Source: Myxococcales bacterium
GTDB taxonomy: Bacteria; Myxococcota; Polyangia; Nannocystales; Nannocystaceae
Assembly: GCA_016793465.1 (NCBI GenBank)
Contig: JAEUJW010000008.1
Location: forward strand, 124,001 to 188,000
Direction of reading: 5' to 3'
DNA length: 64,000 bases
The notes beneath the pieces were generated by a model. The model was not told the DNA's origin, ran no database searches, and saw nothing but the letters and a program-made list of their open reading frames with translations. Shown piece by piece: positions 1-64,000 of this stretch (positions are counted from its first letter, which is position 1; each line of letters opens with the position of its first letter). The position numbers and the translations under genes were made by a program.

Positions 1-728
1 AGGAGATCCCCGGCAAGTTCATCGACATGGCCAACAGCCGCGGCGGCAAGGACAACGTCACCGCCCTCGTCGTGCAGATCCAGCCCGACGAGAACTCGGC
101 CACGCGCGCCGCCCAGCTCAACTTCACCGTCGAGACGCTGCGCCGCATCCCGCTGATGGACCAGCTGACCTACCAGCAGCTGTGCAAGATCATGAACATC
201 GCCCGCATGCAGCCGCTGCGCACCGGCGAGATCGTGTGCCGCGAGGGCAACGCGGGCGCCGACCTCTACGCCGTGCTCGAGGGCAGCGTCACCCTGTCCC
301 GCGGCGGCAACCCGACGACCACCATCCAGGCCGGCGGCTCGTTCGGCGAGGCCGACATGACCCTCGGCGAGACCTCGCGGGCCACCGCGATCGCCGACAA
401 GCCCGGCAAACTATTAAAGATCGGCCGCAAGGACATCCTCGAGGTCCTGCGCCGCGACCCCCCGCTGGCCACCAAGCTGCTGTGGAACCTCGCCCGCGAG
501 CTCGGCAAGCGCGCCGAGGAGGCCCACGCCCAGCTCAGCCATCGCTCGTCGAGCGACGAGAAGTCGATGATCGTCGACATCGACCCGTTCGACTCGCCCG
601 ACGTCCCGACCGCCGACGACGCCACCAACCCGCGCGCCGTCGTCGTCATCCCCAAGCTGACCAAGACCGACCCGGAGATCGTCGAGGAGATCGAGGACTT
701 CGAGGACGTGGTCGACGACAACAACTGA
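1..728 (+). CDS. PP2C-type protein phosphatase fused to a cyclic-nucleotide-binding domain (5' partial)
   Basis: The reading frame is open from base 3, so the start lies upstream of the window. The first residues contain GGKDNVTALVV, the C-terminal metal-binding motif of PP2C Ser/Thr phosphatases. They are followed by a complete cyclic-nucleotide-binding/Crp-like beta-roll of about 120 residues, with the phosphate-binding-cassette-like stretch GGSFGEADMTLGETSRATA. The last 60 residues are acidic and low in complexity. PP2C proteins remove phosphate from Ser/Thr-kinase targets, and the CNB domain probably lets a nucleotide or protein ligand tune the phosphatase. A kinase gene lies two genes downstream, which fits a signalling cluster. 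The ligand cannot be told from sequence. Codons aaa-cta-tta-aag at 408-419 are unusual for this GC-rich gene. Confidence 0.85.
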   Translation, partial: EIPGKFIDMANSRGGKDNVTALVVQIQPDENSATRAAQLNFTVETLRRIPLMDQLTYQQLCKIMNIARMQPLRTGEIVCREGNAGADLYAVLEGSVTLSRGGNPTTTIQAGGSFGEADMTLGETSRATAIADKPGKLLKIGRKDILEVLRRDPPLATKLLWNLARELGKRAEEAHAQLSHRSSSDEKSMIVDIDPFDSPDVPTADDATNPRAVVVIPKLTKTDPEIVEEIEDFEDVVDDNN

Positions 729-730
729 CT

Positions 731-802
731 CCACGGGCCTCCGGCCCTGACCGACCCCACGGGCCTCCGGCCCTGACCGACCCCACGGGCCTCCGGCCCT
801 GA
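731..802. repeat. Three tandem 26-bp repeats, each a small hairpin
   Basis: Three near-identical units start at 731, 757 and 783 (the third is cut short). Each carries GGGCC-TCC-GGCCC, a 5-bp stem with a 3-nt loop (735-747, 761-773, 787-799). They fill the gap between the PP2C-CNB stop and the cytidine deaminase start. There is no T-tract, so this is not a classical intrinsic terminator; mRNA processing or attenuation is possible. Confidence 0.85.
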
Positions 803-812
803 TCGCCCCACA

Positions 813-1250
813 ATGGCCGCCCCCGAAGAAGATCGCCTGCTCGCCGCCGCGGCCCAAGCCCGCGCCGCCGCGATCTGCCCGCACAGCAACTTCGCCGTCG
901 GCGCCGCCCTGCTCGACTCCGCCGGGCACATCTGGACCGGCGCCAACGTCGAGAACGCCAGCTACACCCTCGGCCTGTGCGCCGAGCGCGTGGCCCTGTT
1001 CTACGCGCTGACCCACGGCGCCCGCGAGTTCCAGGCCGTCGCCGTCGTCACCGGCGCGGCCCACCCGAGCTCGCCGTGCGGCGCCTGCCGCCAGCTGCTG
1101 TACGAGTTCGCCGGCGACGCCTCGCTCGTCACCGCGACCACCGCCGGCGAGGTCCTGCGCACCACCGTCCGCGCCCTCCTGCCGTTCGGCTTCGACGCCT
1201 CCTCGCTGAGCCAAACCCCCGGACCCGCGGGCCCGACACGACCGGAGTGA
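813..1250 (+). CDS. cdd: Cytidine deaminase
   Basis: A 145-residue homotetrameric-type cytidine deaminase. It converts cytidine and deoxycytidine to uridine and deoxyuridine in pyrimidine salvage, in the cytosol. The zinc site is complete: Cys56 and catalytic Glu58 in CAER, then Cys89 and Cys92 in PCGAC. The substrate motif NVENASY is at 45-51. Length matches the family. The stop lies 3 nt before the start of the kinase-WD40 gene, so the two are probably co-transcribed. The reason for pairing a salvage enzyme with signalling genes is not apparent. Confidence 0.93.
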   Translation: MAAPEEDRLLAAAAQARAAAICPHSNFAVGAALLDSAGHIWTGANVENASYTLGLCAERVALFYALTHGAREFQAVAVVTGAAHPSSPCGACRQLLYEFAGDASLVTATTAGEVLRTTVRALLPFGFDASSLSQTPGPAGPTRPE

Positions 1251-1253
1251 GCG

Positions 1254-4976
<3,723 letters not shown>

Positions 4977-5014
4977 TCGCCCGCGCCGACCTCACGGACC
5001 GGCGCGTCGCTGCT

Positions 5015-5047
5015 GAACGGGGCCGGCCGCGTCGACCGGCCCCGTTC
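5015..5047. terminator. Bidirectional hairpin between convergent genes
   Basis: A perfect 12-bp inverted repeat (GAACGGGGCCGG at 5015-5026 and its complement at 5036-5047) with a 9-nt loop lies between the converging kinase-WD40 and valS genes. No T-run follows on either side, so termination is inferred from position and stem strength. Confidence 0.6.
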
Positions 5048-5053
5048 CCACGC

Positions 5054-7804
5054 TTACCCGAGCCGCGCCTGCAGGTCGGCCATGCGCGCCATGTCGCCGC
5101 GCAGCTCGGCCAGCCGCGCCTCGTCCTTGGCGATCACGTCGGCCGGCGCCTTGGCGCGGAAGCCCGGGTTGTCGAGCTTGCGCGCGATCCCCTCGGCCTC
5201 CTTGCGCAGCTTCTCGAGGTCTTTGACGAGGCGCGCCCGCTCGGTAGCGAGGTCGACCAGCCCCGCGAGCGGCATCACCACCTCGACCCCGCGGACCACC
5301 GCATGCGTCGACTCGCGCGGCACCTCCTCGTGCGGCTCGCTGATCCGCAGCGACTGCACGCGCGCCATGTGCCCGAGGATCGGCTCCAGGCGGCCGATGC
5401 GGACCCGCGCCGCCGGGTCCTCCGCGCGCAGAAGGATCGGGATCTTCTGCGCCGGCGGCAGCTTCATCTCCGCCTTCAGCCCGCGGATCGCCGCCACCAC
5501 GTCGGTCAGCGTGGCGATGTCCTCGCGCGCCTCGGCCACCCGCGGGTCGGCGAGCAGCGCCCCGATCGGGGCCACCGGGCCCATCATCGTGATCGGCGTG
5601 GCGCCCGACAGCTCGGACACGTGCGGGTACTCGGCCAGCATCAGGCTGGCCGGCGCGCCCGCGGGCCGCGGCAGCTGCAGCCAGATCTCCTCGCTGATGA
5701 ACGGCACGATCGGGTGCAGCGTGCGCAGCACCAGGTCGAACACCGTCGCCAGCGTGCCCTGCGTGGCCCGCCGCTCGGCGTCGCCGGCGTCGCCCCGCAG
5801 GCTGTACTTGGCGATCTCGAGGTACCAGTCGCACAGCTCGTACCACACGAACTGGTAGATCGCGTGCGCCGCCAGGTCGAGGCGCCACTGGCCGAACAGC
5901 TCGCCGACCTGCACGGCCGTGTCGAGCGCGCGCGCGAGGATCCAGCGGTCGGCGATACCGAGGCTCGCGACGTCACGCCCGCCCAGCACCTCGCCGCGCC
6001 ACGCCTCGAGCTCCGCCGTGCCGAAGTCCTCGAGGTTCATGCGCGCGAACCGGGCCGCGTTCCACAGCTTGTTGCAGAAGTTGCGGTAGCCCTCGACGCG
6101 CGCCCGGCTGAACACGATGCCGGTGTCCTGCCCGGCCATCGTCGCCAGGTAGAAGCGCAGCGAGTCGGCCCCGTACTGGTCGATCAGCTCGACCGGGTCG
6201 ACCACGTTGCCGCGCGTCTTCGACATCTTCTTGCCGTCCTCGCCGAGCACCATGCTGTGCAGGTAGACCGTCTTGAACGGCACGTCCCCCGCGAAGTGGA
6301 TGCCCAGCATCATCATGCGGGCCACCCAGAAGAACAGGATGTCCCAGCCGGTCTCCATCAGCGCGGTCGGGTAGAACTGCCGCATGTCGGCCGAGTCGTC
6401 GGGCCAGCCGAGCACCGTCAGCGGCCACAGCCCCGACGAGAACCACGTGTCGAGCACGTCGTCGTCCTGCTCGATGCGCGCGCTCCCGCAGTGCCGGCAG
6501 GCCGTCGGGTCGGCGCGCCCGACCGTGATGCCCTTGCAGTCCTGGCAGTGCCACGCCGGGATGCGGTGCCCCCACCACAGCTGGCGCGAGATGCACCAGT
6601 CGTGGATGTTCTCCATCCAGCGGTAGTAGTCGGCGGTGCGGTGCTCCGGATAGATGACGGTCTTGCCCTCGCGGACCGCCGCCAGCGCCTTGGCCGCCAG
6701 CGGCCCCGTGCGCACGAACCACTGGTCCGACGGCAGCGGCTCGCAGACCACGCCGGTGCGCTGCGAGACGCCGAGGCTGAGCTTGTGGGCCTCGACTTTA
6801 ATCAGCGCGCCCGCGTCCTCGAGCGCCTGGACCACGGCCTTGCGCGCGGCCTGGATGTCGAGCCCGCGGAACCGCTCCGGCGCGTTCTGATTGATCTTTC
6901 CGTCGAAGCCGATCACCGTCATCACCTCGAGCCCGTGGCGGCGCCCGGTCTCGAAGTCGTTGAAGTCATGGGCCGGCGTGACCTTGACCGCGCCTGTCCC
7001 GAAGTTCATGTCGACGAGGATCGCGTCGCCGACGATCGGCGCCCGCCGCCCGGTCAGCGGCAGCACCACGGACCTGCCGATCAGGTGCTTGTAGCGCGGG
7101 TCCTCGGGGTGCACGGCCACCCCGGTGTCGCCGAGCATGGTCTCCGGCCGGGTGGTCGCGACCACCAGCTTCTCGTCGCTGCCCTCGACCGGGTAGGCGA
7201 TGTGCCACAGGTGCCCGTCGACCTCCTTGTGCTCGACCTCGAGGTCGCTGAGCGCGGTCTGGCTGGCGTGATCCCAGTTGATCAGCCGGTACGCGCGGTA
7301 CACCAGCCCCTCCTCGTACAGCCGGCAGAACGCCTCGCGCACCGACCGCGACGAGACCTCGTCCATGGTGAAGCGGTAGCGCGACCAGTCGAGCGAGGCC
7401 CCGAGCGCCTCGTGCTGCCCGTCGATGATGTTGCCGTGCCGCTCCTTCCACTCCCACGTGCGCCGCAGGAACTCGTCGCGCCCGACCGACTGCCGCGTCT
7501 GGCCCTCCTTCGCCAGCTCGCGCTCGACCATGACCTGCGTGGAGATCCCCGCGTGGTCGGTGCCCGGCACCCACAGCGCCGGCTCGCCGCGCATCCGGTG
7601 CCAGCGCACCAGCGTGTCCTCGATCGTCGCGGTCAGCGCGTGGCCCATGTGCAGCCGCCCGGTGACGTTCGGCGGCGGCAGCACGACCGTGAACGCCGGC
7701 TTCGTCGCGTCCCCTGCGGGCAAGAAGTATCCCGCCTCGCGCCACCCTTGGTAGAGCCGCGCCTCGACGGACTTGGGGTCATACACACTGCGGAGCGTCT
7801 CCAT
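5054..7804 (-). CDS. valS: Valyl-tRNA synthetase
   Basis: A 916-residue class I aminoacyl-tRNA synthetase charging tRNA-Val. The HIGH signature appears as PPPNVTGRLHMGHAL near the N-terminus and the KMSKS loop as GKKMSKTRGNVVDP. The CP1 editing domain contains VVATTRPETMLGDT, and a CxxC...CxxC zinc-finger-like stretch (CQDCKG, CRHCG) follows. The C-terminal 70 residues form the typical ValS coiled-coil arm that grips the tRNA. I chose the ATG at 7804 because METLRSVYDPKSVEARLYQ is the normal N-terminus; the frame stays open upstream but that part is non-conserved, arginine-rich shadow sequence. It converges on the kinase-WD40 gene. Confidence 0.96.
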   Translation of the reverse strand: METLRSVYDPKSVEARLYQGWREAGYFLPAGDATKPAFTVVLPPPNVTGRLHMGHALTATIEDTLVRWHRMRGEPALWVPGTDHAGISTQVMVERELAKEGQTRQSVGRDEFLRRTWEWKERHGNIIDGQHEALGASLDWSRYRFTMDEVSSRSVREAFCRLYEEGLVYRAYRLINWDHASQTALSDLEVEHKEVDGHLWHIAYPVEGSDEKLVVATTRPETMLGDTGVAVHPEDPRYKHLIGRSVVLPLTGRRAPIVGDAILVDMNFGTGAVKVTPAHDFNDFETGRRHGLEVMTVIGFDGKINQNAPERFRGLDIQAARKAVVQALEDAGALIKVEAHKLSLGVSQRTGVVCEPLPSDQWFVRTGPLAAKALAAVREGKTVIYPEHRTADYYRWMENIHDWCISRQLWWGHRIPAWHCQDCKGITVGRADPTACRHCGSARIEQDDDVLDTWFSSGLWPLTVLGWPDDSADMRQFYPTALMETGWDILFFWVARMMMLGIHFAGDVPFKTVYLHSMVLGEDGKKMSKTRGNVVDPVELIDQYGADSLRFYLATMAGQDTGIVFSRARVEGYRNFCNKLWNAARFARMNLEDFGTAELEAWRGEVLGGRDVASLGIADRWILARALDTAVQVGELFGQWRLDLAAHAIYQFVWYELCDWYLEIAKYSLRGDAGDAERRATQGTLATVFDLVLRTLHPIVPFISEEIWLQLPRPAGAPASLMLAEYPHVSELSGATPITMMGPVAPIGALLADPRVAEAREDIATLTDVVAAIRGLKAEMKLPPAQKIPILLRAEDPAARVRIGRLEPILGHMARVQSLRISEPHEEVPRESTHAVVRGVEVVMPLAGLVDLATERARLVKDLEKLRKEAEGIARKLDNPGFRAKAPADVIAKDEARLAELRGDMARMADLQARLG

Positions 7805-8347
7805 GGCTAGTTCCGGCCTTTCGTTGCTGAGGGTTCGTCTCGGAATGAATCCACGCGCGCCCCGAAGCGCGCGGCATTGTCGGGTTGTTGGCGGTCCACG
7901 ACAAGCGCCGATGCGCACCCATGCATCGACAGAGCACGAGAACCGCGGGCGACGGGGCGGCCCGCGGCCGGTCCCTCGCGACGGCGACGCCACCCGGTGA
8001 CGCGTGCTCGCGTCGCCGATGCCGGGGGCGACCCGCCGCTCCCGCGGCCGCGGATGTCCGCCGGACACGCCGTGGACCCCGGGCGGCCTGCAGACGCCAG
8101 CTCCTCGGTCCTCGCGCACGGCGGCCGCCTCGTCGCTCCAGCGGCTGCGTCGGCGCGCCGCTCGTCGGGCCGACGACGCGGCCGCGTCGACGAGGCCGCA
8201 GCGCCGCCGCGTTCAATCGCGGAGGGCTCGCAAGAGCACGGCGCACGCGGCGTGCGCTCTACCGCCGCGGAATTCTGCGGACACAACGAGCTCCGCGTCC
8301 CCCGAGCCTCGCCCGGAGAACGCGTCACCCACTCGAGTTTTTGCGAC
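7805..8347. other. 543-bp non-coding stretch between valS and a response regulator gene
   Basis: Open frames exist here only as GC-rich shadows with Arg/Pro-rich, non-conserved translations. The valS promoter must lie near its right-hand side on the minus strand. I see no tRNA cloverleaf, T-box consensus or clear terminator. No function is claimed. Confidence 0.5.
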
Positions 8348-9205
8348 TCAGCGCTTGAGCTGCTGCTCGGCCAGGTCAGGAACTACTTCCCACGCGACCT
8401 GCTCGACGACGTCACGCGAGAGGGCGAGCAGGGCCTCGACGGCCTTCGGGTCGAGCCCGGAGCCGGCGCCACCAGCGGCCTGCAGCCGCTTGAGGATGCC
8501 CGGCGTCGGGCTGCCGGCGGAGACGAAGGGGATCGGGACCGCGATCGGGATCTTGCTGGCCATATCTTCCACCGATGTAAAGGCAGCGGACAGCTTCTGT
8601 CCAGCCGCAACTGCAGCCGCGGGCGGGTTGCCCGCGCTCGCGGGCGAGCCCTTGGCGGCCGCCGCCGAGGGCGCCGCGGGCGACACCTTGGCGCCCGCGC
8701 CGAGCGGCGGAGCTGCCGGCTTGGCGCCGAGCAGCGGGCCCGGAGCGGCCGCGGGCTTCGCGGGCGTCGAGGGCGTCGCGGCGACCACCGGACGCTGCTG
8801 CGCCGGCGCCGACTTGCCCGCCGTGATCCCCTTGCCCGAGACCAGCGCGTTGACCTTCTCGAGCAGCTCCTGGGTGTCGAACGGCTTGGTCATCGCCCCG
8901 TTGGCGCCGCACGCCGACACCTGCGCCTCGTCGATGCCGACCTGGTTGGAGACCAGCAGCAGCACCGGAATGTTGGCGGTGTCGGGATCGGCCCGCACGG
9001 CGCGGGCGACCTCGTAGCCCGACGGTTCGCCGGCCGCGAGGTTGGTGTCGACGATGAGGACATCGGCCGGCAGTTGCTTCGCGCGGGCGACAGCCTCGGA
9101 GCCCTTGCTCACCGCGACCACTTCGCAGTCCTCCGCAGCGAACGTGATCTTGATGGCGAGGCGCATCGTCTTGCTGTCGTCGATCGCAAGGATCTTGGTC
9201 GGCAT
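8348..9205 (-). CDS. Response regulator with receiver domain and a conserved C-terminal helix
   Basis: A 285-residue CheY-like protein. The receiver domain (about residues 1-125) has the acidic pair in ILAIDDSKTMR, the phospho-acceptor Asp in LIVDTN, a switch Ser in LLLVSNQ and the conserved Lys in MTKPF. A Pro/Ala-rich linker of about 100 residues leads to a short C-terminal motif, LSRDVVEQVAWEVVPDLAE, that I recognise from myxobacterial regulators, probably a partner-docking helix. There is no DNA-binding or enzymatic output domain. A GGAG ribosome site precedes the ATG. It is divergent from the methyltransferase gene with only 30 bp between starts. No histidine kinase is nearby. Confidence 0.88.
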   Translation of the reverse strand: MPTKILAIDDSKTMRLAIKITFAAEDCEVVAVSKGSEAVARAKQLPADVLIVDTNLAAGEPSGYEVARAVRADPDTANIPVLLLVSNQVGIDEAQVSACGANGAMTKPFDTQELLEKVNALVSGKGITAGKSAPAQQRPVVAATPSTPAKPAAAPGPLLGAKPAAPPLGAGAKVSPAAPSAAAAKGSPASAGNPPAAAVAAGQKLSAAFTSVEDMASKIPIAVPIPFVSAGSPTPGILKRLQAAGGAGSGLDPKAVEALLALSRDVVEQVAWEVVPDLAEQQLKR

Positions 9206-9235
9206 CTAGTCTCCTTCGGGGCAGCAAGGCGTACC

Positions 9236-10297
9236 ATGGAGCCTGTGAGCCGGTCAACGAACGGGACGCACGCCCCCGCGCCCGCCGCGGCCCAGGGCGC
9301 CCCTGGGGACCCGGCGGATCCCGGGCCCGCCCCCGCGAGCGCCGGCGCGGGCGAATCCCCTGCGCCGCCCGCCCCGCGTCCCCGACCCGAACCGCGACCC
9401 CCCGCGCTCGAATCCCCCTCGGGCTCGTTCGGTCCGGCTCCGCTCGACAGCTCCGGATCCTTCGGCCCCGGCTCGTCCGGTGGCTCGTTCGGCCCTGCCC
9501 CGGTGGACTCCGGCGCGGGCGCCAGCGTGTCCCTGGGCTCCCCGCGGCGCGGCCCCGGCTCGACCTGGTGGGGCGGACCGCAACGCAACGCCCGCCCGCT
9601 CGACCGCATCTCCGGCATCTCGCAGTCGCTCGTCGGCGACGCGCTGCTGCGCCACGTCGCCGGCTGCCGCGTGCTCGACCTCGGCGTGGGCTCGCCGGAG
9701 ATCGCCCGCTGGGTGCGTGCCACCGCCGCCTCGCTCGAGTCGCTCGACGTGCGCCTCGCGGCCGACGACGCCGGGCAGATCCGACTGCCCCAGCCCTCGG
9801 ACCTCTACGACGTGGTCTACAGCGTTCGCACGCTCGCGCACCTCGGCCACGACGAGGCCTCCTCCGACCTCGCGGTCCAGAGCCTGCTCGCCGAGGCCAC
9901 GCGGATCCTCCTCCCCGGCGGCCTCCTGCTCGTCGAGATCAACAACCCGCGCAGCCTCCGCGGCTTCGCCTACGGCATCCGCCGCCCGATCACCGTGGCC
10001 ACCGGCGGCAGCGTCGTGCTCGCCGAGAAGCGCCAGGTCACCCGCTACGACACGCTCTCGCGGCTCATGCGGCTGGCCCCGCGCAACCTCGAGCTCGCCC
10101 ACGTGTACGGCATCCGCGTGCTCGTCCCGTTCTCGCGCGCGCTGCAGATCCCCCTGCTCGGCCGCCTCCTCGCCGCCGGCGAGTGGTGGGCCCGCGACAG
10201 CTTCCTGCGCGGCTTCGGAGCCCACCTGCTCGTCGCCCTGCGCAAGCACGACGACCCCGTCCTCCGCGTCGATCCGAAGCCGCCGCCGACCGGGTAG
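9236..10297 (+). CDS. SAM-dependent methyltransferase-like protein with low-complexity N-terminus
   Basis: A 353-residue protein. The first 110 residues are Pro/Ala/Gly/Ser-rich and contain repeated SFGPAP-like units. The rest is a class I methyltransferase fold: motif I as CRVLDLGVGSPEIARWV, an acidic residue at the end of strand 2 (LESLDVRL), a DVVYSVRTLAHLGH motif IV region and RILLPGGLLLVEINNP as post-motif. The substrate is unknown. The C-terminal half (RRPITVATGGSVVLAEKRQ onward) suggests membrane or lipid-type methyltransferases only weakly. The ATG at 9236 follows AAGGCG and is the first start after the divergent promoter region; the same frame is open far upstream but that part is antisense to the response regulator. 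Confidence 0.75.
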   Translation: MEPVSRSTNGTHAPAPAAAQGAPGDPADPGPAPASAGAGESPAPPAPRPRPEPRPPALESPSGSFGPAPLDSSGSFGPGSSGGSFGPAPVDSGAGASVSLGSPRRGPGSTWWGGPQRNARPLDRISGISQSLVGDALLRHVAGCRVLDLGVGSPEIARWVRATAASLESLDVRLAADDAGQIRLPQPSDLYDVVYSVRTLAHLGHDEASSDLAVQSLLAEATRILLPGGLLLVEINNPRSLRGFAYGIRRPITVATGGSVVLAEKRQVTRYDTLSRLMRLAPRNLELAHVYGIRVLVPFSRALQIPLLGRLLAAGEWWARDSFLRGFGAHLLVALRKHDDPVLRVDPKPPPTG

Positions 10298-10381
10298 GAC
10301 GATGTGCGACATCGCCTCACTGTTCAGGTAGATTCCTTGCGGCCTCTCGCCACCTGAGGGACCTTTGACGGGCGTTTACCT

Positions 10382-10397
10382 AGGTCCGATCGGACCT
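10382..10397. promoter_or_regulatory. Perfect 16-bp palindrome upstream of the prepilin-like gene
   Basis: AGGTCCGATCGGACCT is its own reverse complement and ends 16 bp before the ATG at 10414. A TTGACG hexamer lies just upstream at 10365. Size, symmetry and position suit a repressor operator, but no regulator can be named. Confidence 0.45.
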
Positions 10398-10413
10398 GAC
10401 GCGACTCTCCGTC

Positions 10414-11034
10414 ATGCCCCTCCATTCCCGCCAGCACACTCGCGGCCTCTCGTCGCTCGAGCTCCTGATCGTGCTGGCGATCCTCGGCATCCTCGCCGCT
10501 CTGGCGGTCGTCGAGTTGACCGCGCTGTCACGCCGCAGCCGCACCGAGGAGGCCGTGCGTGGCATCGCCGACATTTTTAACGGCATCGCCGCCAACTACA
10601 CCGAGGCGCGGCCCGACTACGACGCCACCGGCCTGCCGACGCACCGCTGCCCGCACCACGAGGGCGCCCCGCTCGCGGGCGAGGTGCCGCCGACCCCGCC
10701 GCTCGACGTGCGCTGCGGCGACGGCCCGCGCGGCCGCTGCACCCCGACCGCCGACCCCACGCGCCCCGGCACCTACGCCCTCGCCGCCTGGACCGCCGAC
10801 CCGATCTGGCAGTCGATCGGCTTCCGCCACACCGGCGGCCACGACTTCCACTACAGCTACAGCTACCGCAACATCCCGACCGCCGACGGCCACGGCGTCT
10901 GCGAGTTCACCGTGCGCGCCACCGCCGACCTCGACGGCGACGGCGTGTTCTCGGTCTACGAGCGCAGCGGCCACGCCGACAGCTCGGGCGTGCGCGCCGA
11001 CGCCGGCCTGCGCATCACCAACCCGCTCGAGTAG
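10414..11034 (+). CDS. Type IV prepilin-like protein
   Basis: A 206-residue protein with a class III (prepilin peptidase) signal: a short basic leader ending in RG, then LSSLELLIVLAILGILAALAVVEL, with the essential Glu at position +5 and one hydrophobic helix. The +1 residue is Leu rather than the usual Phe/Met. The soluble domain contains cysteines and an aromatic-rich stretch (HDFHYSYSYRN) and an Asp-rich DLDGDGVF loop that could bind calcium. It could be a minor pilin or a type II secretion pseudopilin. It is alone: no pil or gsp genes lie nearby. A perfect palindrome lies just upstream. Confidence 0.8.
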   Translation: MPLHSRQHTRGLSSLELLIVLAILGILAALAVVELTALSRRSRTEEAVRGIADIFNGIAANYTEARPDYDATGLPTHRCPHHEGAPLAGEVPPTPPLDVRCGDGPRGRCTPTADPTRPGTYALAAWTADPIWQSIGFRHTGGHDFHYSYSYRNIPTADGHGVCEFTVRATADLDGDGVFSVYERSGHADSSGVRADAGLRITNPLE

Positions 11035-11085
11035 CGGTCGCGCCGACGCAGCCACGGCGCGGAGCGACTCGCCGCCGCGAACCAA

Positions 11086-11112
11086 ACAAAAAGGGCCCCT
11101 CGTCGGGGCCCT
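11086..11112 (-). terminator. Intrinsic terminator of rpsA
   Basis: Read on the minus strand, an 8-bp stem AGGGCCCC/GGGGCCCT (11112-11105 with 11099-11092, 5-nt loop) is followed by TTTTTGTTT. It lies about 35 bp past the rpsA stop. It also faces the convergent prepilin gene and may serve both. Confidence 0.85.
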
Positions 11113-11145
11113 CTTCACGTCACGCCGAGGCGTGATCGTCGGCGA

Positions 11146-12855
<1,710 letters not shown>

Positions 12856-12964
12856 GTTGGGGTTTCGATGTCCTTCTCAGTGGCGTCCCGGGCGATCGGC
12901 GCCGTCCCTCCCCCGGCGCCATGGCACCGCGGAGCGACCGCACCCACCCTCCCGAGCGGCGTGC

Positions 12965-12993
12965 ACCGTAGGGCCCTTCCCCGAAAAGGTCAA
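12965..12993 (-). promoter_or_regulatory. Sigma-70-like promoter for rpsA
   Basis: On the minus strand, TTGACC (12993-12988), a 17-bp spacer and TACGGT (12970-12965) precede rpsA by about 110 bp. A 6-bp GGGCGC/GCGCCC hairpin at 12997-13015 just upstream may end the cmk transcript. Confidence 0.5.
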
Positions 12994-13035
12994 CCGGGGC
13001 GCTCCCCGGGCGCCCTACCTCACGTCTGACGGTCG

Positions 13036-13722
13036 TCAGGCGCCGGCCGGACGCGGCCCGACCACCGCGACGATGGCCGCGACCACCTCGTCGGCGGTCA
13101 GCGCCGTCGAGTCGAGCGCCACCGCGTCGGCGGCCTGGACCAGCGGCGCGGCCGCGCGGGTCTGATCGCGCTCGTCGCGGCTCTGCAGCTCGCGGAGCAC
13201 CTGCTCGAGCGGCTGGCTCGCGGCCGTCGATCCCAGCGCCGCCAGATCGACCTGACGTCGCGCCGCCCGCACGCGGTCGTCGGCCGTGAGGAAGAACTTG
13301 TACGGCGCGTCGGGGAACACCACCGTGCCGAGGTCGCGGCCCTCCGCCACGCAGCCGGCCGCGCCGAGGCTGCGCTGGATCCCCAGCAGCCCGCGGCGCA
13401 CCGCCGGCAGCAGCGACACCTGCGACGAACCGTCGGAGATCTCCGGCGTGCGGATCGCCGCCGAGATGTCCCGACCGGCGAATTCCACCCGCTGGCCGCC
13501 CTCCGCCGCCACGAAGCGGATCGGGAAGTCGGTCGTCAACGCCGCCAGCCCGGCCTCGTCGGTCCACGCCACCCCGCGCTCCTTCGCCACCAGCGCCAGC
13601 GCCCGGTAGATGGCCCCGGTGTCGAGCACCGGCAGCCCGTAGTGCGCCGCCAGTCGCCGCGCCACCGTGCTCTTGCCCGCGCCCGCCGGTCCGTCGATGA
13701 CGATGAGCAGCCCCGCCGCCAT
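13036..13722 (-). CDS. cmk: Cytidylate kinase
   Basis: A 228-residue (d)CMP kinase: ATP + CMP to ADP + CDP. The P-loop GPAGAGKSTVARRLA is at residues 10-24, followed by DTGAIYRA, the CMP-binding region RTPEISDGSSQVS, the VAEGRDLGTVVFPDA motif and the RDERDQTR motif near the C-terminus. The ATG at 13722 gives the standard N-terminus (LLIVIDGPAGAGKS). The frame continues upstream without conserved sequence. Linked to rpsA downstream, as in many bacteria. Confidence 0.95.
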   Translation of the reverse strand: MAAGLLIVIDGPAGAGKSTVARRLAAHYGLPVLDTGAIYRALALVAKERGVAWTDEAGLAALTTDFPIRFVAAEGGQRVEFAGRDISAAIRTPEISDGSSQVSLLPAVRRGLLGIQRSLGAAGCVAEGRDLGTVVFPDAPYKFFLTADDRVRAARRQVDLAALGSTAASQPLEQVLRELQSRDERDQTRAAAPLVQAADAVALDSTALTADEVVAAIVAVVGPRPAGA

Positions 13723-13860
13723 TGCGCCGGCCTTAGACCACACCCCCGCCGCCCTGACAAGGGTGACCGGGACGTCCGCCGACCCGCCGCCCGCCCGCCG
13801 CGCGGCGCCCCGCGTGCCCTCTTGCCCGAATCTCCCGCCTTTGGCAGGTTTGCCCGGCCC

Positions 13861-14097
13861 ATGATGAAACCCGCGTTCCGTGTACCCCCGGCCGAGGTCC
13901 TCGCCGCGCTCGCGCTGGCCCTGGGACTGACCGGCTGCGCCACCGTCAAGCCCTCGCAGCGCGAGGTCCTGAGCCGGCCCGAGATGAACCCGGCGCGCGA
14001 GGGCCTCGAGGAGCAGTTCCAGTCGCACGTCGAGTCGGCCCGCGAGGGCGGCTTCGGCGGCCACGGAGCGGCGGGCGGCGGATGCGGCTGCGGCTGA
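13861..14097 (+). CDS. DUF4266 small lipoprotein
   Basis: A 78-residue lipoprotein: the signal peptide ends in the lipobox LTGC (Cys about 23), followed by ATVKPSQREVLSRPEMNP and a tail rich in Gly and Cys ending GGGCGCG. This pattern (KP-x-R-x-x-L-x-x-P-x-M near the lipid anchor and a Gly-Cys tail) is the DUF4266 family. These genes usually sit beside DUF3570 outer-membrane proteins, as here; the stop overlaps the next start (TGATG). The family function is not established. The C-terminal cysteines could bind metal or be modified. Confidence 0.88.
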   Translation: MMKPAFRVPPAEVLAALALALGLTGCATVKPSQREVLSRPEMNPAREGLEEQFQSHVESAREGGFGGHGAAGGGCGCG

Positions 14098-15317
14098 TGT
14101 CCCGCCCCTCGCCCACTCCTCCCCGGCGCGCCGCGCCTGGCCGGTCGCCGCGGCGCTCCGCGCCTGGCCGGTCTCCACGGCGCTCCGCGCCTGGCCGGTC
14201 TCCACGGCGCGCCGCGCCTGCGTTGTTCGGCCTGCTCGCCGCCCTCGTCGTGCTGGTCCTCCCGCGCCTCCTGGTCGCCGAGGACCGCATCACCCTGCGC
14301 GGCAACTACTACCGCGAGACGTCGACCCGCATCCTCGCGCCGGTCGTCTACGTCGAGAAGGACGTGCCCGACGAGCGCTTCACCGTCGGCGCGGAGTACC
14401 TGCTCGACGCCGTGACGTCGGCCTCGATCGGCGCCGGCGCGGCCGCCGTGACCGGCGGCGACTTCCTGTTCACCGAGTTCCGCCACGAGAGCACGGTGCG
14501 CTTCAACTCCAAGCTGAAGCTGTGGAACTTCGGCGGGTTCTTCCGCTACTCGACCGAGTCCGACTGGATCTCCCGCGTGTTCGGCCTCTACGCCTCGCGC
14601 GACGTGTTCAACCGCGCCGGCACCGTCAGCGTCAGCTACTCCGGCAACTTCGACTCGGTCAACCAGATCTACGGCGGCCGCGTCATCCCCTGGAAGTCGA
14701 CCGGCGACACCAACCTGCAAAATTTAAATTTCTTATCCGTCGGCTACACCCACGCGCTCACGCCCCGCCTGCTCGGCGGCGTGCTCGCCGAGGGCATCGT
14801 CACCACCGGTCCGCAGGACAACCCCTACCGCAAGGTCATCAACGGCCTCGACGAGTCGCACCCGCTGCTGCGCCGGCGCGGCGCGCTCAGCGGCTTCCTG
14901 CGCTGGGCCGTGCCGAAGACCCCGCTGGTGCTCGAGCCCCGCTACCGCTTCTCCGGCGACGACTGGTCGATCATCAGCCACAGCGTCGACCTGCGGGCCC
15001 ACGTCCGCTTCCTGAAGCACGTCGTCTTCCGCGCCCGCTACCGCTACTACACCCAGTCCGGCGCGTTCTTCTGGAGCCCCGACGGCACCTACGGCCCGCA
15101 GGAGGTCTACCGCACCGGCGATCCGAAGATGACCAAATTCCACTCGCACACCCCCGGCGGCGAGCTGGTGCTCGAGCTCGACGGCCTCGCCCGCCGCGTG
15201 CACGCCCTCCACTGGCTGCGCGGCGCCTGGGTGTCCGCGACCTACAACCACGTGTTCCAGACCAACCGCTTCGGCAACGCCCGCCTCGGCAGCATGGCCT
15301 TCTCGATCCCCTTCTAG
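14097..15317 (+). CDS. DUF3570 outer-membrane beta-barrel protein
   Basis: A 406-residue secreted protein with alternating aromatic beta-strand patterns and a C-terminal Phe (AFSIPF), as expected of an outer-membrane barrel. Family features of DUF3570 are visible: DAVTSASIGAGAAAVTGG, TEFRHEST, YSTESDWIS, the DDWSIISHSVDLRAHVRF segment and a final YRYYTQSGAFFW. The ATG overlaps the DUF4266 stop, so the two are translationally coupled. The signal peptide is odd: its n-region has three copies of a 9-residue Arg-rich repeat before the hydrophobic core. Codons 14718-14735 are a run of rare AT-rich codons. Possibly a surface scaffold for the small lipoprotein. Confidence 0.85.
   Translation: MSRPSPTPPRRAAPGRSPRRSAPGRSPRRSAPGRSPRRAAPALFGLLAALVVLVLPRLLVAEDRITLRGNYYRETSTRILAPVVYVEKDVPDERFTVGAEYLLDAVTSASIGAGAAAVTGGDFLFTEFRHESTVRFNSKLKLWNFGGFFRYSTESDWISRVFGLYASRDVFNRAGTVSVSYSGNFDSVNQIYGGRVIPWKSTGDTNLQNLNFLSVGYTHALTPRLLGGVLAEGIVTTGPQDNPYRKVINGLDESHPLLRRRGALSGFLRWAVPKTPLVLEPRYRFSGDDWSIISHSVDLRAHVRFLKHVVFRARYRYYTQSGAFFWSPDGTYGPQEVYRTGDPKMTKFHSHTPGGELVLELDGLARRVHALHWLRGAWVSATYNHVFQTNRFGNARLGSMAFSIPF
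14134..14214. repeat. Three tandem 27-bp repeats inside a signal-peptide coding region
   Basis: Units begin at 14134, 14161 and 14188 and differ at very few bases. Each encodes nine residues of APGRSPRRS type. The repeat length is a multiple of three, so copy-number change would lengthen or shorten the basic n-region without breaking the frame. Confidence 0.85.
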
Positions 15318-15322
15318 CCGCC

Positions 15323-15748
15323 ATGCCCACGCGCCCGCCGAACACCCAGCCGGGCCCCGACGTGTTCACCGGCTTTAGCGAGTTCGGCCAGGCCCTCGGC
15401 AACTTCCTGGTCGGCCGCACCAACGTGCGCTGCGCCGTGCTCACCGACAACCGCGGCGACCCCGTCGATTTCGCCCACCGCCCGGCGCGCATGTCGGCCA
15501 TCGACGTGCAGATCGCCGGGGCTCAGGTCGAGGCCGTCGCCGGCCGCGTGCAGGCCTGGTGCGACGACCACAAGCTCGGAGTCTGCGAGATCTTGGTTGA
15601 GGCAAGTCACGGCCTCCTGCTCATCACCGTGCCCGGCCGCGAGTGCGTGCTGGTCTCGTTGCACGACCACGCCGCCCGCGCCGACCCGCTCGGCCAGCTC
15701 GCCGCCTTCTCCAACCTCCGCCGCCGCATCGCCGACCTCATCGGCTAG
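15323..15748 (+). CDS. Roadblock/LC7-like small protein
   Basis: A 141-residue protein whose layout matches the Roadblock/LC7 fold: GRTNVRCAVLTDNRGDPVDFA (strand-turn-strand), helices through IAGAQVEAVAGRVQAWCDDH, then LGVCEILVEASHGLLLITVPG and ECVLVSLHDH. Such proteins regulate small GTPases, for example MglB acting on MglA in myxobacterial motility. No Ras-like GTPase gene is adjacent, so the partner is unknown. It starts 5 bp after the DUF3570 stop and may share its transcript. The assignment is by pattern only. Confidence 0.6.
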   Translation: MPTRPPNTQPGPDVFTGFSEFGQALGNFLVGRTNVRCAVLTDNRGDPVDFAHRPARMSAIDVQIAGAQVEAVAGRVQAWCDDHKLGVCEILVEASHGLLLITVPGRECVLVSLHDHAARADPLGQLAAFSNLRRRIADLIG

Positions 15749-15810
15749 CCCCGCCGCGCCCCGCAAATCCCCGCGCCGGCCCGCGTCGGCGCCAACACAC
15801 GCGCGCTTGC

Positions 15811-15838
15811 TTGATTCCCCGGGTCGTTTCCATAGACT
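15811..15838 (+). promoter_or_regulatory. Sigma-70-like promoter for ferredoxin gene
   Basis: TTGATT (15811-15816), a 16-bp spacer and TAGACT (15833-15838) lie 20 bp before the ferredoxin ATG. The TAGAC-type -10 resembles the one upstream of the iron operon at 30755. Confidence 0.45.
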
Positions 15839-15858
15839 GGCCCCGGCAGAGCAAACCC

Positions 15859-16170
15859 ATGGCAACCCACATCACCGAAGAGTGCATCAACTGCGGCGCG
15901 TGCGAGCCGGAGTGCCCCAACGAGGCGATCTCCGAGGGCGCGGACACCTACGTCATCGACCCCAATCTGTGCACCGAGTGCGTCGGCTTCCACGACTACG
16001 AGGCCTGCCAGGCCGTGTGCCCGGTCGAGTGCTGCCTGCCGGACCCCGAGCGCCGCGAGTCCGAGGAGGAGCTGCTCGCCCGCGCGGTCAAGATCCACCC
16101 CGACAAGACGTTCCCCCCGGTCGACAAGCTGCCCAACAACCTCAGCCGCTTCCGGAAAGCCGCCAAGTGA
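15859..16170 (+). CDS. 2[4Fe-4S] ferredoxin, YfhL type
   Basis: A 103-residue ferredoxin with two cluster motifs: CINCGACEPECP and CTECVGFHDYEACQAVCPVECC. The longer spacing in the second motif is typical of the YfhL/alvin type, whose members carry two low-potential [4Fe-4S] clusters. The tail of about 35 residues after the clusters is charged. It acts as a cytosolic electron carrier. The next gene encodes an unrelated membrane protein and begins 15 bp later. Confidence 0.95.
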   Translation: MATHITEECINCGACEPECPNEAISEGADTYVIDPNLCTECVGFHDYEACQAVCPVECCLPDPERRESEEELLARAVKIHPDKTFPPVDKLPNNLSRFRKAAK

Positions 16171-16185
16171 CACGCGGGTAGCCGC

Positions 16186-17313
16186 ATGGCCGCGGCCACG
16201 ACCGAGCGAAGCGATGCACCGCAGCCCAGGCGAGGCCAGCTCTGGCTTCGCCTGCTGCTTTCTCTGGCGATCACCGCCGCGGTGGTCGCCGTCGTCGCCC
16301 GCGAGTGGGGCGCCGTGCCGGACGACCTGCGCGTGCCGGCCTGGGCCGTGCCCGCCTACGTCGCCACCCTCGCGCTCTACTTCTTCGCCCGCGCCGGCCG
16401 CCTGTGGTTCCTCGTGCGCCCGCTCGGCCGCGTCGGCTTCGTCGACCTCCTCCACGTCGGCTTCGCCGGCTTCCTGTGGATCCTCCTGCTGCCCTGGCGC
16501 CTCGGCGAGTTCGTGCGCCCGCAGCTGCTCGCCCAGGTCTCGCGCGCGGCCGTCGACGCGCGCGCCGCGTCGTCGCACCCGCACGCGGATCCGCCGCCCG
16601 CGCGCGACGCCGCGATCACGTTCACCGCGGCCCTCGGCGCCGTCGCGGTCGAGCGCGTGGTCGACGGCCTCGTCGTGTGCCTGATGTTCTTCGCGGCGAC
16701 CGCGGCCCTGCCCGCGGCCCCGACCCTGTCCGGCCTGTACGCCGCCTGCGTCGCCGCGGTCACGTTGTTCGCGGCGGCGCTCGCCGTCCTGCTCGCGCTC
16801 GCCGTCTGGCCCGAGGCCGCCGGCTCGCTGCTGCGCGCGAGCGTCGGCCGCCTGCTGCCGCGCCTCGCCGATCGCCTCGCCGAGCTCGCCCGCGGGATCA
16901 GCCGCGGCCTGGTCGCCCTGCCCTCGCCGCGCTGGCTGGCCCTGTTCGTGCTCAGCACCCTCGCCTACTGGGCCGCCAACGCCCTCGGCATGCTGGCGCT
17001 CGCGCGCGGCTGCGGCCTCGAGCTCGCGCCCGCCGAGGCCGTCGCCGTGCTCGCCGTCCTCAACCTCACGCTGCTGGTGCCCGGCCCGCCCGCGCACGTC
17101 GGCACCTTCCAGCTCGGCGTGCTCACCGGCCTGGGCCTGTTCGCCTCGCAGGCCGTCGTGTCCGACCGCGGCGTCGTCTACGCCTTCTACCTCTACGTCT
17201 GTCAGGTCGGCATGATCGCCGCCCTCGGCATCGTCGCCAGCCTGCGCCTGAAGTGGGGCTGGCGCGACACCCTCGCCCATGTGTCCGCCACCCTCCGGCC
17301 CCGCCCCGCATGA
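16186..17313 (+). CDS. Lysylphosphatidylglycerol-synthetase-type membrane protein (UPF0104), copy 1
   Basis: A 375-residue polytopic membrane protein with about eight hydrophobic helices. Conserved points of the UPF0104/AglD-like family are present: FAGFLWILLLPWRLGEFVRP near the first third (the P-x-R-x-GE signature) and LTLLVPGPPAHVGTFQLG towards the end. The family corresponds to the flippase part of MprF and to lipid-linked transport; there is no soluble aminoacyl-transfer domain here, so a lipid flippase or transport role is inferred. The stop overlaps the start of the second copy (ATGA). Confidence 0.85.
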   Translation: MAAATTERSDAPQPRRGQLWLRLLLSLAITAAVVAVVAREWGAVPDDLRVPAWAVPAYVATLALYFFARAGRLWFLVRPLGRVGFVDLLHVGFAGFLWILLLPWRLGEFVRPQLLAQVSRAAVDARAASSHPHADPPPARDAAITFTAALGAVAVERVVDGLVVCLMFFAATAALPAAPTLSGLYAACVAAVTLFAAALAVLLALAVWPEAAGSLLRASVGRLLPRLADRLAELARGISRGLVALPSPRWLALFVLSTLAYWAANALGMLALARGCGLELAPAEAVAVLAVLNLTLLVPGPPAHVGTFQLGVLTGLGLFASQAVVSDRGVVYAFYLYVCQVGMIAALGIVASLRLKWGWRDTLAHVSATLRPRPA

Positions 17314-18305
17314 AGGCCCGCCTCGTCGCCGCCGCCAAGTTCCTGCTGGGCCTCGCCCTGCTGATCGCGATCGTCGTGTGGCTGGTGCCCGGCCCCGACG
17401 AGCGCCGCGAGCTCGCCGCCCGCGCCCGCCTCGACGTCGTCTACCTCCTGCTCGGCCTCGTCAGCACGTTCGTCGCCAGCGTCGTCACCAGCGCCCGCTG
17501 GCAGCTCATGGCCGAGGACACCATGGGCGGCACCCGCCTCCCCTACCTCGTCTACTTCCACAGCCTCGTGCTCACCCGCGTGCTCGGCCAGGTCTCGTCG
17601 ACGCTCGTCATGGACCTCGTCGGCCGCGGCATGGCCCTGCGCAGCGCCGGCAGCCAGCGCGGCCTCGGCCACGCCGTCACCCAGGCGGTGCTCGAGCGCA
17701 TCTTCGACATCGTGCTCCCGGTCATGATGCTCGCCTGGGCCGCGCTCGCCTGGCGCGGCGGCTGGTCGCAGGGCCTCGCGCTCGCCTCGTTCGCCGGCGT
17801 GTGCCTGGCGTTCGCCGCCCTCGCGGCGGTCCTGCTGGCCCCGCTGACCCGCCTCGCGCTCGCCAGCTACGCCGCGCTACGCCGCCTGCGCGCCCGCGTG
17901 CGCCGCCAGCCGCCGATCGCCGAACCTGTCCCCGAGGCCATCCCGATCCCCACCTCGCTCGCCGTCAAGATCGGCCTGCTGAGCCTCGCCCGCTACCTGT
18001 CGGTGCTGCTGCAATTCTGGACGGTCGCCGCCGCCGTCGGCGTGGCGTTCGGGTTCTTCCAGATCGCCGCCGCCACCCCGGTCGGCCAGCTCGCCGGCAT
18101 GGCCGGCTTCACCCCCGGCGCCCTCGGCATCCAGGAGGCCGGCTGGGTCGGCGCCTTCAAGTGGGTCGGCGTCGACGCCGTCGCCATCGGCCTGTTCGTG
18201 CTGAGCCAGCGCCTCGTCATCACCGCCTACTTCAGCCTGCTGTCGCTGATCAGCTGGCTCATGCTCCGCCGCACCCGCGCCCCGGCCGGCCCGCCCGCGA
18301 CCTGA
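17310..18305 (+). CDS. Lysylphosphatidylglycerol-synthetase-type membrane protein (UPF0104), copy 2
   Basis: A 331-residue paralogue-like partner of the preceding gene, with multiple hydrophobic helices, the variant motif RVLGQVSSTLVMDLVGRGMAL, and QLAGMAGFTPGALGIQEAGW near the C-terminus, typical of UPF0104 (PG-x-x-G-x-x-E). The two proteins are diverged, and their ATGA overlap suggests a stoichiometric pair or heteromer. The stop codon lies inside the first copy of an 85-bp tandem repeat, so repeat changes could alter the C-terminus. Confidence 0.85.
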   Translation: MKARLVAAAKFLLGLALLIAIVVWLVPGPDERRELAARARLDVVYLLLGLVSTFVASVVTSARWQLMAEDTMGGTRLPYLVYFHSLVLTRVLGQVSSTLVMDLVGRGMALRSAGSQRGLGHAVTQAVLERIFDIVLPVMMLAWAALAWRGGWSQGLALASFAGVCLAFAALAAVLLAPLTRLALASYAALRRLRARVRRQPPIAEPVPEAIPIPTSLAVKIGLLSLARYLSVLLQFWTVAAAVGVAFGFFQIAAATPVGQLAGMAGFTPGALGIQEAGWVGAFKWVGVDAVAIGLFVLSQRLVITAYFSLLSLISWLMLRRTRAPAGPPAT

Positions 18306-18539
18306 CCCGAGGGACAGCCGACCGCCGCCCCCGCGACGCGCCCCGCACCCCGCGCGAGCCGCCCGAGCGCCCGGCCCGCCCGCGACCTGACCCGAGGGAC
18401 AGCCGACCGCCGCCCCCGCGACGCGCCCCGCACCCCGCGCGAGCGGCCCGAGCGCCCGGCCCGCCCGCGACCTGACCCGAGGGACAGCCGACCGCCGCCC
18501 CCGCGACGCGCCCCGCCCCCCCGCGCGAGCCGCCCCCCG
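18288..18539. repeat. 85-bp tandem repeat, about three copies
   Basis: Copies start at 18288, 18373 and 18458 with few differences; the last is slightly incomplete. Each holds one copy of the dispersed 18-bp palindrome (CCTGACCCGAGGGACAGC at 18301, 18386, 18471). The array begins inside the end of the upstream gene and runs to just before the next lipoprotein gene, leaving no normal promoter spacer. Confidence 0.9.
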
Positions 18540-18558
18540 CTCTGGTAGGATGCCCGAC

Positions 18559-19023
18559 ATGCGCCGCCTCCACGCCTGCCTCGCGCCGGCCCTGCTCGCC
18601 TGCAGCCCGCCGGCAGCGCCCCCCGCCGACGCGAAGACCACCCCCGAGCCCGCGAAGTCCGCGCCCGCGAGGACCGAGCCCGCGAAGACCGAGCCCGCGA
18701 AGTCCGAGACCGCGAAGTCCGCCCCGGCCGCCGAGCCGAGCAAGAAGGTCTACACGCCCGAGGAGCTCGACAAGATCGGCCCGCGCCCCGAGCCGGTCCC
18801 GCCGCTCACGCAGGAGGAGATCGACCTGCTCGCCATGGACCCGAAGACCCTCGACAAGGACATGCGGGTCAAGCAGGCCTACGCCCGCCGCCGCAAGATC
18901 CTGCAGAACCCCGACTCGCCGATGGCGCGTCAGATCGAGGCCCTGCGCCTCGCCGCCCTCCGCGGCGAGCTCGCGCCGCCGGTCCTGCCCGACCGCACCC
19001 CGCCGCCCGAGACCAAGCAGTGA
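18559..19023 (+). CDS. Lipoprotein with Ala/Lys/Pro-rich linker, unknown function
   Basis: A 154-residue lipoprotein: MRRLHACLAPALLAC ends in a lipobox (LLAC), followed by a 35-residue linker of repeated EPAK(S/T) units and a charged helical domain (TPEELDKIGPRPEP, TQEEIDLLAMDPKTLDKD, QAYARRRKILQNP). The ATG at 18559 has AGGA eight bases upstream; an earlier ATG at 18550 is possible. I do not recognise the domain. The stop overlaps the start of the crotonase gene (GTGA), so they are co-translated. Confidence 0.7.
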   Translation: MRRLHACLAPALLACSPPAAPPADAKTTPEPAKSAPARTEPAKTEPAKSETAKSAPAAEPSKKVYTPEELDKIGPRPEPVPPLTQEEIDLLAMDPKTLDKDMRVKQAYARRRKILQNPDSPMARQIEALRLAALRGELAPPVLPDRTPPPETKQ

Positions 19024-19796
19024 CCGCCGCCGACGACGCCCGCGTCCACGAGACCACGCTCGCCCCCGGCCTCCTGCGCTGGACCCTCACCCACCCGAAG
19101 AAGCGCAACGCCCTCACCCCCGCCATGCTCGCGTGGCTGGCCGCCCGCGCCGCCGAGCTGCGCGGCGAGGTCGTGCTGCTCACCGGCGACGGCGACGCCA
19201 GCTTCTGCGCCGGCTTCGACCTCGACGCCATGCCCGACGCCCTCGCCGTCGACGCGCCCGCGCCCGACCTCCCGCTCATCACCACCACCGCCGCCCTGCG
19301 CCGCGCCGACGCCACCTTCGTCGCCGTCGTGCACGGCCACGTCGTCGGCGCCGGGGTCGAGCTGGCCTGCAGCTGCGACCTCCGCATCGCCCGCGAGGAC
19401 GCCCGCTTCACCGTCCCGGCCGCGCGCCTCGGCCTCGTCTACCACGAAGGCGGCGTCGCCCTGCTGCACCACACCCTCGGCGGCGCGCTCGCCCGCCGCA
19501 TCCTCCTGCTCGGCGAGACCCTCCAGGCCGACGAGGTCCTGCGCGCCGGCGGCCTGCACGCCGTGCACCCCGCCGGCGAACTGCACGACGCGGCCCTGAC
19601 CGCCGCCCAGCGCCTGCGCGCCGGAGCCCCGGCCAGCCTGCGGGCCCACCGCGACCGCCTGCGCCAGCTGGACGCCGGGCTGCCCGCCGACGACGCCTAC
19701 GAGCGCGCGCGCCGGGCCGCGTTCGCCAGCGACGACCACCGCGAGGGCCGGGCCGCCGCGCGCGAGCGCCGGACCCCGCGCTTCACGGGCCGCTGA
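19020..19796 (+). CDS. Enoyl-CoA hydratase/isomerase family protein
   Basis: A 258-residue crotonase-fold enzyme. The oxyanion-hole segments are present: FCAGFDLDAMPDAL and VVHGHVVGAGVELACSCDLRIA, followed by FTVPAARLGLVYHEGGVALL. The two catalytic glutamates of true enoyl-CoA hydratases are not obvious: the second site reads LVYHEGGVALL, so the precise reaction (hydratase, isomerase or other acyl-CoA chemistry) cannot be fixed. GTG start at 19020 overlaps the preceding lipoprotein stop. It is probably cytosolic and involved in acyl-CoA metabolism. Confidence 0.85.
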   Translation: MTAADDARVHETTLAPGLLRWTLTHPKKRNALTPAMLAWLAARAAELRGEVVLLTGDGDASFCAGFDLDAMPDALAVDAPAPDLPLITTTAALRRADATFVAVVHGHVVGAGVELACSCDLRIAREDARFTVPAARLGLVYHEGGVALLHHTLGGALARRILLLGETLQADEVLRAGGLHAVHPAGELHDAALTAAQRLRAGAPASLRAHRDRLRQLDAGLPADDAYERARRAAFASDDHREGRAAARERRTPRFTGR

Positions 19797-19819
19797 GCAT
19801 CGGCTATCGTCCCCGGCCC

Positions 19820-20278
19820 ATGACCGCCATCAAAGAGCAGATCGAAGCCAAGCTCAAGGAAGCCCGCATCGCCCGCGACGAGGCCAGCAAGAACGTCATC
19901 GGCATGTTGAAGAGCAAGATCCTGCTCGAGCTGAAGTCCGGCAGCGGCGTCGAGGAGACCGACAAGCTGTGGCAGGACACCCTGACCGCCTACGCCAAGC
20001 AGGTCCGCAAGTCGATCCCCGAGCTCGAGAAGGGCGGCGAGCGGGCCGCCGGCCTCGTCAGCGAGGCCAGGTTCGAGCTCGCCTTCTGCGAGCAGTTCCT
20101 GCCGAAGAAGCTCGACGAAGCCGCCACCGAGGCGCTCGTCCGCGAGCTCGCGACCGCCAACAACATCAGCGACGTCAAGCAGATCGGCAAGCTCGTCGGC
20201 CTCGTCATGAAGACCCACAAGGACGACGTCGACGGCGACCTGCTGCGCCAGGTCGCCCAGCGCGTGCTCGCCGGCTGA
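19820..20278 (+). CDS. YqeY/GatB-like domain protein
   Basis: A 152-residue helical protein matching the YqeY family: a long N-terminal helix pair (IKEQIEAKLKEARIARDEASKNV), then KQVRKSIPELEKGGERAAGLVSEARFE, EQFLPKKLDEAATEALV and a C-terminal GKLVGLVMKTHKDDVDGDLLRQV segment. The family shares the tRNA-binding tail fold of GatB and may associate with tRNA or translation, though its role is unproven. It follows the crotonase gene by 23 bp and converges on the kinase-FGE gene. Confidence 0.9.
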   Translation: MTAIKEQIEAKLKEARIARDEASKNVIGMLKSKILLELKSGSGVEETDKLWQDTLTAYAKQVRKSIPELEKGGERAAGLVSEARFELAFCEQFLPKKLDEAATEALVRELATANNISDVKQIGKLVGLVMKTHKDDVDGDLLRQVAQRVLAG

Positions 20279-20301
20279 CGCCCGCGGACCCGCGGGGCCG
20301 C

Positions 20302-22437
20302 TCAGCCGCGCGGGTCCATCGCGCAGCGGAACCCGATCCCGTGGGTGTGCGCGTCGGCGTCGTACGGCAGACGCAGCGCCGGATCGGCGTGCTCCGGTTC
20401 GAAACTGTTGAAGGCGCCGCCGCGGATCACCCGGTTGTTGTGCGGCGGCATCGCCGGGTCGGTCCCGTCGGGCCGCGGATAGGGCTTGTAGGCGTCGGCG
20501 GTCCACTCGAACACGTTGCCGACCACGTCGAACAGCCCGGCCTGGGTCTTGCCCGCCGGGAAGCTGCCGACCGGCGCGGTGCCCGGGAACCCGTCGTCGC
20601 CGGCGTACAGCGTCGACACCGGCGGCAGCCCGGCCGTCTTGCGCCACGCCGCGCACTCGCTGCCGCAGCCGTTGAGGTGCTGCTGGTCCGGCGAGTCGTC
20701 GCCCCACGGGAACACCCGCCCGTCGGACCCGCGCGCCGCGAACTCGAACTCCGCCTCGCTCGGCAGGCGCTTGCCCTGGACCTTGCAGTACTCGTCGGCC
20801 TGCGACCACGTCACGCAGTTGATCGGGTGCTGCAGGCGATCGGTCTCCGCGTTGCACAGCGGCGAGTAGGCCGCCCGCGCCTTCTCCCAGTCCGGCTTCT
20901 TCATCGACCCCTGCGGCCAGAAGCTGTCCTTGGAGGCCCGCTTGCAGTCCCCCGACTTCGAGCACGCCTCGTACTGCGCGGTCGTCACCTCGTACAGGTC
21001 GATGCAGTAGCGCGCGACCTCCACCTTGTGCGCCGGGTTGGCCGCCGCCAGCACCGGCTTGACCGCGTCGGTGCCCATGAAGAACCGCCCGCCCTCGATC
21101 AGCGCCATGCCATCGAGGCACGGCGTCGGCGGCGCGACCGGCGGCGCCGGCTGCTTGCTGTCGACCGCCACCGCCTCGCCCTCGCGCTTGCTCGGCTCGG
21201 GCGGCGGCGGCGGGGCGCCGCGGGTCAACGCGAACGCCACGCCCCCGACGACCAGCGCCGCACCCACGCCGATCGCGATCGCCTTGCCGTTGCCCGGCCG
21301 CCTCGCCAGCGGCCCGCTGGCGTTGACGATCGTCGGCGCCTTGACCGGGTTGTGCGGCGACGGCGTCTGGACCGGCGGCTGCGTCGCCGGCGTGGCCACC
21401 AGCGCCGACACCGCCCGCGACTGCGCCACCGACCCGCTGGTGGTCGTCAGCCCGGTTGTCAGCAGCAAGCTGTCGGCCGTGGGCAGCGGCGCGTAGTCCT
21501 TGATCCGCAGCGCGCTCGCCAGCGCCATCCAGAACTCGGCCATGTTCTGGTAGCGGTCGACCACCTTGAGCGCGACGGCTTTTTTAAACACCGCCTCGAC
21601 CTCGTCGTCGACCTCGAGCCCGAACAGCCGCGGCGTCGGCCGACGGTCGGGGTTCTGCGACGAGAACGCCAGCTGCATGAACTGCTCGCCGCCCAGCGTC
21701 GGCGCCCCGCCGCGCAGGATCTCGACGATCACCAGCGCCATCTGGAACACGTCGGTCCACGGCCCGGTCGCCCCGTAGGTGCGGTCGAACTGCTCGGGCG
21801 CGCCGTAGTTCGGCGTGAAGCTCGAGACTTGCATGCCGGTCGCGTTCTGGGCCGCCCCCTGCGACTGCTGCATGACCTTGGCGATGCCGAAGTCGAGGAC
21901 CTTGATGACCTGTCCGGGGATCAGCTCGTCCCCCAGCACGAAGAAATTGGCCGGTTTAATGTCGCGATGCGCCACCCCCAGCGCGTGCGCCAGGGCCAGC
22001 GCCCGCACCGCGCCGTCCATGATATTGAACGTCTCGAGCACGCCGCGTTTGGGGCCGCGGGGTTCGCCGCCGTCGTGGCCGAGGAACGACTCGAGCGTGC
22101 GCCCGTCGAGCCACTCGAGCACCATGTACGGCAGCCACGCGCCGCCCGGGGTCGTCAGCGTGCCGATGTCCCGCGCCTGCACGATGCCGGTGGTGCGGCT
22201 CGACAGCTTCGACAGCAGCTTGCCTTCTTGCACGAACTGGTCGAGCAGCTCGTCACGCACCTCGACCGGCGCGTTTGACAGCGCCGTGAAGCACTTCAGC
22301 GCGACGGGCTCGTCCCAGATGCGGTGCGTCGCCTGGAACACGACGCCGAACCCACCCTCGCCGACCACCCGCTCGATGGCGTACTTGTCGGCCACGATCG
22401 TGCCGACCAGGGCGTAGCGGTCGCTGGATGCGGTCAA
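20302..22437 (-). CDS. Ser/Thr protein kinase fused to a formylglycine-enzyme (SUMF1)-like domain
   Basis: A 711-residue two-part protein. Residues 10-280 form an eukaryotic-type kinase: glycine loop GEGGFGVVF, VALKCF lysine, HRDIKPANF (catalytic Asp159) and VLDFGIAK. A Pro/Thr-rich linker and one hydrophobic helix (about 382-405, IAIGVGAALVVGGVAFALT) follow, so the C-terminal part is probably periplasmic. Residues 443-711 are an FGE-sulfatase domain: MALIEGGRFFMGTD, CVTWSQADEYCKVQGKRLP, GNVFEWTADAY, RVIRGGAFNSF and GIGFRCAMD. In such fusions the domain may be a C-type-lectin-like sensor rather than a sulfatase activator. A TTG start at 22437 fits the frame and leaves a 119-bp divergent promoter region. 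Confidence 0.87.
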   Translation of the reverse strand: MTASSDRYALVGTIVADKYAIERVVGEGGFGVVFQATHRIWDEPVALKCFTALSNAPVEVRDELLDQFVQEGKLLSKLSSRTTGIVQARDIGTLTTPGGAWLPYMVLEWLDGRTLESFLGHDGGEPRGPKRGVLETFNIMDGAVRALALAHALGVAHRDIKPANFFVLGDELIPGQVIKVLDFGIAKVMQQSQGAAQNATGMQVSSFTPNYGAPEQFDRTYGATGPWTDVFQMALVIVEILRGGAPTLGGEQFMQLAFSSQNPDRRPTPRLFGLEVDDEVEAVFKKAVALKVVDRYQNMAEFWMALASALRIKDYAPLPTADSLLLTTGLTTTSGSVAQSRAVSALVATPATQPPVQTPSPHNPVKAPTIVNASGPLARRPGNGKAIAIGVGAALVVGGVAFALTRGAPPPPPEPSKREGEAVAVDSKQPAPPVAPPTPCLDGMALIEGGRFFMGTDAVKPVLAAANPAHKVEVARYCIDLYEVTTAQYEACSKSGDCKRASKDSFWPQGSMKKPDWEKARAAYSPLCNAETDRLQHPINCVTWSQADEYCKVQGKRLPSEAEFEFAARGSDGRVFPWGDDSPDQQHLNGCGSECAAWRKTAGLPPVSTLYAGDDGFPGTAPVGSFPAGKTQAGLFDVVGNVFEWTADAYKPYPRPDGTDPAMPPHNNRVIRGGAFNSFEPEHADPALRLPYDADAHTHGIGFRCAMDPRG

Positions 22438-22556
22438 GCGGTGGGATTGTAAGGCAGACGGTGCAAACCCGCATCCGGGGGTTTGGACCGTTCCGCGTCG
22501 GTTTTTTGCAGGGCCCGCCGACCGCCGGTAGGGTCGCCCACTTGCTGGAGGCCCCG

Positions 22557-24584
22557 ATGCCGGCACCGCGTCACCTGACCCTCGTCCTCGCCCTGCTCGG
22601 GCTGCCCGACCTCGCCGCCGCCGCCGCACCGCGCGCAAACGCCCCCGGATCTCCCGCCGATAAGTCCGCGAAGCCCACGAAGTCCGCGAAGCCGGGAGCA
22701 TCCGCCGGGTCCGGCGAGCCGGCCCCGGCGGGACCTGTCCTCAAGGCCAGCCGGACCGGCGCCCCGGCGAAGCCGACCCCGGGCAAGCCCGGCGGCGGCG
22801 CGACCACCGCCGGCCGGTCCGGCGCGGTCGACAAACCTGACGCCGCTGGCGTCTCGCCCGCTGCCGCCTCGAAGACCGCCGCGAGCCCCCGCCCCGCCCG
22901 CAAGCCCGGTTCGTCCGGCGTCGCCGCCGAACAACCCGCCGCCAGGCCGGCGCCCGCCGCTCCGTCTCTCGCCGTCGATCCGTCCGCCGCCGCCAAGTCG
23001 GCCCCCGTCGACCCTGCGTCGTCGAAGCCCGGCAAGTCCGCCCCGCCGCGCAATCCCGGCCCCGACAGCAAGTCCAACCCCACGCCCCCCGACTCCGCGC
23101 CGGCCGCCAGGTCCGTCACGCCGAGCCCCACGCCCGACGGCCCGTCCGCCCCGGAAGCCCCCGCGAAGACGGCCCGCCCCGGCAAACGCGACGCCGCCGC
23201 CGCACCTGACCCGAAGGCCAGCTCCTCCGCACCTGACCCGAAGGCCAGCTCCTCCCCGGACCCCGGCTCGACTTCACCTGACCCGAAGGCCAGCCCCGCG
23301 AGCAAGCGCCCGCGGTCCGCCCGCGCCGCACGTCCGCCCCGCGACCCCCTGCTCGCCGCCCACCCGGTCGGCTGCAACCTCGACCCGCTCGAGGCCGTCG
23401 CCCAGCGCCAGCACGAGCGCACGCGCGCCTCTCTGCGCGAGTTCTACTGGTCCGACATGGCCCGGTTCTTCGAGACCACCCTCGACGAGGCCGAGCCGAC
23501 CCCGCGCCAGGCCGACGACCCGGCCTTCCTCCGCGCCGCCGACGTCATCGCCGCCCTGCCCCGCGACGTGCGCGCCCCGCTGTCGACCCTCGCCGCCGCC
23601 CGCGTGGTCGACCGCCTGTCCGAGCGCCCCTGGGCCAACACCCACAAGCTGCTGCAGACCCTCGCGCCCGCCGACGTCGCCGCCCTCCTGCGCGCCGACT
23701 CGCCGACCCTGCGCGCCCACGTCTACACCTGGCTGGCGACCACCAGGCAGGGCGGCTGCCACCTCGGCCACCTCGACCTCGGCCTGCTCGAGGCCGCCGT
23801 CGCTGACCGCAGCATCGCCGTCGAGCACGGCGACGACCTCGTCTACCGCTCGCTCGGCGACTACGCGCTCGAGGCCCGCGCCCGCCTGGCCAGCCGCGAC
23901 CCCGCCCGCTTCGACGCCTTCCTCGCCCGCCTGACCGCCGACACCGAGATCGACCCGCTGGTCCGCGCGACCGCCCACGGCATGCTGCTGCGCCGCGCCC
24001 ACTGGGAGGCCCTCGACGTCGGCCTGCGCGACCCCAGCCCGCCCGTGCGCGCCGCCACCGCCGCCGCCGCCGTCGAGATGAACCGCGACAAGCTCGAGGC
24101 CCGCCTGGTCGAGCACGCCGCCAGCGACCCCGCCGACCTCGTCACCGAGCTCGTGGTCGGCGCCCTGCTCGGCGTCTACGACCCGCACAACCACGGCAAG
24201 CCGCAGGTCCGCGGCCTGCTGGCGACCACCCGCGACGAGCGCCTCACCTCCGCCGTCGAGCGCTGGCGCGGCCGCGGCGACCCGATCGCCCCGCTGCCGG
24301 TCCCCGCCCGCCCGCTGCGCCTCGCCGCCGCCCCGCAACCTGTCCCCACGGACAGCCTCGACCAACCTGTCCCCGCGGACAGCCCCGCCCCCGCGCTCAG
24401 CCCGCCGCAGCGCCCGTCCGGCGCCTCCCCGGCCGCCGCCGCCATGATCCTCGAGGCCGCCGAGCCCCCGCTGCCCGGCCGCGCGCGCACGCAGCCCCGC
24501 AGCGAGCCCGCGCGCCCCGCCCTCCCGGGCGTGCAGGACCGCGACGACGATGAGACAATCACCATCCCGCCGGTCCGCCCCTGA
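22557..24584 (+). CDS. Secreted low-complexity protein with HEAT-like helical core
   Basis: A 675-residue exported protein. A signal peptide (HLTLVLALLGLPDLAAAAA) precedes about 230 residues of Lys/Pro/Ala/Ser repeats, including three PDPKAS units. Residues 260-580 are helical with repeated Leu/Ala patterns and segments such as LRAHVYTWLATTRQGGCHLGHLD and PVRAATAAAAVEMNRDKLE that look like HEAT repeats. The C-terminus is Pro-rich again (PVPADSPAPA). GGAG five bases before the ATG supports the start. The Lys-rich part could bind cell wall or DNA, but no function is known. It is divergent from the kinase-FGE gene and may be functionally tied to it. Confidence 0.7.
   Translation: MPAPRHLTLVLALLGLPDLAAAAAPRANAPGSPADKSAKPTKSAKPGASAGSGEPAPAGPVLKASRTGAPAKPTPGKPGGGATTAGRSGAVDKPDAAGVSPAAASKTAASPRPARKPGSSGVAAEQPAARPAPAAPSLAVDPSAAAKSAPVDPASSKPGKSAPPRNPGPDSKSNPTPPDSAPAARSVTPSPTPDGPSAPEAPAKTARPGKRDAAAAPDPKASSSAPDPKASSSPDPGSTSPDPKASPASKRPRSARAARPPRDPLLAAHPVGCNLDPLEAVAQRQHERTRASLREFYWSDMARFFETTLDEAEPTPRQADDPAFLRAADVIAALPRDVRAPLSTLAAARVVDRLSERPWANTHKLLQTLAPADVAALLRADSPTLRAHVYTWLATTRQGGCHLGHLDLGLLEAAVADRSIAVEHGDDLVYRSLGDYALEARARLASRDPARFDAFLARLTADTEIDPLVRATAHGMLLRRAHWEALDVGLRDPSPPVRAATAAAAVEMNRDKLEARLVEHAASDPADLVTELVVGALLGVYDPHNHGKPQVRGLLATTRDERLTSAVERWRGRGDPIAPLPVPARPLRLAAAPQPVPTDSLDQPVPADSPAPALSPPQRPSGASPAAAAMILEAAEPPLPGRARTQPRSEPARPALPGVQDRDDDETITIPPVRP
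23205..23294 (+). repeat. Three copies of the dispersed 18-bp palindrome encoding PDPKAS
   Basis: CCTGACCCGAAGGCCAGC occurs at 23205, 23232 and 23277 within the low-complexity part of the preceding protein gene. The same 18-mer occurs on the minus strand at 29417-29434 in the TonB receptor gene. Confidence 0.85.
24339..24383 (+). repeat. Two copies of the dispersed 18-bp palindrome encoding PVP(A/T)DS
   Basis: CCTGTCCCCACGGACAGC at 24339 and CCTGTCCCCGCGGACAGC at 24366, 27 bp apart and in frame, near the C-terminus of the secreted repeat protein. Confidence 0.85.
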
Positions 24585-24616
24585 CAAAAATTAAAATTAA
24601 AGACTGAAACTCCGCA

Positions 24617-25639
24617 TCACACCTGCACCGCCGCGCACGCCCGCGGCGCCCCCTCGAGCTGCAGGCAGTAGGCCACGAACGCCGCGAACACCGGCCGCGG
24701 CGCCCCCTGCGTCGGCAACGCGTGCAGGTGCAGCGCCGGGCGCACGTTGACCTCGAGCACCACACCTGTCCCTTCGGCCAGCTCCGGCGCCGCGCGGAAC
24801 ACCGCCAGCGGCCCGCGCAGGTCGACCCCGCCGACGTCGACGCCCAGCCACCCGCACGCCTCGATCGCCACCCGCGCCCAGCCCGGGTGCAGCTCGTCGG
24901 TCCGGTCGATCACCTCCGCCTCCTCCCCCGTGATCTCGACCTCGACCCCGTCCGGCACGCGGGTACCCAGGTCGATCCCGTGCACCTCGAGGTGCGCCAC
25001 GAGGTCCTCCTCCGGCTCGATGCGATCCATCGGCTCGAGCCCCGGCGCCGCCCAGCTGCCCCGCCGCGCGTCTCGATTAAAAACTTCGATCTGCGCCGCC
25101 GCCGAGCTCCCGCCGACGATCCGCGGCCGCTGCACCTCCGCCGCCGCCACGTACTCCCCGCCGATCACGCACACCCGCAGGTTGACCCCCGCCACGTACG
25201 GCTCGACCACCGCCTCCTCGTCGCCGTCGACCGCCTGCGCCCGCGCGACCGCCCGCCGCGCCGCCGCGATCGTGCGCACGTCCGTCGTCACCCCGACCCC
25301 GCGGTTCCCCCCGTTCGGTTTGACGACCACCCGCCCGTGCCTTGCGAGCATCGCCCGCACATCGGCGCCATCCGCCTCGTCCCCGTCATCCACCAGCAAC
25401 CCCGGCACCACCGGCAGCCCGCGCCCCGCCAGCAACTCGCGGCTCGCGTACTTGTTGTTCGAGAGCGCCTGCGCCACCGCGGTCAGGAACGGCGAGCGCG
25501 TCTTGCTGATCACCGCCTGCCGCTCGCCGAGCCGCAGCCGCATCAGCAGGTCGGTGTGCCGCCCCGACAGCGCCTCCGCCGCCCCTCCGAGCCGCTCGAC
25601 CGCGGCTTTGATCAACAGGTTGGTGCGGCTCCAGCTCAC
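24617..25639 (-). CDS. ATP-grasp ligase resembling GshF/cyanophycin synthetase
   Basis: A 340-residue ATP-grasp enzyme, last gene of the iron-linked operon. The N-terminal part (RTNLLIKAAVERLGG, ALSNNKYASRELLAGRGLPV) and the nucleotide-binding core (VVVKPNGGNRGVGV, VVEPYVAGVNLRVCVIGGEYVAAA) match the ligase domain of GshF and CphA; the C-terminal GVDLRGPL...VLEVNVRPALHLHALP is also CphA/GshF-like. Such enzymes activate a carboxylate as acyl-phosphate and join it to an amine. At this length there is no second ligase or glutamate-cysteine-ligase domain, so it makes a single bond. The GTG start at 25639 overlaps the upstream stop (GTGA). The substrate is unknown; a polyamine or amino-acid conjugate is my inference. 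Confidence 0.8.
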   Translation of the reverse strand: MSWSRTNLLIKAAVERLGGAAEALSGRHTDLLMRLRLGERQAVISKTRSPFLTAVAQALSNNKYASRELLAGRGLPVVPGLLVDDGDEADGADVRAMLARHGRVVVKPNGGNRGVGVTTDVRTIAAARRAVARAQAVDGDEEAVVEPYVAGVNLRVCVIGGEYVAAAEVQRPRIVGGSSAAAQIEVFNRDARRGSWAAPGLEPMDRIEPEEDLVAHLEVHGIDLGTRVPDGVEVEITGEEAEVIDRTDELHPGWARVAIEACGWLGVDVGGVDLRGPLAVFRAAPELAEGTGVVLEVNVRPALHLHALPTQGAPRPVFAAFVAYCLQLEGAPRACAAVQV

Positions 25640-26580
25640 CGCGACAGGGTCTCCAGGACATGTCCCTGGGGACTGGTCGTGTACGACAGCAGCGCGCCCT
25701 CGCCGGTGATCACCTCGCCCGGCTGGTCGAGCCGCGCCTGCAGGTACGGCGGCAGCTCGAGCATCGCCCGATGGCTCGTCGGCGTATACACCTTCATCTT
25801 CGCCCGCCCGACCCGCTCGATGCGCGCCTCGAGGTCCGCCGGCACCTTGGCCCGCTCCCCCTTGGCCACCAGCGCGAACGCCCACAGCGAGTGGAACGAC
25901 GGCACGTACGAGTGCGCGAACGCCACCCACGGGAACACCGCCTTCAACGTGCTGTTGATCGTCCGGGCCACGCGCAGGTCGATCGGGTCGAGCTCCCCGG
26001 CCTGCAGCACCGCGATCCCGTCGTCCGCCAGGGCCCGCTCGACCAGCGCGAAGAACTTGGTCGAGAACAGCGCCGCCGACGGCCCGTCGGTGATCGGGTC
26101 GGTGATGTCGAGCAGGATCACGTCGAACGACCCCGGCGCCGCGTCGGCGAGCGTCACCATGATGTCCTCGACGCGCTGCTCGACCCGCTGGTCGTCGAGG
26201 CTGCCCATGCCCCAGGTCGGCAGGTGCTCCTTGCAGAGCGCCACCACCTCGGGGTCGAGGTCGACGGTCAGCACCGACTCGACCGTCGGATGCTTCAACA
26301 CCTCGCGCAGCGCCGCCCCCTCGCCGGTCCCGCCGATCAGCACCCGCCGCGGCCCGCCGTGGATCACGAACGCCGGGTGGACCAGCGCCTCGTGGTACAG
26401 CGGCTCGTCGGCCTCGGCCGACTGCACCAGCCCGTCGAGGAACAGCGTGCGCCCGTACGCCGGCGTCTCCGCGATCAGCACCTCCTGACCGGCGGCCGTC
26501 CGCGTCCTCACCACGATCTCGTCGATGCCGATCAGCATCGACACTCCGTCGATCTCGGGTTCCTGAAGGATCAGGTGCAT
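25636..26580 (-). CDS. Aminopropyltransferase (spermidine/thermospermine synthase family)
   Basis: A 314-residue SpeE-fold enzyme, fourth gene of the iron-linked operon. The N-terminal domain has the family's LIAETPAYGRTLFLDGLVQSAEADE and YHE (62-64). The nucleotide site reads GGTGEG (83-88), with Glu87 where spermidine synthases have Asp, and TVDLDP (Asp107). Catalytic LLDITDP keeps Asp158 and Asp161. The AGE and VPSFHSLWAF segments resemble plant ACL5-type thermospermine synthases. It should transfer aminopropyl from decarboxylated SAM to an amine, though a methyltransferase-like activity is not excluded. Its ATG overlaps the upstream stop by one base and its stop overlaps the ATP-grasp start. 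Confidence 0.85.
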   Translation of the reverse strand: MHLILQEPEIDGVSMLIGIDEIVVRTRTAAGQEVLIAETPAYGRTLFLDGLVQSAEADEPLYHEALVHPAFVIHGGPRRVLIGGTGEGAALREVLKHPTVESVLTVDLDPEVVALCKEHLPTWGMGSLDDQRVEQRVEDIMVTLADAAPGSFDVILLDITDPITDGPSAALFSTKFFALVERALADDGIAVLQAGELDPIDLRVARTINSTLKAVFPWVAFAHSYVPSFHSLWAFALVAKGERAKVPADLEARIERVGRAKMKVYTPTSHRAMLELPPYLQARLDQPGEVITGEGALLSYTTSPQGHVLETLSR

Positions 26581-27074
26581 CACGTCTCCTTGGCTCGTCG
26601 GCGCCGACGCGCCGCGAACATCCATACCCCGGTCACCCCGAGCCCCGCCAGCGACACCGCGCCCGCGAACACCACCAGCTCGCCGAAGCTCCCGCCGATG
26701 GCCCCCGTGTGCAGTTTAAATAGCCACTGCATCCACGTGCCGCGGGTCGTGCGCGAGCCCAGCACCGCCCCGTCGCCCGCCAGGTAGACCACCGTCTCCG
26801 CGTCGTCGTCGAGCCAGAACTGGTACGGGTCGTCCGCCTCCGAGGGCAGCGTGATGTCCGTGACCGGCTCGCCCGGACCCGCCGCCACCGCCCGCGCGAT
26901 CAACGCCTCGAGCCGCAGCGGCCGCTCGACCGCCGGCGCCCGCGGCGGCGGCCCGGCCTTGAAGTACTCGCGGAACGTCAGGATCCCCCCCGTCACCGCC
27001 GTCAGCAGCAGCACCAGCGCCGCGGCCAGACCGACCGCCTGATGGACCTGAAACAATCGCCGCCGGACGCTCAC
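26580..27074 (-). CDS. PepSY-type transmembrane protein
   Basis: A 164-residue membrane protein with an N-terminal helix (QAVGLAAALVLLLTAVTGGILTF) preceded by VRRRLFQVHQ and followed by an extracytoplasmic PepSY-like domain (PVTDITLPSEADDPYQFWLDD, ETVVYLAGDGAVLGSRTTRGT), then LHTGAIGG and a second helix with an Arg/Lys-rich end. The H...H pattern (VHQAVG and KLHTG) is typical of the PiuB/FiuB-like proteins next to siderophore receptors, thought to reduce or release iron at the inner membrane. It is shorter than usual (two helices instead of four). GTG start overlaps the receptor stop (GTGA); its stop overlaps the next ATG. Confidence 0.82.
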   Translation of the reverse strand: MSVRRRLFQVHQAVGLAAALVLLLTAVTGGILTFREYFKAGPPPRAPAVERPLRLEALIARAVAAGPGEPVTDITLPSEADDPYQFWLDDDAETVVYLAGDGAVLGSRTTRGTWMQWLFKLHTGAIGGSFGELVVFAGAVSLAGLGVTGVWMFAARRRRRAKET

Positions 27075-29566
27075 ATCCACGCCCCCAGCATGCCGCCCCA
27101 GACCCGCTGCATGAACCGCCCGTTGCGCTTCGCGGTCGCGGTCCACTGCCGGCGATCGGGCCGCTGCGCGTTGCGGCGGGCCCGCGCCTGCTCGGCCTCC
27201 CTGGTGCGCACCCACTCGTGGGCGATCGCCAGGTTCAGATAGAACGTCCGCGGCCGCATCGCCATGATCCCTCCGTTGAGGTCGTCGCTGCGCGTGTACC
27301 ACACCTGACCGAGCAGGTTCTTGGCCCCGACCGTGAACTCGACCCGCCACCCGCGCGGCAGCGCCGTCCGCATGCCCACGTTGGCGCTCATCAGCGTGTA
27401 CGCCGGCATGACGCCGATCTCGCCGGTCTCGCGGTCGTAGCGCGAGTAGTTGTAGTAGTCCGAGAACTGCGCGCCGGTGTAGTCGACGTGGGTCCCGAAC
27501 CGCAGCCCCCACGGGAACTCGTACTGCCCGCCGCCCCACGCCTCGTGCACCGGGTACCACGGCATCTTGTGGCCCGCGAAGTTCGGCCCGCGCACCCAGC
27601 TCCCGTTGTACGCATAACCCGCGTCGAAGCTGAGCCCCTCCACGGCCTCCCACACCTCGCCGGGCTCCCACTCGACGTCGAGCTCGACGCCCCACACGTG
27701 CGCGTACGGCAGGATGTCGACCCCGTCCGTGCCTTCGTCGCGCAGCGTCTTGAAGTACTTATAAAACCCGTCGGCGGTCGCGTACACCCCGCCGAGGTCC
27801 ATCAGCTTGACCCCGAGCTCGAGCAATTCGGCCCGCTCCGGCGTGATGAACCCGAGGCCCGGCTTCGGCATCGACTGGTTGCCGAGCGTGGCCGCGTAGT
27901 AGCTCGGCGCCCCGAACGAGCGCCCGTAGCCCGCGTACCCGGCCACGTGGTCGCCGCCGTACCACACCGACAGCGCCGGCAGCACCCCGCCGATCACCTG
28001 CGCCGGCAGCGTCTCGCCGTCGAGCAGATTATAGAAGCGCTGGCGCATGATCTCGCCGCGCAGCCCGCCGGTGATCACCAGCGCCGTGTCGAGCAGGTAC
28101 AGCTTGTCCTCCGCGTACAGCGAATAGCCGCCGGTGCGCCCGTCGAGGCAGCGGCGCGCCGCCTGCGACGGGTCCGCCACCTCGGAGCCCCGCGGGCACG
28201 CGCGCACGTCGCCGAGCGGCTGGTTCGAGTCGATCGGCGTCAGCCAGTAGTCGCGCAGGCGGGCCGTCTCGAACACCCCGCGGACCCCGAACGACAGGTC
28301 CTGGAACAGCTGCTTGTGGCGCAGCCGCAGCGCGTAGCGCGGCTCGACCCCGACCACGTCGTAGACCCGCGGCAGGCTGCGCAGGTGCATCGGCGCCGCC
28401 GACAGGTTGGTGTCCTCGTTGCTGGCCACCAGGTTGCGGCGGAACGTGTGGCTGTAAAACCCGATGACCTGGACCTCGTGGTCCGCGCGCGGCGTGACCT
28501 TCAGCTTCAGGTTGCTCGCCTCGCGGTGGCCGTCGAAGCGGTCGTGCGGGCGGTTCGACTGGTAGCGGTCGCCCTCGTTGAACTGCGTCCAGGTGATGCC
28601 GCCCGGCAGGTTGGTGCGCTCCCAGAACAGGTGCGTGTTCGACTCGAGCGCGACCCGCCGCGAGATCGGGAAGTGCAGCTTGACGATGCCCGCGTGGCTG
28701 AGGAACTCGCTGTGCTCGCGGTACGTGCGCCCGAACCGCGGCGCGTACTCGAAGAACATGCCGATCTTGCGGTGCGTGCCGCCGTACGAGCCCGCCACGC
28801 CCGCGTCGCCGAACTGGTCGACCTGCCCAGCCACCGATACCGTCGGGTTCACCGGGATCGGGTGCGACACCATATTAAAGACGCCGCCCGACGTCCACGG
28901 CCCGAAGCGCACCGACGAGCCGCCGCGCACCGTGTCCACCCGCGCGATCTGGAACAGCGACAGCGGGAACAGGCTCAGCGACGGCGCCCCGTACGGCGCC
29001 GGCGCGATCGGCACTTCGTCGAGCATGACCGTCGCCTGCTCCGCCAGCCGCGGGCTGGCCCCGCGCACCGCCACGTTCAGCTTCGTCGACGCCGTCCCGG
29101 TCCCCGACACCCCCTCGACCGCCCGCACCCCCGGCACCTTGTCGAGCGCCTCGGCCACCGACGCCGCCCCCTGCGCCTGCGACTCTTTAATGTCGAGGAT
29201 CGCCCGCCCGCCCGCGTGCCGCTGCACGTCGAGCCGGGTCGAGCGCCCGAGCAGGCTGGTCGTCACCTCGATGTAGCGCACGTCCCGCTCGAGCCCGCCG
29301 TTCGCCGGCACCCCGGGCACCCGCCGCGGCGCCGGCGTCGGGCTGTCCTCGCGGACAGGTTCGATCTCGCTGTCCTCGGGGACAGGTTCGGCGGCGGCCG
29401 GCGCCGGCATCGCCGGGCTGGCCTTCGGGTCAGGCTCGGCGCCCGGCGGGGCCCCTGCGCTCGCCGGCCAGCCCGCCGGCGCGACCGCCTGGACCCCGAC
29501 GTACGCGCGCACGTCGGGCGGCGCGAGCACGGCGCCCGAGAGCACGAGCTGGATCGCGACCGCCAC
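27071..29566 (-). CDS. FecA-like TonB-dependent outer-membrane receptor
   Basis: An 831-residue receptor. A signal peptide is followed by a Pro-rich linker with three copies of the dispersed repeat, then a plug domain (VAEALDKVPGVRAVEG, LNVAVRGASPRLAEQATVMLDEVPIAP, IARVDTVRGGSSVRFGPWTSGGVFNMVS) close to FecA/ferric-dicitrate receptors, and a 22-strand-type barrel ending in FYLNLAIAHEW. There is then a basic 40-residue tail beyond the usual final strand. It imports an iron chelate with TonB energy; FecA likeness hints at a citrate-type or other carboxylate ligand. GTG start at 29566 lies 4 bp after the lipoprotein stop. No FecR-type signalling extension is seen. Confidence 0.9.
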   Translation of the reverse strand: MAVAIQLVLSGAVLAPPDVRAYVGVQAVAPAGWPASAGAPPGAEPDPKASPAMPAPAAAEPVPEDSEIEPVREDSPTPAPRRVPGVPANGGLERDVRYIEVTTSLLGRSTRLDVQRHAGGRAILDIKESQAQGAASVAEALDKVPGVRAVEGVSGTGTASTKLNVAVRGASPRLAEQATVMLDEVPIAPAPYGAPSLSLFPLSLFQIARVDTVRGGSSVRFGPWTSGGVFNMVSHPIPVNPTVSVAGQVDQFGDAGVAGSYGGTHRKIGMFFEYAPRFGRTYREHSEFLSHAGIVKLHFPISRRVALESNTHLFWERTNLPGGITWTQFNEGDRYQSNRPHDRFDGHREASNLKLKVTPRADHEVQVIGFYSHTFRRNLVASNEDTNLSAAPMHLRSLPRVYDVVGVEPRYALRLRHKQLFQDLSFGVRGVFETARLRDYWLTPIDSNQPLGDVRACPRGSEVADPSQAARRCLDGRTGGYSLYAEDKLYLLDTALVITGGLRGEIMRQRFYNLLDGETLPAQVIGGVLPALSVWYGGDHVAGYAGYGRSFGAPSYYAATLGNQSMPKPGLGFITPERAELLELGVKLMDLGGVYATADGFYKYFKTLRDEGTDGVDILPYAHVWGVELDVEWEPGEVWEAVEGLSFDAGYAYNGSWVRGPNFAGHKMPWYPVHEAWGGGQYEFPWGLRFGTHVDYTGAQFSDYYNYSRYDRETGEIGVMPAYTLMSANVGMRTALPRGWRVEFTVGAKNLLGQVWYTRSDDLNGGIMAMRPRTFYLNLAIAHEWVRTREAEQARARRNAQRPDRRQWTATAKRNGRFMQRVWGGMLGAWM
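29342..29434 (-). repeat. Three copies of the dispersed 18-bp palindrome in the TonB receptor linker
   Basis: Minus-strand copies at 29342-29359, 29369-29386 and 29417-29434 encode PVREDS, PVPEDS and PDPKAS in the linker between signal peptide and plug domain. Confidence 0.85.
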
Positions 29567-29570
29567 CCGC

Positions 29571-30743
29571 CTACTCGACCGTGATCGACGTCGCCCCGCG
29601 GATGCGCACGCTCAGGTCGCTCGACGTGAACAGCGGCGCCAGGTCCTCGTGGACCTCGACCTTCCAGCCCGCGTCGCCGCTCGGCTCGCTGAAGCGATAC
29701 ACCGTGCCCGCCGTGGTGATGCCGTAGAGCACGCCCTGCACGCGCGCCAGCCCCTCGATGTCGAACCCGGCCGCGATGCCCTCGACCACGGGTCCATAGG
29801 CCGTCGGCGGCCGATCGGCGGCCTCGAGCGGCACCTCGAACAGCGCGTTCTCCCCCGCCGGCAGCTCGTCGGAGCCCTCGCCGCGGACCAGCGCCAGCAG
29901 CTCGCCCGCGGGCCCGGCGATCACGTCGCCGGCCACGCCGATCTTCTCGTCGAAGGTCGTCCAGGTCGCGCACACCTTCTCGCACGCGTAGTACTTGGGG
30001 TCCTGCGAGATGTCGGCCGGCAGCACGCAGTGCTCCGGCGCGTCGACGAACCCGCCGTCGATGGTGAACACCGCCCCGCGCGCGTCGAGCCCGTTGCCCG
30101 GCTTGCCCGCCGAGCCGGCGTACAGCGTGTCGCCGACGAACCCGAGCCCGGTCATGCTCTGCCGCCAGTAGCAGTCGTCGGTCGCCGCGTCGTCGACCGG
30201 CCCGTATTTGAAGGCGTAGCGCACGCTGACCACCCGGTTGTCGCTGCGCGTCCAGTCCGCCACGCCGAGCGTCATCAGGCCCCACTCGTCGTTGAGCGGG
30301 TCGTAGCTGAGCCCCCACAGGCCCTTGTCCGGGTGCCAGGCCAGGTCGCGCACGCTGAAGCGCCGCAGCGAGTCGTCGCCGACCGAGATCGGCCCCATGG
30401 TGTCGTCGAGCCACAGGTTGCCGACCTTCGCCACCCGGCAGCCGGCGCCGCCGTCGTCGCACTGCTTGCCCGGGTCGTAGAGATACAGCGCGTTGCCGAC
30501 GTAGCGGCCCTCGCCGTCGAGCTGGTAGTTGATCGTGAAGTTCGAGTCGACGTCCGTGAGCTTGGTGTTGACGAACAGCATCAGCTCCCCGCGCAGCGGC
30601 TGGCCCTCCGCGCAGCCCTCGCACAGGTCCACCCCCTCCGGCAGGCCCTCGCCCTCGAACGGGTCCACGCCGTGCTCCCCGAAACCGATGCACCCGGCAA
30701 CCCCGAGCCCCAGCACGAGGCCCGTCTTGAACATGACTTTCAT
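29571..30743 (-). CDS. Surface lipoprotein of the iron operon, propeller-like
   Basis: A 390-residue lipoprotein, first gene of the operon. MFKTGLVLGLGVAGCIGF gives a lipobox (VAGC). Near the N-terminus is LCEGCAEG; further Cys pairs occur (CDDGGAGC, CVLP...CEKVC). The body is beta-rich with repeated turns such as VRDLAWHPDKGLWGLSYDP and VAGDVIAGPAGELLALVRG, suggesting a beta-propeller. It probably sits in the outer membrane beside the TonB receptor, perhaps helping ligand capture, as SusD-like or HasA-like partners do. No named family is recognised. The start is ATG at 30743 or the second ATG nine bases later; neither has a strong ribosome site. Confidence 0.75.
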   Translation of the reverse strand: MKVMFKTGLVLGLGVAGCIGFGEHGVDPFEGEGLPEGVDLCEGCAEGQPLRGELMLFVNTKLTDVDSNFTINYQLDGEGRYVGNALYLYDPGKQCDDGGAGCRVAKVGNLWLDDTMGPISVGDDSLRRFSVRDLAWHPDKGLWGLSYDPLNDEWGLMTLGVADWTRSDNRVVSVRYAFKYGPVDDAATDDCYWRQSMTGLGFVGDTLYAGSAGKPGNGLDARGAVFTIDGGFVDAPEHCVLPADISQDPKYYACEKVCATWTTFDEKIGVAGDVIAGPAGELLALVRGEGSDELPAGENALFEVPLEAADRPPTAYGPVVEGIAAGFDIEGLARVQGVLYGITTAGTVYRFSEPSGDAGWKVEVHEDLAPLFTSSDLSVRIRGATSITVE

Positions 30744-30754
30744 TTATTTTGGGC

Positions 30755-30783
30755 TGTCTAGCACCGGGTTTTTGCGCGGTCAA
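30755..30783 (-). promoter_or_regulatory. Sigma-70-like promoter of the iron operon
   Basis: On the minus strand TTGACC (30783-30778), a 17-bp spacer and TAGACA (30760-30755) lie just before the lipoprotein start at 30743, giving a very short leader. Confidence 0.5.
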
Positions 30784-30819
30784 GCACCTCGATCGTGCGA
30801 ATTCCGGATCCCTTGTTTT

Positions 30820-30834
30820 TGATAATCGTTTTCA
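30820..30834. promoter_or_regulatory. Fur-box-like site between divergent lipoprotein genes
   Basis: TGATAATCGTTTTCA matches the 7-1-7 Fur consensus TGATAAT-N-ATTATCA at 12 of 14 positions. It sits in an AT-rich stretch, unusual for this genome, between the genes starting at 30743 (minus) and 30850 (plus). It is about 16 bp before the plus-strand start, where Fur would block the promoter, and about 37 bp upstream of the minus-strand -35 element. Confidence 0.65.
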
Positions 30835-30849
30835 ATATTCACCCGCTCC

Positions 30850-32040
30850 ATGCGCTTCTCGACCCTCCTGCTCCTCCCCTGCCTCGCCTGCCTGGCCTGC
30901 GGCGCCGCCGACAGCGGCGACGACACCGGCACCGCGACCTCCGGCGAGACCGGCGACGCCACCACCACCCCGACGACCGGCGAGCCGGGCGGCGACCTCA
31001 ACGACCGTGAGCTCGGCGCCGACGCCAGCCCGGCCTGCCTCGCGGCCGCGCCGAAGGTCGCCGAACTCACGGGGGCCGCCGACGCCGCCGCCGCCGCCGC
31101 CGCCTACACCGGCGCGCTCCAGACCTACGTGCAGGCCCTCGACGCCGCCAACATGCGGGCCGACGACGCCGAGATCAGCGCCTGGCTGACCGACGGCAGC
31201 CCGGCCGCCCTCGCCGCCGCCAACGCCCGCGTGCACGTCGCCCTCGCCGCCCAGTACCGGGCCTCGCTGGCCGCCGTCGAGGAGGGCGCCGAGGACCGCT
31301 ACGCCGCATGGGACGAGGCCCACTGCGCCTACACGGCCGCCCTGCGCGCGCTCGCCGAGGAGGCCGACGGCGCCACCTGGCACGACGTGTCCGAGACCAT
31401 CACCGCCGACATCGACGGCGCCCTGCAGACCGGCCACGACGGCATCAGCGGCGAGCCCCCGGCCACCGCGATCGACGAGTGGCGCGTGCTCTCGAGCAAG
31501 CAGGTCGCCGAGAAGTCCCTGTTCCGCGCGTTCCACCGCGTGATCGTCGAGCTCGCCGGCCAGCAGGAGGAGGTCGCGGCCCGCCGCGCGCTCGAGCTGT
31601 TCGGCGCGCTCGAGGACCGCCTCGACGGCCGCAACACCCCCGGCATCCAGCAGGTCAAGGACATGCTGTCCGGCGACCCCGCCGCCATCGACGCCGCGGC
31701 CATCCGCAAGGAGCTCGACCTCGCGTTCGCCAAGCGGACCCGCCGCTACTGCACCGCCGCGATCGACGACGGCGAGGTCGCTACCCCGACCGGTTACAAG
31801 GGCGCCGTCGAGGGCATCACCTACGCCAAGCTGATCCTGCCCGGCATGCTCGCCGACGTCGCCGCCGCCGACGCCATGGCCTACCTCGGCGAGTGGGGCG
31901 CCTACGCCGAGCTCGTGCGCACCGGCGAGGACGAGGCCTCGCTCGGCGTCGTCAGCGGCCGCATCGCCGACCAGACCTGCGCCTACCAGACCGCCCTCGG
32001 CGTCGCCGAGTGCACCGGCGAGACCGACGAGACCGAGTGA
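30850..32040 (+). CDS. Helical lipoprotein divergent from the iron operon
   Basis: A 396-residue lipoprotein (LLLPCLACLAC lipobox region) with a short Asp/Thr/Gly linker and a long alpha-helical domain of alternating Ala, Leu and charged residues. Conserved-looking elements include WDEAHCAYTAALRALAEE, FRAFHRVIVELAGQQEE, RRYCTAAIDDGE and QTCAYQTALGVAECTG. The all-helical layout with paired His/Glu/Cys residues recalls periplasmic iron-linked helical proteins such as imelysins, but the signature motif is absent, so this is only a comparison. The Fur-box-like site lies about 16 bp before the start, implying iron control. It is probably made together with the divergent receptor operon. Confidence 0.65.
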   Translation: MRFSTLLLLPCLACLACGAADSGDDTGTATSGETGDATTTPTTGEPGGDLNDRELGADASPACLAAAPKVAELTGAADAAAAAAAYTGALQTYVQALDAANMRADDAEISAWLTDGSPAALAAANARVHVALAAQYRASLAAVEEGAEDRYAAWDEAHCAYTAALRALAEEADGATWHDVSETITADIDGALQTGHDGISGEPPATAIDEWRVLSSKQVAEKSLFRAFHRVIVELAGQQEEVAARRALELFGALEDRLDGRNTPGIQQVKDMLSGDPAAIDAAAIRKELDLAFAKRTRRYCTAAIDDGEVATPTGYKGAVEGITYAKLILPGMLADVAAADAMAYLGEWGAYAELVRTGEDEASLGVVSGRIADQTCAYQTALGVAECTGETDETE

Positions 32041-32358
32041 GCTCGCCATGACCTCCGCCCACCCGTGGTGGCTGAATCTCGGCCCAGGACCGCGAACCGC
32101 ACGACCGGCGTCTCTGGGCCGCGCTTCTCGGTAGCGCCGACGCGGCCCCTCACCCGGCTCTCACGCCGACGACGCCGACCGTCCCCGGCGTCGTCGCGCC
32201 TCTCCGACGACCTCGTCCACGGGCCGCTCGCCCGCCCCGGCGCCGCGGCGAACCGACCACCGCCTCGCCCCGCGCCGACATATCGCCGCGCCCTGTGGCC
32301 TGAAGGCCGCGTCCCCCGCAGTTGACCGCCCCGCAGGTCGCGGCCACCATCGCCGCGC
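32041..32358. other. 318-bp spacer without recognised features
   Basis: Between the helical lipoprotein and the histidine phosphatase gene. Translations in all frames are Arg/Pro-rich and lack conserved motifs. I see no clear hairpin terminator or promoter hexamers. Confidence 0.5.
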
Positions 32359-33075
32359 GTGTCCACGTTCCTGCTGATCCGCCACGGCCAGGCCTCGCTC
32401 GGGGCCGCCGACTACGACGTCCTCTCGCCGCTCGGCGTCGTCCAGGCCCGCCGCGTCGGCGCCCACCTGGCCCGCCTGATCGACCCGCCCGCCGCGATCT
32501 ACAGCGGCCCGCTGCGGCGCCAGCGCGACACCGCGACGCACCTCGTGGCCGCCGCCCGCGAGGCCGGCGTCGACTTCCCCGACCCGATCGTCGAGCCCGC
32601 CTTCGACGAGTACCCCGCGCTCGCGATCATGCAGCGCCAGCTGAAGCGCATGCTCGCCGACGACGAGCTCGGCCCGCACCTGGGCCACCTCGCCGCCCAG
32701 GTCCGCGGCAGCCTCGAGTACCGCCGCGCCTTCGAGACCGCCTTCCAGCACGTCATGCGCCACTGGCACGACGAGCGCCTCGCCGACCCCGAGATCGAGG
32801 CCCACGCCGCCTTCCAGGCCCGGGTCGAGCGCGCCATCCTCGAGCTGTTCGACCGCCACGGCCGCGGCGCCACCATCCTCGCCACCACCTCCGCCGGCCC
32901 CGTCGGCGTGGGCCTGAAGCTCGGCCTCGGCACCGACTCGTGGTCTGGCCTGAAGGCCAGCTTCGTGGTCGCCAACGCCTCGATCACCGAGCTGAAGTCG
33001 CGCGGCGAGGCCCCCACCCTCACCATGTTCAACGCCCTGCCCCACCTCGACCGCCGCGAGATCACCCTCCGCTGA
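32359..33075 (+). CDS. Histidine phosphatase family (phosphoglycerate mutase-like) protein
   Basis: A 238-residue branch-1 histidine phosphatase. The catalytic LIRHGQASLG opens the protein (His near residue 9). The second Arg is in YSGPLRRQRDTA, the acid in EPAFDEYPAL and the second catalytic His is replaced: the expected GH(G/A) motif reads ILATTSAGPVGV, so the usual His is not visible. That raises doubt about phosphatase activity, although the family includes members with shifted residues. GTG start at 32359 gives the correct short N-terminus. It precedes an acyl-CoA dehydrogenase by 16 bp, so a link to acyl-CoA or lipid metabolism is likely. Confidence 0.8.
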   Translation: MSTFLLIRHGQASLGAADYDVLSPLGVVQARRVGAHLARLIDPPAAIYSGPLRRQRDTATHLVAAAREAGVDFPDPIVEPAFDEYPALAIMQRQLKRMLADDELGPHLGHLAAQVRGSLEYRRAFETAFQHVMRHWHDERLADPEIEAHAAFQARVERAILELFDRHGRGATILATTSAGPVGVGLKLGLGTDSWSGLKASFVVANASITELKSRGEAPTLTMFNALPHLDRREITLR

Positions 33076-33091
33076 CACCAGGACGCCGCCC

Positions 33092-34291
33092 ATGGACTTC
33101 TCGATCCCCGAACCGACCCAGCAGCTGCTCGCCCGCGTGCGCCGCTTCCTCGACGAGCGCGTGCTCCCGATCGAGGCCGACCTGCTCGCCCGCGGCTTCA
33201 AGGCCTCCGAGCCCCACCTCGACGCCCTGCGCGCCGACGTCCGCAGCGCCGGCCTGTGGCTGCCGCAGATGCCCAGGGAGCTCGGCGGCCTCGGCCTCTC
33301 GCTCGTCGACCACGGCCTCGTCAGCGAGGTGCTCGGCTACACCCCGTTCGGCCACTACCTGTTCAACTGCCAGGCCCCCGACGCCGGCAACATGGAGGTC
33401 CTCCACACCCACGGCACGCCTGAGCAAAAGGACAGGTTCCTGCGCCCCCTGCTCGCCGGCGACGTCCGCTCCTGCTTCTCGATGACCGAGCCCGGCAACG
33501 CCGGCAGCAACCCGACCCAGCTGACCTGCACGGCCCGCCGCGACGGCGACCACTACGTGATCGACGGCCGCAAGTGGTTCACCAGCGGAGCCGACGGCGC
33601 CAGCTTCGCCATCGTCATGGCCGTCACCGCCCCCGACGCCGAGGCCCACCGCCGCGCCAGCATGATCCTCGTGCCGACCGACACGCCCGGCTTCCGCCTG
33701 GTCCGCAACGTCCCGATCTTCGGCCACGCCGGCGGCGGCTACGACAGCCACGCCGAGATCGCCTACGAGTCGTGCCGCGTGCCCGTCGGCAACCGCCTCG
33801 GCCCCGAGCACGCCGGCTTCGCCATCGCCCAGGAGCGCCTCGGCCCGGGGCGGATCCACCACTGCATGCGCTGGCTCGGCATCTGCGAGCGCGCCCTGAC
33901 GCTGATGTGCCGCCGCGCCGTCGCGCGCCAGCTCGCGCCCGGCGAGCCGCTGGCCGACAAGCAGATCGTGCAGGCCTGGATCGCCGAGAGCCGCGCCCGC
34001 ATCGACGCCGCCCGCCTGTCGGTCCTGCGCACCGCCTGGCTGATCGACCAGCACGGCTTCCAGGCCGCCCGCGAAGAAGTCTCTCTGATCAAATTTCACG
34101 TCGCCGAGGTCCTGATGGAGGTCCTCGACCGCGCGATCCAGGTCCACGGCGCCCTCGGCCTGACCGACGATACCGTGCTCGCCTTCTGGTACACCCGCGA
34201 ACGCGGCGCCCGCATCTACGACGGCCCCGACGAGGTGCACAAGATGGTCGTCGCCCGCCGGATCCTCCACCGCCACGCCCGCGGCCACTGA
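33092..34291 (+). CDS. Acyl-CoA dehydrogenase
   Basis: A 399-residue flavoprotein of the ACAD family, oxidising an acyl-CoA to the enoyl-CoA and passing electrons to ETF. Family motifs: [14 protein letters not shown] (flavin/substrate loop), [15 protein letters not shown], and the C-terminal [18 protein letters not shown] with [20 protein letters not shown]. The FadE-type subgroup that neighbours APH-like kinases (mammalian ACAD10/11 style) fits, since the next gene encodes such a kinase. It is probably part of a short operon from the histidine phosphatase to the kinase. Confidence 0.93.
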
Positions 34292-34365
34292 CCGCCACGA
34301 AGGGTCGTCGCTCCGCCCACGCCCGCCTCGACCGCACGCAACCCACCGCCTCCCGCACGCCCGCC

Positions 34366-35442
34366 ATGACGACCGCCGACCCGACCCCCGGCCCCGACTT
34401 CACCGACCGCCCGCGTCCCGTCCGCGCCGGCGAGGCCCTCGACCTCGAGCGCCTCACCCCGTACCTGCAACAGGCGCTCGACGCCCCCGGCGCCGCGGTC
34501 ACCGTCGAGCAGTTCCCCGGCGGCCACTCCAACCTCACCTATTTAATTAAAGTCGGCGAGCGCGAGCTCGTGCTGCGGCGCCCGCCGTTCGGCACCGACG
34601 TCAAGACGGCCCACGACATGGACCGCGAGTTCGCCATCCTCTCGCGGCTCGCCCCCGTCTACCCGCTGGCCCCGCGCCCCGTGCTGCGCGGCGATGAGTC
34701 TGTCCTCGGGGCCAGGTTCTATCTGATGCAGCGGATCCCCGGCGTCATCCTGCGCCCGAAGAACCCGCCCGGCCTCGCCCTCGACCCGCCGCTCGCGCGC
34801 CGCCTCTCGGCCGCCGCCGCCGACACCCTCGCCGACCTCCACGCAGTCGACATCCACGCCTGCGGCCTCGCCGAGCTCGGCCACCCCGAGGGCTACGTGC
34901 GCCGCCAGGTCGAGGGCTGGACCCGGCGCTACCTCGCCGCCAAGACCGACGAGATCCCCGCCGTCGAGCAGGTCGCCGCCTGGCTCGCCGCCCACATGCC
35001 CGAGTCCGGCCCGGCCACGCTCATCCACAACGACTTCAAGTACGACAACCTCGTGCTCGCCCCCGACGACCTCGCGCACATCCGCGGGATCCTCGACTGG
35101 GAGATGGCCACCATCGGCGACCCGCTCATGGACCTCGGCACCGCCCTCTGCTACTGGGTCGAGGACGGCGACCCGCCGCCGGTCCGCGCCTTCGCGTTCG
35201 GCCCGACCTTCGCCCCCGGCAGCTACACCCGCCGCGAGTTCGCCGAGCACTACGCCCGCCGCACCGGCCGCAGCCTCGAGCACCTGCCGTTCTACGCCGC
35301 CTTCGGCCTGTTCAAGACCGCCGTCGTCGCCCAGCAGATCTACGTCCGCTACGTCCGCGGTCACACCCGCGACGCGCGCTTCGCCGCCATGCTCCACGGC
35401 GTGCGCGCCCTCGCCGACCAGGCCCTCGGCCTCGTCGCCTGA
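34366..35442 (+). CDS. Aminoglycoside-phosphotransferase-like kinase associated with acyl-CoA dehydrogenase
   Basis: A 358-residue APH/choline-kinase fold protein. [25 protein letters not shown] gives the nucleotide loop and Lys, [13 protein letters not shown] is the catalytic loop with Asp, and [18 protein letters not shown] carries the metal-binding Asp. This subgroup is found next to, or fused with, acyl-CoA dehydrogenases (ACAD10/11), where it phosphorylates 4-hydroxyacyl-CoA to allow catabolism; I infer the same here. The ATG at 34366 is the first in-frame start with a plausible N-terminus. Codons tat-tta-att-aaa at 34540-34551 form a striking AT-rich run. Confidence 0.87.
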
Positions 35443-35479
35443 CGCGTAACACCGGCGACGCCGCCGCCGTTGCCTCGCC

Positions 35480-36229
35480 ATGCCTCGCCTGCGCCTCGTC
35501 CTCGCCCTGTCCCTCCCCCTCGCCTGCGGCCCGGACACCGGCGACGACGACGGCGAGACGACGAGCCCGCAGACGACCACCGACGCGACCGTCACGACAA
35601 CGGCGTCGACCTCGTCTCTGACCACCACCGCGAGCGAGCCGACCACCGGCGCCCCGACCGCCGACGCGACCACCGATCCCGCGACCACCGATCTCGCGAC
35701 CACCGATCCCGCGACCACCGATCTCACCACCACCGGCGCCGTCACTTCGTCCACGACGAGCGGCGACGACACCACCGGCGCCACGACCGCCGACGACACC
35801 GACACCACCGGCGCGGTCGCCGAGGAGCTGCCGCCGATCGACAGCGTCGACGCGCTCGAGACCTGGCTCGCCGGCGGCGCATACAAGCAGTGGGCCGTCG
35901 AGTCGCAGGTCCACCCCTCGAGCGGGCCGCACGCCGGCAACGTCCGCACCTACGTCAACGCCGTCGCCTTGCAGTCGCTGGCCGACGGCAACCTCGAGCA
36001 CCCGCAGGACGCCGCCACCGTCAAGGAGCTCTATGGCGGCGGATTCGACGAGATCATCGGCTACGCCGTCTCGCTGAAGACGGCGCCGCTGAGCGAGGCC
36101 GGCGCCACGTGGTACTGGTACGAGAGGATCCAGAATACCACCTACGGCGGAGAGCTGGGCACGCCGCTGTGCACCGGATGTCATGGCGGAGGCGCCGACT
36201 ACATCCTCACGCCGTACCCGTTGCAGTGA
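35480..36229 (+). CDS. Thr-rich lipoprotein with cytochrome P460-like haem domain
   Basis: A 249-residue lipoprotein: LVLALSLPLACG gives a lipobox, followed by about 95 residues of Thr/Asp-rich linker (repeated DPATTDLATT) and a C-terminal domain of about 130 residues. That domain has YVNAVALQSL, TVKELYGGGFDEIIGYAVSLK, WYWYERI and the haem-attachment motif CTGCHGGGADYI near the end. The arrangement (aromatic WYWYE, CxxCH, DY...PL tail) matches cytochrome P460-type domains. It may act in outer-membrane or periplasmic redox chemistry or nitrogen-oxide/hydroxylamine detoxification. No partner oxidase is adjacent. Confidence 0.75.
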   Translation: MPRLRLVLALSLPLACGPDTGDDDGETTSPQTTTDATVTTTASTSSLTTTASEPTTGAPTADATTDPATTDLATTDPATTDLTTTGAVTSSTTSGDDTTGATTADDTDTTGAVAEELPPIDSVDALETWLAGGAYKQWAVESQVHPSSGPHAGNVRTYVNAVALQSLADGNLEHPQDAATVKELYGGGFDEIIGYAVSLKTAPLSEAGATWYWYERIQNTTYGGELGTPLCTGCHGGGADYILTPYPLQ

Positions 36230-36521
36230 GCCCACGAGTCCCCTGCGGGCGCCACCGGCTCGATCTTGGGTCGTCACATCGGCGACGAACGCTGCTATGG
36301 TGGTGACGCGAGCGGGTTGCTCCGTCGGAGGCCACAAGTTCTACCTACATCGTTCAGCCAGGGGTCCGTCTCTGTCCGCAGGTGTGCAGGCTCGTACGGC
36401 GAGAAGCCCGACGCGGTTACCGCGGTCCCCACCTACATCATGTAGGGGTTGAACTTTTTGGTCAGACGCGGAGCAGCCCGCTCCTTTATTCGTCACGCCC
36501 GCGGCGCGGCGGCGTCGACGC
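36230..36521. other. 292-bp intergenic region of lower GC with two palindromic elements
   Basis: Between convergent genes. It contains CCTACATCATGTAGG (36432-36446), a perfect 7-1-7 inverted repeat, a related half site CTACCTACATCG near 36343, and a terminator-like hairpin at 36470. Base composition is visibly less GC-rich than the flanking genes. It could hold a small RNA or a relic. Confidence 0.4.
36470..36490 (+). terminator. Possible intrinsic terminator
   Basis: GGAGC-agccc-GCTCC followed by TTTATT on the plus strand. The stem is only 5 bp. It could end the P460 transcript or a small RNA in this gap. Confidence 0.4.
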
Positions 36522-37283
36522 TCACCCGTGCAGGCTCAGCACGTAGACGTCGTACAGCGCGTGCGTCCAGGCAGCGACCGCGAACCCGCGGAGCTGATAG
36601 ACCAGCGCGAAGAACATCCCCGCGAGCGTGCGATACACGAACGCCGCGAAGGTGAACGCCTCGCCCGCCGCGCCGATGTGGTGGGCCAGCGAGAACACCA
36701 GCGACGACAGCACCAGCGCGAACACCCAGGCGCGCCGCGGCCCGGTGATGCCCGCGAGCAGGAAGCCGAGCCCGCCCATGCCGAGCACGCGGAAGATCAG
36801 CTCCTCGTGCAGCCCGGCGCCCGCCGAGATCACGAGCACGTCGGCCACCGGGATGACCGGGCCGACCGCCAGCTTCGGCACGATCTCGAGGAAGTTGTGG
36901 ATGACGAACAGGATCAGCGTGCCCATCGTCGCCGCGTAGAAGCCGGCCTCGGCGAGCATCGGCACGAACACCCGCGGGTTGAAGCCGCCGTGCCGGCGCA
37001 GGATGACCAGCAGCGCCGCGTAGCCGAGCAGCAGCCCGCCGAGCACGCCGAGGTAGTTGCCGACGTCGCGCTCGCACAGCTCGATCAGCGCCCTGGTCAC
37101 GAAGTCGACGCCGTTCTGTCCGGTCCCGCCGCGCCCGAGGATGCCGAGCTGGTAGGTCAGGAACAGCGGGAACACCAGCACGGCGCTGGTGAAAGGGTCG
37201 ATCCTCCCGCCGAAGTGCGCCGAGAGCGCTCCCGGTCGCCTGGCGCGATACGCGCGGTCCTCCGCTTCCCGTGCACGTCCCAT
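36522..37283 (-). CDS. CPBP family intramembrane metalloprotease
   Basis: A 253-residue membrane protein with six or so hydrophobic helices and the CPBP (Abi/CAAX-protease-like) motifs: HEELIFRVL (EExxxR, motif 1), LVFSLAHHIG (motif 2, His) and THALYDVYVLSL (motif 4, H/N-type). Members cleave prenylated or other membrane substrates; in bacteria roles include bacteriocin immunity and processing. It is monocistronic: convergent with the P460 gene and preceded by 134 bp. The substrate is unknown. Confidence 0.87.
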   Translation of the reverse strand: MGRAREAEDRAYRARRPGALSAHFGGRIDPFTSAVLVFPLFLTYQLGILGRGGTGQNGVDFVTRALIELCERDVGNYLGVLGGLLLGYAALLVILRRHGGFNPRVFVPMLAEAGFYAATMGTLILFVIHNFLEIVPKLAVGPVIPVADVLVISAGAGLHEELIFRVLGMGGLGFLLAGITGPRRAWVFALVLSSLVFSLAHHIGAAGEAFTFAAFVYRTLAGMFFALVYQLRGFAVAAWTHALYDVYVLSLHG

Positions 37284-37417
37284 GAGCCCGCTGAGGGTGG
37301 CCCAACCCCCCCGTCAGGGCAAGGAAACGGGCCGGGCGTGTCGGCCGCCGATCCACCGAACGCCAGCGGGTCGGGCGCCTCGCGGCGCGCCGACCCGGAC
37401 GGCGGTGACCCGGCGAG

Positions 37418-38785
37418 CTACTTGCGCTTGCCGGCCTTCTTGGCGGCCTTCTTCGCCGGCTTCTTGGCGGCCTTCTTCGCCGGCTTCGCCTTGGCCTTGG
37501 CCGGCTTCTTGGCGGCCTTCTTCGCCGGCTTCGCCTTGGCCTTGGCCGGCTTCTTCGCCGCCTTGACCTTGGACTTGCCGGCCTTTCGCCCGGCCTTCTT
37601 CGCGGCGGCGGCGTCCTTGGCCTTCTGCTTCTTCTCGGCGTCCTTCGCCTTCTTCGCGGCGGCGGCGTCCTTGGCCTTCTGCTTCTTCTCGGCGTCCTTC
37701 GCCTTCTTGGCCTTCTCGGCTTCCTTCGCCTTCTTGGCCTTCTCGGCGTCCTTCGCCTTCTTGGCCTTCTCGGCGTCCTTCGCCTTCTTGGCCTTCTCCG
37801 CCTCCTTCGCCTTGCGCTCGGCCTCCTTCTCGCCGGCCTTGCGGACCTTGTCGGCCTCCTGCTGCTTCTTGCGGTTCTCGGCCTCCTTCTTGGCGGCCTC
37901 CTTGGCGGCGATCGCGTCGCTCTTCTTCTTCTCGGCGTCGGTCTTCTTCTGCTCGGCGAGGCGGACCTTCTCCTCCTCCTTGCGCTTCTTCTCGTCCTCC
38001 TTGGCCTGCTTGGCCGCGGTGCGGGCGTTCTCCTTCTCGAGGCGGGCGCGCTCGCGTTCCTCCTCGCGGCGCTTCTTCTCGTCCTCCTTGGCCTTGCGCT
38101 GGGCGTCCTTCTCCTGCTGCTTGCGCAGGCGCTCCTCCTCGCGGCGCTCGGCGGCGGCGGCCCGGGCCTGCTCGGCGGCCAGACGCTTCTCTTCCTTGCG
38201 CTTGGCGGCCTCGGCCTCCTCCTCGGCGAGCCGCTTCTCGCGCTCCGCGGCGATCTCCTCGGGGCTCGGCCCGAGCTCGAGGCCGAGCAGCGACTTGACC
38301 TCGTCGGGCGGGACGCGCTCGCCGCGACGCTCCTCGTCGGTCTCGCCGCGACCGTGCACGAGCGTGCGCGCGAGGTCGCTGCGGAACGTCAGCTCCGCCT
38401 TGTTGTCGCCCATCAGCTCGCTGACAAACCCGACGCCGAAGGTCGGATGCACCACGATCTGGTGGAGTTGAAGCTGGGTTTTGGGGCTGTAGCGCACGGC
38501 GTCTTCGACGTCGTACTGGTTAACCCCGTCGAGCCACGACAGTTTTTTCATGCTCTTGCGCCGACTGACGCTCAGCGGCTCCGGGCTCTCTTCGTCCCGG
38601 CCCCGCGGAGGCTTGAAAGAGTGGATATCGCCGCAGACGCCACACTGGACGCGGCGCACTTCATCGCCGTAACTCTCGAGGATCACATGCGTGGTGTCGG
38701 CGCGGCACTTGGGGCAGTAGCCCTCCGTTTCGCCGCCGTTGGAGCTTTGATTGCCACCGAAGTGGCTCTCGAAGATCTGGTCCAT
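37418..38785 (-). CDS. Zinc-ribbon protein with Tudor-like domain and histone H1-like Lys/Ala tail
   Basis: A 455-residue protein. Residues 20-60 carry CPKCRAD...CGVCGD, a four-Cys zinc ribbon. Residues about 85-150 contain LHQIVVHPTFGVGFVSELMGDNKAELTF, which resembles the CarD/Tudor-like fold that binds RNA polymerase or nucleic acid. Then come about 170 residues of charged KEAE/RKEE coiled coil and about 130 residues of repeated KAKDAEK and PAKKAAKK, like the H1 tail. It is probably nucleoid-associated or a transcription factor. ATG at 38785 has GGAG upstream. The low-complexity tail is made of near-identical 12-36-bp DNA repeats and may vary in length between strains. Confidence 0.8.
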   Translation of the reverse strand: MDQIFESHFGGNQSSNGGETEGYCPKCRADTTHVILESYGDEVRRVQCGVCGDIHSFKPPRGRDEESPEPLSVSRRKSMKKLSWLDGVNQYDVEDAVRYSPKTQLQLHQIVVHPTFGVGFVSELMGDNKAELTFRSDLARTLVHGRGETDEERRGERVPPDEVKSLLGLELGPSPEEIAAEREKRLAEEEAEAAKRKEEKRLAAEQARAAAAERREEERLRKQQEKDAQRKAKEDEKKRREEERERARLEKENARTAAKQAKEDEKKRKEEEKVRLAEQKKTDAEKKKSDAIAAKEAAKKEAENRKKQQEADKVRKAGEKEAERKAKEAEKAKKAKDAEKAKKAKDAEKAKKAKEAEKAKKAKDAEKKQKAKDAAAAKKAKDAEKKQKAKDAAAAKKAGRKAGKSKVKAAKKPAKAKAKPAKKAAKKPAKAKAKPAKKAAKKPAKKAAKKAGKRK

Positions 38786-39213
38786 CGTCAATCTCCGAAA
38801 GGCTACGCCTGCGTTGCTAGCTAGCACGCCCGCACACGGGAGCACAAGCCCAAAACCTCGCAAACCCACGAGATTCGGGCACCCGCGCGCGTTGCACGGG
38901 ACCCGCGAGGCCCGGAGCACGCGCCGCCACGCCGCCCCGAGAACGCGTAAAACGCCCGAATTATGCCTCCAATCGCCGTTCCGGCCGCTTGCGTGTCCGG
39001 GCCGATCTCCGCGACAGCTCCGGCGAATAGGCCACGCACCGCCCCGAATCCGACCTGTCCTTCAGGCCCAAAACCCCCCGCCGCGGCCCTCTACGCCCGC
39101 TGAACGCCCGACTCGTGGCCCGCCCGGATCTCGCCGCCTGGCCTTGCGATCCTGCCCCCAGGGCCAGGATCGCATGCCCGGTGGGCCATGACCCCCAGGA
39201 CAGCCGCCGCAGA
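38786..39213. other. 428-bp spacer with palindromes
   Basis: No gene is supported. It contains GCTAGCTAGC (38816-38825), a perfect palindrome about 31 bp upstream of the H1-like gene start and possibly part of its promoter, one copy of the dispersed palindrome at 39187, and the hairpin at 39145-39174. Confidence 0.5.
39145..39174 (-). terminator. Hairpin downstream of the chemoreceptor-like gene
   Basis: TGCGATCCTG and its exact complement CAGGATCGCA form a 10-bp stem with a 10-nt loop, 40 bp past the stop of the minus-strand gene. There is no clear T-tract, so the termination role is inferred from position. Confidence 0.45.
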
Positions 39214-40113
39214 TCAGCCGCCCGCGCCCATACGGCCGGGTTTTTCACCCCTGTCCGCCTTCGCGGACCGGACCGCCGCCGCGACCGGCTGGGGCTCCTC
39301 GTCGGCCTCGTCGCGGACCGCCGGCAGCACCGGCAGGGCCGGCGCCGGCTCGCCGTGCCCGTCGCCGCCCTCGAGCCCCATCGTCGCCATCAGCTTGCGG
39401 ACGGCGTTGGTCGTGCCCTTGGCGCGGTCGGCGAGCTGCCCGAGCTCGCGGCAGACCACACGAAAGGCCCGCCCGTATTCGCCGGCCTGCGAGGCGATAA
39501 TATTCCCATTGAGCGCGAGCAGTTGCAGGCGCCGCGCCACGTCGTCGAGGAAGTGGATCACCGACTCCATGCCGTCGGCGGCCTCCTCCTGGGCGGCCGA
39601 CCGCTGCTCGGCGCCGATGCGGGCGGCCGCCGCCAGCGACTCGTAGAACGCCTGTTCGTTCTGGAACGCCTCGATCATCCCGATCGCCCCGCCCTCGTCC
39701 TGCGCGTCGCCGAGGTACAGCGGCCGCGCGATCGCCAGGATCGACTGGTTGCCGCGCTGGACCGTGCCCTTGAAGATTTCGCGCTTGCGCAGGACGAGGT
39801 CGACCAGCTCGGCGTCGGCGTAGGCCCCGATCTCGCCGGGCTTGCCGGCGCCGAGCACCGACACCGAGGCGATGCGGCGGTTGCCGAGGTACAGCGAGAA
39901 ACCCAGCGACGTCGCGCGCGCCAGCATCGGCAGCAGCGTGTTGTCCTGGTCGAGCACGGTGTTGCCCGCGCACAGCTTGCCCTCGACCCGCCGCAGCTTG
40001 CCGTGGGTGCGCAGCACGTGGTCGCACAGCTCGGTGGCCGCCACCCCGCGGTCGAGCGCCCGGCGCCGGACCACCGACCACACTGCTCCGAAGATCTGGC
40101 TCTCGGTCGTCAT
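39214..40113 (-). CDS. Soluble chemoreceptor-like protein with Cache-like sensor
   Basis: A 299-residue protein without membrane segments. Residues about 45-165 resemble a Cache-type sensor as seen in chemoreceptors (LYLGNRRIASVSVLG, GTVQRGNQSILAIARPLYLG). Residues about 180-250 form a short helical hairpin with QLLALNGNIIASQAGEYGRAFRVVCRELGQLA, a degenerate version of the MCP signalling tip (normally [23 protein letters not shown]). This suggests interaction with CheA/CheW-like partners in the cytoplasm, but methylation helices are minimal. The ATG at 40113 gives MTTESQIFGAVW. No che genes are close. Confidence 0.7.
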   Translation of the reverse strand: MTTESQIFGAVWSVVRRRALDRGVAATELCDHVLRTHGKLRRVEGKLCAGNTVLDQDNTLLPMLARATSLGFSLYLGNRRIASVSVLGAGKPGEIGAYADAELVDLVLRKREIFKGTVQRGNQSILAIARPLYLGDAQDEGGAIGMIEAFQNEQAFYESLAAAARIGAEQRSAAQEEAADGMESVIHFLDDVARRLQLLALNGNIIASQAGEYGRAFRVVCRELGQLADRAKGTTNAVRKLMATMGLEGGDGHGEPAPALPVLPAVRDEADEEPQPVAAAVRSAKADRGEKPGRMGAGG

Positions 40114-40171
40114 TTCGCTCACGCGCCCGCAGTGTACTGGGCCTCGCGGGCCCGTGGTAGGCACCCGGGCC

Positions 40172-41665
40172 ATGTCCGCCACCTCGGATTCGGCCACGAA
40201 CACGCCCCCGCGCGTGCGGATCGCCCCCAGCCCGACCGGCGACCCGCACGTCGGCACCGCCTACATCGCGCTCTTCAACTACGTGTTCGCCCGCAAGTCC
40301 GGCGGCACCTTCCTCCTGCGCATCGAGGACACCGACCAGGAGCGCTACACCCCCGGCAGCGAGGCCGCCATCTTCGAGGCCCTGCGCTGGCTCGGCCTCA
40401 CGTGGGACGAGGGCCCCGACGTCGGCGGCCCGCACGGCCCCTACCGCCAGTCCGAGCGCCTCGCGCTCTACCGCGAGCAGGCCGACGTGCTGCGCGCCAC
40501 CGGCAAGGCCTACCGTTGCTTCTGCACCAAGGAGCGCCTCGACGGCGTGCGCCAGCAGCAGATCGCCGACAAGCGCGACGTCATCGGCTACGACGGGCAT
40601 TGCCGCGCGCTCCCCCCCGAGGAGTCCGACCGCCGCGCCGCCGCCGGCGAGCCGTTCGTGCTGCGCCTGCGCGTGCCGAAGGACGGCGGCGAGGTCACCA
40701 CGTTCGTCGACAACCTGCGCCCCGAGCCGATCAGCTTCGAGAACCGCCTGGTCGACGACCAGGTGCTGATGAAGTCCGACGGCTTCCCGACCTACCACCT
40801 CGCCAACGTGGTCGACGACCACTTCATGGGCATCACCCACGTCATCCGCGGCGAGGAGTGGATCACCAGCACGCCGAAGCACGTGCTGCTCTACCAGGCG
40901 TTCGGCTGGACCGCGCCGAAGTGGTACCACCTCGGCCTGCTGCGCAACGCCGACCGCTCCAAGCTGTCGAAGCGCAAGAACCCGGTCTCGATCTTCCACT
41001 ACCGCGAGCTCGGCTACCTGCCGTCGACGCTGCTCAACTTCATGGCCAACCTCGGCTTCAGCTTCGGCGACGACCGCGAGCGCTTCACCGTCGACGAGAT
41101 GATCGAGCACTTCGAGTGGTCGAAGGTCAGCGTCGGCGGCCCGGTGTTCGACACCGCCAAGCTCGACGCCTTCAACGGCAGCGACGTCCGCGGCCTCTCG
41201 GTCGACGAGCTGTACGAGCGCCTGATGGACCGCGTGCTCACCCCGCAGCGCCTGAAAGCCCTGCTGGCCCAGGCCCAGGAGCGCGTCAACCTGCTCGACG
41301 ACTTCATCCCCTACCTGACGTTCTTCTTCGGCTCGCACCTCGACTACGCGCCGGTCAAGGACAAGCTGAAGCCGCTCGCCGGCCGCACCGGCCCCGAGAC
41401 CGCGACCCTGCTCGACGCCTACACCCAGGAGATCGAGAAGGACACCGAGGCCCGCAGCTTCACCCCCGCCGCCCTCGACGCGTTCACCCGCGCCTACTGC
41501 GACAAGAACGGCCTGAAGAACAAGGAGTTCTTCATGCTGCTCCGCCTCGCCGTCAGCGGCCGCACCGCCTCGCCCTCGCTGTTCGACACCATGGCCCTGT
41601 GCGGCAAGGACCGCTGCCGCCTGCGCATCCGCGACGTCTGCGCCCTGCTGAAAGCCGGTAAATAA
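40172..41665 (+). CDS. gltX: Glutamyl-tRNA synthetase
   Basis: A 497-residue class Ib synthetase. It has APSPTGDPHVGTAY (HIGH-equivalent) at the N-terminus, LLRIEDTDQERY, the DGFPTYHLANVVDDHFMGITHVIRGEEW core and SKLSKRKNP as KMSKS loop. The C-terminal helical anticodon-binding domain is of standard length. It may be discriminating or non-discriminating (charging tRNA-Gln too), which cannot be told here; no gatCAB genes are in the window. ATG at 40172 gives the normal short N-terminus. Confidence 0.94.
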   Translation: MSATSDSATNTPPRVRIAPSPTGDPHVGTAYIALFNYVFARKSGGTFLLRIEDTDQERYTPGSEAAIFEALRWLGLTWDEGPDVGGPHGPYRQSERLALYREQADVLRATGKAYRCFCTKERLDGVRQQQIADKRDVIGYDGHCRALPPEESDRRAAAGEPFVLRLRVPKDGGEVTTFVDNLRPEPISFENRLVDDQVLMKSDGFPTYHLANVVDDHFMGITHVIRGEEWITSTPKHVLLYQAFGWTAPKWYHLGLLRNADRSKLSKRKNPVSIFHYRELGYLPSTLLNFMANLGFSFGDDRERFTVDEMIEHFEWSKVSVGGPVFDTAKLDAFNGSDVRGLSVDELYERLMDRVLTPQRLKALLAQAQERVNLLDDFIPYLTFFFGSHLDYAPVKDKLKPLAGRTGPETATLLDAYTQEIEKDTEARSFTPAALDAFTRAYCDKNGLKNKEFFMLLRLAVSGRTASPSLFDTMALCGKDRCRLRIRDVCALLKAGK

Positions 41666-41683
41666 CCGGTTACACTCGGCGCC

Positions 41684-43141
41684 ATGTCCGAGCCGCTGCC
41701 GCCAGAGGTCGAGGTCGCGATCGTCGGCACCGGCTTCTCGGGCCTCGCCATGGCCCACCTATTAAAACAGGCGGGCATCGACGCGTTCGTCGTGCTCGAG
41801 AAGGCCGGCCGCGTCGGCGGCACCTGGCGCGAGAACACCTACCCGGGCGCCGCCTGCGACATCCCCTCGCACCTCTACTCGTTCTCGTTCGACCTCAACC
41901 CCGGCTGGACCCGCTCGTACTCGGCCCAGCCCGAGATCCTCGACTACCTCGAGCGCTGCGCCGACAAGTTCGGCGTGCGCCCGCACCTGCGCTTCCACGC
42001 CGAGGTCCGCTCGGCCCGCTTCGACGGCCGCGCCTGGACGATCACCTGCGCCGACGGCCGCACCACCCGCGCCCGCAGCCTCGTGCTCGGCAACGGCGCG
42101 CTGCACGTGCCGTCCGTGCCCGCCATCCCCGGCCTCGCCGACTTCGCGGGCAAGACCTTCCACTCGGCCCGCTGGGACCACGCGTACGACCTCGAGGGCA
42201 AGACCGTCGCGGTCATCGGCACCGGCGCGAGCGCGGTGCAGTTCGTGCCGCAGATCGCCCCGAAGGTCCGCCGCCTCCACCTGTTCCAGCGCACGCCGCC
42301 CTGGATCGTGCCGAAGCTCGACCACGCGATCGGCCCGGCCGCGCGGGCGCTGTACGCCCGTATCCCCGGCCTCCAGCGCCTGGTCCGCGCCGGCCTGTAC
42401 TGGCAGCACGAGCTGCGCGCGTTCGCCTTCAACCGCCCGCGGCTGATGGCCCTGGTCGAGCCGATCGCCCGCCAGTACCTGCGCAGCAGCGTCGCCGACC
42501 CGGCCCTGCGCGCCGCCCTGACCCCGCGCTACCGCATGGGCTGCAAGCGCGTGCTGCCGTCGAACGACTTCTACCCCGCGCTCACCCGCGCCAACGTCGA
42601 GCTCGTGACCACGCCGATCGACCGCGTCGTCGAGGCCGGCGTGCGCACCACCGATGGCGCGCTGCGCGAGGTCGACGCCATCGTGCTCGGCACCGGCTTC
42701 CGCGTCACCGACTACCTGTCGGCCATCGAGATCGTCGGCCCCGACGGCCGCGAGCTCAACGCGACCTGGCGCGACGAGCCGACCTCCTACCTCGGCATCA
42801 CCGTCGCCGGCTTCCCCAACCTGTTCCTGCTCATGGGCCCCAACACCGGCCTCGGCCACAACTCGATGATCTTCATGATCGAGGCCCAGGCCCGCTACGC
42901 CCTCCAGGCCATCCAGGCGCTGCGCGCCGGCGACCTCACCGCCCTGTCCGTCCGCGAGGACGTCCAGTCCGCGTTCAATAACGACCTGCAGGGCCGCCTC
43001 GCCGGCACGGTCTGGCAGTCGGGCTGCCGCAGCTGGTACCAGAACACGGACGGCCGCAACTCGGTGGTGTGGCCCGGCTTCACGGTCGACTACTGGCGGC
43101 GCACCCGCAAGCTCGACCTCCGCGACTACCACGCGGATTGA
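41684..43141 (+). CDS. Flavin-containing (Baeyer-Villiger-type) monooxygenase
   Basis: A 485-residue class B flavoprotein monooxygenase. The FAD-binding GTGFSGLAMAHLL and GGTWRENTYPGAACD are at the N-terminus, and the NADPH site GTGASAVQFVPQIAP is in the middle. The fingerprint FxGxxxHxxxW appears as FAGKTFHSARWDH, which places it in the FMO/BVMO superfamily; LGTGFRVTDYL is typical of BVMO-like enzymes. It inserts oxygen into a ketone or heteroatom; the substrate is unknown. It starts 18 bp after gltX. Codons cta-tta-aaa at 41759-41767 are rare in this gene. Confidence 0.9.
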   Translation: MSEPLPPEVEVAIVGTGFSGLAMAHLLKQAGIDAFVVLEKAGRVGGTWRENTYPGAACDIPSHLYSFSFDLNPGWTRSYSAQPEILDYLERCADKFGVRPHLRFHAEVRSARFDGRAWTITCADGRTTRARSLVLGNGALHVPSVPAIPGLADFAGKTFHSARWDHAYDLEGKTVAVIGTGASAVQFVPQIAPKVRRLHLFQRTPPWIVPKLDHAIGPAARALYARIPGLQRLVRAGLYWQHELRAFAFNRPRLMALVEPIARQYLRSSVADPALRAALTPRYRMGCKRVLPSNDFYPALTRANVELVTTPIDRVVEAGVRTTDGALREVDAIVLGTGFRVTDYLSAIEIVGPDGRELNATWRDEPTSYLGITVAGFPNLFLLMGPNTGLGHNSMIFMIEAQARYALQAIQALRAGDLTALSVREDVQSAFNNDLQGRLAGTVWQSGCRSWYQNTDGRNSVVWPGFTVDYWRRTRKLDLRDYHAD

Positions 43142-43151
43142 CCACCAAGAA

Positions 43152-43931
43152 TCATCGATCCGCGTCGCCCGCGCGATCGACCAGCCCGCCGATGAAACCG
43201 TCGTAGGCCTCCTTCATCGGCAGCTCGAGCTCGACGCGGAGCCTCCGCCGCGTCACGGTCGTCGCCGCCCCGGTCCGCGGATCGACCCCCGGCTGCTCGA
43301 GCGTGTCCCACAGCAGCCCGACGCCCCGCCGCTGCCACGCCGGCAAGTCGGCGAAGTTGAGCCGGTGACGATACAGGAGCTCGTGCTGGTCCGCCGCGCT
43401 GAGCCCGTGGAGCCGACGCGTGGCCTCGTCGGCCGACGCTCCGTCCGCGCGCAGCGACCACGCGCAGTGATTTAGTAAGCAGTTGCGGGCGGCGTCCTCG
43501 TGGCGCCATTTGAAATAGTCGATGACGCGGCGACGGTCGGGCAGCTCGGAGATGCGGCAGTCGAAGGCCGCCAGCTCGCCGATCAGCAGGCTGAAGCGCG
43601 CGCTCGCCTCGCCGGCCAGCACGCTGATCCACTTGCGCAGCTTGCGGGCGAACGAGCGGTCGTCTCGGTGGAACAGCAGCGAGATCTCGTCGCTCTGCGT
43701 GTAGCCGTAGACCACCTGGAACCCGGCGTGGATGAGGTGCTCGGTGGTGGTGATCATCGCGTCGCGCACGCGCACGTCGTACGGCTTGTCGACCTCCGCG
43801 CCCTGCACCCGCGTCAGCCGCGAGAACCCGCGCCCGTCGAGCCGCGCGACCATGTAGAAGCCCGGCGGCACGCAGCGGTCGCTCGCTGTCTCGTAGGGCC
43901 GCAGCCTCGCCTCGAGCTCCGACGTCTTCAT
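43152..43931 (-). CDS. Thg1-like 3'-5' tRNA polymerase (tRNA-His guanylyltransferase family)
   Basis: A 259-residue Thg1/TLP protein. The palm-like core has MVARLDGRGFSRLT with metal-binding Asp, KPYDVRVRDAM, VVYGYTQSDEISLLF (second metal motif, SDE) and FARKLRKWISVLAGEASARF. Thg1 adds a guanylate to the 5' end of tRNA-His; bacterial TLPs instead repair 5'-truncated tRNAs by templated 3'-5' synthesis. The ATG overlaps the stop of the polynucleotide-kinase-like gene (ATGA), implying joint action. Myxobacteria are a known home of bacterial TLPs. C-terminal KEAYDGFIGGLVD is beyond the core. Confidence 0.88.
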   Translation of the reverse strand: MKTSELEARLRPYETASDRCVPPGFYMVARLDGRGFSRLTRVQGAEVDKPYDVRVRDAMITTTEHLIHAGFQVVYGYTQSDEISLLFHRDDRSFARKLRKWISVLAGEASARFSLLIGELAAFDCRISELPDRRRVIDYFKWRHEDAARNCLLNHCAWSLRADGASADEATRRLHGLSAADQHELLYRHRLNFADLPAWQRRGVGLLWDTLEQPGVDPRTGAATTVTRRRLRVELELPMKEAYDGFIGGLVDRAGDADR

Positions 43932-44383
43932 CCCGCGGTCCTACCACGCCACGGCTCGACCACGAATTGCCGGTCGGGCCCCAGACTCACGAAGTGCAGC
44001 GCGTCGAAGCCCTCGCCCGGGTCCGGCAGCTCGAGCCGCGCGAACGTGCCGCGCACCCCGCGGTCGGGCACCCGCGCGTCGCCCTCGCGGCCGGCGTTGC
44101 GGGCCAGCGCCTCGGCGACGCGCGAGGCGAAGTAGTAGCCGACCACGCGGAACCCCGCCGCCCGCGCCGGCTCGATGTAGCGCGCCCGCTCGCTCGCCGT
44201 CACGTTGGTGTTGTCGACCACGAACGCCTGCTGGCCGTCCAGGCAGGCCTGCACGAGCAGCCGCTCGCGGTGGCGCGTGCGCAGCATGTCGAGGCTGACG
44301 CGCACGTGCGTGGCGAAGAACCGGGCGGCGTAGAAGCTGCTCTTCCCGGTCGCCTGGATCCCGCACAGCAGCACCAGCTCCAT
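43928..44383 (-). CDS. Polynucleotide-kinase-like P-loop kinase
   Basis: A 151-residue P-loop kinase of the T4 PNK/AAA_33 type. Walker A is GIQATGKSSFYAARF (residues 8-22), the second motif is FVVDNTNVTASERARY with Asp and Asn as in PNK-like kinases, and basic residues follow in the lid (SRVAEALARNAGR). No phosphatase or ligase domain is present. Such kinases phosphorylate 5'-OH RNA or DNA ends. Its stop overlaps the start of the Thg1-like gene, so the pair could heal and then extend tRNA 5' ends. The pirin gene lies 67 bp upstream on the same strand. Confidence 0.82.
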   Translation of the reverse strand: MELVLLCGIQATGKSSFYAARFFATHVRVSLDMLRTRHRERLLVQACLDGQQAFVVDNTNVTASERARYIEPARAAGFRVVGYYFASRVAEALARNAGREGDARVPDRGVRGTFARLELPDPGEGFDALHFVSLGPDRQFVVEPWRGRTAG

Positions 44384-44450
44384 CGCCCGACCCTACCGCC
44401 TCCCACGACCGTCGTCGAGCGCCGCGCGGGCGCTCGACGAACGCTGCGCC

Positions 44451-45329
44451 TCACGCGATCACGCCCATGCGACCGCGCTCGTAGTCGATGAACGCCTGCT
44501 GGATCTCCTGCGGGGTGTTCATCACGAACGGGCCGTAGCGGGCCACCGGCTCGCGCAGCGGGACCCCGGCGAGCAGCAGCAGGCGGGCCGGACCCGCCGC
44601 GTCGGCGGCGACCTGCAGGCGCACCGCGTCGCCGGGGCCGAGGCGGGCGAGCTGCCCGTCGCCGACCACACGACCCTCGGCGCCGACCAGCGCCGCGCCG
44701 CCGAACACGTACACGAGGCCGTCGTGGTCGGCGGCCAGCGGCTGGTCGACGCGCGCGCCGGGCTGCAACGTCCAGTCGTGGTACACGATCGGCGTGTGCG
44801 TATCGATCACCGCGCGCACGCCGAGCGCCTCGCCGGCGATCACCCGCACGTGGGCCAGCCCGTCCGCGCTGCGGCCCTCGGGGATCTCCGCGCGCGGCAC
44901 CTCCTGATAGCGAGGTTTAATCAATTTGTCGCGCGCCGGCAGGTTCACCCAGATCTGAAACCCGTGCACCCGCCCGCCCTCGCGGCGGAGCTTCGGCGAC
45001 GGCATCTCGCTGTGGACCACGCCGCGGCCGGCCGTCATCCACTGCACGTCGCCCGCGCGGATCACCCCGCGGTGCCCGGCCGAGTCGGCGTGTTCGACCT
45101 CCCCCGCGAGCATGTACGTCACCGTCTCGAACCCGCGGTGCGGGTGATCGGGCGCGCCGATCGCTTCGCCCGGGCCGTAGTCGACCGGGCCCATCTCGTC
45201 GAGCAGCAGGAACGGGTCGACCAGCGGCAGGCCCTGCGTCGGGAACGGCCGGCGGACGACGAAGCCCCCGCCCTCGCGCTGACGGTGGGCGGTGATGACC
45301 TGGGTGACTGTGCGGGTGCTGTCTCGCAT
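44451..45329 (-). CDS. Pirin family protein
   Basis: A 292-residue bicupin. The N-terminal cupin has the metal motif HPHRGFETVTYML, with LVDPFLLLDEMGP before it and AGDVQWMTAGRGVVHSEMP after it, typical of pirin/YhhW proteins. YhhW-type pirins have quercetinase activity in vitro; others are redox or transcription cofactors. The ATG at 45329 gives the standard N-terminus (TRTVTQVITAHRQREGGGF). The frame is open for another 128 codons upstream, with a hydrophobic stretch, but there is no recognised start or conserved sequence. Confidence 0.9.
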   Translation of the reverse strand: MRDSTRTVTQVITAHRQREGGGFVVRRPFPTQGLPLVDPFLLLDEMGPVDYGPGEAIGAPDHPHRGFETVTYMLAGEVEHADSAGHRGVIRAGDVQWMTAGRGVVHSEMPSPKLRREGGRVHGFQIWVNLPARDKLIKPRYQEVPRAEIPEGRSADGLAHVRVIAGEALGVRAVIDTHTPIVYHDWTLQPGARVDQPLAADHDGLVYVFGGAALVGAEGRVVGDGQLARLGPGDAVRLQVAADAAGPARLLLLAGVPLREPVARYGPFVMNTPQEIQQAFIDYERGRMGVIA

Positions 45330-45625
45330 GCCGGCACCATGCGCCCGCGCCCCCGTGGTGTCAGCCCGGGCGCGCCGCCACGCACTGTTGCGCGCGACGG
45401 GACAATCCCGTTTCGCCGCCCCACGCGCGAAGCGCCGCGGCAGCCGGTCGATCGCCCCGATCGCCAGCCCGCCGCCGAGCGCCATCATGCCGGTCGCCAG
45501 TATCACCAGCCCGCCGCGCCGCGACGCGTACCAGCGCCGCTCGCTCCGCGCCTGCGCGGTTAATTTGGCGTCGGCGCTGCCTCGCGGCCCGCCCGGGCCG
45601 CCGCCGGCGGGGTTATGCTGCCCCG
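45330..45625. other. 296-bp divergent region between pirin and App1-like genes
   Basis: The minus frame of pirin stays open here and encodes WYASRRGGLVILATGMMALG, which looks like one membrane helix. Without a ribosome site I do not call a gene, but a small membrane protein fused upstream cannot be excluded. Confidence 0.3.
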
Positions 45626-46792
45626 ATGCGCCGCGCGACCCTCGCCGCCCTCGCCCTGTTCGCCTGCGATCCCGGCAAGCCCGCGACGCCGAGCCCGACC
45701 CCGACCCCCGCACCGACCGCGCCGACCCCGAGCGCGTCCGCCGTGCCGGCCACGACCGCGGTCCGGATCCCCCCGACCCCGCCGGCCGCCGCCGACGCCG
45801 CCTCGAACCTGAAGCTCGACGAGGACGTCCGGATCCTCCCGACCGTCGGCCACCGCGACGGCGACGCCTGGGTCGTGCCCCTGCGCGCGTGGGTCTACGA
45901 GCCCGAGGACGGCGCCCTCGTCCGCGGCGCGACCATCGAGTCGCTGCGCGTCGCCCTCGAACTCCCGCCCGCGGCCGCCACCAGCGAGTTCTTCCGCGCC
46001 CGCGCGCGCCCGTTTCTCTACGACAACGAGTCGGCCAAGCAAGTGGTCGTGCGCCTCGGCGCCGCGAGCTACGCGCTGCCGCCCACCGGCGCCAACGGCC
46101 ACAGCGAGCAGACCCTGCGCGTGCCCGCCGAGGGCGTGCCCGCCGGCTGGTGGACGGCCGCCGTGGTCCCGCGCCCCGGCGACCCGCGCAGCTTCTCCGG
46201 CGAGCTGCTGCTGCTCGACGACGCCGGCGTCTCGGTCATCTCCGACGTCGACGACACCATCAAGATCAGCGAGGTCCGCGACAAGCAGAAGCTGCTCGAG
46301 AACACCTTCATGAAGGCGTTCGTCGCGGTGCCCGGCATGGCCGAGGCCTACAGCCGCTGGGCCGGCCAGGGCGCCGCGTTCCACTACGTCTCGGCCAGCC
46401 CGTGGCAGCTCCTCGACCCGCTGGCCGGCTTCATCGGCGAGGCCGGTTATCCCCGCGGCAGCATGCACATGAAGCTGTTCCGCTGGAAGGACGCCACGTT
46501 CCTCTCGCTGTTCCAGAGCCCGATCGAGTACAAGCAGCCGATCCTCGCCGGCCTCGTCGCCCAGTTCCCGCGGCGCAAGTTCGTGCTCGTCGGCGACTCC
46601 GGCGAGAAGGACCCCGAGGTCTACGCCGCCGTCTACCGCGTGTACCCCGAGCAGGTCGTCGGCATCCACATCCGCGACGTCACCGGCGAGACGCGCGACG
46701 CCCCGCGCTACGCCACCGCCTTCGCAGGGGTGCCCGCCGAGCGCTGGACGATCTTCACCGATCCCTCGACCCTGCCGCAGTCGCTGCAGTGA
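45626..46792 (+). CDS. App1-type (DUF2183) phosphatase lipoprotein
   Basis: A 388-residue protein. MRRATLAALALFACD has a lipobox-like FAC, followed by a Pro/Thr/Ala-rich linker. The C-terminal half is the App1 catalytic domain: ISDVDDTIKISEV (HAD-type DxDDT nucleophile motif), FHYVSASPWQLLDPL, GSMHMKLFRWKD, KFVLVGDSGEKDPEVYAAVYR. The family includes yeast phosphatidate phosphatase App1, so a phospholipid phosphatase in the envelope is likely. It is convergent with the following small gene. Confidence 0.85.
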   Translation: MRRATLAALALFACDPGKPATPSPTPTPAPTAPTPSASAVPATTAVRIPPTPPAAADAASNLKLDEDVRILPTVGHRDGDAWVVPLRAWVYEPEDGALVRGATIESLRVALELPPAAATSEFFRARARPFLYDNESAKQVVVRLGAASYALPPTGANGHSEQTLRVPAEGVPAGWWTAAVVPRPGDPRSFSGELLLLDDAGVSVISDVDDTIKISEVRDKQKLLENTFMKAFVAVPGMAEAYSRWAGQGAAFHYVSASPWQLLDPLAGFIGEAGYPRGSMHMKLFRWKDATFLSLFQSPIEYKQPILAGLVAQFPRRKFVLVGDSGEKDPEVYAAVYRVYPEQVVGIHIRDVTGETRDAPRYATAFAGVPAERWTIFTDPSTLPQSLQ

Positions 46793-46793
46793 C

Positions 46794-47231
46794 TCACTCG
46801 AGCTGTGGCAGCGCGTCGTAGGGCCGCTGCCAGCTCGACAGCACCTGCGCCTCGAAGCGTTCGATCAGCTCCGTCGACGGCGCGAACCCGACGGCCAGCC
46901 AGACCGCCCGCGCCGCCGCCAGCGCGACGATCGTCGGGTTGGTGTCGGTCGTCATGCCCGCGACCCGCACGACTCGCACACCGACCTCGCGCCCCGCGAT
47001 CCGCAGCGCGTACATCACCCCGAGCCGCGCCCCCGCCTGCCAGTGCGCGTGGCTGGTCGCGCTGGCCTCCTCGATCGCCCCCTGCCCGCGCCAGCCCCCG
47101 CCGCTGCACGCGAGCTCGACGCCCGCCTCGCCGGTGAGCGCGACGGTCACCTCCGCCGCATAACCGACCCCGCCGCGCTGGCGGAAGAACTTGCCGTCGA
47201 GCGCGCCCGCGGTGATCTCGTCCGTCATCAC
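46794..47231 (-). CDS. Small protein resembling elongation factor G domain IV
   Basis: A 145-residue protein. GALDGKFFRQRGGVGYAAEVTVAL resembles the start of EF-G domain IV (EGKFVRQSGGRGQYGHV), and DTNPTIVALAAARAVWLAVG resembles its C-terminal helix (DSSEMAFKLAA). The middle GAIEEASATSHAHWQAGARLGVMYAL also aligns in pattern. It lacks any GTPase part. A stand-alone S5-domain-2-like fold, perhaps binding the ribosome, is plausible but unproven. The start is ATG at 47231 or the next ATG. Confidence 0.6.
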   Translation of the reverse strand: MMTDEITAGALDGKFFRQRGGVGYAAEVTVALTGEAGVELACSGGGWRGQGAIEEASATSHAHWQAGARLGVMYALRIAGREVGVRVVRVAGMTTDTNPTIVALAAARAVWLAVGFAPSTELIERFEAQVLSSWQRPYDALPQLE

Positions 47232-47252
47232 CGCAGCCCTACCACGATCGCG

Positions 47253-47549
47253 TCAACGTCGCAGGGGCGCGCGTCGCCTCACCGGCGCCCGCGGCCTCGC
47301 CGGCGCCGGCTCGGCGCTCGCGCTCGGCCAGCCCGGCTCCGGCGGCAGCACCACGCGCGGGCGATCGGGCGGCGGATCGACCATCGACCTGTCCTCGGGG
47401 TCAGCCCGCTCGCGGGCCGGGGCCGGCGGCGCCGCCACCGGGCGCCGCGCTCCCGCCGGCTCGACCGCCTGCGGCCACGAGGGCTCGCGGACGCGGGTCA
47501 CGGGCGCCGACGACAGACTCACCGCGAGGATCACCAGAGCAGCGTGCAT
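47253..47549 (-). CDS. Possible small secreted Pro/Arg-rich protein
   Basis: A 98-residue open frame beginning MHAALVILAVSLSSAPVTRV, a credible signal peptide, then Pro/Ala/Arg-rich sequence without recognised domains and containing one copy of the dispersed palindrome (47388-47405, encoding ADPEDRS). There is no strong ribosome site. It lies between the EF-G-like gene and the Cys-rich lipoprotein gene. It may be an unexpressed open frame. Confidence 0.3.
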   Translation of the reverse strand: MHAALVILAVSLSSAPVTRVREPSWPQAVEPAGARRPVAAPPAPARERADPEDRSMVDPPPDRPRVVLPPEPGWPSASAEPAPARPRAPVRRRAPLRR

Positions 47550-47733
47550 GGCCCGCGAACGGCCCCGCGAGGCCCCCGCTTACACGCCGCGCGGAAGCGC
47601 GAGCGATCGCCCCTCGCGCCGACGACGGCGGCGTCCGCCCGTCGGCCCGCGGTACGGACTGCCATACCTGCTCGCTGCGATCGCAGACATCGACCGGCGC
47701 GCGGGTGTCACAATCCGCGTGGTATGGTGGGCC
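47550..47733. promoter_or_regulatory. Upstream region of the Cys-rich lipoprotein gene
   Basis: Contains the perfect 12-bp palindrome CTGCGATCGCAG at 47675-47686, 48 bp before the ATG, in a stretch slightly less GC-rich than its surroundings. It is a possible operator; no promoter hexamers are confidently assigned. Confidence 0.3.
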
Positions 47734-49263
47734 ATGGGTCGGACAAAACGTTGGATGTGGTCGCTGGCGACGCTGTCGCTGGCGCTCTTGGGGTGTGCGG
47801 ACGGTGACTCGACCACGTCGTTCACGGGGCCGACGACGATGACGGCGACCGCGACGATGACGGCGACCACGCCGCCGACGATGACGAACGTGACCACGCC
47901 GACGACCGGCGACGAGGAGACCGGCGGCACCGCCACCGGCGACACCGGAGACACCGCACCCACCGGCTCCACGGGCGACACCACCAGCGAGGGCCCGACG
48001 ACCACCGACGCCTGCCCCGCGGGCACCGAGGGCTGTCCGTGCGACGCCGGCGCGTGCCAGGACGGCCTGGCCTGCGTCGACGACGTGTGCGGCCAGCCCG
48101 AGCCGGCCTGCGGCGACGGCAAGGTCGACGACGGCGAGGCCTGCGACGACGGCAACGACGACAACACCGACGACTGCGTCGACGGCTGCGTGGCCGCCGG
48201 CTGCGGCGACGGCTTCGTGCAGGCCGGCGTCGAGGCCTGCGACGACGCCAACGACGTCGACACCGACGCCTGCCTGGTCGGCTGCGTCGCCCCGGCGTGC
48301 GGCGACGGCATCGTGCAGGACGGCGTCGAGGCCTGCGACGACGGCAACGACAACGGCGCCGACGAGTGCACGTCCATGTGCAGCCTGCCGAGCTGCGGCA
48401 ACGGCACGGTCGAGGGCGGCGAGGAGTGCGACGACGGCAACGCCGTCGACACCGACGCCTGCCTCTCGACCTGCATCGACGCCTCGTGCGGCGACGGCAA
48501 GGTGCTCGCCGGCGTCGAGGAGTGCGACGACGGCAACGCCGACGACACCGACGCCTGCCCCTCGAACTGCCAGGCCGCCAGCTGCGGCGACGGCTTCGTG
48601 CAGGCCGGCACCGAGGCCTGCGACGACGGCAACATGGTCGACACCGACGCCTGCCTGAGCAGCTGCATCGCCGCGTCGTGCGGCGACGGCAAGGTCCAGG
48701 CCGGCGTCGAGGCCTGCGACGACGGCAACATGAGCAACACCGACTCGTGCGCCAACTGCAAGCAGGCCACCTGCGGCGACGGGTTCGTGTACGCCGGCCT
48801 CGAGGAGTGCGACGACGGCAACCAGAACAACGGCGACGGCTGCACCGCGAGCTGCATGGCGGAGTGCGGCAACGACTGCTGGGGCAACAGCGGCTGCAAG
48901 ACCAACGCGGGCCGCTGCATTCGCTTCACCTGCACCCCCGGCAACGCCTCGGCCAGCGCCTGCGACTCCTGCTTCGGCTGGCAGCAGATCACCTACAACG
49001 AGTGGCTCAACCAGGGCTACTGCAGCGACATCATCGCCAAGTACCGCTCGGTCAACGGCAACGCCACCCAGTGCGGCGCGGCCCCCCAGTGCTGCAGCAG
49101 CCCCGGCAACTGCGGCGGCGGCGACAACGCCTGGCACTTCCACGACGGCGCCAACAACCGCTACGTCGGCCCGTGCCTCGGCTGCAACAACGACATGAAC
49201 TGCACCTACTGGAACGGCGTCGACAACGGCACGTACACCCGCATCACCGCCTGCGAGCGCTGA
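47734..49263 (+). CDS. Cys-rich repeat (DUF4215) lipoprotein
   Basis: A 509-residue lipoprotein. SLATLSLALLGCADGD gives the lipobox; a Thr-rich linker of about 65 residues follows. A small Cys-rich motif leads to eight consecutive repeats of about 31 residues, each of the type CGDGxVxxGxEACDDGNxxDTDACxxxC (DUF4215, myxobacterial disulfide-rich repeat). A unique C-terminal domain of about 130 residues contains ECGNDCWGNSGC, SCFGWQQITYNEWLNQGYC and CNNDMNCTYWNGVDNG. It is probably a surface adhesin or binding protein, stabilised by disulfides and Ca2+ through the Asp-rich loops. Start at 47734 is chosen for the signal peptide. Confidence 0.85.
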   Translation: MGRTKRWMWSLATLSLALLGCADGDSTTSFTGPTTMTATATMTATTPPTMTNVTTPTTGDEETGGTATGDTGDTAPTGSTGDTTSEGPTTTDACPAGTEGCPCDAGACQDGLACVDDVCGQPEPACGDGKVDDGEACDDGNDDNTDDCVDGCVAAGCGDGFVQAGVEACDDANDVDTDACLVGCVAPACGDGIVQDGVEACDDGNDNGADECTSMCSLPSCGNGTVEGGEECDDGNAVDTDACLSTCIDASCGDGKVLAGVEECDDGNADDTDACPSNCQAASCGDGFVQAGTEACDDGNMVDTDACLSSCIAASCGDGKVQAGVEACDDGNMSNTDSCANCKQATCGDGFVYAGLEECDDGNQNNGDGCTASCMAECGNDCWGNSGCKTNAGRCIRFTCTPGNASASACDSCFGWQQITYNEWLNQGYCSDIIAKYRSVNGNATQCGAAPQCCSSPGNCGGGDNAWHFHDGANNRYVGPCLGCNNDMNCTYWNGVDNGTYTRITACER

Positions 49264-49388
49264 CCCGGCGCCGCCGCGCGCGGCCCGTGCCACCGGCCAT
49301 ATTCCCTGAAAGTCGCGGCCGACGGCGTGCCCTTTGCGCCGCCGGCCGCGGTTGACACGCGCGCGCGGACGCGCCATGAACCCGGGCG

Positions 49389-50183
49389 GTGCCCGCCCCT
49401 CGCCACCGCTGGCTCGCCTGGCCGCTGCTCGTCGCGCTCGCCCACCCGCGCGCCGCCCAGGCCGAGCCCTCGCGCCCCGCCGACGTGCCGCTGGCGGTCG
49501 AGCCGGCGCCGATCGAACCTGTCCCTCCGGCCAGCCCCGCACCACCTGTCCCCGCGGACAGCTCCGCGCCGACGCCCGCACCTGTCCCCGCGGACAGCTC
49601 CGCGCCGACGCCCGCACCTGTCCCCGCGGACAGCCCGACGAGCGAGCCGACGATCCCCGACCCGACCCGGCCGATCACCCCCGACGAGCCCGAGGTCGTC
49701 GCCGTCGCGGTCGGGCTCGGGCCCTCGGCCCCCGGTTCGAAGCCCGAGCGCGCGGTCGTCGACGCGCTCGAGAGGAGCGTGGCCGGGTCGCCCGCCCCGC
49801 GCACCCGGGTCCGCCGCCTGCGCGCCGGCGCCGGCGACGGGGCCGCGATCTGCCGCGAGCGCCGCGACGACCTCGTCATCCTGCTCGAGTACCTGCCCGA
49901 CCGCCCCGACGCCGTGCTCGTCGCCCGCGACTGCCGCCTCGACCGCGACCTCGGGATCCGCGGACAACCGGCCGCGAGCGACCCCGATCTGACGGCCGTC
50001 TTGTGGGACGAACACCGCAGCCTCGTGCGCCAGGGCGTGAAGGAGCGGAAGGTCCGCGTGAGCCCCAAGGTCCGCCGCGGCCTCATCGCCGGCGGGGCGA
50101 TCCTGGCCGTCGGCCTGGCCATCGGACTGGTTCTGGCCAGCAGCTTGCGCCGCGACACCGTCGTGCTCACAGTGGGTCCATGA
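49389..50183 (+). CDS. Secreted Pro-rich protein with C-terminal membrane helix
   Basis: A 264-residue protein starting with GTG at 49389: signal peptide WLAWPLLVALAHPRAAQA, then a Pro/Ala linker with PVPADSSAPTPA repeated, a domain of about 110 residues (VVDALERSV, RERRDDLVILLEYLP, AVLVARDCRLDRDLG) and a C-terminal hydrophobic helix (LIAGGAILAVGLAIGLVLA). No family is recognised. The final ATGA overlaps the next gene, a HExxH peptidase, so the two proteins probably act together in the envelope. Confidence 0.65.
   Translation: MPAPRHRWLAWPLLVALAHPRAAQAEPSRPADVPLAVEPAPIEPVPPASPAPPVPADSSAPTPAPVPADSSAPTPAPVPADSPTSEPTIPDPTRPITPDEPEVVAVAVGLGPSAPGSKPERAVVDALERSVAGSPAPRTRVRRLRAGAGDGAAICRERRDDLVILLEYLPDRPDAVLVARDCRLDRDLGIRGQPAASDPDLTAVLWDEHRSLVRQGVKERKVRVSPKVRRGLIAGGAILAVGLAIGLVLASSLRRDTVVLTVGP
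49518..49634 (+). repeat. Four copies of the dispersed 18-bp palindrome, three in a 36-bp tandem array
   Basis: Copies at 49518, 49545, 49581 and 49617. The last three are identical (CCTGTCCCCGCGGACAGC), 36 bp apart and in frame, encoding PVPADS in a PVPADSSAPTPA repeat. Confidence 0.9.
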
Positions 50184-51193
50184 GTTTGGCTGCCAGCCCC
50201 CGGCGTTGGTTTCTGTCGCTCGTCCTCGGCGTATTGACCCTGCTCATGACCGTCTCGTGGGTCCGCCCGGCCCTCGCCGACGAGGGCACGCCGTCCGGCT
50301 GGGAGCTGACCACCGCCACCGGTCAGGTCACCTACGGCCGCGTGGTATTCCGCTACGACCCGGCCCTCGCCGACGAGGCGCTCCAGCTCGTCGGCTACGT
50401 GCCCGGCTGGTGGTCGGAGATCGAGCACGCCCTCGCCGGCGACCTCGACGACAGCCTGACGATCACCTACGTCAGCCACAGCGGCCGCATCGCCGAGGGC
50501 ACCGGCATGCCGCGCTGGGCCGCCGGCGTCGCCCACTCCGAGTCCGGCGAGATCGTCATCGCCCAGCACGCGCCCGACGGCTCGCGCACCGACCTCGACG
50601 GCCTGCTCCGCCACGAGCTCGCCCACGTCGCCCTGCACCGGGCCACCGGCGGCCAGCCGCTGCCGCGGTGGTTCCACGAGGGCGTCGCCGAGAGCTTCGG
50701 CGCCGGCATCGACCTCCTGCGCAGCCAGACCCTCGCCGGCGCGATCTTCGGGCCCGGCGTGCCGCCGCTGGCCACCCTCGAGGACAACTTCCACGGCACC
50801 GACGCGATCGCCGCCACCGTCGGCTACGCCGCCGCCCGCGACTTCGTCAACTACCTCCGCGACCGCGACGACAAGGACGGCGCCGAGCTGCGTCAGGTCC
50901 TCACCGAGATCCGCCACGGCCGCAGCTTCGACGCCGCCCTCGTCAAGGTCTACGGCCGCACCCTCGAGGAGCTCGACGCCGAGTGGCGCTCCGGACTCAC
51001 CGGTCGCTACGCGTGGTTCCCGGTGATCAGCTCCGGCGGCCTCCCGCTCGCCGCCGTCACCCCGCTGATCCTCGTCGCCGCCGTCCGTCGCCGCCGCCTG
51101 CTGCGCGCCGGCTGGGAGCGCCTCGCCCGCGAGGACGCCGAGGAGCGCGCGCTCATCCACGCGGTCCTGATGCCCCGCGCGCTGCCCAACTGA
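50180..51193 (+). CDS. Membrane-anchored zinc metallopeptidase (HExxH)
   Basis: A 337-residue protein: signal peptide or N-terminal anchor (FLSLVLGVLTLLMTVSWVRPALA), a gluzincin-like domain with LLRHELAHVALHRATG (zinc His pair) and WFHEGVAESFGAG (third ligand Glu), and a C-terminal hydrophobic helix (LPLAAVTPLILVAAV) with a basic tail. The RxxHELAHV and HEGxAE pattern matches extracytoplasmic peptidases of the DUF2268/MA clan type. The active site probably faces the periplasm. Translationally coupled to the preceding gene (ATGA). Confidence 0.85.
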   Translation: MSLAASPRRWFLSLVLGVLTLLMTVSWVRPALADEGTPSGWELTTATGQVTYGRVVFRYDPALADEALQLVGYVPGWWSEIEHALAGDLDDSLTITYVSHSGRIAEGTGMPRWAAGVAHSESGEIVIAQHAPDGSRTDLDGLLRHELAHVALHRATGGQPLPRWFHEGVAESFGAGIDLLRSQTLAGAIFGPGVPPLATLEDNFHGTDAIAATVGYAAARDFVNYLRDRDDKDGAELRQVLTEIRHGRSFDAALVKVYGRTLEELDAEWRSGLTGRYAWFPVISSGGLPLAAVTPLILVAAVRRRRLLRAGWERLAREDAEERALIHAVLMPRALPN

Positions 51194-51210
51194 CCGCCGC
51201 GCGCACGCCC

Positions 51211-51242
51211 GCAGGGCCCGGCCGCCTCGGCCCGGGCCCTTC
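51211..51242. terminator. Bidirectional hairpin between convergent peptidase genes
   Basis: AGGGCCCGG (51213-51221) pairs with CCGGGCCCT (51232-51240), a 9-bp stem with a 10-nt loop. It lies between the two convergent stops at 51193 and 51249. Confidence 0.65.
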
Positions 51243-51248
51243 GTCGTT

Positions 51249-53357
51249 TCACCCGCCCGCGAGCCCGACGAGCGCGGCCTCGGTGGCGCGCAGCAGCGGC
51301 TCGCTGGAGATCGGCGCCCCGGTCGCGTGGGTCATCCACACGTCGGGCGTGACGGCGCCGAAGCTGGCCATGCGCTCGAACTCCGCCCCGAGCTCGCCGG
51401 CCTTGTGCAGGTGCTCCTCGATCTGGAACGCGATGAGGTGCCCGATCGGATAGTCCGCGAGGTACAGCGGGTACGAGATCATGTGGCTGTAGATGCCCAG
51501 CAGCGGCGAGCCCTGCCCGCCGAGCACCGGCGCGTAGTAACGGTCCCAGATCTCGCCGGCGATGCGCACCGTCGCCTCGCGCAGCTCGGCGGGCGTGGCC
51601 TGCGGGTGGTCGTACATCCAGTGCCACACCGCGACGTCGACGAGCGCCACCCCGGCGATCTCCCACGTCTGCCAGAAGTCATTGAGCACCCGCTCGCGCT
51701 CGCTGGCCGCGTCGGGCCTGGCCAGCCCGAGCAGCTCGAGGTCCCGCGCCTGGAACACGAACGCCAGCGCCTCGGTGAACGCGTTGTTCGGCACGCCCGC
51801 GAGCAGCGTGTGGTCGACCGAGTACAGCGAGAACACCTGCTCGACGTTGTGCCCGAGCTCGTGGACCGCGATGTTGTAGCCCTTGTAGTCCATGCCGCCG
51901 GCGCCGACGCGCGTGCGCAGGCGCGGGTGGTCGCCGCGGTGCAGCGACTGCAACGCGTGCCCCGCCCCGCGCGACGGGTCGACCTCGATCCGCTCCGCCA
52001 GCCACTTGGCCCGGTCGGCCGAGAACCCGAGGTCCTTCAAGATTCGCGGCATGTCGGCCGCGAACGCCTCGGGCGTCGGATACCTGGCCCTGGTGCGCGC
52101 GTCGAGGTCCTTCTCCGGCGGCGCCGACCCGCTCTTGAAGCCCGCGTACCACAGGTCGGCCGGCTCGAGCTTTCGTGCGAGCCGCGTCTCGATCACCCCG
52201 GCCACCCGCGGCACCAGCTTCGACGTCAGCACCGACTCGAGCAGCGCCTTGACCCGCGACTCCGGCAGCTCGCGGCCGAGCTCGAACGCGCGGGCGATCG
52301 CCGTCGGCGCCACCGGCACGTACGGGTCCTCGGCGCGGGCCGCCTTGAACGTCGCCAGCAGCTTCCGGTAGCGCACGTCGTCCTCGCGCGAGCCGTCGAG
52401 CGCCACCGGGCGCTCCGGCGCGTCGGCCTCGATCGACGCCGGCGGGGCCGCCGTCACCGCGTTGGTCTCGGGGTCCCAGTCGAGCCGCGGGTTGTCGATC
52501 ACCGCCGCCGGGATCTCCTGACGAACGATCCGCTCCATCACCTTGACGATCTGCCGCTGGCGCCTCAGCCCGTCGGGGTCGCCGTACTGCGCCTTGATCT
52601 CGTCGCGCAGGTTCCAGTGCGAGATCAGCCGCAGCCCCGACGGGAACAGCCGCTCGCCGCTCGCGTCGACGAGGTGGTGCATCCACAGGTTGTACTGCGA
52701 GATGTACAGGTCGGCCTCGGCCCCGGCGCGGGTGACGGCCTGGCGCACCTCGCTCGGCACGCGGCGGGCGAAGCGTCCGGCCAGGCGCGCGTCGGCCCAC
52801 TGGCGGCGGGTGTACGTCGGCCCCTGCTCGTCGCGCTCCGCCAGCGTCGTCAGCGGGAAGTTCAGCAGGACCACGAAGCCCGGCTTGGCCTTAAAAAGAT
52901 CCTCGGTCAGGTGGGCCGTCGGGTCGAACTGCGCGAGCAGCGGGTCGACCGGCAGCAGCGGCCCTAAGTCGACGTCGGTCGCGCGCCTGGCCTCGCGTCC
53001 GGCCTCGTGGAGGTGCCCGTCGACCTGTTCGAACACCTGCTCGAGCCGCCCGAACAGCGCGTCGAGCTGCTGCGGATCGGCCATGAAGTGCTCGCGCACG
53101 AACGCCGCCATGTCGCCGTCCTCGGCCCGCCACAGCTGCGCGACCTGGTCGATCCCGCGGATGACGCGGGCCCGCTGGGCCTCGCCGTGGCGCTTGATGA
53201 GCTCGCTCTTCAGCCCTTCGGTGTCGACGTCCACCGGCTTGACCTCCTCCGCCCGGGCCTCGGCCGGCGGCTTCTGGGGGGGGCCCGCCGCCGGCGGCCT
53301 GTCGCAGGCGGAGCCGAGCAGCGAGGCGAGGACGGGCAGGAGCGCGAGGCGGGCCAT
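51249..53357 (-). CDS. Lipoprotein metallopeptidase, M3-like
   Basis: A 702-residue lipoprotein (LLPVLASLLGSAC lipobox) with a large, mostly helical catalytic domain. The zinc site is VHELGHNVEQVFS, with a downstream Glu in NNAFTEALAFVFQARDLELLG as the third ligand. The overall shape (long helical N-terminal half, HExxH late in the sequence, GxxSPLLGIYSHMISYPLYL C-terminal part) fits the M3/M32-like oligopeptidases. It probably trims peptides in the periplasm or at the outer membrane. ATG at 53357 is chosen for the signal peptide. It is divergent from rsmD with a 46-bp gap. Confidence 0.82.
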   Translation of the reverse strand: MARLALLPVLASLLGSACDRPPAAGPPQKPPAEARAEEVKPVDVDTEGLKSELIKRHGEAQRARVIRGIDQVAQLWRAEDGDMAAFVREHFMADPQQLDALFGRLEQVFEQVDGHLHEAGREARRATDVDLGPLLPVDPLLAQFDPTAHLTEDLFKAKPGFVVLLNFPLTTLAERDEQGPTYTRRQWADARLAGRFARRVPSEVRQAVTRAGAEADLYISQYNLWMHHLVDASGERLFPSGLRLISHWNLRDEIKAQYGDPDGLRRQRQIVKVMERIVRQEIPAAVIDNPRLDWDPETNAVTAAPPASIEADAPERPVALDGSREDDVRYRKLLATFKAARAEDPYVPVAPTAIARAFELGRELPESRVKALLESVLTSKLVPRVAGVIETRLARKLEPADLWYAGFKSGSAPPEKDLDARTRARYPTPEAFAADMPRILKDLGFSADRAKWLAERIEVDPSRGAGHALQSLHRGDHPRLRTRVGAGGMDYKGYNIAVHELGHNVEQVFSLYSVDHTLLAGVPNNAFTEALAFVFQARDLELLGLARPDAASERERVLNDFWQTWEIAGVALVDVAVWHWMYDHPQATPAELREATVRIAGEIWDRYYAPVLGGQGSPLLGIYSHMISYPLYLADYPIGHLIAFQIEEHLHKAGELGAEFERMASFGAVTPDVWMTHATGAPISSEPLLRATEAALVGLAGG

Positions 53358-53403
53358 CGACTCCGCTTTACACCCGTCACGCACCTCGGATAAAGCACCG
53401 GGC

Positions 53404-53973
53404 GTGCAGCGGATCGGCTCCGGCACTCTCCGCGGGCGCGTGCTGCGTGCCCTCCCCGCAGGCGTCCAGGGCGTGCGCCCGACCGGCTCGCGCGTGCGTG
53501 AGGCCGTGTTCGACCGCCTGCAGGCCGAGGTCCGCGGCGCCCGCGTGCTCGACCTGTTCGCCGGCACCGGCGCGCTCGCCCTCGAGGCGCTGAGCCGCGG
53601 CGCCGAGCGGGCCACGCTGGTCGAGCGGCAGGCGCGGGTCGCTCGCCACCTCCACGAACAGATCCGTGAGTTCTCGCTCGCCGATCGCGTCACCGTCCGC
53701 CAGGACGAGGCGCTCCAGTTTTTGCGGCGCCAGCCCGCCACACCGCACGACCTCGTGCTGCTCGACCCGCCCTACGAGGACACCGCCACCGCGGTCCCGC
53801 TCGTGCTCGCCGCGCTGACCGGCGGCGGATGGCTCGCGCCCGACGCCCTCGTCGTGTGCGAGTACGACCGGACGCACGGCTGTCCGCCGGACACCGGCCC
53901 CGCATTTTCCCGCGAGGCCACGCGGGTCTACGGCCAGACCGGCGTCGATTTTCTCCGCTGGCTCGGCCCATAA
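53404..53973 (+). CDS. rsmD: 16S rRNA (guanine966-N2)-methyltransferase
   Basis: A 189-residue enzyme. It begins IGSGTLRGRVLRALPAGVQGVRPTGSRVREAVFDRL, typical of RsmD, followed by motif I VLDLFAGTGALALEALSRG and motif IV VLLDPPYED. It methylates G966 of 16S rRNA during small-subunit assembly. The GTG start at 53404 gives the normal length. The end overlaps nothing, and the aminotransferase starts 19 bp later after an AGGAG ribosome site. Confidence 0.92.
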   Translation: MQRIGSGTLRGRVLRALPAGVQGVRPTGSRVREAVFDRLQAEVRGARVLDLFAGTGALALEALSRGAERATLVERQARVARHLHEQIREFSLADRVTVRQDEALQFLRRQPATPHDLVLLDPPYEDTATAVPLVLAALTGGGWLAPDALVVCEYDRTHGCPPDTGPAFSREATRVYGQTGVDFLRWLGP

Positions 53974-53992
53974 CCGGTAAACCAGGAGCGCC

Positions 53993-55213
53993 ATGGCCAC
54001 CATCGACCTCCCGACCAACGCCCGCGCCGCCAAGCTGAGCGTATCGCCGACTCTGGCGATCTCCGCCCGCGCCGGCGAGCTGCGGGCCCAGGGCAAGGCC
54101 GTGCTCAACTTCAGCGCCGGCGAGCCCGACTTCCACCCGCCCCCGGCGGTGACCGCGGCGCTTACCCGCTTCCTCGCCAGCAAGCCCGTGCACTACACCC
54201 CGGTCGCCGGCATGCCCGACCTGCGGGACGCCGTCGCCGCCGAGTTCGCGCGCTACCACGGCCGCCCGGTCACCCGCGCCGAGGTGCTCGTGTCCTGCGG
54301 CGCCAAGCAGAGCCTCGCCAACCTGTTCATGGTGACCCTCGAGCCCGGCGACGAGGTCGTGATCCCCGCGCCCTACTGGGTCTCGTACGTCGACATGGTC
54401 AAGCTCGGCGACGGCCTGCCGGTGATCGCCGCGACCCGCCGCGAGCACGGCTGGCGCCTGCAGCCCGAGGACCTCGAGGCCGCGCTCTCGCCGAAGACCC
54501 GCTTCATCGTGCTCGGCAACCCGCAGAACCCGACCGGCGCCGGCTACTCCGCCGAGCAGCTGCGCGCGCTCGGCGAGGTCATGGCCGCCCGCGCCCCGCG
54601 CTGCTGGCTGCTCGTCGACGACATCTACCGCCGCCTGGTCTACGGCGGCTTCCAGCACAGCAGCGCCTACGCGGCCCTGCGCGGCGTCACCGACCAGATC
54701 GTCGTGGTCGACGGCGTGTCGAAGTCGTTCGCCATGACCGGCTACCGCGTCGGCTTCCTGCTCGCCCCGGCCAAGGTCGTCGCCGCCGCCAGCCGCCTGC
54801 AGGGCCACATGACCTCGGGCCCCGCGACCACCTCGCAGGTCGCCGCCCTCGCCGCCGTCACCGACCCGAGCTGCGAGGCGGTCGTGCAGTCGATGCACGC
54901 CGCCTTCACCCGCCGCCGCGCCTTCATGCTCGAAGGCCTGTCCGCCCTGCCCGGCGTCGACGTGTTCCCGCCCGACGGCGCCTTCTACCTCTACGCCGAC
55001 ATCTCGCGCCACACCGGGCCGGGCACCCAGTTCGCCGACGACCTGTCCCTCGCGACATGGCTCCTGGAACACAAGCTGATCGCCACCGTGCCCGGCTCGG
55101 CGTTCGGCACCCCCGGCTTCCTGCGCCTGTCCTACGCGACCGACGACGACAGCCTGCGCGCCGGCCTGGAGCGCCTGCAGGAGGCCTTCGGCGGCCTGTC
55201 CACCGCCCGCTGA
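53993..55213 (+). CDS. Class I aminotransferase (aspartate aminotransferase type)
   Basis: A 406-residue PLP enzyme of fold type I. Motifs: FSAGEPDFHPP, YTPVAGMPDLRDAVA, NPQNPTGAGYSA, LVDDIYRRLVYGG, and the PLP lysine in VVDGVSKSFAMTGYRVGF. The C-terminal SYATDDDSLRAGLERL is typical of subgroup Ib aspartate/prephenate aminotransferases. It transfers the amino group between aspartate (or an aromatic or prephenate-type substrate) and 2-oxoglutarate. The ATG has a good ribosome site (AGGAG). One copy of the dispersed palindrome at 55042 encodes DLSLATW near the C-terminus. Confidence 0.93.
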   Translation: MATIDLPTNARAAKLSVSPTLAISARAGELRAQGKAVLNFSAGEPDFHPPPAVTAALTRFLASKPVHYTPVAGMPDLRDAVAAEFARYHGRPVTRAEVLVSCGAKQSLANLFMVTLEPGDEVVIPAPYWVSYVDMVKLGDGLPVIAATRREHGWRLQPEDLEAALSPKTRFIVLGNPQNPTGAGYSAEQLRALGEVMAARAPRCWLLVDDIYRRLVYGGFQHSSAYAALRGVTDQIVVVDGVSKSFAMTGYRVGFLLAPAKVVAAASRLQGHMTSGPATTSQVAALAAVTDPSCEAVVQSMHAAFTRRRAFMLEGLSALPGVDVFPPDGAFYLYADISRHTGPGTQFADDLSLATWLLEHKLIATVPGSAFGTPGFLRLSYATDDDSLRAGLERLQEAFGGLSTAR

Positions 55214-55219
55214 CGCACG

Positions 55220-56566
55220 TCAGCGCGGCACCGTCACCGGCGCGCGCGCGGCCCGGTCGAACAGCACCGCGGCGACGATGTCCGGGCGGAGCAGCGACGC
55301 CGGCGGCGCGAGCATGTGCACCACCGCCATGAACACGCGGCTGACCTCCGGCCGACAGACCGCCAGCTTCAGCAGCCGATCGATGTACCAGTGCAGCCAG
55401 CGCGTGCGCGCCCCGCCGGCGCCCGCGACCCCGGCGAAGCGCATGTCCTCGCTCGTCGCCATGCTCCACGGGCTCTGCAGGCGCACCGCGAGCGCCCGCT
55501 GATAGCGCGTCGCCAGCCCCCGCAGGCCCGCGCGCGCCCGCGGCTGCGCGTCGAGGCACTCGCGCAGCAGCTCGGCGCCGATCGCCGCCACCGAGATGCC
55601 CTGCCCGTACACCGGGTTGAAGGTGCACACCGCGTCGCCGGTGATCAGCAGGTTGTCCGGCCGCCGCGGCATGCGTTCGAACCGCCGCATGCGATCGACG
55701 AGGTCGCGGAACCCGTGGATCGCCGAGACCGGCGCGGCCCCCCGCAGGCACTCGTGGAGCTCCGGCGTGCGCAGCCCGCGGACGAACTCCGCGAAGCCCT
55801 CCTCGTCGGTCGGCGCGTAGCGGCCGCTGCCGCCGTACACGCTGACGAGCAGGAGCCCGCCCTCGACCTGCAGCACCCCGCCGCCGCACGGTTCGTCGGG
55901 CGGCGCCGGCTGCACGAGGATGCCCCGCCACGGCGCCGACCAGCCCGGCGCCGGCCGATACAGCCGGCTCGCGTAGCCGACGCGCGCGTCGACCTCCTCG
56001 ACCGGCGGCGCCGCGTAGCCGAGCTTCACCAGCCACTCCGACGCCTTCGAGGTGCGCCCGCTGGCGTCGACCACCAGGTCGGCCGCCAGCTCCTGCTCGG
56101 CCCCGTCGCGCGGCGCGTGCCGCACGCCGGTGACCGCGCCCGGCGTCGCGCTCAGCAGGTCGATCACCCGCGTGCCCTCGACGATCGTCACCCGGGCCAG
56201 CCCGCGCACGCGCCGGCGGATCACCGACTCGAGCAGCGTGCGCCCGCACTGCAGCATCTCGTAGTCGGTGTCCGCCAGCCAGCCCGCCCGCGAGTACACG
56301 CGGAACTCCGACCCGACCTTGGCCGTGCACCCGCCGGCCGCCAGCACCTCCGCCGTCAGCCCCGGGAACATCCCGTCGAGCACCTGCTGGCCGCGCTTCA
56401 TCAGCGCGTGCGCGTGCCGGGCCTGCGGCACGCCGGCGCGGTGCTCCGCCCCCTCGGGCAGCACGTCGCGCTCGAGCACCGTCACGGCGTCGAAGTGGTC
56501 GACCAGCACGCGCGCCGCCATCAACCCCGCGACGCTCCCCCCGATCACGACCGCGTGCCCACCCAT
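55220..56566 (-). CDS. FAD-dependent oxidoreductase (epoxidase/hydroxylase-like)
   Basis: A 448-residue flavoprotein of the PHBH-like fold. VVIGGSVAGLMAARVLVDHF binds FAD at the N-terminus, RTLLESVIRRRVRG and LVVDASGRTSKASEWL follow, and LLITGDAVCTFNPVYGQGISVAAIG is the GD motif. The family includes polyketide-epoxidase-like and halogenase-like flavoenzymes acting on hydrophobic substrates; the substrate is unknown. ATG at 56566 gives MGGHAVVIGG; an upstream start at 56605 is possible. It is convergent with the aminotransferase. Confidence 0.87.
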   Translation of the reverse strand: MGGHAVVIGGSVAGLMAARVLVDHFDAVTVLERDVLPEGAEHRAGVPQARHAHALMKRGQQVLDGMFPGLTAEVLAAGGCTAKVGSEFRVYSRAGWLADTDYEMLQCGRTLLESVIRRRVRGLARVTIVEGTRVIDLLSATPGAVTGVRHAPRDGAEQELAADLVVDASGRTSKASEWLVKLGYAAPPVEEVDARVGYASRLYRPAPGWSAPWRGILVQPAPPDEPCGGGVLQVEGGLLLVSVYGGSGRYAPTDEEGFAEFVRGLRTPELHECLRGAAPVSAIHGFRDLVDRMRRFERMPRRPDNLLITGDAVCTFNPVYGQGISVAAIGAELLRECLDAQPRARAGLRGLATRYQRALAVRLQSPWSMATSEDMRFAGVAGAGGARTRWLHWYIDRLLKLAVCRPEVSRVFMAVVHMLAPPASLLRPDIVAAVLFDRAARAPVTVPR

Positions 56567-56653
56567 CGCACCGCAACACCTATCAGCCGCGATCGTCGCT
56601 GGCAATCTTCCCGCCGACGCGCGCGACTTTTCGTCGAAACTAACGAACGCGGA

Positions 56654-58687
56654 TCACGTGCCGCGCGCCGGCCGCTTGCGCTCGTGGAACCATGTCTTGT
56701 AGCGCTGCATCTTGTCCTGCTGCTCGGGCGGCGCGTGGCGCCGGCACGTGCGCGCCTCCTCGCTGCCGGGCTCGGCGCCCCAGCGCAGCTCGGGGCAGTC
56801 GTTGGGGTTGTAGGCCGCCTCCAGCCGGTCCGCGCGCGCGATCAAGTCTGCCAGTGAGATCTTCCACTTGCTGCCGTCGCTGCGCGTGTACTCGAAGCTG
56901 AACCGCGGGTCACGCAGCAGCACGTCGCGGGCCTCTGCCAGCCTGGCGGTCACCGCGGCCAGCGCCGCCGCGTCGCCCGCCGGCACCCCGAACACCTCCG
57001 GCTGGCGCTTGATTTTTTCGGCGAAGCCGCGCACCACGTCGATCGCGATCAGCAGCCGCAGGTCGCGCGCCGGCGTCGAGTACGACTCCCACGCGCCGGT
57101 GGTCTCGAACACTTTAAACCCGTCGGGCATCGGCACGGTCGCGCCGGGGTTCTTCCTGAAGAACTCCTCGCCGTTGGCCACCGACGTCACGCGCACGCGG
57201 GCCTGCTCGAACAGCGCGGCCACCACCTCCTCCTGGGTGATCAGCGGGTCGCGCCGGCCGGGCGTGACGATCAGCTCCATGGCGTCGTAGAACTGCGCCG
57301 CGTTCAACTCGGCCTGCGCCGGGCTGACGTCGCCGTAGCCGGGTGCCTTCAGGATCTCCGCGTCGGTCATCTGCGCCGCGACGCCCTCGCGGACCACCAC
57401 CGGCCGGAAATTCTTGAAGCCGGAGCCGCCGAGGCCCGGGTCCGGGTTCCACAGGAAGTTGCCCTCCCAGAAGCGCTTGCGCGTGATGCTCGCGTCGGGC
57501 TGGCCGTCGATCGCGTACAGCACCCCGGGCCGCCCGCCTGTCCCTTCGAACAGCTCGACGAGCACGAGGATGTGCCCGTACGGATCCGCGTAGACCGTGC
57601 CCGGCCGCAGCGAGCGCCGGTCGAGCCGCACCGGGTACAGGTCGCTGCGCTCGTCGGTCATGCCGACCCGGCCGTTGCCGGTGTGCACGCCCCACGCCAG
57701 CGTGCGCCGCATGTAGTACTGCACCGCCCCGAGCTGCCCCGGCTGCGGCCCCGTGCCGTCCTGCCCGGCCGTGTTCGCCACCGACTCGCCGCACTTCGGC
57801 GGCTTGCCCGGCAGCCCCCGCGAGCACGCCCGGAACGCGAACGGCAGCCCGCGCTTCCACGCGTAGTAGGCCCGCAGGAAGTACGGCGTGTCGGCGCAGT
57901 CGGGCGCCATCTTCAGCCCGGTCGGGTGCCTGTCGTCCTCGCGCCAGCCCAGGCTCCCGTGCAGCAGGTTGCGCTCCGCGTCGGTCGTCACCTGGTCGAG
58001 CGCCGTGTAGGCCAGGTCGGCCCCGAGCTCGGCGTGGAACAGCGCGCGCAGCCACGCCGAGTACAGCGCCTCCTCGCCCGCGTCCCACGCCCGCACGCTC
58101 GGCCAGGCCTGGTTCGCCGGCGCCGGCGGCGGCGCCTCGCTCGTCGCCTGCGCCCGCACCTTGAGCTTCAGGCACGCCTTGCCGACCCCGCCGCGCCCGA
58201 CCACCACCGTGAACTCGCCGGCCGCTTGCGGGGTCAGGCTGGCGATCGCCGACGACGGCACGCCTGGCGTGATGGACATGTCCGCAGGGACAGGCGACTC
58301 GACCTCGCGCAGCTTCGGCCCGGGGTCGATGCGCAGCGCGATCGCCTCCTCGCCGTCGAGCGTGGCCGCCAGGATCCGCACGCGCTCGCCGACCGCCGGC
58401 CTGACCGGCGCGACCAGGATGCCGAAGCCCGGGTCGTCGCGCTCGGGGCAGGTCCCGGCGTCGGCCGGCCCCGGCAGGGGCTTCGCCGGGGTCGCCGCCG
58501 CCGCCGGGGACGCCGGCGGATCCTCCACCACCGGCGCCGGCTCCGGCTCCGGCCCGCGATCGCTCGGCGGCGGCGTCGGGCTGGCCGGCGCCCCGCGCTC
58601 CCCGGCCCCGCCGCCGCACGCCGCGAGCGCGGCGGCCAGCGCCCAGCACGTCACGGTCCTCGCCGACTCCTGCACGGCGACAGACAT
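56654..58687 (-). CDS. Large lipoprotein with possible thiol-protease-like core, unknown
   Basis: A 677-residue lipoprotein: TCWALAAALAACGGG lipobox, then a Pro-rich linker. The central domain contains CADTPYFLRAYYAWKRGLPFAFRAC, later PYGHILVLVELFEG and VLYAIDGQPDASITRKRFWE. A Cys, then His, then Asp order like this would fit a papain/NlpC-type triad, and the tight hydrophobic context around HILVL supports it, but I recognise no family. The C-terminal 200 residues are helical with charged segments. Copies of the dispersed palindrome occur at 57537 and 58277. It is probably an envelope protein of myxobacteria. Confidence 0.7.
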   Translation of the reverse strand: MSVAVQESARTVTCWALAAALAACGGGAGERGAPASPTPPPSDRGPEPEPAPVVEDPPASPAAAATPAKPLPGPADAGTCPERDDPGFGILVAPVRPAVGERVRILAATLDGEEAIALRIDPGPKLREVESPVPADMSITPGVPSSAIASLTPQAAGEFTVVVGRGGVGKACLKLKVRAQATSEAPPPAPANQAWPSVRAWDAGEEALYSAWLRALFHAELGADLAYTALDQVTTDAERNLLHGSLGWREDDRHPTGLKMAPDCADTPYFLRAYYAWKRGLPFAFRACSRGLPGKPPKCGESVANTAGQDGTGPQPGQLGAVQYYMRRTLAWGVHTGNGRVGMTDERSDLYPVRLDRRSLRPGTVYADPYGHILVLVELFEGTGGRPGVLYAIDGQPDASITRKRFWEGNFLWNPDPGLGGSGFKNFRPVVVREGVAAQMTDAEILKAPGYGDVSPAQAELNAAQFYDAMELIVTPGRRDPLITQEEVVAALFEQARVRVTSVANGEEFFRKNPGATVPMPDGFKVFETTGAWESYSTPARDLRLLIAIDVVRGFAEKIKRQPEVFGVPAGDAAALAAVTARLAEARDVLLRDPRFSFEYTRSDGSKWKISLADLIARADRLEAAYNPNDCPELRWGAEPGSEEARTCRRHAPPEQQDKMQRYKTWFHERKRPARGT

Positions 58688-58786
58688 AGCCCAGAACCCG
58701 CCGCGCCCGCCAGTCCGCGGCGGGTCCGCGGCCCGCCGGGCGGTCGGCGCGCCGACGCACCGGTTTGTGATAAGTCAATCACCGTC

Positions 58787-59992
58787 ATGCGCGTCCTGAT
58801 CGCCGACAAGTTCCCCGCCCCCGGTCGCGAGGTCCTGGCCCGCTCCGGCGAGGTCGTCTACAAGCCCGAGCTCGGCGAGGCCGACCTGCCCGGCGCGCTG
58901 CTCGAGTCGGGCGCCGACATCCTCGTCGTGCGCTCGACGGTCGTCAACGCCGCGGCCATGCAGGCGCCCAACCTCTCGCTCGTCATCCGCGCGGGCGCCG
59001 GCGTCAACACCATCGACCTGCGGGCCGCCAGCGCCCGCGGCATCTTCGTCGCCAACTGCCCCGGCAAGAACGCCATCGCCGTGGCCGAGCTGACCTTCGC
59101 GCTCATGCTGGCGCTCGACCGCCGCATCGTCGACGCCACCGTCGAGCTGCGCAGCGGTCAGTGGAACAAGGCCAAGTATGGCAAGGCCCGCGGGATCAAG
59201 GGCCAGACCCTCGGCCTCGTCGGCTTCGGCCTGATCGGCCGCGAGGTCGCGACCCGCGCCCGCGCCTTCGGCATGAAGGTGCTCGTCCACGACCTGCGCC
59301 CGCCGACCGCCGAGGAGTGCGAGGCCACCGGCGTCACCGTCGCCCCCACCCTCGAGTCGCTGCTGCGCGCCGCCGACGTCGTCAGCGTGCACGTGCCGCT
59401 CGGCAAGGCCACCAGGCACCTCATCGGCGCCGAGCAGCTGGCGTTCATGAAGCCCGGCAGCCTGCTGCTGCACACCTCGCGCGGCGGCGTGGTCGACGAC
59501 GCCGCCCTCGCCGCGGCCGTGCGCGCCGGCCACCTGCGCGCCGGCCTCGACGTGTTCGAGGGCGAGCCCGCCGAGGGCAAGGCCGAGTACCGCGGCCTGC
59601 CGAGCGAGCTCTCCGACATCTACGCGACCCCGCACATCGGCGCCTCGACCGACCAGGCCGAGTCGGCGATCGCCGACGAGGTGCTGCGCATCGTCCACGA
59701 CTACATCGCCCACGGCGTGGTCCACCACAGCGTCAACCTGGCCGACCGCCACGCCCGCTACAGCCTCGTCGTCCGCCACCTCGATCGGGTCGGCGTGCTC
59801 GCCGGCGTGCTCCAGGCCCTGCGCGAGGAGCAGGTCAACGTCCAGGGCATGCACAACATCATCTTCGCCGGCGGCGAGGCGGGCTGCGCCACCATCACCT
59901 TCGAGCAGCCGCCGAGCGAGGCCCTGCTGCAGCGCCTGCGCGCGCAGGAGGCGATCCTCGCGGTGGAGCTGCGGGCGGCCCACAACCCGTGA
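58787..59992 (+). CDS. serA: D-3-phosphoglycerate dehydrogenase
   Basis: A 401-residue NAD-dependent 2-hydroxyacid dehydrogenase, first step of serine synthesis. IRAGAGVNTID and NCPGKNAIAVAELTF are in the substrate domain, LGLVGFGLIGREVATRARAFGM is the NAD motif, SVHVPLGKATRHLI, the catalytic Arg in LLLHTSRGGVVDD and the Glu/His pair in EPAEGK...TPHIGAST follow. A C-terminal ACT domain (YSLVVRHLDRVGVLAGVLQAL, VQGMHNIIFAGGEAGCA) probably gives serine feedback. The stop overlaps the cbiX start (GTGA). Confidence 0.93.
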   Translation: MRVLIADKFPAPGREVLARSGEVVYKPELGEADLPGALLESGADILVVRSTVVNAAAMQAPNLSLVIRAGAGVNTIDLRAASARGIFVANCPGKNAIAVAELTFALMLALDRRIVDATVELRSGQWNKAKYGKARGIKGQTLGLVGFGLIGREVATRARAFGMKVLVHDLRPPTAEECEATGVTVAPTLESLLRAADVVSVHVPLGKATRHLIGAEQLAFMKPGSLLLHTSRGGVVDDAALAAAVRAGHLRAGLDVFEGEPAEGKAEYRGLPSELSDIYATPHIGASTDQAESAIADEVLRIVHDYIAHGVVHHSVNLADRHARYSLVVRHLDRVGVLAGVLQALREEQVNVQGMHNIIFAGGEAGCATITFEQPPSEALLQRLRAQEAILAVELRAAHNP

Positions 59993-60384
59993 CGTCCGCG
60001 CCCCGCAGCGACGGCCTCGTCGTGCTCGCCCACGGCAGCCCCGACCCCGACTGGCTGCGGCCGTCGCAGGCGGTGGTCGAACGCATCCGCCGCGCCGCCC
60101 CCGGGCGCCCGGTCGAGCTCGCCACCCTCGAGCACGGCCCCGATCTCTCCGCAGTCGTTGCGACGCTGCACGCCCGGGGTTGCCGGCACGTCGCCGTGGT
60201 GCCGCTGTTCCTGTCCGCCGGCGGCCGCCACCTGAAGCGCGACATCCCGGCGCTGGTCGCCGACGTCGCGCGGGCCTGCCCCGACGTCGACCTGCGGCTG
60301 GTCCCCGTCGCCCTCGGCAGCGACGACGCCGTGCTCGACGCCCTCGCCGCCGCGGCCGTCCGCCTCGGCCTCGATGACGGTTAA
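59989..60384 (+). CDS. CbiX/SirB-type sirohydrochlorin chelatase
   Basis: A 131-residue short CbiX protein. VVLAHGSPDPDW near the N-terminus holds the first metal His, and VVPLFLSAGGRHLKRDIPALV the second (GGxHxKxDIP). Small CbiX inserts Co2+, Fe2+ or Ni2+ into sirohydrochlorin, on the way to siroheme or cobalamin; the metal cannot be told. It is about half-size and would act as a homodimer. GTG start overlaps the serA stop, an unusual pairing; both pathways supply redox and sulfur metabolism. Confidence 0.88.
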   Translation: MTSAPRSDGLVVLAHGSPDPDWLRPSQAVVERIRRAAPGRPVELATLEHGPDLSAVVATLHARGCRHVAVVPLFLSAGGRHLKRDIPALVADVARACPDVDLRLVPVALGSDDAVLDALAAAAVRLGLDDG

Positions 60385-60468
60385 TTCACCCCGCGCGCTC
60401 CGTTTGCCACACCTCGCGCGGCGGCCCGCCAGTTGCCAGCGCCGCGCCCCCCACGGTAAAACCGGCGC

Positions 60469-61941
60469 ATGGCGAGTGTACGCAGCATAGTCCTGGCCGG
60501 CGCGGCCCTCTCTCTCGTCGCGCCCGCGGCCCACGCCCAGGAGGCCGGCGTCGGCGGCTCCGTCAGCGTCGGCTCCGGCGCGACCAAGGCCGAGGGCGAC
60601 GCCGCCGCTGCCGCGCCAGCGCCGGCGCCCGCCAGGACCGACGCCGACGGTCAGGCCGCCGTCAAGCCGATCCGCCGCTTCCGTCCCGAGCGCAACATGA
60701 TCGAGCTCGGCGTGTTCGGCGGCCTGTTCGTCGCCAACAAGTCGCACGACTTCTACGCCCCGATCACCACGCCCGGCGAACCGATCAAACGTCCGAGCGC
60801 CGACCTCGGGGTCCGGGCCGCGTTCTTCCCGCTCAGCTTCCTCGGCGTCGAGGCCGAGTTCGCGGCCATCCCCGCGAAGTACCAGGCCGGCCTCGACCCG
60901 ACCGCCGCGCCCGGCGGGCGCGGCTTCCTGTGGGGCGTGCGCGGCCACGCGATCCTGCAGCTGCCGATGTTCCGCGTGGTCCCGTTCCTGCTCGGTGGTT
61001 ACGGCGCGATGGGCGTGTCCTCGGCCGCCAACGTCGCCGGCAAGGACGTCGACCCGGTCGGCCACTTCGGCGGCGGCGTCAAATACTTCTTCAACAAGTG
61101 GATCGGCCTGCGCCTCGACTTCCGCGGCCTGATCGCCGCCCAGGCCATGGAGCGCGTCGGCGCCGCGCCGCACTTCGAGACCACCCTCGGCCTCGTCATC
61201 ACCCTCAACCGCAAGAAGCCGCCGCCGGACCCCGACCGCGACCGCGACGGCTTCCGCAACGACGTCGACAAGTGCCCTGACCAGCCCGGCATCGCCCCCG
61301 ACGGCTGCCCCGACCGGGACAGCGACGGCGACTCCTTCATGGACAGCGTCGACGCCTGCAAGGACGTGCCCGGCGTCGCCCCCGACGGCTGCCCGCCCGG
61401 CGACCGCGACAAGGACTCGTTCACCGACGACGTCGACAAGTGCCCCGACGAGCCCGGCGTCGCCCCCGACGGCTGCCCGCCCGGCGACCGCGACAAGGAC
61501 GGCATCACCGACGACATCGACAAGTGCCCCGACGACCCCGAGACCGCCAACGGCTACGAGGACAGCGACGGCTGCCCCGACGAGGTGCCGAAGCAGGTCA
61601 AGCAGTTCACCGGCGTCATGCAGGGCATCCAGTTCGACCTCGACAAGGACACGATCAAGAAGTCCTCGACGACCACGCTCGACGCCGCCGCCAAGATCTT
61701 CCAGGAGTACCCCGACCTGAAGGTCGAGATCGTCGGCCACGCCGACGAGACCGGCACGCGCGAGCACAACGTCGACCTGTCGCAGCGCCGCGCCGACGCG
61801 GTCAAGGCCTACCTCGTCAAGAAGGGCGTGGCCGCCGACCGCATCCAGACCCGCGGCGCCGGCCCCGACGAGCCGATCGACACCAGCGGCACCGAGGCCG
61901 GCCGGGCCAAGAACCGCCGCATCGAGTTCAAGCTCAAGTGA
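60469..61941 (+). CDS. OmpA-family protein with thrombospondin type 3 repeats
   Basis: A 490-residue outer-membrane protein. Signal peptide, then an N-terminal beta-barrel (NMIELGVFGGLFVAN, SADLGVRAAFFPLSFLG, ending ETTLGLVITLNRK), then TSP3-type Ca-binding repeats (DRDRDGFRNDVDKCPDQPG and three or four more with CxDxPGxAPDGCP), and a C-terminal OmpA domain (IQFDLDKDTIKKSS, VEIVGHADETGTREHNVDLSQRRADAV, NRRIEFKL) that binds peptidoglycan. It links outer membrane to cell wall. The Asp-rich repeats suggest calcium-stabilised periplasmic extension. Confidence 0.93.
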   Translation: MASVRSIVLAGAALSLVAPAAHAQEAGVGGSVSVGSGATKAEGDAAAAAPAPAPARTDADGQAAVKPIRRFRPERNMIELGVFGGLFVANKSHDFYAPITTPGEPIKRPSADLGVRAAFFPLSFLGVEAEFAAIPAKYQAGLDPTAAPGGRGFLWGVRGHAILQLPMFRVVPFLLGGYGAMGVSSAANVAGKDVDPVGHFGGGVKYFFNKWIGLRLDFRGLIAAQAMERVGAAPHFETTLGLVITLNRKKPPPDPDRDRDGFRNDVDKCPDQPGIAPDGCPDRDSDGDSFMDSVDACKDVPGVAPDGCPPGDRDKDSFTDDVDKCPDEPGVAPDGCPPGDRDKDGITDDIDKCPDDPETANGYEDSDGCPDEVPKQVKQFTGVMQGIQFDLDKDTIKKSSTTTLDAAAKIFQEYPDLKVEIVGHADETGTREHNVDLSQRRADAVKAYLVKKGVAADRIQTRGAGPDEPIDTSGTEAGRAKNRRIEFKLK

Positions 61942-61975
61942 TCGGGGCGCCGCCCGCCCGGCACTGCACGCGCGC

Positions 61976-63127
61976 ATGCCGACCCCACCCGCCCCCTCGC
62001 ACCTCGCCGCCCTCGCGGCCGCCGAACGCTACCGCCAGGCCCTCGTGCACGGCGGCGCCGAGGCGGCCGCGGCCGCGACCGCCGCGCTCCGCGACCAGCC
62101 CGACGCCCTGAAGCTCCCGCCCGACGGCGCCCCCGACGAGGCCGCGATCACCCGCGCGGGCGACGGCGCCGTGCACCGCAGCGGCATCAGCCTGCCGTTC
62201 GGCGTGCAGCTGCGCATGACCCACGTCCCGCTCGGCATGGTCGACCTGTTCGAGGAGGGCGAGCGCCCGCTGATCACCGTCACCGCCACGGCGGGCCAGT
62301 ACGTGCGCGCGCACGTGACCGCCGTGGTCGAGGGCTTCTCGACGTCGGCGATCGGCACGCTCACCACCGACGGCAAGCAGCCGGCCACCCTGGACCTGCT
62401 GCCGACCTTCGCCCCGGCCCACGCCGCCCGCCTGACCCGCCCGGTGCGGGCCGCCGTGCGCGTGACGATCCGCGAGCTCGACGGCGGGCGCGTCCCGCTC
62501 GAGCGGACCTACCGCCTGTGGCTGCTGCCCCCGACCACCGCCGTGACCTTCGAGCAGGACCCCTCGACCGGCCGGTGGTCGTCGCTCGCCGAGTACCTGG
62601 CCGGCTGGGTCACCCCCGACGACCCGGCGATCATGGGCGTGCTGCGCAAGGCCGCCGAGCTCACCCCGGGGCGCGGCCTCGTCGGCTACCAGACCGGCGA
62701 CGACGGCGTCCGCGAGGGCGTGCGCGCCATCTACGGCGCCCTGCAGCAGCACGGCCTGGTGTACCTCAACAGCGTCGCCGCCCACGGGGCCGCCAACGCG
62801 TTCGTCCAGCGCGTGCGCCTGCCGGCCGAGTCGCTGCGCGACCGCGGGGCCAACTGCCTCGACGGCGCGGTGCTCTACGCCAGCCTGTTCGAGGCCGCCT
62901 CGCTCGAGGCCGGCGTCGTGCTCATGCCGAGCCACGCCTACGTCGCCTGGCGCGCGAGGTCCGGCGGCCCCTGGGAGTTCCTCGAGACGATCATGACCGG
63001 CACCCACGACTTCGAGGCGGCCCACGCCCAGGCGACCCGCCTCCACGCCGCGATCGCCGGCCAGGCCGATGTCCGCGTGCTCGACATCGCCGCCCTGCGC
63101 AAGCAGGGCTACCTGGCCATGGGTTGA
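61976..63127 (+). CDS. Transglutaminase-like-fold protein, unknown
   Basis: A 383-residue cytosolic or exported protein without a clear signal peptide. Its C-terminal part has RGANCLDGAVLYASLFEAASLEAGVVLMPSHAYVAWR, a typical transglutaminase-like arrangement with Cys (GANCLDG) and His (PSHAYVAW) followed by an acidic stretch (EFLETIMTGTHDFE). The N-terminal 200 residues are beta-rich (GISLPFGVQLRMTHVPLGMVD, YVRAHVTAVVEGFST). Many such proteins are proteases or cross-linkers in the envelope. It follows the OmpA gene by 34 bp, so a co-transcribed function in cell-wall maintenance is possible. Confidence 0.72.
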   Translation: MPTPPAPSHLAALAAAERYRQALVHGGAEAAAAATAALRDQPDALKLPPDGAPDEAAITRAGDGAVHRSGISLPFGVQLRMTHVPLGMVDLFEEGERPLITVTATAGQYVRAHVTAVVEGFSTSAIGTLTTDGKQPATLDLLPTFAPAHAARLTRPVRAAVRVTIRELDGGRVPLERTYRLWLLPPTTAVTFEQDPSTGRWSSLAEYLAGWVTPDDPAIMGVLRKAAELTPGRGLVGYQTGDDGVREGVRAIYGALQQHGLVYLNSVAAHGAANAFVQRVRLPAESLRDRGANCLDGAVLYASLFEAASLEAGVVLMPSHAYVAWRARSGGPWEFLETIMTGTHDFEAAHAQATRLHAAIAGQADVRVLDIAALRKQGYLAMG

Positions 63128-63167
63128 CGACCTTCCGCGGCGCCCCCGGCGCGGATATGCTCGGCCC

Positions 63168-64000
63168 ATGGTCTATCGCCGTCGCCTCCTCGCCCTGCTC
63201 GCGCCCGCTCTGGCCTGCTCGTTCGACGGCTCCGGCGTGATCACGGCCGGCCAGGCCGAGTCGTCGAGCGGCGAGGTCGGCTCTTCGTCGACGAGCGACG
63301 GCCCGCCGCCGACCACCACCACCACCCCCGACGAGACCACCGCGACGCCGACCACCAGCGGCCCGACCGCACCGCCGACGAGCGACCCGACGCTCGCGAC
63401 GACCGCGACCGACGACGCGACCACCGCGCCCGTCGACCCGACGACCGGCACCGGCACCGACACAACCACCGGCGCGCCGACCTGCGGCGACGGCCTGGCC
63501 GAGCCGCCCGAGGCCTGCGACGCCGCCGACCTCGCCGGCCAGACCTGCGCCGACTTCGGCCTCGTCGACGGCGCGCTCGCCTGCACGCCCGAGTGCACGA
63601 TCGACGTCACCGGCTGCATGCAGCCGCGCACCTGCAACAACGGCGCGCTCGACCCCGGCGAGGTGTGCGACGGCGACGACCTCGGCGGGGCCACCTGCGA
63701 GTCGCTCGGCCACGTCGGCGGCACGCTCGTCTGCGTCGACTGCGTGCACGACACCTCCGGCTGCAAGGACGTGCCCGAGGACTGGTACGACGAGCAGTTC
63801 AAGCGCCGCCGCAAGCTGACGGTCGCCAAGGACAGCGTCGCCGGCGCGCACACCGACTTCCCGCTCGCGCTGCAGACCGAGGATATGGCGCTCGTCGCCG
63901 ACCTCGGCGACCCCGACAAGCTGGTGTTCACCACGCTGGACGGCGCCGTGCTCGCCCACGAGATCGCGCTCGCCGAGGCCGACCGCCTGGTCGCGTGGGT
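63168..64000 (+). CDS. Cys-containing lipoprotein with DUF2341-like region (3' partial)
   Basis: Open to the end of the window with no stop, so the gene is truncated here; 277 residues are visible. MVYRRRLLALLAPALACSF gives a lipobox (ALAC), then a Thr/Asp/Pro-rich linker of about 80 residues. Two Cys modules follow (CGDGLAEPPEACDAAD, CNNGALDPGEVCDGDD) like the DUF4215 family, and then FKRRRKLTVAKDSVAGAHTDFPLALQ...DKLVFTTLDGAVLAHEIALAEAD, which matches the DUF2341 carbohydrate-binding-like fold. It is probably a surface adhesin. The start ATG at 63168 is chosen because the signal peptide follows it directly. Confidence 0.78.
   Translation, partial: MVYRRRLLALLAPALACSFDGSGVITAGQAESSSGEVGSSSTSDGPPPTTTTTPDETTATPTTSGPTAPPTSDPTLATTATDDATTAPVDPTTGTGTDTTTGAPTCGDGLAEPPEACDAADLAGQTCADFGLVDGALACTPECTIDVTGCMQPRTCNNGALDPGEVCDGDDLGGATCESLGHVGGTLVCVDCVHDTSGCKDVPEDWYDEQFKRRRKLTVAKDSVAGAHTDFPLALQTEDMALVADLGDPDKLVFTTLDGAVLAHEIALAEADRLVAW

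Follow-up and report, generated by a model that had tools for sequence, protein, structure and literature searches.

The stretch of DNA analysed (hereafter, the window; 64 kb) contains five tightly packed genes on the minus strand, which encode a lipoprotein of 390 aa (29571..30743), a TonB-dependent receptor (27071..29566), a short PepSY_TM inner-membrane protein of 164 aa (26580..27074), an aminopropyltransferase of the SpeE family (25636..26580), and a stand-alone ATP-grasp amide ligase (24617..25639). The successive gaps between them are +4, −4, −1, and −4 bases, the PepSY_TM gene overlapping the receptor stop by 4 bases, in agreement with the arrangement given in the original prediction. 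That prediction did not include a divergent gene for an all-helical lipoprotein (30850..32040, plus strand), which neighbours the lipoprotein gene in relatives, is mostly conserved alongside the operon and has the Fur-site region in common with it. This region holds a Fur-box-like site (30820..30834; minus strand, TGAAAACGATTATCA), and a possible second, weaker Fur-like site (12/19) covers the start codon of the lipoprotein gene (30729..30747, minus strand).

At up to one mismatch, the motif TGAAAANNNTTTTCA occurred only once in the 64-kb window (30820-30834), and none of 100 dinucleotide shuffles contained it. The best window score against the 19-base Fur consensus was 14, as compared to best scores of 11–13 per sequence in 40 simulated sequences; at the stricter threshold of up to 3 mismatches, this consensus gave zero matches within the window. 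In relatives, counterparts of the site stand upstream of the lipoprotein start, and 14 of the 15 operon genomes have Fur-like sites of 13–15/19 at the lipoprotein gene. The start-codon site has counterparts (13–14/19) in six Nannocystis loci (L002–L006 and L014). Based on its uniqueness, the shuffles, and these counterparts, the Fur-box-like site predicted upstream of the operon was upheld at the sequence level. Other copies of the motif lie at bacterioferritin (Bfd/Bfr), FeoAB/FeoB, imelysin, or receptor genes or at a pair of NIS synthetase genes, and recognisable iron genes were present in 14 of the 21 other Fur-like site regions read. The operon thus appears to belong to the Fur regulon, as judged from an operator motif common to known iron genes. 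A chelator made and imported for copper or another metal, rather than for iron alone, might also be considered, since the PepSY_TM protein CrpH and a TonB-dependent copper importer are described as products of one operon (PMC13038864). However, the presence of the same motif at bacterioferritin, FeoAB, and imelysin genes speaks against this idea, which we regard as improbable.

Nannocystis, Enhygromyxa, Plesiocystis, and unclassified relatives also carry the operon set. Conservation of the five-gene order, proposed earlier as a check, was confirmed in that the order was intact in 8 of the 14 loci fetched; one more locus has a homospermidine-synthase-like (HSS-like) gene inserted, and two loci cut by contig ends are consistent with the same order. 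A PF03547 transport gene lies between the aminopropyltransferase and ligase genes in Plesiocystis only. Among 29 genomes of the window's order, the ligase, the lipoprotein, and the operon-type aminopropyltransferase were all found in the same 15 genomes, and the remaining 14 had none of the three. The ligase count comprises 14 genomes and G143, where the contig ends inside the ligase gene, and that of the aminopropyltransferase 14 genomes at 472 bits or more, with G014 in two fragments; the best other copy scored 424 bits. Co-occurrence of the operon genes holds even where the locus is split.

It is conceivable that the aminopropyltransferase and ligase genes are passengers from ordinary polyamine or storage metabolism that stand behind the receptor gene by chance. 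These genomes often carry additional genes of the SpeE family: further relatives of the aminopropyltransferase were found at 360–424 bits in G013, G086, G103, and G130 (two copies) and at 263–273 bits in G020 and G037. No ligase, receptor, or NIS homologue accompanied the 360–424-bit copies in the four regions judged (L162, L163, L165, and L166, with L164 of G086 left out). Nevertheless, the conserved order and tight spacing, and the joint presence or absence of the genes in the 29 genomes, which on the RecA tree requires no fewer than three gains or losses of the set, make a chance association a poor explanation with little probability. Iron control of the operon and a functional link between the receptor and the enzymes appear well supported by the conserved order, the Fur-like sites in relatives, the recognisable Fur regulon, and the co-occurrence even at split loci.

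The aminopropyltransferase matched PF01564 (Spermine_synth) with 128.6 bits (curated cut-off, 22.9), along with PF17284, and is thus a member of the SpeE/SpmS type. It scored under the NCBIfam cut-offs for the canonical spermidine synthase SpeE (TIGR00417, 200 versus 249.55 bits; PRK00811, 219.4 versus 260 bits). Its closest solved relatives were 7xif, 3anx, 1uir, and 3o4f, followed by 1iy9 and the thermospermine synthase ACL5 (6bq2) level with each other. The enzyme had been called ACL5-like; the family assignment stands, but ACL5 is not the closest solved relative, 6bq2 being sixth (E 3e-39). The GxGEG and YHE motifs were invariant in 13 sequences including that of the window, and DxTDP was kept except for one Asp-to-Glu change. 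Since SpeD was found in 12 of 14 genomes, decarboxylated S-adenosylmethionine should be available. The HSS-like gene adjoins the aminopropyltransferase gene in five genomes, though not in the window, and a reading in terms of polyamine chemistry would gain a partner from it. Asn162, Glu210, Trp229, Glu237, His296, and Glu298, which are among the catalytic residues named for the Blastochloris viridis homospermidine synthase (PMC4725965), are all present in its product. These residues were read by eye from profile alignments and are invariant in a four-row alignment; the check covered these six and left out Tyr323 and Asp361. At the positions of the entry-channel residues Asp94 and Glu117, the product has Gly and Asp, which counts against a homospermidine synthase.

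The ligase (340 aa) had been described as a GshF/CphA-like ATP-grasp protein, and it does have the ATP-grasp domain and catalytic residues in common with both CphA and GshF. Its nearest counterpart is the central domain of cyanophycin synthetase (CphA), with PDB 7lg5 as the best match. The match to the NCBIfam cyanophycin synthetase model spans only profile positions 183–468 of 871 and, at 153.6 bits, stays below the cut-off of 877; since the second ligase domain of CphA is also missing, the protein is not a full cyanophycin synthetase. Lys107, Glu146, Asp273, Glu296, and Asn298 were invariant in 21 sequences. The ligase forms a family of its own, no score falling between 405 and 170 bits across 289 genomes of the class. 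A plasmid search returned 26 records, every one below 60% identity; among the 10 matches listed, seven were annotated as cyanophycin synthetase and three were unannotated.

The receptor, which contains a Plug domain (PF07715), had been predicted to be FecA-like. FecA is indeed its best NCBIfam model, and this distant similarity stands; however, with 260.9 bits against an equivalog cut-off of 1100, the protein is not the FecA ferric dicitrate receptor proper. The PepSY_TM protein matched PF03929 with 64 bits (cut-off, 28.8) and is a candidate part of a ferri-siderophore reductase, but it aligns to profile positions 1–162 of 295 only. FoxB-type PepSY_TM ferri-siderophore reductases are described as having four or more membrane helices together with a large periplasmic part (PMC13038864), and HiuB of Caulobacter resembles FoxB, a protein with two PepSY domains and at least four membrane helices (PMC13001220, PMC13038864). 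By our estimate, such content exceeds what 164 aa can hold, and the shortness of this protein counts against the complete siderophore system proposed below. In Caulobacter, hiuABC likewise combines a TonB receptor under Fur with a PepSY inner-membrane protein (PMC13001220); unlike the operon here, hiuABC has no biosynthetic enzymes.

The lipoprotein of the operon had no family match at E ≤ 0.1. It is a predicted beta-propeller, a call that does not rest on the Foldseek TM scores, which were all poor (0.20–0.34 among the best 50 matches). A BtuG-like lid for the receptor was considered, but BtuG1 appeared merely at rank 43 (E 7.3e-3; TM 0.29), and the likeness is thus an analogy only. The divergent helical lipoprotein gene is present in 14 of the 15 operon genomes. 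The AlphaFold2 model of its product (pLDDT 84) had no Foldseek PDB match at E ≤ 0.001, and no Pfam family matched above a cut-off; imelysin (PF09375) may be considered as a candidate family. This gene is not a strict partner of the operon, as it was not found in G008 and has paralogues elsewhere, one of them in the operon-less G086.

According to the original prediction, the enzymes make, or detoxify and modify, an iron chelator. The latter half found no support; the former gained a strong new argument from a co-occurring NIS siderophore synthetase. Of the 15 operon genomes, 14 clearly carry a single divergent NIS (IucA/IucC-type) gene, and G001 has a fragment of it at a contig end. In G008 and G009 this gene and the ligase gene stand tail to tail, and in G012 ca. 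11 kb separates the two. In all three proteins scanned from the 15 genomes, PF04183 and PF06276 were above cut-off, and the best NCBIfam model was FslA (rhizoferrin; E 4e-25 to 4e-26). As the scores were 88–91 bits against a cut-off of 1000, the protein was not assigned as the rhizoferrin synthetase FslA. No NIS gene was found within the 64-kb window (best E 0.086), and the window organism presumably carries the divergent NIS gene elsewhere in its own genome.

The receptor, lipoprotein, and PepSY_TM protein may instead serve uptake only, importing a foreign or separately made siderophore such as nannochelin or ferric citrate; the product of the aminopropyltransferase and ligase would then be a polyamine conjugate that stays inside the cell for iron handling or stress. 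FecA as the nearest model of the receptor would suit such a role, as would nannochelin A, isolated from N. pusilla (PMC4902002). Elsewhere in Nannocystis, near a Fur-like site, lies a second set of NIS genes, a tandem pair, which could make the ligand of the receptor and so counts against siderophore synthesis by the operon. The same applies to the unlinking of the biosynthetic half from the receptor in Enhygromyxa and Plesiocystis: when split, the receptor half keeps Fur-like sites (a weak one, 12/19, in G010), whereas no notable site was found at the promoter of the biosynthetic half, the best scores in three loci (11–13) lying elsewhere. Likewise, no Fur-like site was found at the divergent NIS promoters (≤9/19 in the 8 examined of 15), and the operon itself has no visible exporter gene. 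On the other hand, the operon co-occurs with the divergent NIS gene and not with the tandem pair, which was not found in G008, G009, G012, G013, and G143 and is present in the operon-less G110. We consider uptake alone rather unlikely.

We give an even chance to the explanation that the operon belongs to a complete siderophore system, responsible for the synthesis and uptake of a carboxylate siderophore with a polyamine backbone. What the sequence itself shows is the order of the genes, their conservation and co-occurrence, the Fur-like motif, the families of the enzymes, and the retention of catalytic residues; the substrates, step order, product, transport, and regulation described below are inferred. 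The aminopropyltransferase would extend a diamine or polyamine using decarboxylated S-adenosylmethionine, the starting polyamine being supplied in some genera by the HSS-like enzyme. The ATP-grasp ligase would activate a carboxylate with ATP and form an amide on the polyamine backbone, and the single NIS synthetase, whose gene lies at another locus in most genomes, would add citrate or a similar acid to give the polyamine-based carboxylate siderophore. Its iron complex would re-enter via the TonB receptor, aided by the propeller lipoprotein, the PepSY_TM protein may aid iron release by reduction, and the set would be repressed by Fur when iron is plentiful.

The logic of this system is best read as that of rhizoferrin or vibrioferrin, with an aminopropyltransferase and a cyanophycin-synthetase-type ligase. 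For rhizoferrin (Ralstonia; Legionella, LbtA; Francisella, FslA/FigA), one NIS synthetase is described as joining citrate to a diamine backbone (PMC7857480). FslA as the best model of the co-occurring NIS gene is in line with this; unlike rhizoferrin systems, the one here also includes an aminopropyltransferase and an ATP-grasp ligase, its NIS gene is usually unlinked, and the score of that gene lies far below the FslA cut-off. The vibrioferrin pvs/pvu genes, described as Fur-dependent, encode a TonB receptor, IucA/IucC synthetases, and PvsA, a carboxylate-amine ligase of the ATP-grasp type, with no polyamine enzyme in the available account, unlike the operon here (PMC12838400). Citrate ester formation by PvsA is proposed in a review (PMC5577590); the likeness of PvsA to the operon ligase would be one of family description, and no PvsA model was among the NCBIfam matches. 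No paper on this five-gene set was found in the open-access PMC literature.

The backbone of polyamine siderophores is usually taken from general metabolism. This is also the source of the polyamine in petrobactin and rhodopetrobactin, which is not known to be made by a dedicated aminopropyltransferase. These siderophores, for which spermidine and homospermidine are described as backbones (PMC7857480), also differ by their catecholate parts. As a tentative proposal, which we hold to be possible but somewhat doubtful, Nannocystis and relatives may make a new siderophore class. Its backbone would be purpose-built by an iron-regulated aminopropyltransferase, in some genera together with a homospermidine synthase; a ligase of the cyanophycin synthetase ATP-grasp type and a distant NIS synthetase of the rhizoferrin type would decorate this backbone, and the receptor would be served by a beta-propeller lipoprotein. 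If so, the iron regulon would include an aminopropyltransferase that builds the backbone, which would tie polyamine synthesis directly to iron supply, and an undescribed metabolite would be predicted in cultivable strains of Nannocystis, Enhygromyxa, and Plesiocystis. The aminopropyltransferase, stand-alone CphA-like ATP-grasp ligase, divergent NIS synthetase, and propeller lipoprotein offer a marker set for genome mining; since these genes are scattered over separate loci, cluster-based tools would easily miss them. The carriers of the operon are myxobacteria of soil and sea.

The five minus-strand genes at 24617-30743 were confirmed as originally predicted, with spacings of +4, -4, -1 and -4 bases. 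Family searches found a Plug domain in the receptor, assigned the third product (164 aa) to the PepSY_TM proteins and the fourth to the SpeE family, and gave no family for the lipoprotein. FecA, to which the receptor had been likened, was its top NCBIfam model, but the score of 261 bits was below the cut-off of 1100. The models nearest to the ATP-grasp protein (340 aa) were cyanophycin synthetase, N-acetylglutaminylglutamine synthetase and GshF. On the plus strand, the divergent gene (30850-32040) has its promoter region in common with the operon and belongs to a family of helical lipoproteins, confidently predicted in structure and often present in more than one copy per genome; four members gave no Pfam match above cut-off, and Foldseek gave no match for the family at E <= 0.001. 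Elsewhere in the window, 20302-22701 encodes a protein kinase that also carries a formylglycine-generating-enzyme-like domain, a type of fusion frequent in myxobacteria.

Scanning genome contigs by ligase alignment yielded 14 loci (seven Nannocystis, two Enhygromyxa, one Plesiocystis and four unclassified MAGs), whose gene order was read by tblastn. Conservation of the five-gene order in relatives, the check proposed with the original prediction, was seen intact at eight of the 14 (L002-L006, L012, L013 and L014), and L008 kept the order with one extra gene inserted. L001 and L009 start within the receptor gene at a contig end, and the lipoprotein lies on another contig. In both Enhygromyxa (L007, L011) and in Plesiocystis (L010), the ligase and aminopropyltransferase genes lie apart from the receptor gene, and the divergent gene, lipoprotein and receptor are grouped elsewhere. 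The set thus consists of two modules, for import and synthesis, which are separate in three of the 15 operon genomes and joined, or apparently so, in the other 12 (including G001, G009 and G143, each spread over two contigs). Junctions were looser outside the window: the gaps measured in five relatives reached 70 bases. In Plesiocystis (L010:3502-5829), the aminopropyltransferase and ligase genes flank a TerB-like gene and one for membrane transport (PF03547); the latter could be an exporter. At L014 (Nannocystis pusilla Na p29), the receptor, aminopropyltransferase, ligase and divergent genes all contain frame breaks, probably sequencing errors in the assembly.

When the best seven candidates per genome were scored in 289 class genomes drawn from a larger group, the ligase reached at least 405 bits in only the 14 locus genomes, and the next-best score, 170 bits, came from a frame of cyanophycin-synthetase size. 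Of the order's 29 genomes, 14 had the ligase, and the lipoprotein was present in the same 14 plus G143, whose contig ends within the ligase gene, the start being readable; the other 14 gave neither a ligase match at E 1e-70 nor a lipoprotein match at 1e-10. The operon-type aminopropyltransferase occurred in the same 15 genomes, scoring at least 472 bits in 14 and appearing as two fragments (280 and 252 bits) in G014; since the best non-operon aminopropyltransferase scored 424 bits, the dividing line is narrower here. The divergent gene, which also has paralogues, was more loosely associated: of the 15 operon genomes all but G008 have it, and one distant copy lies in G086. On a tree of RecA proteins from 28 of these genomes (G067, in which the same paralogue is absent, was omitted), operon presence required five changes, at least three of them forced by well-supported branches; the set is lacking from G116, which falls inside the G008/G009 group, and from G086, a neighbour of G013. 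Presence was still clustered on this one-gene tree (1 of 500 shuffles was equally low), which includes some MAGs of unknown completeness.

The aminopropyltransferase kept its family motifs over 13 sequences. Among solved structures, the polyamine aminopropyltransferases 7xif and 3anx/1uir came closest, ahead of ACL5, to which the original prediction had likened the enzyme. Twelve of 14 genomes have SpeD. SpeE-like genes with stronger matches (E about 1e-53 or better) occurred elsewhere in 12 of 14, and the operon enzyme is thus extra there; in G008 and G009 it is itself the best SpeE match. Since the ATP-grasp residues are kept, the ligase should, judging from its sequence, activate a carboxylate and form an amide.

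At L007, L008, L009, L010 and L011, a homospermidine-synthase-like gene adjoins the aminopropyltransferase gene in divergent orientation. It occurs as one copy in each of five of the 29 genomes, and the Nannocystis genomes searched gave no match. PF03435 was detected in three of four products scanned, and homospermidine synthases were the top group in a profile comparison with the PDB. Eight conserved residues are named in the portion of PMC4725965 consulted, six of which are kept (six examined, in an alignment read by eye); at the entry channel, Asp94 is replaced by Gly and Glu117 by Asp. Two enzymes of polyamine chemistry are thus brought together at the locus. According to PMC7857480, siderophores with a homospermidine backbone are known.

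A PF04183 search of the same 29 genomes detected tandem NIS synthetase pairs (E about 1e-38 to 1e-77) in G002-G007, G010, G011, G014 (in pieces) and G110. All but one of the 15 operon genomes showed a single, sequence-divergent NIS synthetase (E about 1e-26 to 1e-36), classed by sequence comparison in 12 and by score alone in G004 and G014; none of the operon-free genomes showed it. G001 has two contig-end NIS fragments, of which L130 aligns with the divergent kind and L129 does not. In G008 and G009 the divergent NIS gene and the ligase gene stand tail to tail; in G012 they lie ~11 kb apart on the same contig, and in the other genomes they are not close (~240 kb apart in G002 and G006). All three divergent proteins scanned contained PF04183 and PF06276, with FslA (rhizoferrin synthetase) as top NCBIfam model, well below cut-off. 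The gene is absent from the 64-kb window; we infer that the window's organism also carries it. In Nannocystis poenicansa (G002), C1:10011911-10016911 (L092) and C1:10017094-10020517 together hold a Fur-like site, a methyltransferase that by eye resembles LCM, a lipoprotein and a tandem IucA/IucC pair; this region is a candidate nannochelin locus. Nannochelins are methyl esters. L096 of Enhygromyxa has a similar set, its methyltransferase being identified by Pfam.

The most economical account of the operon is a siderophore system, a reading that we hold to be evenly balanced because it is predicted from genes. A dedicated polyamine backbone would be built, the ligase would form an amide, the NIS synthetase would carry out the condensation, the receptor would take up the product, and Fur would control the system. 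The vibrioferrin genes offer a precedent for combining an ATP-grasp enzyme, an NIS synthetase and a receptor (PMC12838400), and rhizoferrin for pairing a single NIS synthetase with a diamine (PMC7857480); such a combination plus an aminopropyltransferase was not found in the open-access literature searched. None of eight promoters examined of the divergent NIS gene had a Fur-like site, which counts against the siderophore reading.

At the operon itself, the predicted Fur-box-like site was borne out: TGAAAANNNTTTTCA, with at most one mismatch, matched the window only at 30820-30834 and matched none of 100 shuffles. Against a 19-base Fur consensus, the region before and over the lipoprotein start was scored in the window and 15 relatives having the lipoprotein. 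The window's top score was 14. Of the relatives, 12 reached 14-15, G007 and G011 reached 13, and G010 reached 12. One site is placed ~90-150 bases upstream of the start (that of G007 being approximate), and among the three best matches per locus, a site scoring at least 12 covers the start codon in 12 of 15, G007 being counted by sequence. To test motif identity, TGAAAANNNNTTTCA was searched in eight whole genomes with the reversed pattern as control, giving 4 to 27 strand-hits per genome versus 0 to 2; a match lay at the lipoprotein gene in seven of the eight, and none there in G010.

Among 21 regions around other Fur-like sites, a subset from five of these eight genomes, 14 had an iron gene nearby: Bfd/bacterioferritin (L093 and L095 by Pfam; L099, L102 and L108 by eye only), FeoAB (L107, FeoB by Pfam), imelysin (L091, L097, L098, L101), a TonB receptor (L089; L100, there oriented towards the site, not away), or an NIS pair with an LCM-type methyltransferase (L096 by Pfam; L092 by eye, the pair coming from the PF04183 scan). 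The remaining seven (L090, L094, L103, L104, L105, L106, L114) had no clear iron gene. Two of these, both in G013, have a methyltransferase gene directly adjoining the site: L103 (LCM family, by Pfam) and L106 (by eye), the latter followed by an ABC-transporter-ATPase-like gene. Also in G013, a larger PepSY_TM protein, TonB and ExbD adjoin the operon's divergent gene at L115 (C62:7000-15000), where there is another Fur-like site.
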